Assembly: GCA_903851035.1 (NCBI GenBank)
Contig: CAINND010000009.1
Span: 1 to 64,000, forward strand
DNA from: an uncultured Acidobacteriota bacterium
Lineage (GTDB): Bacteria; Acidobacteriota; Terriglobia; Terriglobales; Acidobacteriaceae
Direction of reading: 5' to 3'
DNA length: 64,000 nucleotides
How positions within the stretch are numbered: position 1 is the first letter of the stretch; every line of letters starts with the position of its first letter. The translations under genes were made by a program, and so were the position numbers. Shown piece by piece: positions 1 to 64,000 of this stretch. The notes beneath the pieces were generated by a model, which was not told where the DNA came from, did no database searches, and was given only the letters and a program-made list of their open reading frames with translations.

Positions 1-215
1 CAAAAGCCCCACCCTAGCAACTACGGCTAGGATGGGGCACCCTCAGGGTTGCTTCCGTTGGGGGGATTGGCTGGTCCAAGCGCCCACCCTGTCTCAAGAA
101 GCCGCAACAAGGGTGGGGCATCCCCCGGCGAGTTGAATTGGAAAGGGTGGGCTAGCCCCCAAATGAAACCGCCCCACCCTCAGGGTTGTTTCTGGTGGGA
201 GGCGTTGGCTGGGTC
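1..215. repeat. Cluster of REP-like imperfect palindromic repeats (CCCCACCCT...GATGGGGCACCCTC / CACCCTCAGGGTTG(C/T)TTC)
   Basis: ccccaccctagc-aactac-ggctaggatgggg at 7-37; caccctcagggttgcttccg(t)tgg at 38-61 is repeated at 175-197 as caccctcagggttgtttctggtgg; a further cccaccct...agggtgggg hairpin lies at about 83-119. Confidence 0.75.
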
Positions 216-1070
216 ACCCGCCATCAAGACAATGTAGGATGGATTATTACTTTCCCATTCTAAAATTTTACGGCAAAGATCAGTATTGCGAAATGCATAT
301 ATAGGGTAGGCAGTTCTGAGGTAGCTTTCAATCAAGTTCCCATTGATCTCTGCGCCATACTTTCTCTTCTTTCCGACCCGCGATCGAATCGCCATGGCTA
401 TGACGGTAGTTACGTCATGCCCTCTTGAAACTAACAGAGGATCAAATCCTCTGGCCACTAAACTGTCATATTCCTGTCTGTACATAGCCCCTGTTATCGC
501 GGGAGTCAGAGTTAAATCCGCAAAGTGTGTACATAGAGCATCGATGTCGCAACTGAACTTCACCAAATCTACAAAAACAGTGAAATCCAGCTTTGCTAAT
601 GCAACACTCCATTTCTTTTGTTCAACAGCAAATCTCAAGAATCCCAGAGGGGCCATCGCTGTGACAACTGCAATTTCTGGAGAATCCCCGAATGCATCAT
701 GCTCAAGGTCAAACTCTGCAAAGACCGCGCTGAGCCGATTCGCAGACAGGATTATTCCCTCGATATCTCTGGTAGGCGTAAGAATTAGGTTCGGACTAGC
801 TGATTTCTTGCCTAGAAGGTGATCTAAATCGGCATCAACTATTGCCAGGACTCCGGGCTCTTTTCTAGCCTCCAGGATTGCTAATGCCTGCTCCGCCCCC
901 AGCCTAGAACCAGCTGCGACAATTTGACACTTCGAGCCATCGACCACCTTTCGATAAAGTCGTGCATCTTTCACACCCTCAATCAATAGTGCTGACTTGC
1001 CTTGGTTAACTTGCCGTGCCTGTACAACGAGATTCGCGGTAATCTGTGGTGTGAATGGTGGCGTACTCAC
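180..1070 (-). CDS. DUF4435 (Toprim-like) protein, probable AriB-like effector of a PARIS-type defence module
   Basis: ALLIEGVKDARLY (Toprim Glu), AIVDADLDHL (DxD), LTPTRDIEGIIL; GTG start overlaps the stop of the upstream ATPase (GTGA). Confidence 0.75.
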   Translation of the reverse strand: MSTPPFTPQITANLVVQARQVNQGKSALLIEGVKDARLYRKVVDGSKCQIVAAGSRLGAEQALAILEARKEPGVLAIVDADLDHLLGKKSASPNLILTPTRDIEGIILSANRLSAVFAEFDLEHDAFGDSPEIAVVTAMAPLGFLRFAVEQKKWSVALAKLDFTVFVDLVKFSCDIDALCTHFADLTLTPAITGAMYRQEYDSLVARGFDPLLVSRGHDVTTVIAMAIRSRVGKKRKYGAEINGNLIESYLRTAYPIYAFRNTDLCRKILEWESNNPSYIVLMAGDPANASHQKQP

Positions 1071-2437
1071 CTTCTCTCCCCGGGAGCCTTGAGATTAACC
1101 GTTACGTCTAACCTGTCGTTTATGATACCCGGAGCGTGTGTCGCAATGAGAATGTCAATGCCACTAAGTCCAGTAATTCTCTGTATATCGTTCAGAAACT
1201 CTAACTGCCACGCTACGTGAAGTGAGATCTCAGGCTCATCTATTAAAATCAGCGAGTTGGGTTTAACCGTAAAAAGAAGTTCATAAAGCAGAACGAGCAT
1301 ATGCTGCTCACCACTCGAAAGGTGAGATGGAGAAAGGGGGCGCGGTCTATGTTCTTCGCCGGGATATTTAGTGGAGAATTGGAATCCTTTCTCTTTATCA
1401 ATCGACATCACTTTGTATTGAAAATGGGCATTTACAATACCCGTAAGTAATTCTATCTTTCCGGCGATATCGGTAAATACATTGAGTTTTTGTTCTGCAT
1501 CGTCTGCGTATACAGGTAAAACACTCTCAATGAGAGTTTGATCACCTAAGTAACTTGCCAAATCAAAATTCTCATCATCCCTATCAAGAAGTCCAGCCTC
1601 AGTTAAGCTCGTCCTGCGGTCTTCGAGTAGCTGAAGTCTCTTAGTCAATGCCTCGACAGAGTTCTTCTTAGCTTGTTTGTTATGTGCACGTTCCACAAGC
1701 TTTCTTGGAAAGGCTCGGTCGAGTAATTGTGAGAGTGTCGCATATTCTGCCAGTTTTTCTTTTATGAGTGTCGCGAGCTCCCGCGAGTACACGGACACCG
1801 CTGGACGAACAGCCTCATCTTCCTTGCGAGCCTCAATGCTTTTGGGAACCCTCAGTAATCGTTGGCTTTCTATAAACCTGACGGGAATCGACAACCGTAA
1901 ATCCCTAAGCCAATCTGGCTCCAGAACAGAACTCAGTTTTTCCGGTGGTATTGGTAAAGGGAAGTCCTTTGATCGCAGTAACTGTTCAAACGTGACTATC
2001 GAGCCGGTCCTCTGATCACGCCAAGCCGTCGGGCCTAGACGGGTTAAGAAAGGTATGAACCGCTCAACCATCATAGGCGAAATGCCCATGGCTTCCGGTG
2101 ATGGTGCCGAAAGCGTTGTTCGTGATTCTTGTTTAGCCCCATGGCGAAGTGAGATGTCTAATGCCGGGCCAAACTGATTCTTAACTTGCTGCTCTGTGTC
2201 CACGCGTACAATCGAAAGTGTCTTTCCTGAGTCAAACTCAAGCTCAAAATCTCTGAACACAATTTTCCGAAGTGCAAAATAATCACCTGCGAAGAAACTC
2301 TGGATCATTTGCAGGAGGGTAGTCTTTCCGAAGCCGTTTGGACTATGAACGATTGTCACCCGCTCAGATAGATCCATCGGCACCGTATGGTCAAATAATC
2401 CGAATAGACGCTTAACACTTACGCGCTTGAGTCTCAT
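1067..2437 (-). CDS. AAA family ATPase (AAA_15/AAA_21, ABC/SMC-like), probable AriA-like component
   Basis: Walker A HSPNGFGKTTLL, signature LSSGEQH, Walker B LILIDEPEISLH, ATHAPGI. ORF track starts at 2572; ATG at 2437 (MRLKRVSVKRLFGLFDH) fits a normal AAA N-terminus better. Confidence 0.8.
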   Translation of the reverse strand: MRLKRVSVKRLFGLFDHTVPMDLSERVTIVHSPNGFGKTTLLQMIQSFFAGDYFALRKIVFRDFELEFDSGKTLSIVRVDTEQQVKNQFGPALDISLRHGAKQESRTTLSAPSPEAMGISPMMVERFIPFLTRLGPTAWRDQRTGSIVTFEQLLRSKDFPLPIPPEKLSSVLEPDWLRDLRLSIPVRFIESQRLLRVPKSIEARKEDEAVRPAVSVYSRELATLIKEKLAEYATLSQLLDRAFPRKLVERAHNKQAKKNSVEALTKRLQLLEDRRTSLTEAGLLDRDDENFDLASYLGDQTLIESVLPVYADDAEQKLNVFTDIAGKIELLTGIVNAHFQYKVMSIDKEKGFQFSTKYPGEEHRPRPLSPSHLSSGEQHMLVLLYELLFTVKPNSLILIDEPEISLHVAWQLEFLNDIQRITGLSGIDILIATHAPGIINDRLDVTVNLKAPGERR

Positions 2438-2589
2438 GCGCAACAGTTTACATTTAAACGTTCGACTTTTGCATCGATTGCACGTTTGCTTGGCTATTTT
2501 GTGAGTCCAGATTGGTAATGGCCCAGGTTCAACTTCACGGAACAAGTGCTTGAGGTGCACGGTGGAAGGCAATGACCGCAGTTACGACC

Positions 2590-3282
2590 TTACAGGCCGA
2601 GGTACTTCAGCTTTTCCGCCACTATCTGTTCGGCGCGGGCGATGACCTGGTCGATGTTGAGGGTGCTGCTGTCTATGTGGATGGCGTCTGGGGCGGGGCG
2701 CAAGGGAGCCGCTGTGCGCGTGGTGTCGCGGTGGTCGCGCTCGCGCAGGTCCTGGCGGAGCTTTTCGGCCCGGGCGGGATCGTCCTGCGCGTTGGCCTGG
2801 GTGACGCGGCGGCCTTCGCGAACCGCTGAGTCGGCGTCGAGAAAGATTTTGACCTCGGCGTTGGGAAAGACGACGGTGCCGATGTCGCGGCCTTCCATGA
2901 TGACTCCGCCTTGAAGGCCGAGGGCGCGCTGGCGCTCCACCATCCACGCGCGTACGGGCGGGTGCTGGCTGACGCGGCTGGCGGCGTCGGTGACGTCGCG
3001 CTCGCGGATGCGCTGGCTGACGTCTCGGCCATCGAGCAGGACGCGGTTGCCGGCCTCGGTGGGCTCGAGCGTAATGGTCGTGGTGGCGGCCAGGGACATC
3101 AGGGCCGCGGGGTCCTCCGGCGAGACGTTGTGCTCGATGGCCTTGAGGGCCAGCGCGCGGTACATGGCGCCGCTTTCCAGATTGACGTAGCCGAGGTGGC
3201 GGGCCAGGTGATTGGCGATGGTGCTTTTGCCGGCTCCGGCCGGGCCGTCAATGGCGATGACGATCTTGCGCGCAATGCTCAT
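2590..3282 (-). CDS. cmk: (d)CMP kinase
   Basis: MSIARKIVIAIDGPAGAGKSTIANHLARHLGYVNLESGAMYRALALKA; start overlaps upstream stop (ATGA); the 3612 ORF start is an artefact. Confidence 0.95.
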   Translation of the reverse strand: MSIARKIVIAIDGPAGAGKSTIANHLARHLGYVNLESGAMYRALALKAIEHNVSPEDPAALMSLAATTTITLEPTEAGNRVLLDGRDVSQRIRERDVTDAASRVSQHPPVRAWMVERQRALGLQGGVIMEGRDIGTVVFPNAEVKIFLDADSAVREGRRVTQANAQDDPARAEKLRQDLRERDHRDTTRTAAPLRPAPDAIHIDSSTLNIDQVIARAEQIVAEKLKYLGL

Positions 3283-4292
3283 TCGGACTTGGGGGCCTCG
3301 GGCGCGACAGGCAGTGCGGCGGAATCCGATGGGGTTACGTTTTTGGCTACGGGCGTAGCAACGGGCTTGGCAGCCGTGGGGCGCAGGCCTCGCGGACGGC
3401 GGGCGATTGGCTGGCCGGGGCGCACGAGTTTGCGCGGTGCGGCCTGTGTGGGTCGCGGCGGTGGAACTTGCAGCATCGTCTTGCTGCCGATGTGGGTGAA
3501 CTGGAACTCGCGGGCGGCGAGCAGGGCGTTGACGGCCTCGCGCACGCGTCCGCGGCCGATGAAGTTGCTGAAGAACTCCTCGACCTCGGTTTGCTCGGCG
3601 GCCACCACGCACTCAAGGTATTTGCTGACCAGCGCGGTAAGAGCCTCGGCGATGGAGAGGTTCATGCCTTCGCGCACGGCATCGGGGCACCAGCGCAGCA
3701 TCACATCCCAGAAGGCACCCTGGTCGGCGCGGTAATCCACGCGGGTGATGCGCAGTTTGAGCGAAAGCTCGACGAGGGCGCGGTCAATGGCCGCCTCGCT
3801 CAGGCTGCCGCCCAGCAGTTCAGCCATGTGGCTCTTGGTGATGGGGCCATCCTTTTGGATGACCTGGAAGACGTGAGCGGCCAGCGGAGAGTACTCCGAG
3901 CGCGTGCCGGTCTTGATGGCGGCGCGGGGATTGCGATCGCCGACGAGGCCGTAGAAGTAGGGGAAGACCGAGGCGGAGACCAGCATGTCGGTTTCGCCGA
4001 AGAGCGGCGCCTCAAAGGCGTGCTTCTGGCGCAGGGTACGCACCATGACCTCGGTGGCGTCCTTGGCGCGGGGGTCGGCAAAGGCGTGTTGCCAGGTGGG
4101 AAGATTGTCGTGGCTGCCGGCCCATGCGCCAATAAACGTAGGCACCAGCACCGGCGGGCGCAGGGGATACATCAGGCAGAAGCCTACACTCTCAATAAAT
4201 TCGCGGGCATCGTCCCCGGTCCGGATGGGCTGGCCATCGGTGTGCCACTTGGCGTTGCGACGCTCGTGAAGTTCCTGCTCTGTCATTGCCAC
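3279..4292 (-). CDS. Conserved winged-helix protein, possibly AlkZ-related
   Basis: SVGFCLMYPLRPP...PYFYGLVGDR...; Ala/Pro-rich C-terminus; ATGA overlap with cmk. Confidence 0.5.
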   Translation of the reverse strand: MAMTEQELHERRNAKWHTDGQPIRTGDDAREFIESVGFCLMYPLRPPVLVPTFIGAWAGSHDNLPTWQHAFADPRAKDATEVMVRTLRQKHAFEAPLFGETDMLVSASVFPYFYGLVGDRNPRAAIKTGTRSEYSPLAAHVFQVIQKDGPITKSHMAELLGGSLSEAAIDRALVELSLKLRITRVDYRADQGAFWDVMLRWCPDAVREGMNLSIAEALTALVSKYLECVVAAEQTEVEEFFSNFIGRGRVREAVNALLAAREFQFTHIGSKTMLQVPPPRPTQAAPRKLVRPGQPIARRPRGLRPTAAKPVATPVAKNVTPSDSAALPVAPEAPKSE

Positions 4293-4343
4293 CTACTGCT
4301 GAAATTTGCCGGGATGCTGCCGGGTGCCCGGGGCCCACAGCGG

Positions 4344-6347
4344 TCAGATCCGCTTAAAGGCCTTTTGGATGTCTTTAACAGAATACCGCAGTACGACCGG
4401 ACGGCCATGAGGACAGGTCATGGGATGGCGGGTTTTGGCCAATTCGGCCAATAACCACTCCATTTTTGGCTGGTCGAGGGGCATATTGACCTTGATGGCC
4501 GCATGGCAGGCGATACTGGCCGCAATGCGGCCGCGAATCTTCTCCAGATTGATGGCCTGCTGCTCGTGCTCAAGCTGCTCCAGCAGTTCGTTCAGCATCT
4601 GGGCTACCTCTCCGGCGCGGACCCCGGCGGGAGCGGACTGGATGGCCACGGTGCGGACGCCGAAGGGCTCCACCTCAAAGCCGTTGCGCGTGAGTTCCTC
4701 GGCAATCTCAGTGAAGATGGCAAGTTGCGCCGGCTTCAGATCCACGAGGATGGGCATGAGCAAGCGCTGGCCTTCGACTTTATGACGGCTGCGCTCATCG
4801 AGAATCTTTTCGAACAAGACGCGCTCGTGGGCGACGTGCTGGTCGATGATCCACAGGCCCTGCGGATTGACGGCGAGGATAAAGCTCTCGCGAATCTGGC
4901 CGAGGGGCTTGAGCGTGCAGAGCATGGAGAGGTCCATGGCCTCGTCGCCATCTTCGAGCGGCAGGGCGCAGGAGCCGGCTTCGGGAATGGCCTCCGGCGG
5001 GGCGGTGAAACCCTGCTGTGGCAGGCGGGCGGCGCCCAGGGCGGCATTTCCTTCCACACTGAAAGCGCTATCGAAGGGCAGCGACTCATTACGCGGCGGC
5101 AAGGGCTGGCCGTGGAGAGCGAAGGCGTCGGCTGATGTACTCGCATCGGCTGCGGGTTGCGCACCCAGGGCGGCAAAGGCGTCATCGTTCGATTCGGCCA
5201 GTTCAGCAGAGCCGGGCAGGGCCGGAGTCAGTCCCGGGCGGGCGCTGGGCGCAGCGGCGATCTCCCCGGCAAACGAGGGCGCAGGGCGGGCGGCCATCAG
5301 CGCGGCACGCAGCGAGTCGCGTACGAAGTCATGCACATGGCTTTGCTGGCGGAAGCGAACTTCGGTCTTGGAGGGATGGACGTTGACGTCCACCTCGGTG
5401 GCGGGCATCTCCAAAAAGAGCAGCACCACGGGGTAAAGCGTGGGCGGCAGGATGTTGCGATAGGCCTCCAGGATGGCGTGCACGATGACTTTATCCCGGA
5501 TGAGGCGGCCGTTGACGAAGATGTAGATGGAGTTGCGGTTGAGCTTTTGCACCTCCGGCTTGCTGACAAAGCCGTGCAGGCGCAGGTCGCCGGGCGTGGG
5601 CGGCTGGTAGTCGGCGTCGCGGCGCCAGGGCGGAGGCTCGGGCAGGCCGGCGCGGTCGAGTGGAAGCTGGGCGGCGACGGGAAGAAGCTCGTCGAGCGTC
5701 TCTTTGCCGAATACCTGGTAGATGCGCTCGGAGTGGGTGGCGACCGGCGGGGCGACGATGATGGCGTTGGTGGACGAGTGCAGCTCCCAGTGCATCTCCG
5801 GGTGGGCCAGCGCGTAGTGCGTGACCAAGCTGGCGATGTGCGAGAGCTCGGTGGATTCCGCCTTGAGAAACTTGCGGCGCGCCGGAGTATTGAAGAAAAG
5901 ATCGCGAATGGCGATGGAGGTTCCGGCGGGAAGTCCGGCCTCTTCCACGGTGAGGATGCGGCCTCCGGCGATCTCTACGATGGTGCCTGCGGCTTCGTTG
6001 GCATCGCGCGTCTCCAGGCGCACGCGGGCCACGGCGGCGATACTGGGCAAGGCCTCTCCGCGGAAGCCGAGGGTGGAGATGGTCAGCAGATCGTCGTCAT
6101 TCTTGAGCTTGCTGGTGGCGTGGCGCTCAAAGGCCAGCAGGGCGTCGTCGCGCACCATGCCGCAGCCATCGTCGGTGACCTGGATGAGCTTGCGTCCGCC
6201 GGCTTCGACGTCCACGCGGATGCGGGTGGCATGGGCGTCGAGCGAGTTTTCGAGCAGCTCCTTGACCACCGAGGCAGGGCGCTCCACCACCTCTCCGGCG
6301 GCGATTTTGTTGGCGACGTGTTCGCTGAGAACGTGGATGCGGCCCAT
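4344..6347 (-). CDS. mutL: DNA mismatch repair protein MutL
   Basis: MGRIHVLSEHVANKIAAGEVVERPASVVKELLENSLDA (GHKL ATPase); endonuclease-like DQHVAHERVLFE motif. Confidence 0.97.
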   Translation of the reverse strand: MGRIHVLSEHVANKIAAGEVVERPASVVKELLENSLDAHATRIRVDVEAGGRKLIQVTDDGCGMVRDDALLAFERHATSKLKNDDDLLTISTLGFRGEALPSIAAVARVRLETRDANEAAGTIVEIAGGRILTVEEAGLPAGTSIAIRDLFFNTPARRKFLKAESTELSHIASLVTHYALAHPEMHWELHSSTNAIIVAPPVATHSERIYQVFGKETLDELLPVAAQLPLDRAGLPEPPPWRRDADYQPPTPGDLRLHGFVSKPEVQKLNRNSIYIFVNGRLIRDKVIVHAILEAYRNILPPTLYPVVLLFLEMPATEVDVNVHPSKTEVRFRQQSHVHDFVRDSLRAALMAARPAPSFAGEIAAAPSARPGLTPALPGSAELAESNDDAFAALGAQPAADASTSADAFALHGQPLPPRNESLPFDSAFSVEGNAALGAARLPQQGFTAPPEAIPEAGSCALPLEDGDEAMDLSMLCTLKPLGQIRESFILAVNPQGLWIIDQHVAHERVLFEKILDERSRHKVEGQRLLMPILVDLKPAQLAIFTEIAEELTRNGFEVEPFGVRTVAIQSAPAGVRAGEVAQMLNELLEQLEHEQQAINLEKIRGRIAASIACHAAIKVNMPLDQPKMEWLLAELAKTRHPMTCPHGRPVVLRYSVKDIQKAFKRI

Positions 6348-6540
6348 GTGTAAGGCGCCTCCCGGGCGGCTTTGGCGGCCAGCGGCGGGAGTGGCGCAAG
6401 CATCAGGCTATCACGCGGCGCGGGTGGCCGTGGCAGGGCCGTACATGACGGAATTTCCTCTGCTGACAGCCTGCGAAAATCATGCTGTAATCGTGGCATT
6501 CCACATTGGGCTCCCCCGAAAGCCAATCCCCTTTGGACGG

Positions 6541-9500
6541 ATGTGTTGTGTAGTGCGCAGTTCAGGCGCGTCTTGCGCCCGGAGGCTCGCAGTGCCCAGC
6601 CGTTGCCGCCCCATCCTGCAATACCTGTGTTTATTTACCGTCCTTACCGCGCCCCTGTGGGCGCAGACCAGCCTGAGCGGTGCATTAGGCGGAGTGGTTC
6701 GCGACGCGCATGGCGCAGCCGTGGCCGCTGCGCGCATAACAGCCGTGAACCACGAGACCGGCGAGCGCGTGGAGGTGCAGTCCGGGGAGGACGGCGCTTA
6801 CCGCTTCCTGGACCTGAAGCCCGGCGGCTATCGCCTGCGGGTTACGGCCACGGGCTTTGCCGAATGGCTGCTGGAACGCGCCACGGTGGAGGTGGGACGC
6901 CGTACCGAGGTTGCGGTTGCGCTCAACGTGGCCGGACACAAGGAGACGGTGGAGGTGCGCGAACAGGCTCCGGCGGTGAACACCGCTACGCCGGATTTTT
7001 CCAGCAACCTGACCACGGCGACGCTCGACCACCTGCCGATCAACGGACGGCGCTGGTCGAACTTTGTGCTGCTGACGCCGGGTGCGAACCTGGATGGCGA
7101 CTTCGGACTGATCAGCTTTCGCGGCATCAGCGGCCTGCTGAATAACAGCATGGTGGACGGCGCGGACAACAACCAGGCCTTCTTTAGCGAAGAGCGCGGA
7201 CGCACCCGCATCAGCTACGTCATCAGCCAGGCTTCGGTGCGTGAGTTCCAGGTAAACACCGCGAACTTTGGCGCCGAGTACGGACGTGCCGCCGGAGCGG
7301 TGGTCAACGCGGTGACGCGCAGCGGTGGAGAGCGCTTCCACGGCCATATTTTTTATTACGACCGCGACAATGCGCTGGGCGCGACCAATGCATTTACCGT
7401 GGTTCCGGTGCAGGTGAATGGCGCGTGGACGACCGAGCACGTGAAGCCGCTGGACCGCCGTCAGCAGTTGGGCGGAGCCGTGAGCGGGCCGATTGTGACC
7501 AGCTCCATTCCGAAGGACAAGCTGTTCTACTACGCCTCCGCCGACGTGCAGAGGAGAGATTATCCGGGCGTGGCCGCGGCGGGGAATCCATCGCGGCTGT
7601 TTGCGCTGCCCTGCGTCATTCGCTCGCACTACAACGGCATGAGCGTGGCCAACCGCGCGCTGGTGCAGGTGTGCACCTACGACGAACTGTACACGCTGAC
7701 GCGCAACGTGATGCCGCTGTACAGCACGGACTCGCAGGCGATTGCCGCTTTTAACGCGGGCATTCAGTATCTGGATTATTTGCTGGGGCAGGTGCCGCGC
7801 AGGGCCGATCACCAGATCTACTTCGGGCGGGTGGATTACAAGCTGCGTCCGCGCCATGCCGTGGCCGTGACATATAACCACGTGAGCTGGGGCTCGCCGG
7901 CCGGCGTGCAGACCGAGCCGGTTGTGGAGCGCGGCGTGGCCAGCTTTGGCTACAGCGGCGTGCAGGTGGACATGCTGACGGCGCGGCTGACCAGCATCCT
8001 GAACAGTCACCTGACCAGCCAGTTGCGCTACAGCCTGAGCCGCGACTTCGAGTACCAGACGCCGCAAAAACCCGCGCCGGGCGAGCCCGTGGGAGCCAAC
8101 GGCCTGGCTCCGCAGGTGGATGTGCTCAGTGACAGCAGCGGCTTCAGCTTTGGCACGCCGGCCACCATGCCGCGCCGCGCGCTGCCGGACGAGTTGCGCA
8201 ATGAGGTGGCGGAGACCGTGAGCTGGATGCACCATCGCCACCTTTTTAAGTTCGGTGGTGACCTGAACATTGTGCGCGACCGGATGAACAACCTGTATGC
8301 CGCAAACGGTGCCTTCAGCTATGGCTATCGCGATGACTTCTTCGCCGATCTGTACCAATGGCAGAACCAGACGGGAACGCTCTTCCGAGGCTACTCCAGC
8401 TTTGACCAGGGCTTTGGCCCGGCGGCGTGGAGCTTCCACACCGTGGACACGGCGTTGTTTGTGCAGGATGAGTGGCGCGTAGCGCGGCGGCTGGTGCTGA
8501 GCTATGGTCTGCGCTGGGAGCACGAGGCGATGCCCGCGCCGCAGGCTCCCAATGTGCTGCTGCCGGCAACGCAGAGCCTCCCGGCGTTTTACGGCAACTT
8601 TGGACCGCGCTTTGGATTTGCCTGGGACCCGTGGGGAACGGGAAAGACGGCGGTGCGTGGCGGCTACGGAATCTTCTACGCGCGCATCAACAATTCGACG
8701 ATCAGCTCCGCGCTGACCAACACGGGAGCAGCAACGGCGCAGCGCACCTACCAGTTCTGCTACACCGTCACCACTTACTGCGGGCTGGTGGGTCCCATCT
8801 TTCCGAATCTTGTGGCGGGCGATCCCTACAACACTACCCTGGGCGGCAACGTAGTGGAGTTTGCACGCAACATGCGCGAGCCTTCGATTCAGCAGGCCGA
8901 CCTGATTGTGGAGCGGCAGGTGGCGCACAACACGGTACTTTCCGCCAGCTACCTGCTGAGCCTGGCCCGCGAATTGCCCAACTTTATTGACACGAACCTT
9001 GATCCGGCGAGCCGTGTAAATGTGCAGTACACCTTTGACGCCGACTACTACACCGGAGCGCAGGGGCCTTACTACGGACACAAGCTGATCGTTCCGGTGT
9101 ACAAGTCGCGGCTGAACCCGGCGTTTCAGACCATCACGGAGATACGCAGCAACGTGAATGCCAGCTACAACGCATTCGTGGTGCAACTGCACAAGGTGTC
9201 CAGCGCGGGGCTGGGCTTCCGCGTGAACTACACGTGGTCGCACGCGTTGGACAACAACCAGAGCTCGACGACCTTTACGACTTACAACAACACGCTGAGC
9301 CCAGCGCCGTTCACCTACTACTACGACGGGGTGGCGCACACGGTGACCAGACCGGACTACGGCAACTCGACGTTCGATGTGCGGCAGCGGCTGAACGCCA
9401 GTTTGCACTGGTCTCCCAGGCCGTTGCGCCACCGGCATGGCGCGATGCACACGGCGCTGAACCACTGGACGATCTCGCCGATTGTGCAGGTGGCTACGGG

Positions 9501-9873
9501 AAGGCCTTTCAGCGAGTACGTCAGCGGCAATCCTCCGGTGAGCACCTGCGCGGGATGCCTGGGCTACATGGGCACGGGAGGCAATCAGCGGCTGCCGTTT
9601 TTGCAACGCAACAGCTTCCGCATGGGAGACTTTTACAACGTGGACCTGCGCCTGCTGCGCCGCATCCGCATCAACGAGCATCAGCATGTTGAGCTGCTGG
9701 CCGAAGCCTTCAACCTCTTCAACCACCAGAACATCACCAGCCGCAGCCACACCTACTACACGGTGTACAAGAGCACGCTGGAGTACGACTCCAACTTTGA
9801 CACACCGACCGCCGCGGCCAACACGATTTATCGCGAGCGCGAGGTGCAGTTGGGGGTGAGGTGGTACTTCTAG
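6541..9873 (+). CDS. TonB-dependent receptor with N-terminal carboxypeptidase-regulatory-like domain (Oar-like)
   Basis: Hydrophobic leader ending APLWAQ, GGVVRDAHGAAVAAARITAVNHETG, plug VPL...INGRRWSNFVLLTPG, beta-barrel with C-terminal WYF. ORF-track start (5821) runs antisense through mutL; start placed near 6541. Confidence 0.88.
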   Translation: MCCVVRSSGASCARRLAVPSRCRPILQYLCLFTVLTAPLWAQTSLSGALGGVVRDAHGAAVAAARITAVNHETGERVEVQSGEDGAYRFLDLKPGGYRLRVTATGFAEWLLERATVEVGRRTEVAVALNVAGHKETVEVREQAPAVNTATPDFSSNLTTATLDHLPINGRRWSNFVLLTPGANLDGDFGLISFRGISGLLNNSMVDGADNNQAFFSEERGRTRISYVISQASVREFQVNTANFGAEYGRAAGAVVNAVTRSGGERFHGHIFYYDRDNALGATNAFTVVPVQVNGAWTTEHVKPLDRRQQLGGAVSGPIVTSSIPKDKLFYYASADVQRRDYPGVAAAGNPSRLFALPCVIRSHYNGMSVANRALVQVCTYDELYTLTRNVMPLYSTDSQAIAAFNAGIQYLDYLLGQVPRRADHQIYFGRVDYKLRPRHAVAVTYNHVSWGSPAGVQTEPVVERGVASFGYSGVQVDMLTARLTSILNSHLTSQLRYSLSRDFEYQTPQKPAPGEPVGANGLAPQVDVLSDSSGFSFGTPATMPRRALPDELRNEVAETVSWMHHRHLFKFGGDLNIVRDRMNNLYAANGAFSYGYRDDFFADLYQWQNQTGTLFRGYSSFDQGFGPAAWSFHTVDTALFVQDEWRVARRLVLSYGLRWEHEAMPAPQAPNVLLPATQSLPAFYGNFGPRFGFAWDPWGTGKTAVRGGYGIFYARINNSTISSALTNTGAATAQRTYQFCYTVTTYCGLVGPIFPNLVAGDPYNTTLGGNVVEFARNMREPSIQQADLIVERQVAHNTVLSASYLLSLARELPNFIDTNLDPASRVNVQYTFDADYYTGAQGPYYGHKLIVPVYKSRLNPAFQTITEIRSNVNASYNAFVVQLHKVSSAGLGFRVNYTWSHALDNNQSSTTFTTYNNTLSPAPFTYYYDGVAHTVTRPDYGNSTFDVRQRLNASLHWSPRPLRHRHGAMHTALNHWTISPIVQVATGRPFSEYVSGNPPVSTCAGCLGYMGTGGNQRLPFLQRNSFRMGDFYNVDLRLLRRIRINEHQHVELLAEAFNLFNHQNITSRSHTYYTVYKSTLEYDSNFDTPTAAANTIYREREVQLGVRWYF

Positions 9874-9929
9874 AAAAAAGAAAACGGGCAGCCAGGAGAT
9901 TGGCGCCCGCTCTTGCGCGTAATGCCGCG

Positions 9930-12740
9930 CTACTCCATGTCCCGCCAGTTGGGGCCTGAGAAGGCTTCGACCTCCATGGGGACGCTGAGTTGGCAGGCGC
10001 CCTCCATGCACTGCTTGACCAGGGCTTTCACCTCGTCGGCCTCGGCCACAGGTGCTTCCAGTAAGAGTTCATCGTGCACCTGGAGGGTCATGCGGGCTTC
10101 CAGTTTGCGCGCGCGCAGTTCGGCGTTCAGTTTCAGCATGGCGATCTTGATGAGGTCAGAGGCTGTGCCCTGCAAGGGCGTGTTGACGGCGGTGCGCTCG
10201 GCGAATCCGCGCAGGTTGGGATTCTTGCTGTCGAGATCAGGGATGGGGCGCTTGCGTCCGAAGAGGTTGCGCACGTAGCCATCGCGGCGCGCCTGTTCGA
10301 GCGTGCGATCGATGAAGGTGCGCACGCCGGAGTAGCGCGCGAAGTAAGCGTCAATGAAGCGCTTGGCTTCCTTCTGCTCGATGCCAAGCTGCTGCGCCAG
10401 TCCGAAGGGCGAGAGTCCGTAGACGATGCCGAAGTTGACGGCCTTGGCGCGGCGGCGATGCTCGGCGTCAATCAGCATGGGCGGCACGCCGAAGACCTCG
10501 GCGGCGGTGAGGGTGTGAATGTCCTTGCCGGTGCGATAGGCCTCAAGCAAGAGCGGGTCCTGCGAATAGTGCGCCAGCAGGCGAAGCTCTATTTGCGAGT
10601 AGTCGGCGCCGACCAGCACCTTGCCCGGAGCGGCAACGAATGCGGCGCGAATCTCACGGCCGAGCTCGGTGCGGATGGGGATGTTCTGCAGATTCGGATT
10701 GGTGGAGCTGAGGCGGCCCGTGGCCGTTGCCGCCTGGTTGAAGCTGGTATGCAGGCGGCCCTCGCGTGCGAGCAGCGGCAATGAATCGATATATGTAGAT
10801 TTAAGTTTGCTGAGCTGGCGGAACTCCAAGACCAACCGCACGATCTCGTGATCGGTCAGGCCTTCGAGCACATCCTGCGCGGTGCTGGTGGCCTTGCCCT
10901 TGGCTCCGCGAGTGGGGCGCGGCAGGGCCAGCTTGTTGAACAGCACGTCGCCAAGCTGCTTGGGCGAGTTGACGTTGAACTCCGTGCCGGCCAGGCGGTG
11001 AATGTCGGCCTCGATGCGATGAACATCGGTGGCGAGGCGTGTGCTCATCTCGGCCAGCACATGGGCGTCGAGCTCCACGCCGGTCTCCTCCATCTGGCGC
11101 AGCACCGTGGCCAGCGGGAGATCAATCTCGCTGTAGAGGCGCGCGAGTTCGGTGTCGGCTTCGACTTCCTTTTGCAACTCGACGGCCAGACGCAGCGTAA
11201 CGTCGGTGGCTTCGGCGAGGCCACCTGCCAGCTTCAGACTTAGCCTGCGCAGCGCGACGTCGGCAAGCTTTTGCGCGTTCGTGGTGGGGTCGAGCAGATA
11301 GGCGTAGAGCATGGTGTCGTGCTGCACGCCCTCGAGATTGATGCCACTGGCGGTCAGGGCGTAGGCCGCGGACTTCACATCGTGCACGGCCTTGGGCGGC
11401 GTTGCGGCGGCGAGCAACGCGCGAAGGCCATCGGCGAGCGGGCCGCTGAGCGAGGCCGTGTAGCCGGTGGCGGCCTCGGCAGAGAGAGCGATGTCGGCGG
11501 CGGAGCTCGCGGGCGATCCTTGCGACGATACTGCTTCAGCAGGTGCAGTCGCGGAGGATGACAATGTCATCTGCGCGGGCTCGGCGTCTTCTTCTTGCTC
11601 ATCAGCGGCGTCGTCACCTTTAGCTACGGCGGCAGCTTCTGGCGCGGCGACGGCGATGGCGACGAGCGGTGCCTTGCGTAACTCAGCCAGCGCCTCAGCC
11701 GTCAGCGGCTGATAGGAATTCTCGCCCATGGGCTCACCGGCCTCGGTGAACTCGCGCTGCAGGGTGTTGAACTCCAACTCGCCGAAGAGTTCGCGGGCTG
11801 CGGTCGCATCGGGCTCGCGGGCGCGCATGGCCTCGGGATCGAAGGCGACGGGCGCGGTGGTGTGAATCTGGACGAGCTCGCGGCTCAGCAGGATGCGCTC
11901 GCGGTTTTCCTGCAAAGATTCGCGATAGCTTTTCTTCTGCACCTCATCGGCGCGTCCCAGCAGCGCGTCGAGGGTTCCGAATTGCTGAATCAACTCTACC
12001 GAGCCTTTGTCTCCAATGCCGGGCGCGCCGGGGACGTTATCCACGGCGTCTCCGCGCAGGGCCATCAGGTCCACAATCTGGTCGGGACGCACGCCCACCA
12101 GCTCTTCCACCTTGGCCGCGTCGCAGATGAGGTTGTCCTTGGGCGGATTGAGCACGCAGACGTGGTCGTTGACCAGTTGCAGCATGTCCTTGTCACTGCT
12201 GACCACCCAGGCGGCGTATCCGGCGTCGGCGGCCTTCACCGCCAGGGTGCCAATCAGGTCGTCGGCCTCGAAGCCTTCCAGGCCGATGACGGGGATGCGA
12301 TAGGCCTCCAGGGCGCGGAAGATGTAAGGCATCTGCTGGCGGAGGTCTTCGGGCATCTCGGCGCGATTGGCCTTGTAGCCCGCGTACTCCACGTGCGTCA
12401 CCTCTCCGGTCTCGCGGTCCACCTTTTTCAGGGCGGGCATGGCCTGTCCCTTTTCCTCGCGGAAGCTGGGACCGACGTCGAAGATGGCGGCGATGTATTC
12501 GGGGTGGAAGTCCTTGCGCAGCTTGTTGAGCATGTGCACGAAGACGAAGATGGCCGCCGTGGGCAATCCCGTGCGAGTGCTCATGGGGCGCTGGCGGCTC
12601 ATGGCGTGGTAGGCGCGGAAGACGAAGGAATAGGCGTCGATCAGGAAGACGCGGCCATGGCCCACGGGAGGCAGTTGCACCGGGCGGGAGTCAGAGGCGG
12701 AGGCGTTCTCGGCGGCGGCGGGTTTTTTCTTGGCAGGCAC
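9930..12740 (-). CDS. polA: DNA polymerase I
   Basis: 5' FEN domain (FLIDAYSFVFRAYHA), polymerase motifs GADYSQIELRLLAH, RRRAKAVNFGIVYGLSPFGLA, QVHDELLLE. Confidence 0.97.
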   Translation of the reverse strand: MPAKKKPAAAENASASDSRPVQLPPVGHGRVFLIDAYSFVFRAYHAMSRQRPMSTRTGLPTAAIFVFVHMLNKLRKDFHPEYIAAIFDVGPSFREEKGQAMPALKKVDRETGEVTHVEYAGYKANRAEMPEDLRQQMPYIFRALEAYRIPVIGLEGFEADDLIGTLAVKAADAGYAAWVVSSDKDMLQLVNDHVCVLNPPKDNLICDAAKVEELVGVRPDQIVDLMALRGDAVDNVPGAPGIGDKGSVELIQQFGTLDALLGRADEVQKKSYRESLQENRERILLSRELVQIHTTAPVAFDPEAMRAREPDATAARELFGELEFNTLQREFTEAGEPMGENSYQPLTAEALAELRKAPLVAIAVAAPEAAAVAKGDDAADEQEEDAEPAQMTLSSSATAPAEAVSSQGSPASSAADIALSAEAATGYTASLSGPLADGLRALLAAATPPKAVHDVKSAAYALTASGINLEGVQHDTMLYAYLLDPTTNAQKLADVALRRLSLKLAGGLAEATDVTLRLAVELQKEVEADTELARLYSEIDLPLATVLRQMEETGVELDAHVLAEMSTRLATDVHRIEADIHRLAGTEFNVNSPKQLGDVLFNKLALPRPTRGAKGKATSTAQDVLEGLTDHEIVRLVLEFRQLSKLKSTYIDSLPLLAREGRLHTSFNQAATATGRLSSTNPNLQNIPIRTELGREIRAAFVAAPGKVLVGADYSQIELRLLAHYSQDPLLLEAYRTGKDIHTLTAAEVFGVPPMLIDAEHRRRAKAVNFGIVYGLSPFGLAQQLGIEQKEAKRFIDAYFARYSGVRTFIDRTLEQARRDGYVRNLFGRKRPIPDLDSKNPNLRGFAERTAVNTPLQGTASDLIKIAMLKLNAELRARKLEARMTLQVHDELLLEAPVAEADEVKALVKQCMEGACQLSVPMEVEAFSGPNWRDME

Positions 12741-12751
12741 AGGGCTAATGC

Positions 12752-12790
12752 TAGCACCAGCGGGCGGGGGTTGGGATGCGATTGATTGGG
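12752..12790 (+). repeat. Copy A of a duplicated segment (5' flank of polA)
   Basis: tagcaccagcgggcgggggttgggatgcgattgattgggg recurs at 13437-13474. Confidence 0.85.
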
Positions 12791-12839
12791 GGCGGGAGAA
12801 GGGGTGAACGTATGTTAAACACCTAGTCTGCGAAAAGAA

Positions 12840-13307
12840 TCAGTCACGCATCACGCGGATTGCCCATACCTTATCGTGCAAGATGACAAACTCGACCCCG
12901 GGGTAGGCTAATATCCGATCTCCGATTGATCCGAAGACCATATCGCCCTTCATTAGCTTCATATCTTCGACTCTCCCTTTGCCGTGCTTTGCTACGACAG
13001 TCGTTTCAAGGTCACCAACCCTAATGCCGCTTTGCTCCGCAAAAGCTGGAGAAGTCACAACAATTGCGCTAAGTCTGTCATGATTATCAAACTCAAAGAA
13101 CAATCCCGATTTACTGAACTGCTCTTCTGTCACCCGATTCGGTAGAAGTTGTGAACGCTTGGTTTTTCCAAGAATGAACTGACCGCACCCTTTCGCCGCC
13201 ATGAGCGGCGCGTCTGAGCCGCACGCACTCACCTTTTGAATACACGCGACAGGAAGCGCTGCCAAGGCAATCAAGATGGCATAAATTATTCTGCGTTGAA
13301 TTTTCAT
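12840..13307 (-). CDS. Hypothetical lipoprotein
   Basis: MKIQRRIIYAILIALAALPVAC lipobox-like N-terminus; no family recognised. Confidence 0.6.
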   Translation of the reverse strand: MKIQRRIIYAILIALAALPVACIQKVSACGSDAPLMAAKGCGQFILGKTKRSQLLPNRVTEEQFSKSGLFFEFDNHDRLSAIVVTSPAFAEQSGIRVGDLETTVVAKHGKGRVEDMKLMKGDMVFGSIGDRILAYPGVEFVILHDKVWAIRVMRD

Positions 13308-13376
13308 TGCTTTTATTAGACACCGCGACTCGGAGCAGCGCCATGTAATTGACGCCTCAAACAGGCTCCGTATCCA

Positions 13377-13440
13377 CCTAGCCTCGCAACCGTTTCCTAC
13401 TCAATGAACATGCAGTCGCCGTAGCTGAAGAAGCGGTAGC
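13377..13440 (-). pseudogene. Duplicated 3' end of queA (remnant)
   Basis: 64 nt aligns to 14172-14235 with about 5 mismatches (tactcaatgaacatgcagtcgccgtagctgaagaagcggtagc). Confidence 0.85.
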
Positions 13441-13474
13441 ACCAGCGGGCGGGGGGGATGCGATTGATTGGGGG
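13437..13474 (+). repeat. Copy A' of the polA 5'-flank segment, fused to the queA 3'-end remnant
   Basis: tagcaccagcgggcgggggggatgcgattgattgggg; compare 12752-12790. Confidence 0.85.
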
Positions 13475-13561
13475 GTGGTACGGTGGGTGCTGGGGATGTT
13501 ACGGCAGAAATCGACAATGACGGTGTGCGCAAATATGATTGCATTGTAAGGGGAGAGCAGA

Positions 13562-14146
13562 ATGAGCGTAAAAGCCGTTGAGGTGGCTAAGTTCGTCAGG
13601 TCTTCCATTGAACCTCTTGCCGATCCGATTTATGGCAATCGGTATAGGTGCGCTGCTTACTTACTAGACGGCACGTACCTTCCCTGCGTGGTATTCCAGA
13701 GTAAGAAAAAGCTGATTGAATTGTATCTTCGCCGCATGAAGCAATTGCGATGGCGGCCTTCACAAAAAAGGACCGTTATTAGCAGCTTCGTGACAGGCGA
13801 CTCTCGCATCGCCCACTACGACTTGAAAAGTGTCGAGTCCTCCCCATTTGCTTGGCCATTGGCAATTCTGAAGACTATCCACGGCGAGACCATCATGAGT
13901 TGGACTGCATTCGTCGTGGAGATGCATGACGGGACAATGCACTCGTATGGCACGGAATTCAGCGCCGAGTTCTTCGATTTGCCAAACGGATACTCATATA
14001 CAGATATTGCTACGATTCACAGCGGGATGGTGTATTCACCGTCACACGGCTTGCAGAAATTCTCCATAGAATTGTTCAAGGATTCACCACCGCCACTTCG
14101 CGAAAAGCCGTTCTTTACCTGCTATCTGGATGAACTCGACGAATAG
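13562..14146 (+). CDS. Hypothetical protein
   Basis: Good RBS (aaggggagagcagaATG), 194 aa, MSVKAVEVAKFVRSSIEPLADPIYGNRYRCAAYLLDG; no family recognised. Confidence 0.65.
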   Translation: MSVKAVEVAKFVRSSIEPLADPIYGNRYRCAAYLLDGTYLPCVVFQSKKKLIELYLRRMKQLRWRPSQKRTVISSFVTGDSRIAHYDLKSVESSPFAWPLAILKTIHGETIMSWTAFVVEMHDGTMHSYGTEFSAEFFDLPNGYSYTDIATIHSGMVYSPSHGLQKFSIELFKDSPPPLREKPFFTCYLDELDE

Positions 14147-14191
14147 CTGACGATAGCAGCCCAAGTGCCCGCCTAACTTCGCAACCGTTTT

Positions 14192-15376
14192 CTACTCGAT
14201 AAACATGCAGTCGCCGTAGCTGAAGAAGCGGTAGCGCTTGCGGACGGCGTGCTGGTAGGCGGCGAGCGTATGCTCGCGCCCGGTAAAGGCCGAGACCAGC
14301 ATCAGAAGGGTGCTCTTGGGTAGGTGGAAATTGGTGAGCATGGCGTCCACCACTCGGAAGCGGTAGCCGGGGTAGATGAAGATGTTGGCCTCACCCTGGG
14401 GTTGGAGGTCAAAATCCCCACTCAAGCCAACAGAGGGCTTGAATGGGGCACCCTCGGCGTTTTCTGTTGGTCTGTTCTGCCAGCCACCGCCGCCAGCGGC
14501 GTACTCCAGCGTCCGCACGGTGGTGGTGCCGATGGCGACCACGCGGCGGCCCTCGCGCTTGGCGAGCTGGATTTTTTCGACGGTCTCCGGGGGGATGGAG
14601 TAGCTCTCGGTGTGGATCTGGTGCTCCTCGACGACATTGGTGCGGATGGGCGCGAAGGTTCCCAGGCCGACGTGCAGAGTGACCGTGGCGCGCTCGATGC
14701 CGCGGGCGTCTATGGCGGCCAAAACTTCCGGCGTAAAGTGCAACCCTGCGGTGGGAGCGGCTACCGAGCCGGGATCGCGGGCAAAGACCGTCTGGTAGCG
14801 CTGGCGGTCCTCCGCCGTATCGGGACGGTCAATGTAGGGCGGCAAGGGGATGTGTCCCAGGCGCTCCAGGCGCGCGTGGAAGTCCGGGACGGGCAGGAAG
14901 CGCAGGGTGCGCTCGCCAAACTCGCCTCGGGAGAGGACCTCGGCCTCTAACAGCGCCTCATGAGCCTCGCCCTCAAAGAAGTAGAGCCGCTCGCCGGGCA
15001 TGATCTTGCGTCCCGGGCGGACGAGGGCCTGCCATGTCTCCTCCGCGCCGGGCAGGCGGCGGGTGAGCAGCACTTCGACGCGGCCTTGCAGGAAGTCTTT
15101 GGAGGCCGGATTGGCGGGGCTGAGCGGCTGCGCGTGCTGTCCGCTGCGGCGTCCAAAGAGGCGTGCCGGAAGAACCCTGGTGTCGTTGAAGACCAGCAGG
15201 TCGGTGGGGCGCAGCAGGCCGGGGAAATCGCGGAAGCCGAGGTCTGCCAATGAATTTTCCGCCGAGTTGCACCGCAGATGCAGCAAACGCGAGGCGGCAC
15301 GCTCCGCCGCAGGATGCTGCGCAATCAGCTCAGGCGGCAGTGGAAAGTCGAAGTCGGAGACGAGCACGTCTCTCAT
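14192..15376 (-). CDS. queA: S-adenosylmethionine:tRNA ribosyltransferase-isomerase
   Basis: [75 protein letters not shown]. Confidence 0.96.
14410..14470 (+). repeat. REP-like repeat copy embedded in the queA coding sequence
   Basis: caaaatccccactcaagccaacagagggcttgaatggggcaccctcggcgttttctgttgg aligns over its whole 61 nt with window positions 1-61. Confidence 0.8.
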
Positions 15377-15603
15377 TATAAAAGGCGGGAATATTAGGCG
15401 GGGATTTAAGACATAAGCCTGCTGGCGGAGCTTACCCAGGGGCGGGCATGGCCGCTAAAAGCGCGGAAATTGGCACACAAGTGGGACTCCGCCGGAGATT
15501 CATCCACGATTGACAGCAACATTACACAGAAATTGTGGCGGGCGGCGAAAGGCTACGGTACTATTCGGGAAGCAGGCAAAAACGGTTACGGAACGGCACT
15601 AGG

Positions 15604-16269
15604 ATGAGCGAGCACGAGTCCCGGCTGGAAATTCTTCGCTTCGGCAAAATGTTGCACGATCACGGCTTGATTGCCGCCACCGACGGCAACATCAGCGTGC
15701 GCCTGAACGAAGCCCTCGTGCTGATTACGCCGACCTGCATCAGCAAGGGCATGATGACCACCGAGGACCTGCTGGTGGTGGATATGCACGGGCGCAAGGT
15801 CAGCGGCTTCCGCGACGTGACCAGCGAAATCGGCATGCACATGACGATCTATCGCATGCGTCCGGACGTAAACGCCATTGTGCATGCGCATCCGCCCACG
15901 GCCACCGGCTTTGCCGCCTGCGGGCTGGCGCTGGACCAGGCACTAATCAGCGAGGTGCTGCTGAGCCTGGGGCGCGTGCCGCTGGCGCACTACGCCACGC
16001 CGGGCACCAGCGAATTGAGCGAGGCCCTGGAGCCCTACATTCCCGAGCATGATGCCGTGCTGATGGCCAACCACGGCGTGGTGACCTACGGCGCCGACCT
16101 GACCCAGGCCTACATGAACATGGAGACCGTGGAGCACTTTGCCAAGATCGCACTGGTGGTCAAGCAGTTGGGCTGCGAGCGTCCGCTGGGCGAGGAGCAG
16201 GTCAGCAAGTTGCAGGAGATTCGCCAGCGCTTGCAGGTTTACAAGACGGAGATGCGCACCCGCGCGTAG
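15604..16269 (+). CDS. Class II aldolase/adducin family protein
   Basis: TDGNISVRL, HAHPPTATGFAA, ANHGVVTYGADL. Confidence 0.9.
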   Translation: MSEHESRLEILRFGKMLHDHGLIAATDGNISVRLNEALVLITPTCISKGMMTTEDLLVVDMHGRKVSGFRDVTSEIGMHMTIYRMRPDVNAIVHAHPPTATGFAACGLALDQALISEVLLSLGRVPLAHYATPGTSELSEALEPYIPEHDAVLMANHGVVTYGADLTQAYMNMETVEHFAKIALVVKQLGCERPLGEEQVSKLQEIRQRLQVYKTEMRTRA

Positions 16270-16312
16270 TTCTTTATTCTTACGTTCAACCAATAAAATT
16301 TGCCGTAAGTCT

Positions 16313-16819
16313 TCACTCCACTTCGTGGACAAACTCTGCCACGTCGCGGCGCGGCATGGACTGGGGCTGCTCATCAGCATAGCCAATCGTGAGCAGAGCC
16401 AGCGGTATGTAACCTTCGGCAGCGTGAATGACCTCGGCGAGCTTCTGAGGCACAAAGGCTCCCACCCAGCAAGAGCCGAGACCGAGCGAGGCGGCGGCCA
16501 TGTGCGCGATGGTGGTGGCGATGCTGGCATCCTGCAAGGCCCAGTGCTCGGGGCCATCGTACTGGCAGCGCGCGGCGTCGGTGCAGATGACGAGAGCCAG
16601 CGGAGCCTGTGCCACCCAGCCGTGGTCGAAGGTTGCGGCTGCCAACTGCTGCATGCGCTCCGGCCCGCGCACCACGTACACCTGGTAGGCCTGGAAGTTG
16701 CCCGCCGTCGGCACGGTGCGAATGGCCTCCAATATCTGCGAGACGAGTTCCTGCGGCACGGGCTGGGGCTGGTAGCGGCGCACCGAGTGGCGCTGGTGCA
16801 AGAGCTGTAAGAATTCCAT
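16313..16819 (-). CDS. Nitroreductase family protein
   Basis: MEFLQLLHQRHSVRRYQPQPVPQELV...AGNFQAYQVYVV...LGLGSCWVGAF. Confidence 0.9.
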   Translation of the reverse strand: MEFLQLLHQRHSVRRYQPQPVPQELVSQILEAIRTVPTAGNFQAYQVYVVRGPERMQQLAAATFDHGWVAQAPLALVICTDAARCQYDGPEHWALQDASIATTIAHMAAASLGLGSCWVGAFVPQKLAEVIHAAEGYIPLALLTIGYADEQPQSMPRRDVAEFVHEVE

Positions 16820-16835
16820 GACGTTCTCCGGCGAA

Positions 16836-16865
16836 GTTAAATCAATAAAAGTTAAATCAATAAAA
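16836..16865. repeat. Perfect 15-bp tandem repeat upstream of the nitroreductase gene
   Basis: gttaaatcaataaaa x2. Confidence 0.9.
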
Positions 16866-16990
16866 GAATGGCTGCGATGTATGCGAATTAAAAGGGCCGC
16901 CCCGGGTGGGAGCCTGTCTCCCAATGCCCGGAGCGTCCCTTTTTACCTCTCCAGTGTACGACCTCTTTGCGTTACATCGCCGACCAGCGG

Positions 16991-19165
16991 TTAATCTCCG
17001 CCGAGCTGGAAGCGGATGCCGGCGCGGAAGCTGGCGGTGAGCGCCGGGTAGCCCAAGACCTCCTGGTAGTGACGGTTGAGCAGGTTCTCCGCGTTGGCGT
17101 AAAGCTGCACGCGGCGCTCCAGCTGGTACCATCCGCCGGCGTCCACACGCGCGTAGCCGGGAGCGTGGGTCAGGCCGAGGCCGAGGAAGTCGGAGTCCGG
17201 ACGGCGGCCCAGGAAGCTGCCGCCCAACGTGCCTCCAAAGCGCTTGCGCTGATAGCTGAGCAGCAACGTCCCAGCGTGCTTGGGGCGCAGCAGCAGCGGA
17301 TCGCCCGGGGCGTTGGGATAGTAACCAAGCGGCGAGACCAGAATCTGCGTGGAGGTGTAGAAGTACGAACCCTGCACGCGCAGATGGCTGGCCACGCGGC
17401 CGCTCATGTCGAGTTCGGCTCCATGCGCGAGCGTCTTGTTCAGGTTGATGTACTGCGAGTAGCTGCCGTTGCTGGTGATCTGGTCGCTGTAGATGCTATG
17501 GAAGTAGGTGGCGACGGCCTCCCACTGGCGGCCCAGCTTCTGCTCAAATCCGGCGTCGAAGGTATGCGCCTGCTCCGGCTTAAGGTTGGGGTTGGGATAG
17601 ATGCCATAGCCGGTGAAGCCGAAAGACTGTTCGAGGCTGGGCTCCTTGATGGCCTCGCTGAAGCTGCCTTTGAGGCGCGTGTTGCCCCACAGGCCCTGCC
17701 CGCGATGGACGAGATAAGTGAGCGAGGTACGCGGAATCACACGGTCGCCGAAGCTGTCATTGTGCACATAGCGCGCGCCGGCGATGGCCGTCAGGCGGCC
17801 CCACTCGACGAACTGCTCGGCATAGAGGGCGTGGTTCAGGCGCAAACCGTGGTTGACGCTGGCATAGACCGTGTCTCCGATAAAACCGTTCTCATCCTCG
17901 AACTCATAGCCGAAACTGGTGCGGGCACGGCGCTGCTCCAGTACCTCGGCGTTGTAGCGCAGGCCGAAGCGGTTGATGTCGGAATAAGAGTTGTAGGCGC
18001 AGTAAGGGTAGTAGAGTTCGTTGGGATCGAGGCAGGGATCGGTGTCGTGACGCTGGTGGTTGTAGTTATAGATGGTCAGATTGTGCTGCCAGTTGGCAGG
18101 TGCCACCAGCGACCAGGCCAGCGAGGCCAGCAGGTTGTCCTGGTGAGCATAGGCGTCGGTGGAGGCAGGAATGCCGAGATCAGGAAACTGCTCGCCCGGA
18201 ACGCCGGAGCGCGAGTCATTGTGGCGCAGGCGCAGGCGTAGGGACTCATTGGTTGTGATCTGCACACCGAGGTTCACGCCCTGCGATGCATTCTCGTAAA
18301 AGTCATTCGCACCCTGGCCGTTGCCGTGGAGCTGGTCGGCAAAGAGGTTGTAATCGAACTTGCGCAGCACGCCGCTGACCGAGCCGTAACCGTGGGCCAG
18401 CCCGAAGTTGCCGCCATCGGCGCCAAAGCGCAGCTCGGGAGTGCGGGTGTGTCCGGCTTCGCTAGAAATCTGCACGACGCTGCTCATGGCGTCGGCTCCG
18501 TAGAGCACGCTTTCCCCGCCGCGCAGCAGCTCAATGCGTCCGGCGCCGGCGAGCGGCAGGGTGCCGAAGTCGAAGTAGCCGCCGGGATCGCTGACCGGCA
18601 CGCCATCCACGAAGACCTTGTTGTAATCGCTGTCTCCGCCGCGCACGAAGAGCGATGTTTGACCGCCGCGATTGCCGCTATCGCCAAGGATGACGCCGGG
18701 CAAAAAGCGGATGGCGTCGGAGGCGGCGATGGGCAGCTGGGCCTGCAACTCGGCGGCGTTGAGCGTGCTGACGTTCATTCCAGTCAGTCCGGCTTCGATG
18801 GGCGAGGGCGTGGCCAGAACGACGACGGTCTCACTGGCGGTGGCAACCTGCAGGCGGGCCACGAGCTCATGGGTGTCGGTGATGGTTGCGGAGTAGGGAG
18901 CAAAGCCCGGGGCGAGAACTTCGACATGCAGTGAAGTTTTCGCAGGCAGATGCGAGAGCAGGGCGATGCCCTGGGCATCGGTAGTGGAGTTGGCAAGTAC
19001 ACGTCCGTGCTCGGCATAGACGGTGACGTTCGCGCCAATGACGGCGGTTGCGGCGGGATCGGTGACCCTGATCTTTAGATCGTTAACCTTTAAGCCCTGG
19101 GCCAGTGCGGTTTGAGCGAGAAGTAGAGCAAAAAGAAAAGAAATAACGCAGCGCGATACGCGCAT
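16991..19165 (-). CDS. TonB-dependent receptor, BtuB-like (probable cobalamin/corrinoid transporter)
   Basis: Plug domain (DAIRFLPGVILGDSGNRGGQTSLFVRGGDSDYNKVFVDGVPVSDPGG), vitamin-B12-receptor style; preceded by a cobalamin riboswitch; RBS aggagg upstream of ATG 19165. Confidence 0.9.
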   Translation of the reverse strand: MRVSRCVISFLFALLLAQTALAQGLKVNDLKIRVTDPAATAVIGANVTVYAEHGRVLANSTTDAQGIALLSHLPAKTSLHVEVLAPGFAPYSATITDTHELVARLQVATASETVVVLATPSPIEAGLTGMNVSTLNAAELQAQLPIAASDAIRFLPGVILGDSGNRGGQTSLFVRGGDSDYNKVFVDGVPVSDPGGYFDFGTLPLAGAGRIELLRGGESVLYGADAMSSVVQISSEAGHTRTPELRFGADGGNFGLAHGYGSVSGVLRKFDYNLFADQLHGNGQGANDFYENASQGVNLGVQITTNESLRLRLRHNDSRSGVPGEQFPDLGIPASTDAYAHQDNLLASLAWSLVAPANWQHNLTIYNYNHQRHDTDPCLDPNELYYPYCAYNSYSDINRFGLRYNAEVLEQRRARTSFGYEFEDENGFIGDTVYASVNHGLRLNHALYAEQFVEWGRLTAIAGARYVHNDSFGDRVIPRTSLTYLVHRGQGLWGNTRLKGSFSEAIKEPSLEQSFGFTGYGIYPNPNLKPEQAHTFDAGFEQKLGRQWEAVATYFHSIYSDQITSNGSYSQYINLNKTLAHGAELDMSGRVASHLRVQGSYFYTSTQILVSPLGYYPNAPGDPLLLRPKHAGTLLLSYQRKRFGGTLGGSFLGRRPDSDFLGLGLTHAPGYARVDAGGWYQLERRVQLYANAENLLNRHYQEVLGYPALTASFRAGIRFQLGGD

Positions 19166-19204
19166 ACAGCCTCCTTTACACGCGAAAGGGGTAAGCAAGA
19201 TGTT

Positions 19205-19375
19205 CGCGCCGGTCTCCTGGCTTGCCGGTGACGCTAATCAGCCGAGGGCCTTCCCATGCAATATGCACAGTGGCCAAGCGGCGGGACAAACTTCCATCCG
19301 GCTTACAGTTGCGCGGCAGCGCGGGTTTTGCACCCGCTTCCCATGCCCGCGGAAAACCACTCCGGGGCGCGCGAA
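19205..19375 (-). promoter_or_regulatory. Cobalamin riboswitch
   Basis: Minus strand reads GGGAAGCGGGTGCAAAACCCGCGCTGCCGCGCAACTGTAAGCCGG...CCACTG...GGGAAGGCCC...AAGCCAGGAGACCGGC, i.e. the conserved B12-box core. Confidence 0.95.
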
Positions 19376-19577
19376 CGTAGATTGAAAAAGAGCGATAGAG
19401 TCCTCGGCTGCACACAGACGCCTTGCGGGCCGCGAAGAACGGGCTGCAATGACGAATATGTTTGCATTGCCGATGCTTTCGACTTTAGGGCGTTTGTAAT
19501 TGAGAGTCAAACAAGCGGATGATTAGCTTTGCACGCTGCGAAAACCTCGCCGTGCGGAGGCCGCTTTGTCATCCCGC

Positions 19578-20345
19578 ATGCCCGCACTCTTTGTTGGCCA
19601 CGGCAATCCCATGTATGCCATCACGGCCAATCCTTATGCCGAGCGCTGGCGCAAGATTGGCCTCGATCTGCCGCGTCCGAAGGCCATCCTGTGCGTCTCC
19701 GCGCACTGGTTTGTGCGGAGCACGGCGGTCACGGCCATGGAAGCGCCGCGCACCATTCATGACTTTGGCGGCTTTCCGGCGGAGCTGTTTGCCGTGCAGT
19801 ATGAAGCGCCGGGTTCGCCGGAGCTGGCGCGGCGGGTGCAGCAGCTTTTGCAGCCCGTGCCGGTGGAACTCGACGAGCATTGGGGTCTGGACCACGGCAC
19901 CTGGGCACCGCTGCGCCATGTGTATCCCAAGGCGGATGTTCCTGTGGTTCAACTGAGTTTAGATGCCACGCAGCCGGCGGCCTTCCACTACGAACTGGGA
20001 CAGCGGCTGGCTCCGCTGCGCGATGAAGGCGTGCTGATTGTGGGCAGCGGCAACCTCGTCCACAATTTGCGGGAGTACTCCTGGAATGACGAGCACGCCG
20101 CGCCCGCCGACTGGGCTCTGCACTTTGAGCACGAGGCGCGCGCGTTGATGGATACGGACAAGGAGCACCTGCTGGTTCATTACCAGCAGATGGGGCGCAA
20201 CGCGATGCTGGCCATCCCCACACCGGATCATTACCTGCCGCTGCTGTACGTGCTGGGCGCGCGGCAAACGGGCGAGGCCATCAGCTATCCGGTGGAAGGC
20301 TTCGACGGCGGGTCAATGTCCATGCTGGCGGTGCGGGTGGGATAG
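19578..20345 (+). CDS. DODA-type extradiol ring-cleavage dioxygenase (YgiD-like 4,5-DOPA dioxygenase)
   Basis: MPALFVGHGNPMYAI, VSAHWF, HDFGGFP, LDHGTWAPLRHVYP. Confidence 0.88.
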   Translation: MPALFVGHGNPMYAITANPYAERWRKIGLDLPRPKAILCVSAHWFVRSTAVTAMEAPRTIHDFGGFPAELFAVQYEAPGSPELARRVQQLLQPVPVELDEHWGLDHGTWAPLRHVYPKADVPVVQLSLDATQPAAFHYELGQRLAPLRDEGVLIVGSGNLVHNLREYSWNDEHAAPADWALHFEHEARALMDTDKEHLLVHYQQMGRNAMLAIPTPDHYLPLLYVLGARQTGEAISYPVEGFDGGSMSMLAVRVG

Positions 20346-20367
20346 GGCGTGCATACTCGCCAATCAG

Positions 20368-20402
20368 AAAGCCCCCGGATCGCTCCGGGGGCTTCTTGTT
20401 TC
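20368..20402 (+). terminator. Intrinsic terminator
   Basis: agcccccgga-tcgc-tccgggggcttcttgttt. Confidence 0.8.
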
Positions 20403-20417
20403 TGAGCCAATGACCAG

Positions 20418-21824
20418 TTACACGTTCTTTACTTCCTGCGCGAGCTGCGAGAGCGTGTTCTTGGCGTCGCCGTACAGCATGCTGGTGTTCTGCTTGAAGA
20501 ACAGGGGATTCTCCAGACCCGAGAAGCCTCTGCCCTGTCCGCGTTTCAGCACGATGACCGTCTTCGCCTTGTCCACCTCGATGATGGGCATTCCGGCGAT
20601 GGGGCTGTTCGGGTTGTCGCGCGCGTCCGGGTTGACCACGTCGTTGGCGCCCACCACAACGGCCACGTCGGTGGAGTCCAGCTCGGGGTTAATCGTCTCC
20701 ATCTCGTAGAGGTCGCCGTAGGGGACGTTGGCCTCGGCCAGCAGCACGTTCATGTGTCCAGGCATGCGTCCGGCCACGGGGTGAATGCCGTACTTGACGG
20801 TGACGCCTCGCGCTTCGAGTGCGTTGGCCAGGTCGCGCACGGCGTGTTGCGCCTGCGCGGTGGCCAATCCGTAGCCGGGGACGAAGACGACCTTGCCGGC
20901 GTAGGCCAGACGAACCGCCGCGTCTTCCAGCGAGATCTCACGCATCTCGCCCTGCGCGCCGGGGCCGGCCTCATGCTGCACCGAACCGAAGCCGCCGAAG
21001 AGCACGTTGGTGATGGAGCGGTTCATGGCCTTGCACATCAGGATGGAGAGGATGAAGCCGCTGAAGCCATCGAGGGTGCCGGCGATGATCAGGATGTTGT
21101 TGCCCAGCACAAAGCCGGTCGCAGCCGAAGACAATCCGGCGTAGCTGTTCAACAAGCTCATGACCACCGGCATATCCGCCGAACCGATGGGGATGACCAG
21201 CATGACGCCGAAGAGGAATCCCAGGGCAACCATGCCGTAGAAGTATCCCGTGGCGAGCGGGTCATACAGCACATGACCGAAGCAGCCGATCATGCCGACG
21301 AAGATCAGCAGATTAAGGAACTGCTGTCCTTTGAACTGCACCGGTGTTCCGCGGATGAAGCCCTGCAATTTGCCGCAGGCAATCAGCGAGCCGGTGGTGG
21401 TCAGGGTGCCGAGCATGACCTCCAGCCCGAGAGCGGAGCGGGTGAACATGCTCATCGTCCCGGCGTGCATGGTGAATTCGGCAATGCCGACCAGCGCCGC
21501 GGCCACCGCGCCAAAGGCGTGGCTTAAGGCAGTTCGCTGTGGCATGGCCGTCATGGGAACCCAGATGGCGAAGGCCGCGCCCACCAGTGAGCCGAGGATG
21601 AGTCCGGCGATGATCCATCCGAAGAAGTGAATGTCATGGTGGAAGAGCGTGCCCAGGATGGCGGCAGCCATGCCGGCCTCGGCCAGGTGCATGCCCTGGC
21701 GCGCGGTGTCGGGATGGCTCAGGCTCTTGAGGCCCCAGATGAAGAGGATGGAAGCGATGAGGTAAGTGAACTCAAGAATGTAATTGGGAGACTGCACAAC
21801 GTGCTGGATCGCCTGGGTGTCCAT
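20418..21824 (-). CDS. pntB: NAD(P) transhydrogenase subunit beta
   Basis: Membrane N-terminus; C-terminal VFVPGYGLATAQAQHAV, GRMPGHMNVLLAEANVPY. Confidence 0.95.
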   Translation of the reverse strand: MDTQAIQHVVQSPNYILEFTYLIASILFIWGLKSLSHPDTARQGMHLAEAGMAAAILGTLFHHDIHFFGWIIAGLILGSLVGAAFAIWVPMTAMPQRTALSHAFGAVAAALVGIAEFTMHAGTMSMFTRSALGLEVMLGTLTTTGSLIACGKLQGFIRGTPVQFKGQQFLNLLIFVGMIGCFGHVLYDPLATGYFYGMVALGFLFGVMLVIPIGSADMPVVMSLLNSYAGLSSAATGFVLGNNILIIAGTLDGFSGFILSILMCKAMNRSITNVLFGGFGSVQHEAGPGAQGEMREISLEDAAVRLAYAGKVVFVPGYGLATAQAQHAVRDLANALEARGVTVKYGIHPVAGRMPGHMNVLLAEANVPYGDLYEMETINPELDSTDVAVVVGANDVVNPDARDNPNSPIAGMPIIEVDKAKTVIVLKRGQGRGFSGLENPLFFKQNTSMLYGDAKNTLSQLAQEVKNV

Positions 21825-22231
21825 TACTTGGCTGCCTCCTTCTTCTTGATGTCCTTGCGGAACATCCGCAGCATGCGGTCGGTAAGACCGAAGCCGCTGA
21901 CGACGTTCACGGTGGCGGTAAAGACGGCGACAAAGCCCATCAGCGTGGCCCAGCTGGCATGAGCATCCATGCCGCCGGCCAGCAACTTGTGGCTGTTGAA
22001 CTCATAGGCTCCGGCGATGACCAGCGAGCCCACCAGACTGATGCCGCTGATGGCGTTGGTGGCACTCATCAAAGGGGTGTGCAGCAGCGGTGGAACGCGG
22101 CTGATGACCTGGTAGCCGAGGAAGGCCGCCAGGGCAAAGACGTATAGAGCGGCGATCAGCACCATGGGATCCATGGCCTCGGCCGCGGCGGGCTGAGCGC
22201 CTTCAAGTGCAAAGAAGAGCAGTGGATTCAC
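21824..22231 (-). CDS. NAD(P) transhydrogenase subunit alpha part 2 (membrane)
   Basis: LYVFALAAFLGYQVISRVPPLLHTPLMSATNAISGI. Confidence 0.93.
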   Translation of the reverse strand: MNPLLFFALEGAQPAAAEAMDPMVLIAALYVFALAAFLGYQVISRVPPLLHTPLMSATNAISGISLVGSLVIAGAYEFNSHKLLAGGMDAHASWATLMGFVAVFTATVNVVSGFGLTDRMLRMFRKDIKKKEAAK

Positions 22232-22252
22232 GATTTCTCTCCAATCCGGCGG

Positions 22253-23392
22253 TTAGGCCTGGGCCTTGCGGGCCGCAGCCACGCGTTCGTTCACCAACTG
22301 GCCGCCGTGGGCGACGCAGGAGCCGGCAATGATCTCATCGGCGCGGTCTACCACCACTTCGCCTTTTTTGACGATCAGTTGCAGAAGGTTGTTCACGTTG
22401 CGCGAGTAAAGCATGCTGGCGTGCACCGGCATTTTTGCCACGATGTTGGCCGGGCCAAAGATGGTGACGCCGTTGTGCACGATGGTCTCGCCGGGCTTGG
22501 TCAGCTCGCAGTTGCTACCGGCGGGCGCGGCCAGGTCGAAGATGATGGAGCCGGGGCGCATGTCTTCCACTGCGGCCTTGGCTATCATCAGCGGAGCGCG
22601 GCGGCCGGGCACCTGCGCGGTGGTAATCACCACGTCGGCGGACTTGGCAGCCTTGGCAATGGCCTGGCGACCCAGTTCGAGCGCCTCGGGCGATAGCTCC
22701 TTGGCGTAACCACCCTTGTCTTCCGTTTGCAGGCCACCCAGGTCCACCTCAATAAATTTGGCGCCCAGGGATTTGACCTGCTCACCGGCGGCGGCGCGCA
22801 CGTCGTAGGCTTCCACCACGGCGCCCAGGCGGCGGGCGGTGGCAATGGCCTGCAATCCGGCGACGCCGGCACCCAGCACCAAAACCCTCGCGGGCGGAAT
22901 GGTGCCGGCGGCGGTCATCAGCAGGGGAAAGAGTTTGGGCAGGTGGTCGGCGGCCATAATGACGGCCTTGTAGCCGGCCACGGTCGCCATGGAGGACAAC
23001 GCGTCCATGGACTGCGCGCGCGTGATGCGTGGCACCAGCTCCATGGAGAAGAGAGTTGCGCCGCGGGCTACGGCCACATCGAGCGCCGAGGGTTCATCCA
23101 GCGGACGCAGAAAGCCGATGACCACGGCCCCGTTCTTGAGTTTTTCCTGATCCTGGGTGGGCGGCACGTTGACCACGGGCAGCACGTCGGCCGTTGCCAG
23201 CAACTCGCCACGGTTGGTGCTGATGGTGGCTCCGGCGGCCTGATAATCCTGGTCGCTGGCCCCGGAGTGAACTCCGGCACCAGTTTCCACGGACACGTTA
23301 ACACCCTTTGCTGTCAGCGCTTTTACGGCATCAGGTGTCAGCGCCACGCGGGTTTCGTCCGCCCGCGCTTCCTTCACAATTGCGACGAGCAC
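22253..23392 (-). CDS. NAD(P) transhydrogenase subunit alpha part 1
   Basis: VAIVKEARADETRVALTPDAV, RVLVLGAGVAGLQAIATARRLGAVVEAYDVR; GTG start near 23392. Confidence 0.93.
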   Translation of the reverse strand: MLVAIVKEARADETRVALTPDAVKALTAKGVNVSVETGAGVHSGASDQDYQAAGATISTNRGELLATADVLPVVNVPPTQDQEKLKNGAVVIGFLRPLDEPSALDVAVARGATLFSMELVPRITRAQSMDALSSMATVAGYKAVIMAADHLPKLFPLLMTAAGTIPPARVLVLGAGVAGLQAIATARRLGAVVEAYDVRAAAGEQVKSLGAKFIEVDLGGLQTEDKGGYAKELSPEALELGRQAIAKAAKSADVVITTAQVPGRRAPLMIAKAAVEDMRPGSIIFDLAAPAGSNCELTKPGETIVHNGVTIFGPANIVAKMPVHASMLYSRNVNNLLQLIVKKGEVVVDRADEIIAGSCVAHGGQLVNERVAAARKAQA

Positions 23393-23619
23393 TAGATTCC
23401 TCCGAAACGAACAGAATGATGGCAAATCCGGTAACCGTTGATCCTAGACTGCATGGCGGAATTTTGCATCCGAAAAGCACCCTTCCGCGCCCGCTTTCCG
23501 CCCGCCCGGGAATCGATACTCGCGGAGTACTTGTATCCTCAGGCACCTCAGCGGTATCCAATAGGGTAGAGCGGTGGAGCGCACTATTATCGCCGAAGCC
23601 GCCATTTGGAGGAACAGTC

Positions 23620-24666
23620 ATGATTCAATCCTGGGGCTATGCCGCCCCCAAGGCCAAGGCGCCGCTGGCGCCCTATACATTTGAGCGCCGCGATCCCGGC
23701 GCGAACGACATTGTCATACAGATTCAATACTGCGGTGTGTGCCACAGCGACATTCACCAGGCGCGCGACGAGTGGGGCGGTTCGGTCTTCCCCATGGTGC
23801 CCGGCCACGAAATTGTGGGCACGGTGGTCAAGGTGGGCTCGGCGGTAAAGCACTTCAAGGAAGGCGACCTGGCCGGAGTGGGCTGCATGGTCAACTCCTG
23901 CGGCAAGTGCGTGGCTTGCGCGGATGGCGAAGAGCAGTTCTGCCAGAAGGGCGCCAACTTTACCTACAACTCCAGCGAAGGCGGCGTCACCACGCAGGGT
24001 GGCTACTCGGACAAGATCGTCGTCACCGAGGCCTTTGCGCTGCGCATCTCGCCCAAGCTCGACCTGGCAGCCACCGCACCGCTGCTCTGCGCCGGCATCA
24101 CCACCTACTCGCCGCTGCGCCACTGGAAGGTGGGCAAGGGGATGAAGGTGGGCGTGGTCGGCCTGGGAGGCCTGGGCCACATGGCACTGAAGCTGGCCCA
24201 CAGCTTTGGCGCACACGTTGTGCAGTTCACCACCAGCAAGAACAAGGAAGCCGATGCCCGCCGCCTGGGCGCCGATGACGTGGTCTTCTCCAACGACCCG
24301 GCGCATATGAAGAAGCACGCCGGCAGCTTCGACTTCATTCTGGATACGGTGAGCGCACCGCACGACTACCTGACCTATCTGAACCTGCTGCGCCGCAACG
24401 CCACCATGACCCTGGTCGGCCTGCCGGATAAGCCCGCCGAACTGCCCGCGCGCGGACTCATTTTTGGCCGCCGCAGCCTGGCCGGATCGCTCATCGGCGG
24501 CATCCGCGAGACGCAGGAGATGCTGGATTACTGCGCCGAGCACAACATCGTCAGCGATATCGAACTGATCCCCATCAGCAAGATTAACGAAGCCTACGAG
24601 CGCATGCTGAAGAGCGACGTGAAGTACCGCTTTGTGATTGACCTGGCGACCCTGCCTAAGCCGTAA
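23620..24666 (+). CDS. Zinc-dependent NAD(P) alcohol dehydrogenase (CAD/YahK-like)
   Basis: [39 protein letters not shown] ggagga. Confidence 0.93.
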
Positions 24667-24697
24667 GTTGTTTATCGCTTACGCCGGACGAAGAATT

Positions 24698-24746
24698 GCC
24701 CTGCCACTGACTGGAGAGATTCAGTCAGCGGCGGGGCTACTTTTTT
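24698..24746 (+). terminator. Intrinsic terminator
   Basis: gccctgccactgactg...cagtcagcggcggggc followed by tttttt. Confidence 0.7.
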
Positions 24747-24756
24747 GCGAGAGAGA

Positions 24757-25242
24757 TTATTCAGCGTCCGGCTGATAGACCTCGGGGTACTCGCGCAGCA
24801 CCTGGTTGGCAACGCGGCGAGCCACGCGGATGTTGACCAGGGGGCCTTTACCCAGCCCGGGGCAGTAGGCAGCGGCATCGCGGCGCTCGCTGGCCTTGTC
24901 GAGAATCTCCGGCCAGAAGGGGAAGGCCTTGCACTGCAGGGGCTTGACCGTATGTATGCCGCATCCATCACTTAGCAGAAATGGGCATTGTTTGGCGCGC
25001 GGCTTGCGTAGGCGTTCGCGTCCCTTTACGCCACAGACGTATTGGCGCCGGAACTCCGCCTGGGTGAGTATGAGGTGGCCACTGATGCGCGCGATGTCCG
25101 CCGGGCTGAGGTAGATGTGACCGGGCTGCTCACAGCAGCGAATGCAGCCGGGCTGGCACTGAAAGCGCATAGCCGAGTGTAGCGCATGGGCGCGGCGATC
25201 CAACTCTCCTTTTCTCTCGAGTCGAATTTGCTTCGGGCACAT
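24757..25242 (-). CDS. YkgJ family cysteine cluster protein
   Basis: FQCQPGCIRCCEQPGHIYLS...CGIHTVKPLQCKAFPFWPE. Confidence 0.85.
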   Translation of the reverse strand: MCPKQIRLERKGELDRRAHALHSAMRFQCQPGCIRCCEQPGHIYLSPADIARISGHLILTQAEFRRQYVCGVKGRERLRKPRAKQCPFLLSDGCGIHTVKPLQCKAFPFWPEILDKASERRDAAAYCPGLGKGPLVNIRVARRVANQVLREYPEVYQPDAE

Positions 25243-25298
25243 CTAAAAAGAGCGTTACGATAAATCTCAGTTCTTCTCTGCTCTACGAGGTGCTCCGG

Positions 25299-25640
25299 AT
25301 GAAAGCTCTCATCATGTTGGTTCGTGTGTGCGGCCTGATCTCAATTGTGCTGGGTGCCATGCTGTGGGCCGGGCGCGAAACACTGCTGGGGGCGCACATC
25401 GGCCTCGGCATGCTGATTGCGCTGCTGGTCTTCGTACTTGCGGTGATGGCGCTGGTGAAAAAGGCGGTAGTGCCGGGAGCCATTGGCCTGGTGCTAAGCC
25501 TGCTGCTGCCGGTGGTTGGCTTTATGCAACTGCCGCTCACCTTCCACACCCTGCGCATGATTCAGGTGATCCACGTCATGGTGGGCCTGTGCATCATCGG
25601 GCTGGCGGAGCGGCTGTATTCGGCGGTGCGTGTCCGCTAA
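25299..25640 (+). CDS. Small integral membrane protein
   Basis: Three to four hydrophobic helices, 113 aa. Confidence 0.6.
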   Translation: MKALIMLVRVCGLISIVLGAMLWAGRETLLGAHIGLGMLIALLVFVLAVMALVKKAVVPGAIGLVLSLLLPVVGFMQLPLTFHTLRMIQVIHVMVGLCIIGLAERLYSAVRVR

Positions 25641-25645
25641 GCGTC

Positions 25646-26116
25646 ATGGCCGAGCCTTTTATCCTTCGCGCCGAGCAGCGCATCCCGCGGCCACTCGATG
25701 AGGTATTTGAGTTTTTCTCGCGGGCCGAAAACCTGGAGCGGATTACGCCGCCGTGGCTCAACTTCCGCATCCGCAGCGTGCAGCCCAGCCCAATCAAAGA
25801 AGGAACCCTCATCCGCTACACGCTGCACTGGAGGATCTTTCCCATCTGGTGGACGACGCGTATTGAAATGTGGGAGCCGCCGTATCGCTTTGTGGACCTA
25901 CAACTGCGCGGCCCCTACTCGCTGTGGCACCATGAGCATCGCTTCCAGGCCATCCCCGGCGGCACACTGATGAACGACGAAGTGCGTTACCGTTTGCCCT
26001 TTGGCGCGCTGGGCCGGTTGGTGCACGGGTTGCTTGTGCGGCAAGAGGTGGAGAGCATCTTTGACTATCGCCGCCAGGCGGTGGAAGACGTATTTGGTTG
26101 CTGGCCAAGCACTTAG
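25646..26116 (+). CDS. SRPBCC family protein
   Basis: RAEQRIPRPLDEVFEFFSRAENLERITPPWLNF...IDYRRQ-like C-terminus. Confidence 0.8.
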   Translation: MAEPFILRAEQRIPRPLDEVFEFFSRAENLERITPPWLNFRIRSVQPSPIKEGTLIRYTLHWRIFPIWWTTRIEMWEPPYRFVDLQLRGPYSLWHHEHRFQAIPGGTLMNDEVRYRLPFGALGRLVHGLLVRQEVESIFDYRRQAVEDVFGCWPST

Positions 26117-26345
26117 CAATTACTGGACTATACAGCGCACTCTCCGGCAAGCCCATCCAGACAATGCCCATTCAGACATGTCCAGTTGGCAGCAGGGCGC
26201 TGTACTTTCGGCCTCTTTTCAATCCTTGAGAGGGTAACTTTATTAAGAATTTTGCTTGCGCCATAGTTGGCAAATTGGTTACCATGCAGTTCTCCCCCCA
26301 AATTCGGCAGTTCACGCGTTCGCGCGCGAGAGAAAAGCTAAAAAA

Positions 26346-26702
26346 ATGAACATTGGTGAAACCATCCGCAACTTCCGAATGCAGAAGGGAATGTCCCAGG
26401 GAGACATTGAGAAGCGCACCGGCCTGCTGCGCTGCTATCTCTCCCGGGTCGAGAACGGCCACACCGTGCCCTCGCTGGATACGTTAGCGAAGATCGCCGG
26501 CTCGCTCGATGTGCCGCTCAGTCACTTTTTTGCCGAAGCGCCCGCCGACGGTGGCAACGGCAAGAACCTTCCCCAGCTCAACGAGGACGAGGTGCGATTC
26601 CTTTCGCAGATTCGCCGCTACTCCTCCAACCTGAATGACAGTGATCGCAAGCTGGTGCTGGCCATGGTGAAGAAGATGGCCGTACCCGCCGTCGCCCGTT
26701 AA
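26346..26702 (+). CDS. XRE-family helix-turn-helix regulator
   Basis: IGETIRNFRMQKGMSQGDIEKRTGLLRCYLSRVENGHTVPSLDTLAKIAGSLDVPL. Confidence 0.9.
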   Translation: MNIGETIRNFRMQKGMSQGDIEKRTGLLRCYLSRVENGHTVPSLDTLAKIAGSLDVPLSHFFAEAPADGGNGKNLPQLNEDEVRFLSQIRRYSSNLNDSDRKLVLAMVKKMAVPAVAR

Positions 26703-26812
26703 GGCACACCCGCGCGCCTGCCGGCCCGTCTCGTGCGAGCGGGCCGTGGCGCGTGGGTAGCCATGTGCTATAGTCCGATGAAATCGGGCGACGGCCGTCA
26801 CCGCTTCGGCAG

Positions 26813-27415
26813 GTGTGCCGCAGAGTTCATGCATCCGTGACCATTGACGAAGAACTCGCGTTGTTAGAAGACTCCTTCCGGCGTCTTAAGATTGAGTACG
26901 ACATCTACTTTGCCGGCGGCTCCAAAAAGCCTCCCGTGGATACCGAGAGCCGGGTGCAGACGCTGATCAAGCGGCACACGGAGAACGGCCGTCTCAGCTT
27001 CTCCCAGCGCTTCAAACTCAACGGACTGGCGCAGCGCTACGCCGTCTTCAGCGATCTGTGGCGGCGCAAGTTGCGCATCAAGGACGAGGGCTATCGCCGA
27101 CCGCAGGACACCCTGCTCGGCGTGGGCGGCTTTGGCCATGTGGACGAGAAAAAGCCCGCGGCCGCCGAGCTGGAGCCGGAGAGCTTTGTACTGTTCACCA
27201 ACGACGCTATCGAGGTAGTGGCTCTTTACGAGGCCGTGGTGCGCGCCCGTGAGACCGTGGGCCAGCCGCTGGGAGCCTTTGATTCCTTTGCCGCCTTTGT
27301 GCAGAAGAAGTCCCACCAGATCCGCGATCACTACAAGTGCCAGGCGGTCGAGTACACTGTGATGGTGCGGGATGGCCAGGTGCAGTTGAAGGCGCGCGCC
27401 CGGAAAGATTTCTAG
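26813..27415 (+). CDS. Conserved protein, possibly MXAN_5187 C-terminal domain family
   Basis: LEDSFRRLKIEYDIYFAGGSKKPPVDTESRVQTLIKRH...RFKLNGLAQRYAVFSDLWRRKLR. Confidence 0.5.
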   Translation: MCRRVHASVTIDEELALLEDSFRRLKIEYDIYFAGGSKKPPVDTESRVQTLIKRHTENGRLSFSQRFKLNGLAQRYAVFSDLWRRKLRIKDEGYRRPQDTLLGVGGFGHVDEKKPAAAELEPESFVLFTNDAIEVVALYEAVVRARETVGQPLGAFDSFAAFVQKKSHQIRDHYKCQAVEYTVMVRDGQVQLKARARKDF

Positions 27416-27538
27416 TCCCGCAGGAAGAGCACTCTGGCCGCCTCGGCGGCTCCCCGGAATCACCGGCGGCCCACGGTGGCCGCTGCACTCATTTCCGCCC
27501 CCGGTTTGCCCGGCGGGCTGAGGTTTGCGAGGAAGATC

Positions 27539-29110
27539 ATGGCGAAAATTCAACGTGCCATTTTGAGCGTTACCGACAAGAGCGGGCTGGTGGATTTTGC
27601 CCGCCGCCTGGCCAAGCTGGGCGTGGAACTGATTTCCACCGGCGGCACCGCCCGCGCCCTGCGCGAGGCCGGACTGACCGTGCGCGATATCAGTGACCTG
27701 ACGGGCTTTCCGGAGATGCTCGACGGAAGGGTGAAGACCCTGCATCCCAAGGTGCATGGCGGAATCCTGCACGTGCGCTCGAACCCCGCGCACGTCGCGG
27801 CCGTCAAAGAGCATGGCATCCAGCCGGTGGACATGCTGGTGGTCAACCTCTACGCCTTTGAGAAGACGGCCACCAAGCCCGGCGCACACTTTGAGGAGAT
27901 CATCGAGAACATCGACATCGGCGGCCCTTCAATGGTGCGCTCGGCGGCCAAGAATTTTCAGGATGTAGCCATCGTCACCCAGGTGGCGGACTACGACGCG
28001 CTGGCCGCGGAGATGGAAGCCTCGGGCGGCGAGCTGAGCCTGAAGACCAAGTGGCAGCTGGCACAGAAGGCCTTTGCCACCACCAGCGCCTACGACACGG
28101 CAATCGCCAACGCGCTGGCGGAAATCTCCATTGACGAGAAGAACCACTTCGACATTTCGCAACTGGGCAAGCCCGAGGGCTTCCCGGAGACTTTGCGGCT
28201 GCACTTCCGCAAGGCCATGGACCTGCGCTACGGCGAGAATCCGCACCAGCAGGCGGCGCTGTACAGCGACGGCACCGGGCTGGGCGTGGCCAACGGACGC
28301 CAGCTCCAGGGCAAGGAGCTGAGCTACAACAACATTGTGGATCTGCAGGCGGCGTGGGACCTGGCGCAGGAGTTCGACGGGCCGGTTTGCGCCATCATCA
28401 AGCACACCAATCCCTGCGGCACGGCCACCGGCGCGAACCTGCGCGAGGCCTACACGCGGGCGCTGGAGTGCGATCCGGTCTCGGCCTTTGGCGGCGTGAT
28501 TGGCGTGAACGTGGTGGTGGATGGCGAGGCGGCCGAGGAGATGGCCAAGCTCTTTGTGGAGGCCATTGCGGCTCCGGGCTTTACCCGCGAGGCGCGCGAG
28601 CTGTTTGCCAAGAAGAAAAATCTGCGGCTGGTGGAAATTGCCGCCCTCAAGCAGCGCTGGGTGCTGAAGAACGTGAGCGGCGGCGTGCTGATGCAGGATA
28701 ACGACGAGCATCCGCTGAGCGAAGCCGACCTGAAGGTGGTCAGCAAGCGACAGCCCACGGCGGAAGAGATGCGCGCCATGCTGTTTGCGTGGAAGGTCTG
28801 CAAGCACGTGAAGAGCAACGCCATTTTGTACGCGCGCGACGGGCAGAGCGTGGGCGTGGGCGCGGGACAGATGAGCCGTGTGGATTCCGCGCGGATTGGC
28901 GCCGCCAAGGCCGTGCTGCCGCTGGCCGGAACGGTTGCCGCCAGCGACGCGTTCTTCCCCTTCCCGGATGGCGTCGAGGTGATAGCCCAGGCCGGAGCCA
29001 CGGCCATCATCCAGCCCGGCGGCTCGGTGCGCGACCAGGAAGTGATTGACGCCGCCGACCGGCTGAACCTGGCCATGGTTGTGACCGGGGTCCGGCACTT
29101 CCGGCACTAA
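27539..29110 (+). CDS. purH: Bifunctional AICAR transformylase/IMP cyclohydrolase
   Basis: MAKIQRAILSVTDKSGLVDFARRL...ELSYNNIVDLQAAW...IKHTNPCGTA. Confidence 0.97.
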   Translation: MAKIQRAILSVTDKSGLVDFARRLAKLGVELISTGGTARALREAGLTVRDISDLTGFPEMLDGRVKTLHPKVHGGILHVRSNPAHVAAVKEHGIQPVDMLVVNLYAFEKTATKPGAHFEEIIENIDIGGPSMVRSAAKNFQDVAIVTQVADYDALAAEMEASGGELSLKTKWQLAQKAFATTSAYDTAIANALAEISIDEKNHFDISQLGKPEGFPETLRLHFRKAMDLRYGENPHQQAALYSDGTGLGVANGRQLQGKELSYNNIVDLQAAWDLAQEFDGPVCAIIKHTNPCGTATGANLREAYTRALECDPVSAFGGVIGVNVVVDGEAAEEMAKLFVEAIAAPGFTREARELFAKKKNLRLVEIAALKQRWVLKNVSGGVLMQDNDEHPLSEADLKVVSKRQPTAEEMRAMLFAWKVCKHVKSNAILYARDGQSVGVGAGQMSRVDSARIGAAKAVLPLAGTVAASDAFFPFPDGVEVIAQAGATAIIQPGGSVRDQEVIDAADRLNLAMVVTGVRHFRH

Positions 29111-29254
29111 ACGCGCAGCGATACTGATTCTGCAAGGGTTATGTATTCCATGCTGGGTGGCGTTCCAATGCGGACGCCACCCGCATCCCATCCACCCGCT
29201 AGTGACTTTCCTCACAAGCCCGGAATTTCACGCTCTGATAAACTTTAGGTAGAT

Positions 29255-30304
29255 ATGTCCGCACCCAATTCAAAATTCGTCCGCGCCTGTAAAGGCCTTC
29301 CTACGGACTCGACGCCTGTGTGGTTTATGCGCCAGGCTGGCCGCTATATGGCCGAGTACCGTGCGATCCGCAAGCACCATTCCCTCGTGGAAATCTGCAA
29401 GAAGCCCGAACTGGCCGCGCAGGTGACCATTGAGGCCGCTGAAATCCTGCAAGTGGATACCGCCATCATCTTTGCCGACCTGCTGCTGCCGCTGGAGGTG
29501 ATGGGCCTGCCCTTCCACTTCGCCGCCGGCGAAGGCCCGGTGATTGAAAAGCCCGTCCGCACGGCTGCCGATGTGGCCGCCCTGACCACCGACGGCGCTC
29601 CCGACCTGATGTACGTGAGCGAAGGCATTGCCCACTGCGCCAAGCACTGGGGAGACAAGCTGCCCATCATCGGCTTTTGCGGCGCGCCCTTTACGCTGGC
29701 CAGCTACATGATCGAAGGCGGCGGCTCGCGCAACTACGTCGAGGTAAAGACGTTGATGTACAACCAGCCGCAGGTGTTCGACGAACTGCTGGCGAAGTTG
29801 AACGTCATCCTCGCCGCCTATGTGGCCGACCAGGTCAAGGCCGGCGCCGACGTCATCCAGGTATTTGATAGCTGGGTGGGCTGCCTGAGCGTGGAGGACT
29901 ATCGCAAGTACGTGCTGCCGCGCACCAGTGAACTGATTGCAGCCATCAAGCAGACGGGCGTGCCGGTGATTTACTTTGGCACCGACAGCACCACCTTGCT
30001 GCCCTCGATGACCGAGACCTCGGCCGACGTGATTGGCCTAGATTGGCGCGTACCGTTTGCGGAGGGCTGGAAGCTGCTCAACCATCGCCCAACGCAGGGC
30101 AACCTCGATCCCGTCACCCTCTTCGGCAACTGGGAAGAAGTTAAACTGCGCGCCAAGAGCATCCTCGACCAGGCCGCCGCGCGCCCCGGACACATCTTCA
30201 ACCTGGGGCATGGCATTCTGCCGCTGACTCCGGTGGAGAACGTGAAGAACCTGGCGAAGTTTGTGCAGGAGTACTCGGCCGCACAGCGCGCCACTGGCCG
30301 TTAA
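29255..30304 (+). CDS. hemE: Uroporphyrinogen decarboxylase
   Basis: TPVWFMRQAGRYMAEYRAIRKHHSLVEICKKPELAAQVT. Confidence 0.97.
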   Translation: MSAPNSKFVRACKGLPTDSTPVWFMRQAGRYMAEYRAIRKHHSLVEICKKPELAAQVTIEAAEILQVDTAIIFADLLLPLEVMGLPFHFAAGEGPVIEKPVRTAADVAALTTDGAPDLMYVSEGIAHCAKHWGDKLPIIGFCGAPFTLASYMIEGGGSRNYVEVKTLMYNQPQVFDELLAKLNVILAAYVADQVKAGADVIQVFDSWVGCLSVEDYRKYVLPRTSELIAAIKQTGVPVIYFGTDSTTLLPSMTETSADVIGLDWRVPFAEGWKLLNHRPTQGNLDPVTLFGNWEEVKLRAKSILDQAAARPGHIFNLGHGILPLTPVENVKNLAKFVQEYSAAQRATGR

Positions 30305-30307
30305 ACG

Positions 30308-31216
30308 ATGACGAAGCCCGCCGTCCTGCTGCTTGCCCATGGAACTCCCGACACGATCGAGGAGATTCCGGCGTATTTGGCCAACGTGACCAGCGGACGG
30401 CCGCTGCCTCCTGCGGTGGTGGCCGAGATTCAGCATCGCTACTCGCTGATCGGCCGCTCACCGCTGACCGAGCTCACCATGCGTCAGGCAGAGCTGGTGC
30501 GGCAGGAGCTGGGACTGCCGGTGTACGTCGGCATGCGCAACTGGAAGCCCTACATTCACAAAACGGTTTTGCAGATGGCCGAAGACGGCGTGACGCACGC
30601 GGTGGCCGTTTGCCTGGCGCCGCATAACTCCCGCACCAGCGTTGGGCTGTACCGCCGCGCCGTGGTGGGAGAGACGGGCAAGGCTCCGTTTACCGTGGAC
30701 TTTGTTCCCGAGTGGCACAGCGAGCCGCTGCTGATTGTGGCCTTTGCCGAGCGGCTGCGCGATGGCTGGACGAAGGCTTCAGCCGAAGCGGGCGAGAAGA
30801 TTCCCGTGCTGTTTACCGCGCACAGCGTGCCGGTACGCACCATCGAGGCCGGCGACAACTACGAGCGCCAGACGCGCGAGACCGCCGAGCTGGTGGCCGC
30901 CGCGGTGCCGGAGATTGAGGGCAACTGGCGATTCGCCTTCCAGAGCCAGGGCATGAGCGGCGGTGAGTGGCTGGGGCCGACCGTGGAGAGCGTGATTGAC
31001 GAGCTGGCCGCTGCCGGAAAGAAGCATCTCTTCCTGCAGCCCATTGGATTTGTCTGCGACCACGTGGAAGTGTTGTACGACGTGGATATCGCTTTCAAAG
31101 ATTACGCCGCCGAGCGCGGCATTGCGCTCCGCCGGCCGGAGTCACTGAACGACTCCGCGTTGTTTGCGCACGCCGTGGCTGCCTTGGTGCGCCAGAGGCT
31201 GGCGGCCCGCCCTTAG
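30308..31216 (+). CDS. hemH: Ferrochelatase
   Basis: VLLLAHGTPDTIEEIPAYLANVTSGRPLP, LFTAHSVP, QPIGFVCDHVEVLYD. Confidence 0.95.
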   Translation: MTKPAVLLLAHGTPDTIEEIPAYLANVTSGRPLPPAVVAEIQHRYSLIGRSPLTELTMRQAELVRQELGLPVYVGMRNWKPYIHKTVLQMAEDGVTHAVAVCLAPHNSRTSVGLYRRAVVGETGKAPFTVDFVPEWHSEPLLIVAFAERLRDGWTKASAEAGEKIPVLFTAHSVPVRTIEAGDNYERQTRETAELVAAAVPEIEGNWRFAFQSQGMSGGEWLGPTVESVIDELAAAGKKHLFLQPIGFVCDHVEVLYDVDIAFKDYAAERGIALRRPESLNDSALFAHAVAALVRQRLAARP

Positions 31217-31239
31217 CAGGGGCATGGATTTTTATACAA

Positions 31240-31264
31240 ACGGCCTCCACTGAGGAGGCCGTGG
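31240..31264 (+). other. Stem-loop between hemH and the protoporphyrinogen oxidase gene
   Basis: acggcctcc-actga-ggaggccgt; only a weak downstream T-tract. Confidence 0.7.
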
Positions 31265-31289
31265 TTTTGCTACACCATAGGAGTTTTTC

Positions 31290-32705
31290 ATGCGTATTGC
31301 CATCATCGGCGGCGGCATCAGCGGATTGAGCGCCGCCTATTACCTGGAGCAGGAACGCGCCAAGGGCGCGCCCGTGGAATACACGCTCTTTGAGAGCGAG
31401 GGTCGGCTGGGCGGCGTCATGTTCAGCGATCAGATCGGCGACTGCGTCGTCGAAGGCGGCCCGGATTCGTTTTTGACCGAAAAGCCCTGGGCCAATCAGC
31501 TCTGCGCCGAACTGGGCATTGCCGACGACCTGATCGGCAGCAATGACAGTCAGCGCGTTACCTACATTCTGGTCAAAGGCCGTCTGGTTCCCATGCCGGA
31601 TGGATTGATGTTCATGGTGCCCACCAAGCTGATACCCACGGCGTTGACGCGGCTCTTTAGCTGGGGAACGAAGTTCAAAATGCTGGGCGAGCTGCTGCAT
31701 CCGCCGCGCCCGGTACACAAGGACGAAACGGTGGCGCAGATGGTGGAGCGCCACTTTGGCAGCGAAGTGGTGGACCGTTTGGCCGACCCGCTGTTGAGCG
31801 GCGTCTATGGCGGCGATGCCGCATCGCTGAGCGTGCGCGCCGTGCTGCCCAAGTTCGTGGAGATGGAAGAGAACTACGGCTCGCTGTGCCGGGCCATGCT
31901 GGCCGGACGCAAAAAGATGGCCGCCATCCAGAAAGCCAAAGGGTACAAGCCGAAGCCGCTGTTCAGTTCGCTGAAGGGCGGCATGCAGCAGATGATTGAC
32001 GCCATCGTGGCGCGGCTGACTCCCGCGTGGATCAAGCTGAACACCAACATTGAAAGCCTGCACCAGAAGGACGGCGGCTGGGAGCTGACGACCGCGGCCG
32101 GCGTAGAGCAGTACGACGCCGTCATCTTCGCCACTCCGGCGCGCGTGGCCAGCCTGATGCTGAAGTCCACCGACGCGCAATTGAGTGACGACCTGGGACG
32201 CGTGGAGTACAGCAGCAGCATCACCTGTACCCTGGGCTACAAACGCGACGATCTGAAGATGTGCCAGCCGGGCTTCGGTTTTCTGATTCCGCGCAGCGAA
32301 GGCACTCGCATGCTGGCGACGACCTTTGTCCACACGAAATTTCCCTTCCGCGCGCCAGACGACAAGGCGCTGGTGCGCTGCTTCCTGGGCGGAGCCGGCG
32401 ACCAGGCCGTGCTGAAGCTGACGGATGAGGAAGTGACGGCCCAGGTGCGCAAGGAGTTGAAGCAGATTACGGGCATCACGGCCGAGCCCTGGTTTGTGAA
32501 GGTCTATCGCTGGGATCGCGCCATGGCGCAGTACACGCCCGGCCACCTGGAGCGCATCGAGCGCATTGGCGAGACCTTGAAGCGCATGCAGAATCTCTCC
32601 ATCGCCGGCAACTTCTACAAGGGCATCGGAGTGCCGGACTGCATCCGCACGGGCAAGGAAGCGGCGGAGCACATGGCCGCCCTGGCGCGCGCGGCCAAGG
32701 CCTAG
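31290..32705 (+). CDS. hemY: Oxygen-dependent protoporphyrinogen/coproporphyrinogen oxidase (HemG/HemY family)
   Basis: MRIAIIGGGISGLSAAYYLEQ...GGPDSFLTEKPWA...GVYGGDAASLSVRAVLP. Confidence 0.92.
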   Translation: MRIAIIGGGISGLSAAYYLEQERAKGAPVEYTLFESEGRLGGVMFSDQIGDCVVEGGPDSFLTEKPWANQLCAELGIADDLIGSNDSQRVTYILVKGRLVPMPDGLMFMVPTKLIPTALTRLFSWGTKFKMLGELLHPPRPVHKDETVAQMVERHFGSEVVDRLADPLLSGVYGGDAASLSVRAVLPKFVEMEENYGSLCRAMLAGRKKMAAIQKAKGYKPKPLFSSLKGGMQQMIDAIVARLTPAWIKLNTNIESLHQKDGGWELTTAAGVEQYDAVIFATPARVASLMLKSTDAQLSDDLGRVEYSSSITCTLGYKRDDLKMCQPGFGFLIPRSEGTRMLATTFVHTKFPFRAPDDKALVRCFLGGAGDQAVLKLTDEEVTAQVRKELKQITGITAEPWFVKVYRWDRAMAQYTPGHLERIERIGETLKRMQNLSIAGNFYKGIGVPDCIRTGKEAAEHMAALARAAKA

Positions 32706-32741
32706 CACACATTAGTCGAATCACATTTGTCGCATCACATC

Positions 32742-32770
32742 GGGCGCGGAGTTCATAACTCCGCGCCTTT
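32742..32770 (+). terminator. Intrinsic terminator
   Basis: ggcgcggagttcataactccgcgccttta. Confidence 0.75.
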
Positions 32771-32812
32771 ATTCGCGCCGAATGCCGTTGGTGCGTTACC
32801 ATCGTGAACGCC

Positions 32813-33526
32813 ATGCCGCGCATTCTCATCGTCGAAGACGAAATTCATCTTGCCCAGGGGTTGCTGTTTAATCTTGAAGCCGAAGGCCACGAGGCCGTGG
32901 CCGTGGAGAGCGGCGAACTGTCGCTGGAGCGTCTGCTGAAAGCCGGCGAGAGTTTTGATGCCCTGGTGCTGGACGTGATGCTGCCCGGGCTGAATGGTTT
33001 TGAAGTGGCGGCCAAGCTGCGCGAGGCGCAGAACTTCACGCCCATCCTGATGTTGACCGCGCGCGCGCGACCCGAGGATGTGTTGAAGGGCTTTGCCAGC
33101 GGCGCCGACGATTACCTGCCCAAGCCATTCGATTTGGCCATCCTGCTGGCGCGCGTAAACGGACTGCTGCGCCGCACCGGCTGGGCACAGCGTCAAAAGG
33201 TGGCGGCCACGCCGCCCGGGCCGGAGGTCTTCCACTTCCACGGCCGCACGCTGGATTTCAGCACCCTTGAGTTGACCTCCCCGGCGGGCAGCGCGCAACT
33301 TACGCTGATGGAAGCCAGCCTGCTGCGCTACTTCCTAGAGCATCCCAACCGCAACGTAAGCCGCAAGCAGATATTGGAAGAGGTGTGGGGGCTGCACGAA
33401 GACACCGACACGCGCGCCATCGACAACTTCATCGTGCGCCTGCGCCGCTACATTGAAGACGCGCCGGGAACGCCCAAGCTGCTGGTAACCGTGCGCGGCG
33501 TGGGCTATCGCTTCCTGGGCGAATAG
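32813..33526 (+). CDS. OmpR/PhoB-family response regulator
   Basis: MPRILIVEDEIHLAQGL...LVLDVMLPGLNGFEV...LTARARPEDVLKGFASGADDYLPKPFD + C-terminal winged helix. Confidence 0.95.
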   Translation: MPRILIVEDEIHLAQGLLFNLEAEGHEAVAVESGELSLERLLKAGESFDALVLDVMLPGLNGFEVAAKLREAQNFTPILMLTARARPEDVLKGFASGADDYLPKPFDLAILLARVNGLLRRTGWAQRQKVAATPPGPEVFHFHGRTLDFSTLELTSPAGSAQLTLMEASLLRYFLEHPNRNVSRKQILEEVWGLHEDTDTRAIDNFIVRLRRYIEDAPGTPKLLVTVRGVGYRFLGE

Positions 33527-33544
33527 TGCCACGTAGGCAAACCC

Positions 33545-34531
33545 TTACCAGCGATCTCCCCAACCCAGCCGTTTGAGCCGCCGCCAATCATCTTTGTGTG
33601 AGCGCGTCACGGTCGCCTGCGCAATCTTGCCTTCTGAGCATAGAGTGAGCTGCGCGTAGCCGCCGTGCAGTTGCGGATGGCGGACGATGCGCGCGGCGTT
33701 GGCGCCAGTTGCTGAATCCGCGGTTAAAATATTTTCTCTCGCAACGGCCAGATAGCTGAACTTTTCGTCCTCGTAGCTCAGCTCTGCCTGCTTCAGGCGG
33801 CGATGCTCGGCCGTGCGTTCGACGCGGGCAGCGAAGTGGCACCAGTCGTTTGCGGCCATGGGGCAGGATTGTTGGCTGGGGCAGGGCGCCACGATTCGCG
33901 ATCCGGCGGCGAGCAACTGCGTGCGCGCCGCAAGTATGTTGGCGAAGCCCGCCATGGTGCCGGGCTCAATGAGCACGAGGAGTTGGCTGGTGCGCGCCCA
34001 GGCCTTTGCGATCACATCGACGCGCTCGGCCGAATCCAGCTCGTTGAGCGCATAAGAGCAGAGCACCAAATCGCACTGCCCCGCAGGCAGCGCGGCGTTG
34101 AGATTGGTGACATGCCAGCGGGCTTCGCGCAGCGCGGCGAGAGGTGCATCAGAGGTCATTCGGCGGGCAAGATGGGCCAACTCGGCATCACGCTCCACGG
34201 CCGCCACAGTGGCTAGCGTTGGGAAGAGTTCACAGGCGGCCCACAAGGCGGTTCCGGGGCCGCTGCCAAGATCGAGCGCCGTTTGGGGCGCGAAGCCAGT
34301 ACCTTCGGCGGCCCAGCGCAGCGCGCGATGGACGGCGGCGTATGTGGCGGGCATGCGCACGGCCAGGTAGGCGGCACGCTCGACGGCACTGCTCATCGCA
34401 GGCGGATGCTGACCCTTGCGCGGTCCGCGATAGCCCAGGCTGAGGCCCTCGGCGGCCACGCGCAGGGCGGCCAACGGATGCGCGCTCAACTCGCGCTCCA
34501 CGGCCAGTCGCAGCGCCGGGGGCAGTTGCAT
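33545..34531 (-). CDS. Rsm22-family (METTL17-like) methyltransferase
   Basis: YLAVRMPATYAAVHRAL, LDLGSGPGTALWAA, YALNEL, CPSQQSCPM...WCHFAARVERTAEHRRLK. Confidence 0.85.
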   Translation of the reverse strand: MQLPPALRLAVERELSAHPLAALRVAAEGLSLGYRGPRKGQHPPAMSSAVERAAYLAVRMPATYAAVHRALRWAAEGTGFAPQTALDLGSGPGTALWAACELFPTLATVAAVERDAELAHLARRMTSDAPLAALREARWHVTNLNAALPAGQCDLVLCSYALNELDSAERVDVIAKAWARTSQLLVLIEPGTMAGFANILAARTQLLAAGSRIVAPCPSQQSCPMAANDWCHFAARVERTAEHRRLKQAELSYEDEKFSYLAVARENILTADSATGANAARIVRHPQLHGGYAQLTLCSEGKIAQATVTRSHKDDWRRLKRLGWGDRW

Positions 34532-35505
34532 CAGCGAGCCTTGGAGCGCCGGTAGGCCACCACGTTGCGCTCGTGCTGATCGAATGTGGCGCTGAAGCGA
34601 TGGCGTCCGCTGCCGTCTCCGATGGCGACGAAGAAGAGCGCGTCGGTCGGCGCCGGGTGCATGGCGGCCTTAAGCGAGGCCGCGCCGGGATTGGCGATCG
34701 GCCCCGGCGGAAGCCCGGCGACGCGATAGGTGTTGTAGGGCGAATCTGATTGCAGATCGCTTTGATAGATGGTGCCGCGATAGGTGCCGCGTACCAGCGC
34801 AGCGTAAACCACGGTGGGGTCGGCCCCCAGCGCCATGTTCTTGCGCAGACGGTTGGTGTACACGCCGGCAATGAGCGCGCGCTCGTCCGGGGCCGCGGTT
34901 TCTTTTTCCACGATGGAGGCCAGGGTGACCACGCGATGCACGTCAGTGTGCAGGCCCAGCGCGTTGGCCTCATGCTGAAAGCGGCGCACCATGGCCGAGC
35001 AGATGTCGTGCATGCTCATGCTGCGGCTGAACTGGTAGGTGTCCGGAAAGAGATAGCCCTCCAGCGTGCGCGCGCCGGGATCGATGGCGTGGATGAGTGA
35101 GACATCGTGCGTGGCGGCCTTGAGAAAATCCTCGTGGCGGCCCAGGCCCGCAGCCTCAATGGCGGCGGCGATTTCGTATAGGTTGTACCCCTCGGGCACG
35201 ACAACGGTATGCAGCAGCACGTCTCCGCGAACAATGCGGTGGAAGACCTGCAGCGTGCTGGCCGGGTGCGCAAAGCTGTACTCGCCGGCCTTGAGGCGGC
35301 GGCTGGGCTGAAGGTAATGAATAAGTTCAAAGGCCCAGCGGCTGCGGATGACGCCGTGTTCTTCGAGTGAGGCGGAGATGGCGGCCGAGCTTGACCCGGC
35401 GGGAAAGAGCAGCACCTGCTCCGATGCCGGAGCCACGGGCACGAGCAGCGCCCATGCCATCCATGCCAGGAGGGCTATAAAAAACAAGCCGAGAAGACTA
35501 CGCAT
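34531..35505 (-). CDS. mltG: Endolytic murein transglycosylase
   Basis: N-terminal TM; VVPEGYNLYEIA; LEGYLFPDTYQFSR; LASIVEKETAAPDERALIAGVYTNRL; LPPGPIANPGAASLKAAMHP. Confidence 0.95.
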   Translation of the reverse strand: MRSLLGLFFIALLAWMAWALLVPVAPASEQVLLFPAGSSSAAISASLEEHGVIRSRWAFELIHYLQPSRRLKAGEYSFAHPASTLQVFHRIVRGDVLLHTVVVPEGYNLYEIAAAIEAAGLGRHEDFLKAATHDVSLIHAIDPGARTLEGYLFPDTYQFSRSMSMHDICSAMVRRFQHEANALGLHTDVHRVVTLASIVEKETAAPDERALIAGVYTNRLRKNMALGADPTVVYAALVRGTYRGTIYQSDLQSDSPYNTYRVAGLPPGPIANPGAASLKAAMHPAPTDALFFVAIGDGSGRHRFSATFDQHERNVVAYRRSKAR

Positions 35506-35572
35506 GCCCACAGTGTAGATGAGCCACGCGCCGGGCTCCAAGCGGAGAAACGAAGAGGGGGCGAGGGTTGAG

Positions 35573-35950
35573 TTAATTACCAAGCAGCCGCAGCGCGGGT
35601 ACATCCGGCATGGCCATCGCGGCATCTCCGGCCAGCGCCACAATCCAGCCGGCCATCTCGTCACGCAGGGCGGCCACGTTGAGGCCGCCATACGCGGCGG
35701 GAAAGCCCTGTAGCTTGACCAGCGCGTGATTCAGTTGCGAGGCCGCGCCGCGCTGGTTGCCGCGCTGATGGTGATGCATGGCGCAGGCCAGTTGAATCAG
35801 CGCCTGCACAAAGGTCTTTTCCGGAGGCCGGCACAGGCGCCAGTGCTCCTCCCAGAATTCATGGGCCAGGAAGAACCTGCCATCGCGATAAGCGGCCAGG
35901 CCTTCCGCCATGGCGCCCGCCGTCCAATCCAATTCCGGTGTCTCGCTCAA
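35573..35950 (-). CDS. DUF309 domain-containing protein
   Basis: DGRFFLAHEFWEEHWRLCRPPEKTFVQALIQLACAMHHHQRGNQRGA. Confidence 0.85.
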   Translation of the reverse strand: MSETPELDWTAGAMAEGLAAYRDGRFFLAHEFWEEHWRLCRPPEKTFVQALIQLACAMHHHQRGNQRGAASQLNHALVKLQGFPAAYGGLNVAALRDEMAGWIVALAGDAAMAMPDVPALRLLGN

Positions 35951-36193
35951 TCTTGCCGCTCCGGCAACAGAGTAACACTGCGCGGCAATTGCAACGCGCC
36001 AGTTCGCCTTCGCAATGTCCGTAATCGGGTCCAGCGATTACGCACTTTGGCCATCTGCCAACGGTGCAAACTAGCCCGTTGGCAAGCTCGAGAGTAGAAT
36101 GTGCCACGATGCCGCGCCACCCGGATTACGCAACTCAAAATTGTGTAATCATCGCGCACAACCCGGGCAGCGGCCACTATTGGGAGCTACGCC

Positions 36194-37954
36194 TTGTCAC
36201 TCGCTGGACAATCGTTTACCTGGATTCGGAAGACTCTTCGCAGCGCCGCTCACTGCGTCCTGCTGCTGGCCGCGCTTATTGCGTCACTGCCCACGCCTGC
36301 GGCCGCGCAGAGTTCCACCACTGCGGCCATGCCTGCCAACCGTTACGCCGCCGCCGATGACTGGTGGAAGCACTCGGTTATCTACGAGCTGTATCCGCGC
36401 AGCTTTGCCGACAGCAACAACGACGGCACGGGCGACCTGAACGGCATCACCGCGCACCTGGACTACCTGCAACAACTCGGCGTGGATGCCGTCTGGCTGA
36501 CTCCCATGTTTCCCTCGCCGCAGGTGGACTTCGGCTACGACGTCAGCGACTATCGCAACGTTGATCCGCAGTACGGAACGCTCAAGGACTTCGACCGCCT
36601 GGTCAGCGAGGCCAGGAAGCGCAACATCAAGATCGTTCTCGATTTTGTGGTCAACCACAGCAGCGACCAGCACAAGTGGTTCAAGGAGTCGCGCAGCTCG
36701 CGCACGAACCGCTACCGCGATTTCTACATCTGGCGCGATGGCCGCGCGGCGAATGAGCCGCCCAACAACTGGCGCAGCCTCTTCGGCGGGCCCAGTTGGA
36801 AGCTGGATGCGACCACTGGGCAGTATTACTATCACTTCTTCTACCCTGAGCAGCCCGACCTGAATTGGCGCAACCCGAAAGTCGAGCGCGAAATGTTCAA
36901 CACCATGCGCTGGTGGTTCAAGCGCGGGGTCTACGGCTTCCGGCTGGATGCCGTGGACGTGCTCTACGAAGACCCGAAGCTCAAGGACAATCCCATACTG
37001 GAGGGCACCGACTCCTACGGCGGTCCTAAGCAGGATCACATCTACGATCACAGCATTCCCGAGGTGCACGCAGCCTTGCAGCGCATGCGCAAGGTGGTGG
37101 ATGAATATCCCGGACGCGTGCTGATTGGCGAGACCTGGACGAGCACCACAAAGGAGTTGGCTGAGTACTACGGCCCGCACAACGACGAGCTGCAAATGCC
37201 CATGTACTTCAACTTCACCACCATCAATAAGCTCGACGCGGAGAAATTCCGCGAGCGCATTGAAGCCGTGGAGACGAACGATGCCGGGGGATGGCCGGTC
37301 TTCGTGCTCAGCAATCACGACATCGTGCGCCAGGTGGACCGCTACACTCCCGCGGGCGCGGACAAAGATCAGGTGGGGCGGCTGCTGGCCGCGCTCTACC
37401 TCACGCTGCGCGGCACGCCCATCATGTACATGGGTGAGGAACTCGGCATGCGCAACAACGATCCCACGCGGCGTGAGGATGTGAAGGACATCATCGGCCG
37501 GTTGGCCTGGCCAAAGGACAAAGGCCGCGATGGCGAGCGCACTCCCATGCAGTGGGACGCCACGGTGAATGCCGGATTCAACACGGGTGCTGCAACATGG
37601 TTGCCCGTGGGCGCCGATTACAAGACGCGCAACGTGGCTGCGGAATCGGCCGATCCCGCATCGGTGCTGAACTGGTATCGCCGCCTGATTGCGCTGCGAC
37701 GCACTGTGCCGGCCCTGAGCGAAGGCGACTACCGCACGCTGCCGGTGAGCGACAAGAATCTACTGGCCTTTTCTCGCACGGCCATGGGCAAGACAGTGGT
37801 GGTGCTGCTGAACATGAGCGGCGAGGAGCAGTCGGTGTCGCTGGCCGATGTAGCACCGCGCGGATTGCGTGGGCTGGCCGCCACCGCAGCCACGGTGAGT
37901 GGCGCGCAGGTAAAGCTCTCCGCCTATGGTGCCGTGGTGGCGGAGGTCGAGTAG
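36194..37954 (+). CDS. Secreted GH13 alpha-glucosidase
   Basis: Signal peptide; WWKHSVIYELYPRSFADSNNDGTGDLNGI; GFRLDAVD; LIGETW; LSNHDIVR. Confidence 0.93.
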   Translation: MSLAGQSFTWIRKTLRSAAHCVLLLAALIASLPTPAAAQSSTTAAMPANRYAAADDWWKHSVIYELYPRSFADSNNDGTGDLNGITAHLDYLQQLGVDAVWLTPMFPSPQVDFGYDVSDYRNVDPQYGTLKDFDRLVSEARKRNIKIVLDFVVNHSSDQHKWFKESRSSRTNRYRDFYIWRDGRAANEPPNNWRSLFGGPSWKLDATTGQYYYHFFYPEQPDLNWRNPKVEREMFNTMRWWFKRGVYGFRLDAVDVLYEDPKLKDNPILEGTDSYGGPKQDHIYDHSIPEVHAALQRMRKVVDEYPGRVLIGETWTSTTKELAEYYGPHNDELQMPMYFNFTTINKLDAEKFRERIEAVETNDAGGWPVFVLSNHDIVRQVDRYTPAGADKDQVGRLLAALYLTLRGTPIMYMGEELGMRNNDPTRREDVKDIIGRLAWPKDKGRDGERTPMQWDATVNAGFNTGAATWLPVGADYKTRNVAAESADPASVLNWYRRLIALRRTVPALSEGDYRTLPVSDKNLLAFSRTAMGKTVVVLLNMSGEEQSVSLADVAPRGLRGLAATAATVSGAQVKLSAYGAVVAEVE

Positions 37955-38059
37955 CCCACGTCAGGTATCCTGCCATGCAAGCCTTTGGGGCAGTGTGTGC
38001 AAAGTGGTGTGAGCCCTATGCTTGCACCCATCCATCTTTGCGTTTAGTGTTCTTAACCG

Positions 38060-39592
38060 ATGCGATTTGCGCGTAGCTGCGGAGTGCTGCTTCATCCCAC
38101 CTCGTTGCCCGGCCCTTACGGCTGCGGCGACCTGGGGCCGGAGGCCTTCGCATTTCTCGACTTTCTCAGCGCGGCTGGCCAGAAGATATGGCAGGTGCTG
38201 CCGCTGAATCCCACCGGCTACGGCGACTCGCCCTATCAGTGCTTCTCGGCCTTTGCCGGCAACCCGCTACTCATCAGCCTGGATCGCCTGGTCGAGCAGG
38301 GTCTGCTCAGCCAATCTGACCTTGCCGACCTGCCCGCGTTCCCGGCGCGCACAGTGGATTACGGCCCGGTGATTGCCTGGCGCATGGGCAAACTGCGGCT
38401 GGCCGCGCAGCGCTTTTTCGCCGCCCTTGCAGCCGCGCCCGCTGGTCCGCGTCAGGTTGAGTACGACACCTTCCGCACGCAGCACGCCGCGTGGCTTGAC
38501 GACTTTGCGCTCTTCATGGCCGCCAAAGATGCGCACGGCGGCGTGGCCTGGAATCGCTGGGAGCCCGACTTGGCCGCTCGCGAGCCGAAGGCCCTGGAGC
38601 GCTGGCGCAAGCATCTTGCCAAGGGCATTGCCGAGCACACCTTCTGGCAGTTCGAATTCTTCCGCCAGTGGAGCACCCTGCGCGCGGAGTGTACCCGCCG
38701 CGGCATTCGCGTAATGGGCGACGTGCCCATCTACGTGGCGCACGATAGCGCCGACGTGTGGACGGCGCGCGAGTACTTTTGGCTGGACGAGGCCGGCAAC
38801 CCGACGCGCGTCAGCGGCGTGCCGCCGGATTACTTCAGCGCCACCGGACAGCTCTGGGGCAATCCCACCTATCGCTGGCCAAAGCTGCAGCAGGATGGTT
38901 TCCGCTGGTGGATTGCCCGCATGCGGGGCGTGCTGGCCATGTATGACATGGTGAGGGTCGATCACTTCCGCGGCTTTGAGGCCTACTACGAAATTTCCGC
39001 CAGCGAGAAGACAGCGGCCAACGGCGTCTGGATCAAGGCTCCCGGCGTGGAGCTGTTTGACACGCTGGTGCGCGAGTTGGGCGAGCTGCCCATCGTCGCC
39101 GAAAACCTCGGCAACATCACGCCGGAGGTCGAGGCCATCCGCACCCGCTTCGGACTGCCCGGCATGGCCATCCTGCAATTCGCCTTCGGCACCGATCCGC
39201 AGGCGCCATCGTTCCGCCCGCACAACTACGAGCGCCACCTGGTGGCCTACACCGGCGGACACGACAACGACACGGCCATCGGCTGGTGGACCAGTGGCAT
39301 TGGCGACAGCACACGCAGCGAGAAGGAGTTGCGCGAGGAGTATGAGCTGGCCAGCGGCTATCTTGGCCTGCATGGCGAGCCGCTGAACTGGGCGATGATC
39401 CGCACCCTGCTGGCTAGCGTGGCCGATACGACGCTCATCCCCATGCAGGATGTGCTGGGGCTGGGCGGCGAGGCGCGCATGAACCTGCCGGGACGCATGG
39501 GCGGCAATTGGCGCTGGCGCTACCAGCAAGAGCAACTGCAGCCGGAGATGATCGAACGCCTGGCTGCGCTGGTGCGGCTGTATCAGCGGTGA
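38060..39592 (+). CDS. malQ: 4-alpha-glucanotransferase (amylomaltase)
   Basis: GVLLHPTSLPGPYGCGDLGPEAFAFLDFL...QVLPLNPTGYGDSPYQCFSAFAGNPLLISL. Confidence 0.96.
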   Translation: MRFARSCGVLLHPTSLPGPYGCGDLGPEAFAFLDFLSAAGQKIWQVLPLNPTGYGDSPYQCFSAFAGNPLLISLDRLVEQGLLSQSDLADLPAFPARTVDYGPVIAWRMGKLRLAAQRFFAALAAAPAGPRQVEYDTFRTQHAAWLDDFALFMAAKDAHGGVAWNRWEPDLAAREPKALERWRKHLAKGIAEHTFWQFEFFRQWSTLRAECTRRGIRVMGDVPIYVAHDSADVWTAREYFWLDEAGNPTRVSGVPPDYFSATGQLWGNPTYRWPKLQQDGFRWWIARMRGVLAMYDMVRVDHFRGFEAYYEISASEKTAANGVWIKAPGVELFDTLVRELGELPIVAENLGNITPEVEAIRTRFGLPGMAILQFAFGTDPQAPSFRPHNYERHLVAYTGGHDNDTAIGWWTSGIGDSTRSEKELREEYELASGYLGLHGEPLNWAMIRTLLASVADTTLIPMQDVLGLGGEARMNLPGRMGGNWRWRYQQEQLQPEMIERLAALVRLYQR

Positions 39593-39656
39593 GCAGGATT
39601 TGATTTCCACGCGGAGCCGGGCCGTTGCGCTCCTCCGCCAAGGCAGGGAACGACTG

Positions 39657-40982
39657 ATGAACCGACCGCGCCGCAACGTCTGGCAGATCTTCAACATGAG
39701 CTTCGGCTTCTTCGGCATCCAGATTGGCTGGAATCTGCAGATGGCCAACATGAGCGCCATCTACGAGTACCTGGGCGCCAAGGCCGATCAGATTCCCATC
39801 CTCTGGCTGGCCGCGCCGCTCACCGGACTGCTGGTGCAGCCGCTTATCGGCCATGCCAGCGACCACACCTGGGGACGCCTGGGACGCCGCCGTCCGTACT
39901 TTTTGGCCGGAGCCATCCTCAGCTCGATCGCGCTCATCCTGATGCCGCAATCCGGTGCCCTGTGGATGGCCGCCGGGCTGCTGTGGGTGCTCGACGCTTC
40001 CATCAACATCAGCATGGAGCCCTTCCGCGCATTCGTCGCCGACATGCTGCCGGACGAGCAGCGCACCAGCGGCTTCGCCATGCAGAGCCTGCTCATCGGC
40101 CTGGGCGCGGTGCTGGCCAACCTGCTGCCCTGGCTGCTGACAAACTACTTTCACCTGCGCACGGAGTCCACCGGCGCGCACGCCATTCCGCTCACCGTGC
40201 GCCTGTCTTTCTACATCGGCGCCGCAGCGTTTCTCTCGGCCGTGCTGTGGACGATCTTCACCACCCCGGAGTATCCGCCCGAGGATATGGAGGCCTTCCG
40301 CCGCCAGAAGGCCGAGGCCGCCCGCACCGGGTACTTTGAGCGCATCGCCAACTCGCTGGCGGAGATCACCACGGCCATGCGGCAGATGCCGCCCGTGATG
40401 CGGGATCTCGCGCTGGTGCAGTTGCCCACGTGGCTGGGTCTGTTCTGCATGTGGCTGTATTTTCCCGTGGCGGTGGCGCACAACGTCTTTGGCGCCGTGG
40501 ATCAAAGCTCACCACAATTCACCCGCGGCGTGGAGTGGGCCGGGCTGTGCTTTGGCATGTACTCCGCCGTCTGCTTTGCTTTTTCTTTTGCGCTGCCCAC
40601 GCTGGCGCGCGTGCTGGGCCGACGCAACACGCACAGCCTTTGCCTTGCGGTGGGCGCCGCCGGATTGATCTCCGTGGCTTTCATCCACCAGCCCGCGATG
40701 CTCTTTCTCTCCATGACGGGCGTGGGCGTGGCCTGGGCCAGCATTTTGTCCATGCCATATGCGGTGCTTTCCGCCAGCCTGCCGCAGGAGCGCACCGGCG
40801 TGTACATGGGCATCTTCAACTTCTTCATCGTGCTGCCGGAGATCGTCGCCTCGCTGTGCTTTGGTCCGGTGATGAGCCATCTGATGCACAACAACCGCAT
40901 GGCAGCGGTCGTCGCCGGAGGCTTCTTCCTGCTGCTGGCCGCAGCCATGATGCAGCGCGTGCGCAGCCAGGCGAAGGCTTAG
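39657..40982 (+). CDS. MFS transporter (GPH/SLC45-like sugar transporter)
   Basis: FFGIQIGWNLQMANMSAIYEYLGAKADQIPILWLAAPLTGLLVQPLIGHASDHTWGRLGRRRPYFLAGA. Confidence 0.9.
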   Translation: MNRPRRNVWQIFNMSFGFFGIQIGWNLQMANMSAIYEYLGAKADQIPILWLAAPLTGLLVQPLIGHASDHTWGRLGRRRPYFLAGAILSSIALILMPQSGALWMAAGLLWVLDASINISMEPFRAFVADMLPDEQRTSGFAMQSLLIGLGAVLANLLPWLLTNYFHLRTESTGAHAIPLTVRLSFYIGAAAFLSAVLWTIFTTPEYPPEDMEAFRRQKAEAARTGYFERIANSLAEITTAMRQMPPVMRDLALVQLPTWLGLFCMWLYFPVAVAHNVFGAVDQSSPQFTRGVEWAGLCFGMYSAVCFAFSFALPTLARVLGRRNTHSLCLAVGAAGLISVAFIHQPAMLFLSMTGVGVAWASILSMPYAVLSASLPQERTGVYMGIFNFFIVLPEIVASLCFGPVMSHLMHNNRMAAVVAGGFFLLLAAAMMQRVRSQAKA

Positions 40983-41009
40983 GTTTTTCTGCTTGAATGT
41001 ATGACTGAG

Positions 41010-41036
41010 ACGGGGCGCCGCGAGCGCCCTGTTTTA
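41010..41036 (+). terminator. Intrinsic terminator
   Basis: ggggcgccgcgagcgccctgtttta. Confidence 0.5.
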
Positions 41037-42320
41037 CTGGTCGGGATGCAGCGCGATGAGTGTGGTTTCCACCGGGACGCCGCGCGATATCTTGACGCGC
41101 AGCAGGGCCTCAAAGGGCTTCAGCTCTTCCACTTTCTTCGCGTTGAGCTTACCCAACAACTCCTCCAGCGTCTCCTTGTGGCATAGGAACTCCACCGCGC
41201 CCTGGGTGCCAAAGGTAGTGGTGCCGGCGATAATCAACACTAGTCTTGAGCTTTCCATCCCGCGCTTGTAGCCAATCACCGCATAGTCCTCCGCCAGGGC
41301 TTGGTCGGCGGGGCTGGCCAGCGACTGCAAGGGCTCACCCTGTTGCGGATTGATGGTGGCAATGGCCAGGTCGCCCTTGCGCGGGCCAACCGCCACGCGC
41401 TGAAAGACGAAGTGGCTGGTGCTGGGAATATCGCGCAGCGTCAGATTCTCCGCCGGCGAGCCCAGGAAGATCAGGTTGTTCTGCTTCAGGTCGTCGAGTG
41501 AAAACAGGCTTCCGCGTTTGACCCGTAGCGTGGCGTGCAGGCGGGAGAAGACCTCGTCCAGCTCATGTACGGCCAACACCTCGCCCACGCCCGTGTAGTG
41601 ATCAAAGACCTTGCCGGAGGCGGCATCCGTCGGCGTGGACGCGCTCGAGTAGCGCAGGCCGGTCTCCGGACGGCCAACAAAGGTCGCATTGCTGAATACC
41701 ACCCAGGGCTCATTGGCCGGCGCCAGAAAAGATCCCCAGAAGAGCTGGATGGATGGTGGAACCTTGTCTGCGGCCGCAGCGGGTTGCGCAGTGGGCGCCG
41801 ATCCTCTCCACAGCAACATGCCCAGGGTGGCAAGGGCCAGTGCCAGCAGCACGCTGAGCACAGGCACGGCATAGCGGGCCAGCCGGAGCCCGGCATCTAC
41901 ATTGGCCCCCTGTGGCGTGCGTTCGTGGTTGTGACCGTTGCCGTTGCCTTCCCCGGCAGCCTCCGCCTTGGCGCGGCGGGGATTCTCATGGAAGTGCAGG
42001 GTGTAGTTGCCCTTAGGCAGCTCTACCACGATGCGGTCTTCCGTGCCATCGCCTGCGTAGTAGGAGGCGAGCTTAGTGCGCAGGCGCCCGGCCTGCACGC
42101 GAATCACCGAGTCGAGCTGGGGGTCGAAGTCCTCCGAGCGGTGAAAGACCTCGGTGGCAATCTGGTACTCCTTGATGGTGGCGCCGGGGTGTTCCAGGGA
42201 CTGCTCGGCCAGGTAACGCAGCAGCTTACACAACGACTCGGAGTTGTGAAGTACCTCACTCCTCGCCAAGCGCTCGACCTGTTCCAGTACTGCCTCTCGA
42301 CTGAGCACGACAGGTATCAT
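41034..42320 (-). CDS. Membrane-anchored one-component regulator: N-terminal winged-helix domain, central TM helix, extracytoplasmic C-terminal domain
   Basis: IKEYQIATEVFHRSEDFDPQLDSVIRVQAGRLRTKLASYY...IVVELPKGNYTLHF; TM AVPVLSVLLALALATLGMLLW. ATG 42320 or 42347. Confidence 0.75.
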   Translation of the reverse strand: MIPVVLSREAVLEQVERLARSEVLHNSESLCKLLRYLAEQSLEHPGATIKEYQIATEVFHRSEDFDPQLDSVIRVQAGRLRTKLASYYAGDGTEDRIVVELPKGNYTLHFHENPRRAKAEAAGEGNGNGHNHERTPQGANVDAGLRLARYAVPVLSVLLALALATLGMLLWRGSAPTAQPAAAADKVPPSIQLFWGSFLAPANEPWVVFSNATFVGRPETGLRYSSASTPTDAASGKVFDHYTGVGEVLAVHELDEVFSRLHATLRVKRGSLFSLDDLKQNNLIFLGSPAENLTLRDIPSTSHFVFQRVAVGPRKGDLAIATINPQQGEPLQSLASPADQALAEDYAVIGYKRGMESSRLVLIIAGTTTFGTQGAVEFLCHKETLEELLGKLNAKKVEELKPFEALLRVKISRGVPVETTLIALHPDQ

Positions 42321-42707
42321 GTCACGGATGTAACGAAGATGAAACATTTTTTGCAAAGCATTGATAAAAAAGAGCTCTGCCAGGTTACTGTGACAAACCC
42401 GCCGAAACTTGTTTCTTTCCCTCCGCGGGATAAGACTCCGCAGTGGTTTTGTCATATCCAGTAGTGTTTTTTGTCCTCCGGACACGGTGTCCCATGCAGG
42501 CGCCAAACGGATGGCAAGCCCAGCCAGGGGGATTCGAAAGGTCTTTCTGGAAGGGAGTCAAAAGGTTCTTTGTTCAGGGTCGAGGTGCTTCCCGAAGCTG
42601 GAACGATGTTAGGACGGTAAAAGGATAAGACTATTCAAGTTCCGGTACACATTCTCCTCGATCGCTTTCTGTAACACTCGTTTTTGGACTTGATTCATGG
42701 AGGAACT

Positions 42708-45700
42708 ATGAAGCAGTTCGCCAAAATTTGTTTGCTGGTAGCGCTCGTGCTGCTGGTAACCGGCATTGCCGCCCTGGCGCAATCGGATTCGGCCCGCGTG
42801 GTCGGCACCGTGAGCGATCCTTCGGGCGCCGCAATTCCGGGCGCAACCGTCACCGTCACCAACCTGGGCACCAACCAGAAGATCACCACCCAGAGCCAGG
42901 CAGACGGCAATTTCGTTGTCACAGCTCTTAAGCCGGGCAATTACCGGGTCGAGGCCAAGAAGGAAGCCTTCAAGAGCGAAACCGCCAAGATCAGCCTGGA
43001 CATCGCCCAGGTGCAGCGCATCAACTTCAAGCTGCCGCTCGGCGCCGCCACGGAAACCATCAACGTGACCGATGAAGTGCCGATCGTGGAAACCTCCACC
43101 TCAACCCTCGGCGAAGTCATCCAGCCCCGGCAGATCTTGGATCTGGCGATCAACGGCAATAACTTCATCTCGCTGGCCACGCTGACACCGGGCGTGACCC
43201 GCGGCGCACCTGGCGATGAGGCCTCTGGCAGCTCCAGTCAGTCCGAGACCTGGCGTCACAATGAGAGCGGCGGCGGCGCGCTAAGCGTCAATGGCCTCCG
43301 CCCGCAAGCTACGTCCAATGTCATGGACGGCGTCAGTAACCAGGAGTACTTCGTCAACACCGTCGTCATCTTTCCAGTGACGGAATCCATCTCCGAATTC
43401 AAGGTGACCACCAGCACGGCGCCAGCCATGTATGGAGCGCCCTCGGTGATCGATGTCAGCACCATCAGTGGTGCCAACCAGGTTCATTTCCTGGGCGACT
43501 GGTTCCGTCGCGGCGGTGGCAACGCCAAGCCCTGGGGCAACCCTGACCCCGGCCCCTTTGCCCGCAACCAGTTCGGCGGCATCCTGAGCGGCCCGATCTG
43601 GAAGAACAAAGTCTTCGGCGCGTTGGACTACTACGGCTGGCGCCAGAAGAGCCCGCATCCGGATGGTCCGACCCACGTTCCCACCGCGCTGATGCGTGAT
43701 GGTAACTTCACCGAGTTGCTGACTGGCGGTTCCACGATCGCCACCTCGCTGCCGTACTCCGGCCTGCCCGGCTGCGCGGCCGCCATGGCCACAAACCCGA
43801 CAGCCTTCAATGCCGGCATGGGCTACATCTTCAACCCGGCCAACTGCCTGCCCTTCGGTTGGGATGCCGTGAACCACGTCCCCGGCAGCCAGATCAACAT
43901 CATCCCCACGGCCGGCCAGAACTCGGTCGGCATCAACTACCTGAAGGCCTTCCCGAATCCCAACATCGCTGGTGCCAACCCGGCGCTGTTGAACAACAAC
44001 TTCCTGCCCAACCGGGAAGACATTAAGACGCTGGATCAGTACGAAGCCCGTTTGGACTTTGTGGCGACGAAGAAGGACACCTTCTTTGCCCGCTACACTG
44101 CCGAGCAGGACCTGCTGCAAACCACTGACCGACTCCGCGATAGCGGCCACGATCTGCCCTCGGGCTTCGGCTCCGGCATGAACCCGCAGCATCCGCGTCA
44201 TTTGGCCGTGGGCTATACCCACATCCTGAACAACAACATGGTTAACGAGTTCCGTTACGGATACAACCGTCCGTACTACGGCTATCAGCAGCCCGGCTTC
44301 GGTGTCCCCGAGGCGGCCAATCTCGGCATCCCCAACGCCAACACCAGCCCGCTGCTGGGCGGCATGGCGCTGATCGGCGGCTGGAAGGGTGAACTCGAGT
44401 ACGTCGGCGATTACGGTCCGTACGTGGTTACTCAGAAGTACAACCAGTTTGCCGATACACTGAACTGGACGCGCAAGAATCACACCATGAAGTTCGGCGC
44501 CAGCCTCATCAAGAAGAACAGCGACTTCACCCAGGCCAACGTGGCCAAGGGCTACTTCTGGATTGACGACAACAACCTGCCGCAGTACTCCGGCTTCCCC
44601 GGCCAGTACGCCGGCTTCGGCACCTTTACCGGCAACGAAATCTCCGAGCTTGTGGGCGGCTTCATGGCGGCCTATCAGATCGGCGTTTTCAATGGCTATT
44701 ACAACACCAAGAACTGGGAAGCCAGCGGCTTTGCCCAGGATGACTGGCGCGTCAACCGCAAGCTGACCATCAACTACGGCATCCGTTACGACGTCTTCAC
44801 ATGGCCGTACGAAGCCAACAACAAGCAGTCGAATTTTGACCCCCTCAGCGGCACCTTGATTGTGGCCGGCACGCCCGGTTACAGCCGTTCGCTGGTCAGC
44901 ACCCCGTTGATGAACTTCTCTCCGCGCTTGGGCTTTGCCTATGACGTGAAGGGCGACGGCAAGATGGTGGTACGCGGCGGCTACGGCGTCTACTACTGGC
45001 AGGAACGTGGTGGCGTGGGCACGCAGCTCTCCAACAACCCGGATTTCAACGGCAGCCAGACCTACTATGCCTGCCCGAATTATCCGAATTGCAGTACCGG
45101 CTATCGCGCAACGCTGAGCGGCATGGCGCCTTACGGTTCCAATAACCCGAACAGCTCGGTGGCAAACGGCGCTCTGCCGGTGGGCCAGATTACCTTCGAT
45201 CCGACGCAGTTGGCCGGTGCCAACGTGATTTACTACCGGCCCAACTCGCCGAATTCCAACGTGCAGCAGTGGAATGTGCAGGTTGAGCACGCACTGGGCA
45301 AGAACACTTCGTTCAGCCTTGCCTACGTCGGCGCTCTGATGTCGCACCTCGCCACCAGCTTCAACGCCAATGGCGCCCAGATCTACTCGGGCTCGCATTG
45401 GTTCAACAACGTTGGCGCCATCAACGAGTACGCCATGGTGGGCGGCGGCAAGTACAACGGCCTGCAGGCTAATTTGAAGAGCAAGATGCATCACGGCCTG
45501 CAGTACAACGTTTCCTACACCTGGTCGCATACGTTGGATAACGTCAGCGGTGCGCTCAGCAACGGCGCCAACCCGATCTGGATTGGCTCCGGTGGTGATC
45601 CCGTCCTGAAGTACAGCTACGGCAACAGCAACACGGACCAGCGTCAGGTGCTGGGTGGATCCATGATGTACGAGCTGCCCTTCGGCAAGGGCCGCCAGTA

Positions 45701-46154
45701 CCTCAACAACATCCCCAAGGCCCTTGATTACGTCGTTGGCGGTTGGCAGTGGAACAACATTGTCACACTGGCCCGCGGCACACCGTGGAATATCACCCTG
45801 AACGGCTTGCAGCCGGATTACAACGGCGGTTGCAGCCTGGGACGCAAGGGCGATTACTGGATCACCTGCCCGGCAGGCACATTCACCGCGGCGCCTGCCC
45901 TCACACCCGGCAACCTGGCCCGCAACTACTTCTATGGGCCGCCGACCCGCATGTGGGACACCTCCATCTTCAAGTCCTTCATGGTGTACAAGGTCAAGAC
46001 GGAGATCCGGGCCAACCTGTTTAACGTACTCAACACTCCGCAGTTCGCTACGCCGAATGGCGAAGTGAGCAGCGGGTCGAGCTTCGGTCAGTTGAATACT
46101 CCGCTCAGTGAGAAGCAGCGTGAACTGGAGCTGATGCTTCGCATATCGTTCTAA
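42708..46154 (+). CDS. TonB-dependent receptor, Oar/carboxypeptidase-regulatory-like, predicted maltodextrin importer
   Basis: Signal peptide; GTVSDPSGAAIPGATVTVTNLGTNQKITTQSQADGNFVVTALKPGNYRVEA; VPIVETSTSTLGEVI; barrel ending LELMLRISF. Confidence 0.92.
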   Translation: MKQFAKICLLVALVLLVTGIAALAQSDSARVVGTVSDPSGAAIPGATVTVTNLGTNQKITTQSQADGNFVVTALKPGNYRVEAKKEAFKSETAKISLDIAQVQRINFKLPLGAATETINVTDEVPIVETSTSTLGEVIQPRQILDLAINGNNFISLATLTPGVTRGAPGDEASGSSSQSETWRHNESGGGALSVNGLRPQATSNVMDGVSNQEYFVNTVVIFPVTESISEFKVTTSTAPAMYGAPSVIDVSTISGANQVHFLGDWFRRGGGNAKPWGNPDPGPFARNQFGGILSGPIWKNKVFGALDYYGWRQKSPHPDGPTHVPTALMRDGNFTELLTGGSTIATSLPYSGLPGCAAAMATNPTAFNAGMGYIFNPANCLPFGWDAVNHVPGSQINIIPTAGQNSVGINYLKAFPNPNIAGANPALLNNNFLPNREDIKTLDQYEARLDFVATKKDTFFARYTAEQDLLQTTDRLRDSGHDLPSGFGSGMNPQHPRHLAVGYTHILNNNMVNEFRYGYNRPYYGYQQPGFGVPEAANLGIPNANTSPLLGGMALIGGWKGELEYVGDYGPYVVTQKYNQFADTLNWTRKNHTMKFGASLIKKNSDFTQANVAKGYFWIDDNNLPQYSGFPGQYAGFGTFTGNEISELVGGFMAAYQIGVFNGYYNTKNWEASGFAQDDWRVNRKLTINYGIRYDVFTWPYEANNKQSNFDPLSGTLIVAGTPGYSRSLVSTPLMNFSPRLGFAYDVKGDGKMVVRGGYGVYYWQERGGVGTQLSNNPDFNGSQTYYACPNYPNCSTGYRATLSGMAPYGSNNPNSSVANGALPVGQITFDPTQLAGANVIYYRPNSPNSNVQQWNVQVEHALGKNTSFSLAYVGALMSHLATSFNANGAQIYSGSHWFNNVGAINEYAMVGGGKYNGLQANLKSKMHHGLQYNVSYTWSHTLDNVSGALSNGANPIWIGSGGDPVLKYSYGNSNTDQRQVLGGSMMYELPFGKGRQYLNNIPKALDYVVGGWQWNNIVTLARGTPWNITLNGLQPDYNGGCSLGRKGDYWITCPAGTFTAAPALTPGNLARNYFYGPPTRMWDTSIFKSFMVYKVKTEIRANLFNVLNTPQFATPNGEVSSGSSFGQLNTPLSEKQRELELMLRISF

Positions 46155-46169
46155 CCCTGAGGACAACCC

Positions 46170-46200
46170 GGGGGACAGGTTCGCCTGTCCCCCATTTTTT
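46170..46200 (+). terminator. Intrinsic terminator
   Basis: gggggacagg-ttcg-cctgtcccccatttttt. Confidence 0.92.
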
Positions 46201-46238
46201 AGCGCACTCATCACTATTCCCCGAGGCACGGCGTCACC

Positions 46239-48089
46239 ATGAAGCCCTCTCGTACCAGGCAGTACGCCATTTTTTCGCTTGTAATTCTACTGTCACTGCT
46301 CTCCGCGGCTTGGGCCCAGCCGCCGGTCATCACCAAGGTGGAGCCGCCTAACTGGTGGGTGGGGCTGCCGCATGATCCGCTGCTGCTTTTGACGGGCGAA
46401 AACCTGGGCGCGGCCCAGATCGCCACGCACTATCCCGGCATGACCGTGCAGCGCGTGCAGGCCAGCGCCGATGGCCACTACCTCTTCGCCCGCGTGCATA
46501 TCGACAAGACGGCGGCAGCCGGGCGCGCGCAGTTCAACGTGCGCTCCGCCAAAGGCGCGATCAAGGTAGACTGGCCGCTGGAAAAACGCGTCAAAGTGGC
46601 TGAGACCGGCAACGGCCTGCACACCGACGACATCCTCTACCTCATCATGCCGGACCGCTTCGCCAACGGCGACCCCACGAATGATGACCCTCCGCAGGCC
46701 ACGGTGAAGCACGACCGCACGGCCCCCAAGGGCTACCACGGCGGAGACCTGAAGGGCATTGAGCAGCATCTCGATTATTTGCAGGAGCTGGGCGTGACCG
46801 CCGTGTGGCTCACGCCCTGGTGGAAGAACTCCAGCAACGCCAGCGACTATCACGGCTATCACGTGACTGACTTTTACGCCGTGGATGAGCACTTAGGCAC
46901 CCTGGGCGAGTTGCAGCGCTTCGTCACTGCCGCCCACGCGCGCGGCATCAAGGTGGTCAGCGACTACGTTGCCAACCACATTGGCCCCGACCATCGCTGG
47001 GCCGACGATCCGCCAACGCCCACCTGGCTGCACGGCACCCGCGCCAATCATCTGGAACCGAAGTACGATTTCTGGCCGCTGGTGGACGTCCACTCCACGC
47101 CACGCGAGCGCCGTCCGGTCATCGAAGGCTGGTTTGCCGGCAAGTTGCCTGACCTGAATCCCGACGATCCGCTGCTGGAGGAGTACCTGGCGGATAACGC
47201 CATCTGGTGGATGGAGTCGGCACACTTCGACGCCTATCGCCTGGACACCTTCCCGTACTCCTCGCGCGAGTTCTGGGGACGCTGGCACCGCACACTGCGC
47301 CAGGTTTATCCCCGCGCCACCTCGGTGGGCGAGTGCTTTGACCTAAGCCCGGTGGTAACCAGCTACTTTGAAGGCGGGCGTAAGGTTCGCGGCGTGGATT
47401 CCGGCACAAACACGGTCTTCGACTTTCCGCTCTACGGCGGGCTACGTGCCGTGCTGGCGCACAATGAGCCGGTCGGCAAGCTGGTCAACATCTTCCAGCA
47501 CGACTATCTCTACCTGCATCCAGAGGGGCTGTACACCTTCTTTGGCAATCACGACCAGCCGCGGTTAATGAGCGAAAAAGGCGCGACCGTTGCCCGGTTG
47601 AAGGCGGCCTTCAGCCTGCTGCTCACGCTGCGCGGCATCCCCGGCATCTACTACGGCGATGAGATTGCCATGACCGGCGGCGACGACCCGGAGAACCGGC
47701 ACGACTTTCCCGGCGGCTGGCCCCAGGACGCGCGCAGCGCCTTCACCCAGGGTGGCCGAACGGCCACCGAGCAGGAGGTCTTTGCCCACGTGCAGCAGCT
47801 CAACCGGCTGCACCGCCAGCATCGCGCCCTGCAGGATGGCCGGATGACCACCCTCGCCTACAGCGATACATCCTTTGCCTATCTGCGCAGCCACGGTTCT
47901 GACCGCCTGCTGGTGGTATTGAATGCCGCGGAAAAGGCGCAAACCATTGATGTGAGCAAGGTTGACACGCCGCTTGCAGACATTGCTTCGGCCGCACCCA
48001 TGCTGGACGCAGGTCCCGTCACCGTGACGCCGGATAAGCTCACGGTGCAGGCGGCGCCCATGTCGGTTGCGATTTATAGCCTGAAGTAA
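46239..48089 (+). CDS. Secreted GH13 cyclomaltodextrinase/neopullulanase-like enzyme
   Basis: Signal peptide; N-terminal ITKVEPPNWWVGLPHDPLLLLTGENL; DDILYLIMPDRFANGDPTND; AYRLDTFPYS; FGNHDQPR. Confidence 0.93.
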   Translation: MKPSRTRQYAIFSLVILLSLLSAAWAQPPVITKVEPPNWWVGLPHDPLLLLTGENLGAAQIATHYPGMTVQRVQASADGHYLFARVHIDKTAAAGRAQFNVRSAKGAIKVDWPLEKRVKVAETGNGLHTDDILYLIMPDRFANGDPTNDDPPQATVKHDRTAPKGYHGGDLKGIEQHLDYLQELGVTAVWLTPWWKNSSNASDYHGYHVTDFYAVDEHLGTLGELQRFVTAAHARGIKVVSDYVANHIGPDHRWADDPPTPTWLHGTRANHLEPKYDFWPLVDVHSTPRERRPVIEGWFAGKLPDLNPDDPLLEEYLADNAIWWMESAHFDAYRLDTFPYSSREFWGRWHRTLRQVYPRATSVGECFDLSPVVTSYFEGGRKVRGVDSGTNTVFDFPLYGGLRAVLAHNEPVGKLVNIFQHDYLYLHPEGLYTFFGNHDQPRLMSEKGATVARLKAAFSLLLTLRGIPGIYYGDEIAMTGGDDPENRHDFPGGWPQDARSAFTQGGRTATEQEVFAHVQQLNRLHRQHRALQDGRMTTLAYSDTSFAYLRSHGSDRLLVVLNAAEKAQTIDVSKVDTPLADIASAAPMLDAGPVTVTPDKLTVQAAPMSVAIYSLK

Positions 48090-48116
48090 CTCTTTCCGTC
48101 CCCCGGAAAGAAAAAG

Positions 48117-48154
48117 AGGCCGGTGTGCGTAGCTCCACGCACATCGGCCTTTTC
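48117..48154 (+). terminator. Intrinsic terminator
   Basis: aggccggtgtgcgt-agctcc-acgcacatcggccttttc. Confidence 0.85.
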
Positions 48155-48364
48155 TAATTGCCAATGGTGCATCCCTGCCGGGTCGACTATCATATTGGTG
48201 CAGTATTTGTTCCACCTTTTATTGGTAATCATAAGGCCCACGGAATCATCGTGGCCGCGGCGGCAAGGCATTCATGCCAGAGATTTCTGGCTTTGGTATT
48301 TCAAACGTTACTTCATCGACGTTGGCGCCACTTACAGGCTGGCCAACTTGTATCGGGATACGTC

Positions 48365-50278
48365 ATGACTAAAGATTCCAAATTTACGATTCTCGACGAC
48401 TTTCCTGCAGTCTCGACCGAGCAGTGGGAGAAGGTCATACAATCCGACCTCAAGGGTGCGGACTACGACAAGAAGCTGCTTTGGCAGAGCGACGAGAAGA
48501 TTGTGGTTCGTCCCTATTATCGCGAGGAGAACCTGGACAACCTCGCTTCACAGCTCAACCCGCCTCCGGGCGAATTTCCTTACCTGCGCGGCAGCCGCGC
48601 CAACAACCAATGGGCTGTCTGCCAGGGCATTGACGCCACCTCTCTTGCGGAGGCCAACACACAAGCCAGGGATGCTCTGGCGCGCGGCGCCGATGCCGTC
48701 AGCTTCCACATCACGCGCACTGGCAACCGCGCTGCCGGGCCGCTGCCACAGTCGGCGGCCGACGTTGCCACCCTGCTGGCGGAGATCACCGCTCCGGTCA
48801 GCTTCAAAGCCGCAGACCTTGCCGGCGCCGTGCTGCCTCTGCTGCTGGAAGCCGTTGCGGCGGGCAAGGTAAAGGCCAGCGCCATCATTGTTGACTACGA
48901 TCCGCTTGACGATCTGCTGCTGACCGGCAGCTCCGACAAGAGCGGCGATGAGATTTTCTCCGCCGTGGCCGAGGCCGTAAAATCTGCAAGCAAGACGCCG
49001 GGATTCCGCTGCGTGGGCTTGCGCGGCTGGCAGATTCCCGAAGCCGGAGGCACGGCGGTGGAAGAGCTGGGCGCGGCCATCGCCGCCGGAGCCGAGTATC
49101 TTGCGGCACTCACCGCGCGCGGCGTGAACGTGGATGCCGCGGCGCAGGCAATGTACTTCGACCTGGCTACGGGCACCAACTACTTTTTTGAGGTTGCAAA
49201 GCTGCGCGCGCTGCGCTTGCTGTGGGCACAGGTGGTAGAGCAGTTTGCCCCCGCCAGCAAGAACAGCGCCAAGGCCTTCATCGTGGCCACCACCGCGCGT
49301 TGGGACACCACGGTTTACGACCAGCACATCAACCTGCTGCGCGGTACCACCAAGACGATGTCGGCGGCCCTGGGCGGAGCCGATGTCATTGAGGTGCTGC
49401 CCTTCGACGCGGCCTCGCGGCCCTCCGATGAGTTCAGCCGCCACCTGGCACGCAATACCCAGATCGTGCTCAAGAAGGAGTCGTACTTCGATCGCGTCGT
49501 CGATCCCGGCGCCGGCTCTTACTACCTGGAGTCACTGACCGATGCGCTGGCCCGCGATGCCTGGAGCTTCTTCCAGAAGATCGAAGAGCAGGGCGGATAC
49601 CTGAAGGCCATCGAATCGGGCTTCGTGCAGAGCGAGGTCAACGCCTCACGCGCCAAAAAGGATAAGGGCATCGCCCTGCGCAGCCGCGCCATCCTCGGCA
49701 CCAACCAGTTCCCCAACGGCAAGGAGCAAGCGCTCGCGCAGCTGGCGACCCCTGAGACAGTTGCGGTAAAGTCCGCGACCGGCAAAGTGGTGCTCTCCGT
49801 GACGCCGCTCGTCCCTTATCGCGGTGCTGAAGGCTATGAGCGCTTGCGGCTGGCCACTGAGCGCCACGCCGCCAGCGGCAAGCCCGCTCCGCGCTTTTTG
49901 CTGCTGGAGTTCGGCGACCTGAAGATGCGCAAGGCGCGCGTCGGCTTCAGCCTGAACTTCATCGCCTGCGGAGGCTTCGAGATCATCACCAAGTCGAGCG
50001 ATGCCACCGCCGATGCAGCAGCGAAGATTATCGCCGATTCCAAGGCCGATGTAGTCGTCCTCTGCAGCTCCGACGACGAGTACCTGCCGCTGGCGCGGCC
50101 GCTGATTGAGAAGCTGGGCGGCAAGGTTCCGGTGATTGTCGCCGGCAGCCCGGCCTCCACTGACGAACTGAAGGCGGCGGGCGTTGCGGACTTCATCCAT
50201 GTGCGCAGCAACGCCCTGGAGTTTATCGCCCACTGGCAACAGCGGTTGGGCTTCTCCCATGCGGAGGTGAACCAGTAA
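48365..50278 (+). CDS. mutA: Methylmalonyl-CoA mutase small subunit
   Basis: Homologous layout to the large subunit; C-terminal B12-domain-like fold lacks the DxHxxG motif. Confidence 0.9.
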
Positions 50279-52443
50279 TGAAACGTCCAGACTTTTCTAA
50301 AGTAGATTATCGCTCCGCGTTAAACACCACCTCGGCACCCACTACGGCGCATGCCGCCGAAAGTTGGATGACCCCCGAGCACATCGAGGTTCCCTCCTAC
50401 CTGAACCGCTCGGCGCTCTCTGGCTACGAGCACCTGAACTACGCTGCCGGCATTCCTCCCTACCTGCGCGGGCCGTACTCCACCATGTACAGCCAGCGCC
50501 CGTGGACGGTGCGCCAGTATGCAGGCTTCTCCACGGCCGAGGAGTCGAACGCCTTTTACCGCCGCAACCTGGCCGCCGGGCAGAAGGGCCTCTCCGTGGC
50601 CTTCGACCTGGCGACGCATCGCGGCTACGACTCCGACCACGAGCGCGTCACCGGCGACGTGGGCAAGGCGGGTGTGGCCATCGATTCCATTCTGGACATG
50701 AAGGTGCTTTTCGACCAGATTCCGCTCGACCAGATGTCGGTTTCCATGACGATGAATGGCGCCGTGCTGCCCATCCTCGCCTTCTACATCGTCGCCGCCG
50801 AGGAGCAGGGTGTTCCTCCACAAAAGCTGAACGGCACCATTCAGAATGACATTCTGAAAGAGTTCATGGTGCGCAACACTTACATCTATCCGCCCACGCC
50901 CAGCATGCGCATCATCGGCGACATCTTCCGCTTCTGCTCGGAGAACATGCCGAAGTTCAACTGCATCAGCGTCAGCGGCTATCACATTCAGGAGGCCGGA
51001 GCCACGGCAGACATCGAGCTGGCCTACACCCTGGCCGATGGCGTCGAGTACCTGCGCACCGGCGTCAAGGAAGGCCTGAGCGTGGACGACTTCGCGCCGC
51101 GCATCAGCTTCTTCTGGGATATCGGCATGAACCACTTCATGGAGATTGCCAAGCTGCGCGCCGGACGCCTGCTGTGGGCCAAGCTGGTCAAGCAGTTCAA
51201 CCCGAAGAGCCTGAAGTCGCTGGCCCTGCGCACGCACTCGCAGACCTCCGGCTGGAGCCTGACCGCGCAGGATCCCTTCAACAACGTCACCCGCACTTGT
51301 ATCGAGGCCATGGCTGCAGCCCTGGGTCACACCCAGTCGCTGCACACTAACGCCCTCGACGAGGCCATTGCGCTGCCTACGGATTTTTCCGCCCGCATCG
51401 CGCGCAACACCCAGATCTACCTGCAGCAGGAGACCGACATCTGCCGCGTGGTCGATCCCTGGGCCGGCTCCTACTACGTCGAGTACCTGACCAAGAGCCT
51501 CGCCGACCGCGCCTGGAGCCTGATTCAAGAAGTGGAAGCTCTCGGCGGCATGACCAAGGCCATTGAGACCGGCGTGCCCAAGATGCGCATTGAAGAAGCA
51601 GCGGCGCGCAAGCAGGCGCGCATCGACTCCGGCGTGGAAACCATCGTCGGCATTAACGCCTACAAGCTCGATCACGAGGCTCCGCTCGACGTGCTCAACA
51701 TCGATAACACGGCGGTGCGGGAGTCGCAGATCGCGCGCCTGAAAAAGCTCCGTGCCGAGCGCAACAGCGCCGAGGTCACGCAAGCCCTGGCGGCGCTCAC
51801 CAAGTGTGCCGAAAGCGGCGAGGGCAACCTGCTGGCTCTGGCCGTGGACGCCGCACGCAAGCGTGCCTCGCTGGGCGAAATTTCGGACGCTTTGGAAAAA
51901 GTGTACGGACGCTATCAGGCCGTGGTGCGTTCCATCTCCGGCGTTTACTCCGCCGAGAGCCAGAACGATGCCGAGTTCCAGAAGGCCCGCCAGATGGTGG
52001 AAGAGTTCACCAAACTCGAAGGCCGCCGCCCGCGCGTCATGGTCGTCAAGATGGGGCAGGATGGACACGACCGCGGCGCCAAGGTGGTTTCCACCGGCTT
52101 TGCCGACATCGGCTTCGACGTGGACATAGGCCCGCTCTTCCAGACTCCGGCCGAGGCCGCGCGCGCCGCCGTGGAAAACGACGTGCACTTCCTCGGCGTC
52201 AGCAGCCTGGCCGCCGGACACAAGACACTGGTGCCCGCCGTCATCGCGGAGCTAAAGCGTTTGGGACGCGAGGACATCATGGTCTTCGTCGGCGGCGTCA
52301 TTCCGCCGCAGGACTACGACTTCCTCTACCAGGCCGGAGCCGTCGGCATCTTCGGCCCTGGCACGGTCATCCCCGTCTGCGCCCAGCAAATGCTCAAGGC
52401 TCTGATGGATGCAAGCGAAGCAGTGAAGAGTGAGGCGAAGTAG
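50278..52443 (+). CDS. mutB: Methylmalonyl-CoA mutase large subunit (B12-binding)
   Basis: [91 protein letters not shown] (DxHxxG). Confidence 0.97.
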
Positions 52444-52445
52444 GT

Positions 52446-53519
52446 TTGGACGAGGATCAAAAATCCTATCTGTCGGTGACCCCCGGCGTAACGCAGCCAC
52501 CTTCGGTGAAGCCCGCCAAGGCGGCTGCGTTGCGGCGGCGCCTCTCTTTCAACGAGTACGTACAGGGAATCTTCCAGGGCGACCGGATGATTCTCGCCAA
52601 GGCGATTACGCTGATCGAAAGCACCCGGGCGCAGGATAACGAACTGGCGCAGAAGATCATCCAGGCCTGCCTGCCTAAGGCCGGCAACTCGCTTCGCATC
52701 GGCATTACGGGTGTGCCGGGCGCGGGCAAAAGCACGTTTCTGGAAGCCCTGGGAACCCGGCTCGCGCAGGATGGCATGAAGCTGGCGGTGCTGGCCGTCG
52801 ATCCCAGCAGTGGCGTTTCCGGCGGCAGCATTCTGGGCGATAAGACGCGCATGGAAAAGCTCTCTGCCTGCGAGAATGCATTCATCCGGCCCTCGCCTTC
52901 GCGCGGCTCTCTGGGCGGTGTGGCCCGCCGCACCCGTGAGACGATGATTCTCTGTGAGGCCGCCGGCTTCCGCACCATCTTTGTGGAAACCGTTGGCGTG
53001 GGCCAGAGCGAGACGCTGGTGCACGGCATGATCGACTTCTTCCTGCTGCTGATGATTGCCGGCGCTGGCGACGAGTTGCAGGGCATCAAGCGCGGCATCA
53101 TCGAGATGGCCGACATGATGGTCATCAACAAGGCCGAGGGTGATAATCTGCAGCGTGCGCTTTCCGCCCGCCAGGAATACGCCACCGCCCTGCACATGTT
53201 TCCGGCTCGCGCAGATGGATGGATTCCTCCGGTGCTGACCTGCTCGTCGCTCACCGGCGTGGGAATCATGGAGGTCTGGGAGACGGTCAAGAGCTTTGCG
53301 GCGCAGGCGAAGAAAAACGGCAGCTTTGAGGCCAAGCGCCGCCGCCAGCGCGTGCAGTGGCTGACACATACCATCGAAAACGACCTGATGATGGAGTTCT
53401 GGAACGATCCCCGAATCAAGGAGCAACTGAATTCGCTCCGTGAAGATATTGAGAGCGGAGACCTCTACTCCGGCACCGTGGCGCAAAAGCTGATCGGTAT
53501 CTTTCGCAATCGCCAGTAG
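52446..53519 (+). CDS. meaB: Methylmalonyl-CoA mutase-associated GTPase
   Basis: IGITGVPGAGKSTFLEALG, VLAVDPSSGVSGGSILGDKTRM, TVGVGQSE; TTG start. Confidence 0.95.
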   Translation: MDEDQKSYLSVTPGVTQPPSVKPAKAAALRRRLSFNEYVQGIFQGDRMILAKAITLIESTRAQDNELAQKIIQACLPKAGNSLRIGITGVPGAGKSTFLEALGTRLAQDGMKLAVLAVDPSSGVSGGSILGDKTRMEKLSACENAFIRPSPSRGSLGGVARRTRETMILCEAAGFRTIFVETVGVGQSETLVHGMIDFFLLLMIAGAGDELQGIKRGIIEMADMMVINKAEGDNLQRALSARQEYATALHMFPARADGWIPPVLTCSSLTGVGIMEVWETVKSFAAQAKKNGSFEAKRRRQRVQWLTHTIENDLMMEFWNDPRIKEQLNSLREDIESGDLYSGTVAQKLIGIFRNRQ

Positions 53520-53653
53520 CCGGCTGCTATACAGTCCTTCCACTGCTATTGCCAGCGTAATAAATCCGCATATGGATTGGCGGTTGTGCAATGCCCGGCC
53601 TGTGGGACAATAAATAAACTGGCTTGGCACCACTGGCCCGAAGGAGTACACCC

Positions 53654-54079
53654 ATGAAAATCAGCGCCCGGAATGCGCTCGCTGGCGTCGTCACAAAAGT
53701 CACAAGGGGAGCCGTCAATGCCGAAGTCGATCTGACATTGCAGGGTGGAGAAACCATCGCTGCGATTGTCACCAATGCAAGCGTGGACTCGCTCGGCCTG
53801 CAAGAAGGCAAGAGCGCCTACGCAATCATCAAGGCCAGCTCCGTAATACTGGCCAAGGGTTTACAGGGCAAGCTGAGTGCGAGGAATGTACTGGCAGGCA
53901 AGGTCGACACCGTTCAGGATGGCGCGGTGAACTCGGAAGTCACCCTGAAGCTGAGCCACGGAACCAGTCTTGTGGCGGTGATTACCAAGGCGAGCGTCAA
54001 GGAGTTGGGGCTCAAGGCCGGCGACGAAGTCGTGGCCATCGTGAAGGCATCCAGCGTAATCGTCGGGGTTGACCACTAG
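53654..54079 (+). CDS. Di-Mop domain molbindin (molybdate-binding)
   Basis: Two TOBE/Mop repeats: MKISARNALAGVVTKVTRGAVNAEVDLTL...AIIKASSVILA / LSARNVLAGKVDTVQDGAVNSEVTLKL...AIVKASSVIVG. Confidence 0.92.
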   Translation: MKISARNALAGVVTKVTRGAVNAEVDLTLQGGETIAAIVTNASVDSLGLQEGKSAYAIIKASSVILAKGLQGKLSARNVLAGKVDTVQDGAVNSEVTLKLSHGTSLVAVITKASVKELGLKAGDEVVAIVKASSVIVGVDH

Positions 54080-54134
54080 ACGCACTTGGCGAGTGATCTT
54101 CTTGCCTGTGCGCTGCGTTAATCGAAAGACTTGC

Positions 54135-54224
54135 TGGCGGAGAGGGAGGGATTCGAACCCCCGGTGGGGTTTCCCCCACGCCGGTTTTCAAGACCGGAGC
54201 CATCAACCACTCGGCCACCTCTCC
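54135..54224 (-). tRNA. tRNA-Ser(UGA), CCA encoded
   Basis: GGAGAGGTGGCCGAGTGGTTGATGGCTCCGGTCTTGAAAACCGGCGTGGGGGAAACCCCACCGGGGGTTCGAATCCCTCCCTCTCCGCCA; anticodon TGA; long variable arm. Confidence 0.97.
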
Positions 54225-54300
54225 GCTGCCCTAGTGTACGCGATTCGCCCACAACATTTGTACTCCCCCGCGCCACGGTTTATCCCATGAACTGCACAAG

Positions 54301-54330
54301 GAAAGGCCCGCCGTTGAGCGGGCCTTTGTG
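54301..54330 (-). terminator. Intrinsic terminator
   Basis: aaaggcccgc-cgttga-gcgggccttt. Confidence 0.7.
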
Positions 54331-54353
54331 GAGCATCGTTATACCGCGCGGGC

Positions 54354-55313
54354 TTACACAACCACGTCGGGAATCTCCATCTGCTGTTTGCGGAAGGCGC
54401 TCAGGAAGGCTGCTACCACCTTGGGGTCGAACTCCTTGCCGGCGCCGCGTTCAATGATCTCACGTGCCTCAAAGGTCGTGCTGCCCTTGCGGTAGGGGCG
54501 GTCGCTGGTGATGGCGTCGTAGGCGTCGGCCACGCTCAGGATGCGGGCTTCGAGCGGAATGTCTTCGCCGGCGCGTTCCGTGTAGCCGCTGCCGTCAAAG
54601 CGGTCATGGTGAGAAAGAATGATGGGCAGCACGCGGCGCAGACTGCCGCCCACCGGCTCCAGCATGTTGATGCCGCGGGTCACGTGCGAGCGCATCTCCT
54701 CGGTCTCGGTGGAGTTCAACCGGGCGGCCTTGTAGAGCACTTCGCGGCTGATGTCCAGTTTGCCGATGTCGTGCAGCAGGGCGGCGGCCCTCACGTCCTC
54801 AATGCGCTCGTCGTCAAAGCCCATCTCATGCGCAATGCGCGCGGCATAAATGGAGACGCGATAGGAATGGTTCTGCGTGTAGCTGTCTTTGCTGATGAAG
54901 TGGCGCAGAATCATCAGCACACCGTGATAGGTCTCCCGCAGTTCGCGCACCTTGGCCAGGTTGCGGTCGTACAGCGCGCCCATGGCAAAGGCCGTAATCA
55001 TCAACGAGCCGCCCCATACGCTGATGTCGAACCACTTCTGGTGGCTGCCCAGCGTCTGGGCGCTGTGGTCGAACAGGCTGGGATCCAGGAAGGTAAGCAG
55101 CACCACCATCAGCACGCTGGCCAGCGCGGTCAACGTGGCGTGGCGGCGGCCATAGTAGTAGGCGGAAAACAGCGTGGGGAAGGTGTAGAAGCTCAGCAGT
55201 ATCCCGCGGTTGGCAATCAAAAAGTTGCACAACGCCGCCACAACGAATAGCGAAAGCACCAGCCATAGTTCCCGGTTCACATCCGAGAACTGCTTCATAA
55301 GCGTCTTCTTCAA
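54354..55313 (-). CDS. HD-GYP domain protein with N-terminal membrane region
   Basis: HDIGKLDISREVL, HHDRFDGSGYTERAGEDIPLEARILSVADAYDAITSDRPYR; several TM helices. Confidence 0.92.
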   Translation of the reverse strand: MKKTLMKQFSDVNRELWLVLSLFVVAALCNFLIANRGILLSFYTFPTLFSAYYYGRRHATLTALASVLMVVLLTFLDPSLFDHSAQTLGSHQKWFDISVWGGSLMITAFAMGALYDRNLAKVRELRETYHGVLMILRHFISKDSYTQNHSYRVSIYAARIAHEMGFDDERIEDVRAAALLHDIGKLDISREVLYKAARLNSTETEEMRSHVTRGINMLEPVGGSLRRVLPIILSHHDRFDGSGYTERAGEDIPLEARILSVADAYDAITSDRPYRKGSTTFEAREIIERGAGKEFDPKVVAAFLSAFRKQQMEIPDVVV

Positions 55314-55467
55314 TGGTCACTCCAGCCTGCCGGCCACGGCGTCAACTCCCCGCCAGGGAGGCGCTGCGCGGACATGTTCTGCATGTCCCCGGCAAAACAG
55401 AATCATCGTACGCAAGAATCAGGACAGGGCGCAATAGTACTAATGGTCACCCCCTGGTACCTGCCAC

Positions 55468-55497
55468 ATAAAAAGGGCAGCCATTTGGCTGCCCTCT
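55468..55497 (-). terminator. Intrinsic terminator downstream of csp
   Basis: Minus strand gggcagcc-aaat-ggctgcccttttta. Confidence 0.85.
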
Positions 55498-55524
55498 CCC
55501 GTTCCAGAAATCAACGGCGCTAAA

Positions 55525-55725
55525 CTACACAGGTTGAACGTTCTCCGCCTGCCAGCCCTTGGGTCCCTTGACGACATTGAACTGTACAGCCTGGCCCTCC
55601 TTCAGGCTGCGGAAGCCCGAAGACTGAATGGCCGAGAAATGAACGAAGACGTCTTCGCCATTCTGGCGGCTGATAAAACCAAATCCCTTGGCGTCATTGA
55701 ACCACTTAACGATTCCTTGTTCCAT
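55525..55725 (-). CDS. Cold shock protein
   Basis: [34 protein letters not shown]. Confidence 0.97.
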
Positions 55726-56030
55726 GATGTTACATGTTCCTTCGCGAATTGAAATCGAGCTGAGTGAATCGGAGGGAGTTCGTCTGCAGATTCGTATTCC
55801 GGAGCAGCGCCTTGTTGTTCGCTCTCAGGGCGCATCTACCACTTGCGTCCATCCAAATCATAAAGCGGAAACAGTCTACCATCGTTTTTTCCACAATACG
55901 AGAAAACAAATTTGTAATTTATTTGCATCTCATTGATATACAAGGAAATAAAATTGTAGTGACGGCCTCCGCAGCACGATTGTGATGATTGTCCTCGACT
56001 TTTTTCCGCCCTCCGGGCCACAGTGTTGCC

Positions 56031-56606
56031 ATGCGCTTCAGCCGGATTGACCTGAACCCGGGCAGCGGCGAACCTGCGGCCAACAGCCCGCAGGAGCTGC
56101 TGCTGGGCTGCCACGCGCGCATCCGGCACTACATTCAACTGGGACGCACCCTGGCCAGCGCCCGCGGCGTCTCCGAAGCGGAAGTGGCCGATGCCGCCGC
56201 CGCCATCTTCCGCTACTTCAGCCTGGCCCTGCCCATGCATGAAGGTGATGAAAACGAAACACTTTACCCGCGCATCTGCGCCTCGCAGCCCGAAGGCAGC
56301 CTGGTGCTGGAGGCGGCGGAAACCATGGTCGAGCAGCATCGCGCCATCAACGAACTGACCGCCGAACTGCTCGCCCTGTGCGCCACGCTCGACCGCACGC
56401 CCAACCGCCTGGCGCAACTGGCTCCCAACCTCGATCACGTCACCCGCGCCATGGAGCAGGTCTTTGGCGCGCACCTCCACCTGGAGGAGACGGTCATCTT
56501 TCCCGCCCTCGCCGATCTCTTCCCGCCGGAGGTCATCACCGAGATGCTGAATGAGATGAACGACCGCCGCCGCCCACCGCGCAGCGGACTCCACCTGGTG
56601 CAGTAG
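56031..56606 (+). CDS. Hemerythrin domain-containing protein
   Basis: CHARIRHYIQLG...LPMHEGDENETLYPRI...MVEQHRAINEL...HLHLEETVIFPAL. Confidence 0.85.
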   Translation: MRFSRIDLNPGSGEPAANSPQELLLGCHARIRHYIQLGRTLASARGVSEAEVADAAAAIFRYFSLALPMHEGDENETLYPRICASQPEGSLVLEAAETMVEQHRAINELTAELLALCATLDRTPNRLAQLAPNLDHVTRAMEQVFGAHLHLEETVIFPALADLFPPEVITEMLNEMNDRRRPPRSGLHLVQ

Positions 56607-56667
56607 CGCTTCTGAGAGCTTTCATCTTTAGGATGTTTGATTGAGGCAAGGTGTAGGGTTGAATCAA

Positions 56668-57114
56668 ATGCATAAATACATGGGACACAAGCTGGCGCAA
56701 GTTGCAACGTGTCTATTGTGCGCCGTATTTGCGTGGAATTACGAACACATTGTTGCACCACTGGAAGGCACAGAGTTCGGTGGCGGATGGCTCACGGGCC
56801 CACTGTTACATCTTTATGATCTTGGCGCTCTCCTGTTCTTTCTGACGTTGTTTCTAGTGTTTTTCTTCCCGAGAGCTACGGCCGTAATTGCCATTTTGGC
56901 TTCTCTGGCCTGTCTGCCGCTCTATCTCTATTTCACGGCCCCTGGTCCCTATCGCAAAATTTTTTATTGGTGTGAATTTAAGAGTCCACTTATAGCAAAT
57001 TTCAGATGGAATGCACCGGCAGTTGAGGGAATCCTTATTCTCGTGCTCTCCTCGTATGTAGCCGTGTGCAGCCTCCTTGTTTCAAAGCAGAGAAAGTCCA
57101 AGAGCCCCGTATAG
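56668..57114 (+). CDS. Hypothetical membrane protein
   Basis: Hydrophobic helices; MHKYMGHKLAQVATCLLCAVFAWNYE; start uncertain. Confidence 0.55.
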   Translation: MHKYMGHKLAQVATCLLCAVFAWNYEHIVAPLEGTEFGGGWLTGPLLHLYDLGALLFFLTLFLVFFFPRATAVIAILASLACLPLYLYFTAPGPYRKIFYWCEFKSPLIANFRWNAPAVEGILILVLSSYVAVCSLLVSKQRKSKSPV

Positions 57115-57117
57115 CTG

Positions 57118-57166
57118 ACACGCCGGCCGGTGCCCCATCTCTGGCCCGACTTTGGCCAGACGGGGG
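57118..57166. repeat. REP-like inverted repeat
   Basis: ggtgccccatctctggcccgactttggccagacggggg; shares the GGTGCCCCAT core with the 1-215 and queA repeats. Confidence 0.55.
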
Positions 57167-57174
57167 ACGAACTC

Positions 57175-58452
57175 TTACTCGTAGCGCAGCGCCTCCACCG
57201 GGTCGAGCTTGGCGGCCTTTGCTGCCGGATAAATTCCGAAGAACAATCCCACGCTCATTGCCGCCGCCACGCTGACGGGAATCACCCATCCCGGCACGGC
57301 CATCGGCCAACTTGGCAGCACAATGTTCAGCAGCGCAATCAGTCCCAGACAAAACAACACGGCGGCCACTCCGGCCGAGCCGGTCAGCACCATCGCCTCT
57401 ACAAGGAATTGCCGCACCACGTCCTTGCTGCGCGCGCCGATGGCCTTGCGGACTCCAATCTCGTGGGTGCGCTCGGTCACACTCATCAGCATGATGTTCA
57501 TCACGCCGACGCCGCCCACCAGCATTCCCACCGAGGCCACGGCGATGGTCAGCAGCGCGATGCTGCCAATGATGCTGCGGAACTGGTTGCTGATGGCCTC
57601 ACCCGAGCTGATGCCGAAGCTGTCCGGCTTGTTGAAGCCGTCGCCGCGCCGGCGCCGCAGGATGCCTGTGATCTCATCCTGTGCCGCTGCTTTTTTGCCG
57701 GGCAGGGCGCGCGCGGTCAAAAAGTTTTCGCGGTCCTGCGGACGGTGCTTGCGGTAGGTAAGGTAGGGCACAAAGAACTGCTTGTCGCTGTTACTGTCGC
57801 GCAAAAACACGCCTTTGCTCTTGGCCATCACGCCCACAATTCGGAAGCTCATGCCGTTGAGCTGAATCTCCTTGTCCAGCGAGTCGTGCGCGGGAAACAG
57901 CGTATCGGCCAGGTCGTGTCCAATGACGACGACGTCGAGTTTGTGTTCGTTCTCCGCCTCGCTGAAGAAGCGGCCCTGCTCCACCGTGGCGTTCTGCACG
58001 TTCTGGTAGCTGGGGGTGACGCCTTCAAAGTTCACGGCCGTCACCTCTTTTCCCTTGTAGCGCGCCACCGGTGTAAACACCTCTTTCGTGCCCTCGGGAT
58101 GCCAGCTATCGAGTTCGACGCATACGTCCCTCACCGAGGGAGCGTCGTCGCGAATGGCCTCGGCGTCTTCGTACTTAAGTGGCTTGCGCAGCCGCCACTC
58201 CTGCGGCAGGCGCCCAATGTGGATGCCGGGCTCGAATTTGAAGATCAGCAGCGTGTCGGTGCCGAACTGCTCAAGCTGTGCGCGCAGGTCCTTGTCCACG
58301 CCGTACATGATGCTGAAGACCATCACCAGCACCACCACGGCGATGAAGACGCCGAGTACTGTCAGGGCCGAGCGGACTTTGTTGGCCAGCAGCGTCTCCC
58401 AGGCCATGCGCGCGCTTTCCCAGAAGGAGAAGCTCTGTCTTTTGTTTGCCAT
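57175..58452 (-). CDS. MacB-like ABC transporter permease
   Basis: ARMAWETLLANKVRSALTVLGVFIAVV; C-terminal GGVGVMNIMLMSVTERTHEIGVRKAIGARSKDVVRQFLVEAMVLT. Confidence 0.93.
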   Translation of the reverse strand: MANKRQSFSFWESARMAWETLLANKVRSALTVLGVFIAVVVLVMVFSIMYGVDKDLRAQLEQFGTDTLLIFKFEPGIHIGRLPQEWRLRKPLKYEDAEAIRDDAPSVRDVCVELDSWHPEGTKEVFTPVARYKGKEVTAVNFEGVTPSYQNVQNATVEQGRFFSEAENEHKLDVVVIGHDLADTLFPAHDSLDKEIQLNGMSFRIVGVMAKSKGVFLRDSNSDKQFFVPYLTYRKHRPQDRENFLTARALPGKKAAAQDEITGILRRRRGDGFNKPDSFGISSGEAISNQFRSIIGSIALLTIAVASVGMLVGGVGVMNIMLMSVTERTHEIGVRKAIGARSKDVVRQFLVEAMVLTGSAGVAAVLFCLGLIALLNIVLPSWPMAVPGWVIPVSVAAAMSVGLFFGIYPAAKAAKLDPVEALRYE

Positions 58453-58467
58453 CGTCGTCTCCTCCTT

Positions 58468-59703
58468 TTAGGAATCTGCCCGCAGGGCTTCAATGGGATT
58501 CAGCCGGGCGGCCTTACGCGCCGGATACACGCCAAAGAACAATCCCACGGCCGTGCTCACGCCCACGGCGGTAATCACTGCGGAAAGCGGCACGCTCATC
58601 GGCATCGGCGTTGTCTTATCCAGAATGATGGCCAGTCCCCAGGCGATGGCGATGCCGATGATGCCGCCCATGGCGCTCATCACGCAGGCCTCCACCAGGA
58701 ATTGGCTTAGAATGTCCGAGGTGCGCGCGCCCAGCGATTTCCGTATGCCGATCTCGCGCGTGCGCTCCGTCACCGAGGCCAGCATCACGTTCATGATGAC
58801 CACGCCGCCGATGACCAGGAAGATGCTGACAAAGCCCACCATCGCCCCGGCCAGCGTGCCGGTCATGCTCTTCCACAGGTCCATCAGGTTGTCGGCGCCA
58901 AACAGTCCAAAGGTGTCTTCCTGGTTGGGCGCCACATGGCGCCGGGCGCGCATCATGGCCCGTGCCTCTTCCTTGGTCTGCTCCAGCATCTCCGGAGCCT
59001 GCGCCTGAATGTTGATGTGGAAGCTGTCTGTGTGCGAGCCGAACAGCTTGAACCAGGTCTGCACCGGTATGTACACAAAGTTGTCCTGCGGCTGACCCAT
59101 CACGCTGCCAATGGGCTTGGCCACACCCACCACTTCAAAATCCTGGCCCTTGATGGTGATGGTGCGGCCAATGGGATCGCTGGACGGAAAGAGTTTTTTC
59201 ACCACGTCGGAGCCCAGCATGGCCGTAAAGCTGCGGTGCTCGTTGTCGTTGTCGCTGATGTAGCGGCCGCGCTCGACCTCCTCGGTATCCATCTCGCCGA
59301 TGTTGGCCGTCACGCCGCGCACGCTCACGTCCTCGGCCGATTGTCCGCCGTGGCGCAGAATGTCGCGCTGGGTGCATTGCAGGCCGACGTTTTTCGGCAG
59401 CTTCAGCCCGTCATGCAGCGCCGTGTAGTCGTCATAGGTGAACTGGCGGTTGTGACGCACGGCCTTCACCCAGTCTTCCTCGGTGTTGATGATGCCGTAG
59501 CGGCCGATGATGAAGACGCCGTTGCCCATGTTGGCCACGCGCTCGGCAATGTAGGCATTCGTGCCGTTTATCAGCGCCACCACCAAAATTAAAGTGGAGA
59601 CCGAAAGAATGACGCCCAGCAGCATCAGGAACGAGCGCAGCTTGTGCGTGCGCATCGTCTCCAGGGCAATCAGGGCGGGTTCCTTGATGGCAAAGCCGAG
59701 CAT
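58468..59703 (-). CDS. MacB-like ABC transporter permease
   Basis: LETMRTHKLRSFLMLLGVILSVSTLI; GGVVIMNVMLASVTERTREIGIRKSLGARTSDILSQFLVEACVMS. Confidence 0.93.
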   Translation of the reverse strand: MLGFAIKEPALIALETMRTHKLRSFLMLLGVILSVSTLILVVALINGTNAYIAERVANMGNGVFIIGRYGIINTEEDWVKAVRHNRQFTYDDYTALHDGLKLPKNVGLQCTQRDILRHGGQSAEDVSVRGVTANIGEMDTEEVERGRYISDNDNEHRSFTAMLGSDVVKKLFPSSDPIGRTITIKGQDFEVVGVAKPIGSVMGQPQDNFVYIPVQTWFKLFGSHTDSFHINIQAQAPEMLEQTKEEARAMMRARRHVAPNQEDTFGLFGADNLMDLWKSMTGTLAGAMVGFVSIFLVIGGVVIMNVMLASVTERTREIGIRKSLGARTSDILSQFLVEACVMSAMGGIIGIAIAWGLAIILDKTTPMPMSVPLSAVITAVGVSTAVGLFFGVYPARKAARLNPIEALRADS

Positions 59704-59827
59704 GAGACTCCCACGGGGCCGCAACGGCGGCCACTTCAATTCATACGCAACCGGCAGGGGGAAGGTTCCCGGCAGCTCTTGAAATCCGCCAAATCAGGAT
59801 GACGGCAAAACAGACAACTTTATTACG

Positions 59828-61351
59828 TTACTCCAACCGGCACACCATGACCGTGTGGTTTTGCCACGGGCACAAGGCGAGATCAATCCCCGGCGGAGGC
59901 TCGGCGCGTGGGACCACCGTCCAGCCCACGCCAAACTCGCGGTGCAGCAGCACAAAATCCGCGCGGGTAAAGCGGTTGAAGCCATCCAGTGCATGCACCT
60001 CGCGGTGCCAGCGCCCGGCCAGCACGGGAAAGAGCAATGCCACCCCGGGGTCCTTATCCCAGTCTGCCATTTGACTGCGCTCGGCCAGCGCCCGGAAGCC
60101 GTGATAGTCCTCGCCGTGCGTGCTCATGTAATGCGGATCCAGCACAAAGTAGGCATCCACGGGCGTATGGGCCTTTACCCACAGGAAGGCCTCCACCCAA
60201 TCGTTGGACGCGCGTCCGTCCGGCAATTCGATGTGCCGCGAACCGGCAAAGGTATCAAACTGCGCGTAGCTCATTGCACCGGCCAGCGGAAGAAAAAGCA
60301 CGGCCCAGCGCCACGGCCGATCCTTCAGCGCAAACTCGGCGGCCATGCCACCGGCCAGCAGGATCATCACAATGTAAGTCAGGTGCAGGGTGCGCAGCGG
60401 CTGGTAAGGCGTCAGCCGCTCCATGCTCACTGGAATCGTAATCAGCAACCCCGCGGCAAAGCCAACGCCGGCAAACAACGCCGTGCGCGCCGCCACCGCC
60501 GAGGCCGTAAACAATCCGCGCACGCGTGCCAGCCGCGCCATGCCCATCAGCAACAAGATCGGAGCCACCGCTCCCAGCCATTCGTACCAGTGCCAGCGCA
60601 GCAGGTAGTGCTGCTCGCGGGAGCGGCTGGCCTCCATCCACTCGGCGCTTCCTGGCGCGATGAACATGGCGACGGCCAGCAAGGCCAGGCAGCCCACGGC
60701 TCCCAGCACGGCGCCAAGCCTTACCGAGGGCAGCAGCAGTGTAATGATGAAGATCGCGCCGTAAAAAGCCATCTGCGGATGCATGGTGGCCGCCAGCGCA
60801 ATCAGCGCGAAGGCTCCCACGGATCGACGCAGGCCAATGGCTCGCCCCTCCGCGCAGGGCACTACGATGGCCACCGCCCACAGGATCAGCGCCGTGGCCG
60901 GTGTGCGCGGATGCAGATGCTGGTCGGCCAAAAAGATGCAGGTTCCTGCCACGGGCAGGGTCAGCAGAACGGTCACCAGTGCAACGCCGCCCAGCCGCGC
61001 GCGAGCTCCCGGCAATAGCCTGGTGGCCAGCGTCCACAGGGCGGCCAGCAGCAGCAACAGACTCAGCAGGTACAGCACAAATACCGTCGCATCCACCGGC
61101 GCATGAAATACGCGGGCCAGCGCGGCTACCAGGTCGTCAAACAGCATGGGCTTCGTCTGCGGCTCAAAGAAGATGCGGTCGTGCGGGTAAAGTGATGGGT
61201 CGAGGTGCGCCTTGATGGCCGGCAGGTAGATGGCTTCGTCTTCAATGCCGTAGTGGTATCCGTGGATGCCGACGGCGGCGGCCACCAGCGCGGTCAGCGT
61301 CAACCACTTGCGATTGAGGGCGTTGGCCGCGCTTTGCCAGGGGCTGTTCAT
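59828..61351 (-). CDS. Polytopic membrane protein, function unknown
   Basis: 507 aa, many TM helices, GYHYGIEDEAIYLPAIKAHLDPSLYPHDRIFF. Confidence 0.7.
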   Translation of the reverse strand: MNSPWQSAANALNRKWLTLTALVAAAVGIHGYHYGIEDEAIYLPAIKAHLDPSLYPHDRIFFEPQTKPMLFDDLVAALARVFHAPVDATVFVLYLLSLLLLLAALWTLATRLLPGARARLGGVALVTVLLTLPVAGTCIFLADQHLHPRTPATALILWAVAIVVPCAEGRAIGLRRSVGAFALIALAATMHPQMAFYGAIFIITLLLPSVRLGAVLGAVGCLALLAVAMFIAPGSAEWMEASRSREQHYLLRWHWYEWLGAVAPILLLMGMARLARVRGLFTASAVAARTALFAGVGFAAGLLITIPVSMERLTPYQPLRTLHLTYIVMILLAGGMAAEFALKDRPWRWAVLFLPLAGAMSYAQFDTFAGSRHIELPDGRASNDWVEAFLWVKAHTPVDAYFVLDPHYMSTHGEDYHGFRALAERSQMADWDKDPGVALLFPVLAGRWHREVHALDGFNRFTRADFVLLHREFGVGWTVVPRAEPPPGIDLALCPWQNHTVMVCRLE

Positions 61352-61576
61352 CGTGGGATTGCCTTACGTTAACACGCCGCACTCTGGCGTCAAAGCGGTG
61401 CTGTGCAGGTGCTGTACTGCCGTGCAGAGGCATCCTTCTTGGCACCCCGCTGACGGTTCCCGCACGGGCTGCCGTGTGGTACCGTTAAGCCAAATGGAGG
61501 GCTCCTCAGCCGCGCCGGCCGCGCGGTGGAGTGTGCCGCAAGCCGGGCGCACTGCCCAATCAGGGGAGCACACATC

Positions 61577-64000
61577 ATGTTCGGACTCGGTTACAGCAAG
61601 GAAAAGTCGCGCGCCGCCGCTGAAAAATATCTGCAGCAGAACAAGCTGCCGAATGCCATTGCCGAGTACGAAAAGATACTGAAGGAAGAGCCGCGCGACC
61701 TGGCCATCCTCAACACCGTGGGCGACGTTTACGCCCGCATGGGCCAGAACGAAAAGGCGATTGAGCGCTTCAAGACCGTGGGCGAGGCCTACGCCGCCGA
61801 CGGTTTCGTGCTCAAGGCCATCGCCGTCTATAAGAAGATTACCAAGCTCGACTCCGCCGGGCTGCCATGCATTGAAAAACTCGCCGAACTCTATCGCAAG
61901 CAGGGCATGGTCACCGACGCACGCTCCGCCCTGCTGCAGGCCGCCGACGGCTACGCCCGCAAGGGACAGAACGCCCAGACGTTGCGCCTGCTCAAGCAAC
62001 TGGTCCTCTTCGATCCTGAAAACGTGCAGGTCATCACTCGCGCAGCCGACCTGATGAGCCAGGGCGGCGAGCCCGAGCAGGCCCGCCAGATGCTGCTGCA
62101 AACGGCCACCACGCTGGTCGAGCGCCACGCCTTTGACCCGGCGCAGAAGATTCTCGAACGCCTCCTCCTGGTGGACCGCAACAACACGCACGCACTGGAA
62201 CTGCGCGCCCAGGTCACCTACGAGCTGGGTGACTACCCCAAGGCCATCGAATTTTACGAGGCGCTGCCCGACCTGGACAGCCGTCCCGACGCTCTGCGCA
62301 CCCTGCTCGATGCCCAACTCCACCAGGGCAACCTGGAGGAGTCCGCGATGCTGGCGCGCAAGCTGCTCAGCGTGCATCAGGATGCCACGGGCATCATCCG
62401 CCTGGCCGACCGTTTTTATAAGGATAACGAGACGCTCCGCGTTCTGGAACTCTACAGCGAGTTCTTTGATCCCGCTCTGCGTGCCAACCATGATGAAGTC
62501 GTCGCCCATCTGGAAGGCGCCGTCTCCCGCGTGCGCAACAACCCCGATGCCTTGCAGACCATCTACACCCTGCTGCGCCGCGCCGGCGAAACCTCCATGA
62601 TCGCCGAGGTTCTGGAGCTGATGGCGCATGCCGCCGTGCAGGCCAATCAGTTGGAGCGCGCCCGCGACGCCTACAAGGAACTGATCGAGCTGGAGCCGGA
62701 CAACAACGCGCACGTGCAGGGCTATCGCCAGGTGTGCGCCCTCATGGGCCCCGGCGGCGGCGCACCACCGCCTGCCGCAGCGCCGGCCGCGGCCGAGGAG
62801 CCCCGCACCCTGGCCGACTATGTGCTGGCCGAGGGGCCGGACCTGCCAACGCAGAACTACCCTCCCGAGGTCGAAGAACACATCCAGGCCGCGCTCACCG
62901 AGTCCGAACTCTGCGAGAGCTTTTCCAGCAAGACCAAGGGCGTAACCGCCCTGGAAGCCGCGCTGCAGGTGGCGCCGGACGACCTCCGCCTGAACCGCGC
63001 GCTGGCCGTCTTCTACACCCAGGTGGGACAAAAATCCCTGGCCACCCGCTGTTATGCCACCATGCACCGCGTGCTGGAGCTGATGGGTGAAAGCGAGGCT
63101 GCCAGCTTCTATTGCGAGATGGCCGGCGCCGGGCAAACCACCACGTGGGAGGCCAAGAGCGGCGAGTTTACCGCCAGCGAGTTTGAGATGAAGCCCGAGG
63201 CCGCGGCCCAGGGTACGGCCGAGGAGATTGACCTCAGCGGTGAGTGGGAGAGCGTCTGGCAGGTCGACGAGCCGAAGCCGGAGCCCGCCGCCGAAGTCCC
63301 GCCCGGCGTCAACGTCAATGACATGCTGGTAGAGGCGCGCTTTTGCCTGGACCGCAAGATTATCTCCGAGGCCGAGTCGCTGGTGGCGCGCATTGCCGCC
63401 GTTGCGCCCAACCATCCCGAACTGCCCGTGCTGCGCGCCCGTCTGCAGGAGGCGGTTGCCGGTCCTAAGTCGGCGACGCCGCTCCCGGCCCAGCCCGCCT
63501 ATCAGCCTGTGGAGGTCATTGAGGTTGGTTCACCAACTCTTTCCACGCCGCCCATGCCGCCGCCACCGCGCCCGGCCGTTGCGCCCACGCTTAACTCTTT
63601 AGCCGCAGAGCTCGATGCCGAACTGGGGGATGGCTTTACGCCCGCCCCGCGCTCGCCGGTTTCGCCAATGCCGCCGCGCATGGCTCCTCCGGCAGCCGTT
63701 CCACCGGCAGCGGCACAGCCGCCCGCCGCCTGGAGCCAGCCGCAGCAGCCCAACTACGCTCCTCCAGCTCCTCCGGCGTATGCACAGCCGCCCGCCTATG
63801 CCGCGCCGCAGGGTTATCCGCCTGCGCCGCCACAGGCGTATCCCGGCTATCCGCCGCCGCCATATCCGCCAGCGCCGGGTTATCCCGCTCCCTATGCGGC
63901 ACAGCCCGCGGCAGCCCCTGCGCCGTCGCCCATGCCGCCCGTGGAGCCCAACGTCTTCGGCAACCTGCTACAGGATTTCGAGCGCGAGTTGGAGGACACC
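61577..64000 (+). CDS. Tetratricopeptide-repeat protein with Pro/Tyr/Ala-rich tail (truncated by window end)
   Basis: MFGLGYSKEKSRAAAEKYLQQNKLPNAIAEYEKILKEEPRDLAILNTVGDVYARMGQNEKAIERF...; open to the last base of the window (808 codons); absent from the ORF track. Confidence 0.9.
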   Translation, partial: MFGLGYSKEKSRAAAEKYLQQNKLPNAIAEYEKILKEEPRDLAILNTVGDVYARMGQNEKAIERFKTVGEAYAADGFVLKAIAVYKKITKLDSAGLPCIEKLAELYRKQGMVTDARSALLQAADGYARKGQNAQTLRLLKQLVLFDPENVQVITRAADLMSQGGEPEQARQMLLQTATTLVERHAFDPAQKILERLLLVDRNNTHALELRAQVTYELGDYPKAIEFYEALPDLDSRPDALRTLLDAQLHQGNLEESAMLARKLLSVHQDATGIIRLADRFYKDNETLRVLELYSEFFDPALRANHDEVVAHLEGAVSRVRNNPDALQTIYTLLRRAGETSMIAEVLELMAHAAVQANQLERARDAYKELIELEPDNNAHVQGYRQVCALMGPGGGAPPPAAAPAAAEEPRTLADYVLAEGPDLPTQNYPPEVEEHIQAALTESELCESFSSKTKGVTALEAALQVAPDDLRLNRALAVFYTQVGQKSLATRCYATMHRVLELMGESEAASFYCEMAGAGQTTTWEAKSGEFTASEFEMKPEAAAQGTAEEIDLSGEWESVWQVDEPKPEPAAEVPPGVNVNDMLVEARFCLDRKIISEAESLVARIAAVAPNHPELPVLRARLQEAVAGPKSATPLPAQPAYQPVEVIEVGSPTLSTPPMPPPPRPAVAPTLNSLAAELDAELGDGFTPAPRSPVSPMPPRMAPPAAVPPAAAQPPAAWSQPQQPNYAPPAPPAYAQPPAYAAPQGYPPAPPQAYPGYPPPPYPPAPGYPAPYAAQPAAAPAPSPMPPVEPNVFGNLLQDFERELEDT

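Follow-up and report, generated by a model that had tools for sequence, protein, structure and literature searches.

How are the Oar-type TonB-dependent receptors of Acidobacteria controlled? These bacteria are abundant in soils, Oar-type receptor candidates number about 100 or more in some of their genomes, and in the open-access literature we found no account of how these receptors are regulated. A stretch of 64,000 nucleotides from an uncultured member of the Acidobacteriaceae, referred to here as the window, brings the question down to a single locus, in which a receptor gene lies divergent from the gene of a predicted membrane-anchored regulator. A preliminary description of the locus suggested that this protein may directly sense either a sugar in the periplasm or the state of the receptor. 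Both possibilities are weighed here, together with the DNA site on which the regulator would act.

A predicted regulator within a maltodextrin locus

The features of the locus are collected in Table 1. The regulator gene contains no internal stop codon. A mechanical open reading frame of 490 aa reaching 42506 was rejected, because its long start is not conserved and homologues begin near 42320; the two nearest homologues begin at the site equivalent to the possible alternative GTG. The gap between regulator and receptor measures 387 bp (399 bp when counted from the GTG), in line with the shared region of about 360–390 bp first proposed. At one homologous locus (L007, genome G035) the regulator orthologue has an in-frame TGA, possibly the mark of a decayed copy or an assembly error.

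Judged by their predicted functions, the surrounding genes look like a complete outer-membrane-to-cytoplasm route for maltodextrins. Those for GH13, GH77 and MFS proteins form a plus-strand run that ends 51 bp from the regulator stop codon. The complete gene order is conserved at one other locus (L031), and mostly so in other related genomes. No sigma or anti-sigma factor was found among the flanking genes scanned, and a Pfam scan of the receptor returned no STN domain, which agrees with the original suggestion of a system that works without a sigma/anti-sigma pair. In this respect the locus differs from FecA/FpvA-type signalling, which has both a receptor STN domain and sigma/anti-sigma genes. 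The window contains another Oar-type receptor (7312–9741, plus strand), which adjoins mutL and lacks a neighbouring regulator of this family.

Table 1. Coordinates of predicted features at the regulator–receptor locus (positions in the window).
Feature	Position	Strand	Basis
GH13 alpha-amylase-family enzyme, apparent signal peptide	36194..37954	+	Pfam; signal peptide by inspection
4-alpha-glucanotransferase (GH77, MalQ)	38060..39592	+	Domain scan
MFS sugar transporter, convergent with regulator	39600..40982	+	Pfam
Regulator CDS, 428 aa	41034..42320	-	ORF translation and homologue starts; alternative GTG start 42308
Putative periplasmic sensor domain, residues 186-428, no known family	41037..41765	-	Family and fold searches
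Single transmembrane helix, residues about 147-172	41805..41882	-	Hydrophobicity, AlphaFold model
Winged-helix DNA-binding domain, residues 8-112	41985..42299	-	Pfam, PDB profile search, AlphaFold model
Second repeat pair (box 2), GTTAC-n4-GTGAC, beside start codon	42321..42334	-	Intergenic conservation; 9-bp register here
Candidate operator box 1, GTTTC-n5-GTTTG-n5-GTAAC direct repeats, 10-bp spacing	42384..42408	-	Intergenic conservation
Oar-type TonB-dependent receptor (PF25183 + CarboxypepD_reg), ATG at 42708	42708..46154	+	Pfam
Cyclomaltodextrinase/neopullulanase-like GH13, apparent signal peptide	46239..48089	+	Pfam; signal peptide by inspection

Domain architecture of the regulator

For the N-terminal part of the protein, AlphaFold predicts a winged-helix fold made of helices at residues 8–19, 28–43, 51–57 and 72–89, followed by a beta-hairpin wing at 97–112, with pLDDT of about 92–98 across most of residues 11–110 that falls to about 78 at 61–70. 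The match of the window regulator to the Pfam family Trans_reg_C lies below the cut-off (E 0.035, 14.6 bits versus 26.2); 33 of 50 regulator homologues match the family, the best with an E of 1.4e-4. The top match in a PDB profile search, the OmpR-family protein RpaA, is weak (E 0.042), with an alignment that runs through the recognition helix. Only one hydrophobic segment is present in the regulator, and the N-terminal half would lie in the cytoplasm because the DNA-binding end must be there. This predicted arrangement fits a one-component transmembrane regulator, with DNA-binding domain and transmembrane helix in one chain.

The outer domain comprises 243 aa and is modelled as an alpha/beta fold (pLDDT 83, pTM 0.82). 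Searches of Pfam, NCBIfam and PDB found no significant relative by sequence, and a Foldseek comparison with PDB and viral structures gave nothing at E < 0.001. FHA and Trypsin_2 were rejected as identities, each being a weak match of one family member. There are three leads, and they should be read only as such: a weak alpha/beta resemblance to BcsB (Foldseek E 0.016, query TM-score at most 0.42), another to the N-domain of GH67 that likewise has no E < 0.001, and a profile of an S-layer outer domain, PF05124, that is sub-threshold in 12 of 49 family members. Distant paralogues keep a core of W195, Y224, D277, G287, N292, G366, T372, F403 and E404 and vary at 211, 217–223, 244–252 and 268–273, and the variable residues are candidate specificity positions. 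The segment 212–241 is highly conserved yet modelled as a low-confidence loop. Thus the winged helix, the single membrane helix and the outer domain of roughly 250 aa unlike known sensors, all claimed at the outset, agree with these predictions and searches.

Association with receptors across genomes

Comparison with other genomes bears out the link between regulator and receptor that the preliminary description implied. Eighty homologous loci were fetched (46–67% identity), of which 74 have at least 1.5 kb upstream. A divergent, adjacent receptor is present at 69 of these 74, which represent many species yet are not independent samples; at three more loci (L099, L103 and L107) the receptor lies about 1.7 kb off and runs in the same direction. 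A rough estimate from receptor counts puts the chance of finding a divergent adjacent receptor at ~0.2% here and ~1% in receptor-rich genomes. The genome from which the window comes contains a single such regulator and roughly a dozen receptors, and in the regions fetched the other receptors have no such regulator as a neighbour. By comparison, a first look at four genomes (G119, G196, G295 and G107), in which not all candidates were scored, gave more than 100 Oar-type receptor candidates in each.

The association with receptors follows the outer domain and not the DNA-binding domain. An explanation by the winged-helix domain alone was rejected, since none of 10 proteins from relatives that share only the DNA-binding domain with the regulator has a divergent adjacent receptor. 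The sample of 42 more distant sensor-domain proteins includes 41 that also have this DNA-binding domain; the receptor is divergent and adjacent for 22 of the 42 and directly downstream for several others. Of 297 genomes sampled from the phylum, 32 have members of the sensor family, and often many of them; the copy numbers are lower bounds, as at most nine candidates were scored per genome. One homologous locus (L091) lies on a contig labelled Betaproteobacteria; its regulator nests among those of group 2 Acidobacteria and has the same neighbourhood, so the genome is probably misbinned.

A candidate operator in the intergenic region

Conservation between loci highlights two sets of repeats in the gap. 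The first, box 1, has the consensus GTTTC-n5-GTTTG-n5-GTTAC and in most loci sits about 72–114 bp ahead of the regulator start. Autocorrelation of its columns, taken over 41 non-redundant copies, has peaks at lag 10 (0.39) and lag 20 (0.33). The second, box 2, consists of GTNAC-like repeats that straddle or abut the regulator start codon in most homologues, with peaks at lag 11 (0.46) and lag 22 (0.31). The pair in the window is 9 bp apart and departs from the 11-bp register of most homologues. Box 1 of the window agrees with 17 of 20 positions of a consensus that comes mainly from other loci, a level reached by none of 1000 shuffles. When a matrix was built without the window site, box 1 scored 19.8 bits and the next best site in the 64 kb scored 4.0. 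It is also the only site within 3 mismatches in the 3.26 Mb genome, and a wide regulon was set aside for lack of a second such site. The matrix scan of the 64 kb found no operator copy ahead of the GH13-MalQ-MFS operon.

Regulators of the OmpR/PhoB family are known to bind direct repeats as tandem dimers (PMC4832192), and so the predicted fold and the candidate operator agree independently. The distance of box 1 is constant to the regulator start and not to the receptor start; therefore its main job could be autoregulation. If the protein binds box 1, autoregulation is very likely to be part of the picture. A sigma-70 promoter scan of the gap gave none at the consensus threshold, and hence no promoter was placed relative to box 1. 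A terminator-like hairpin at 42425–42441 was discarded, being at chance level.

What the sensor may read and how the regulator may act

The regulator tree shows 7 changes of neighbourhood type, compared with 30.7 in shuffles, and none of 200 shuffles is as low. Maltodextrin loci group with those for GH15/glucodextranase, and sucrose-type loci (GH32, melibiase, PfkB) form their own group. The same sensor core serves loci for different sugars. Within the maltodextrin clade, loci L044 and L057 have sensors that are 89% identical beside receptor barrels at 39% and receptor N-termini at 55%, and these two appear to have undergone a receptor replacement inside a conserved locus. Such divergence of the barrel beside so similar a sensor argues that the barrel is not what the sensor reads. 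A periplasmic sugar is favoured as the signal, and receptor state disfavoured, because the alpha-glucan pathway appears complete, the regulator clade tracks the catabolic genes, and the sensor has not followed the divergence of the receptors.

On this basis, and with a little better than an even chance of being right, the protein is a SusR-like one-component switch, dedicated to the maltodextrin-uptake locus, that answers periplasmic alpha-glucan oligosaccharide and has autoregulation. In such a scheme the Oar receptor would bring in alpha-glucan oligosaccharide, which secreted GH13 enzymes would trim, and the outer domain would bind the oligosaccharide in the periplasm. Binding could alter how subunits pair across the single transmembrane helix, after which the cytoplasmic winged helices would align head to tail on the three 10-bp direct repeats in the gap. 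The aligned winged helices would raise transcription of the receptor, and expression of the regulator itself could be adjusted through the repeats beside its own start codon. What the analysis establishes is the architecture of the sequence, the content of the locus, the tie to receptors, and the conservation, spacing and uniqueness of the operator site; we infer DNA binding, the ligand, and activation rather than repression. Several observations count against this reading: box 1 keeps step with the regulator start and not with that of the receptor, the GH13-MalQ-MFS operon has no operator copy ahead of it, one sensor core serves loci for different sugars, the model is of low confidence at the highly conserved segment 212–241, and box 2 of the window departs from the 11-bp register.

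The other possibility raised at the outset, that the receptor itself is read, would have the outer domain contact the periplasmic N-terminal CarboxypepD domain of the loaded receptor and pass a signal across the envelope without sigma or anti-sigma factors. Near-universal receptor adjacency speaks for such contact, as does the receptor N-terminal segment, which correlates with the sensor (r 0.70) better than the barrel does (0.59) and which, at matched barrel divergence, reaches 55% identity where the sensors are alike, compared with 40–42% otherwise. However, this N-terminal excess could be explained equally well by recombination that keeps the 5′ end of the receptor gene linked to the shared gap. 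Pairing of closely similar sensors with the diverged L044 and L057 receptors also counts against it, as does the fact that about half of the distant family members have no divergent adjacent receptor, and we regard this contact as unlikely. Slightly more doubtful again is the full claim that one inner-membrane protein reads the occupancy of its partner Oar receptor directly, through the receptor N-terminal domain, and controls the receptor gene with no sigma/anti-sigma relay.

Two further alternatives concern how the regulator acts. It could serve chiefly to repress its own gene, or could repress both genes, with the ligand releasing it from DNA. In favour of repression, most loci have box 1 at a fixed distance of about 80–110 bp from where the regulator begins, and the position of box 2 at the start codon points the same way; however, box 1 is upstream of both genes, so that the layout fits activation too, and the promoter scan gave no promoter against which to place it. 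We regard repression as improbable. Alternatively, regulated proteolysis could free the N-terminal domain, as reported for CadC of Salmonella, a precedent among membrane one-component regulators (PMC7593790). The locus gives no sign of a dedicated protease, and we consider this route very improbable.

Relation to known systems

The preferred reading, a switch that answers a periplasmic sugar, has a counterpart in SusR of Bacteroides thetaiotaomicron, which reportedly senses periplasmic maltose and upregulates a starch locus whose genes include one for a TonB-dependent transporter (PMC11633381). The likeness is one of role, as suggested by locus content; SusR belongs to another phylum and works with another receptor type, and no SusD was seen at this locus. 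In layout, the protein resembles the ToxR-like receptors CadC and ToxR, with which it shares a predicted cytoplasmic N-terminal winged helix, a single transmembrane helix, a periplasmic sensor and the lack of a phosphorylation step. The analogy to ToxR/CadC drawn in the preliminary description therefore holds for layout and fails in the features tested. In CadC, the DNA-binding domain has a sheet of four strands at its N-terminus, and the target site is modelled as head-to-head (PMC5430869). In contrast, the window model opens with helices and has no N-terminal strands where OmpR-type domains, those of ToxR-like proteins included, have a beta1–beta4 sheet before alpha1, and the candidate operator is a tandem direct repeat. 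Furthermore, the Trans_reg_C match is under the Pfam cut-off, and the fold search placed the sensor with none of the ToxR-like sensor domains.

With OmpR/PhoB-family response regulators the regulator shares a predicted recognition helix and wing and a predicted direct-repeat operator of 10–11 bp, but it has no receiver domain, is membrane-anchored, and has no partner kinase that we could see. A DNA-binding domain and a transmembrane region in one protein are the common feature of transmembrane transcription regulators (TTRs), of which a survey notes relatively many in Acidobacteriae (PMC10269533). We found in that survey no description of the sensor domain, receptor pairing or operator of the present regulator, whose sub-threshold DNA-binding domain may have escaped it. 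The evidence fits a protein that is SusR-like in role, ToxR/CadC-like in layout, distinct from CadC in the features tested, and within the broad TTR class.

No description of this regulator family was found in the open-access literature. The family links receptors and catabolic genes to a sensor domain that matches no known family, and it offers a testable operator; the substrates of receptors would become predictable from the paired regulator and the neighbouring enzymes. Many non-maltodextrin loci, such as L034, L056 and L047, have genes for TPR, FG-GAP/UnbV-ASPIC, trehalase, GH130 or cytochrome-TPR proteins around the regulator–receptor pair.
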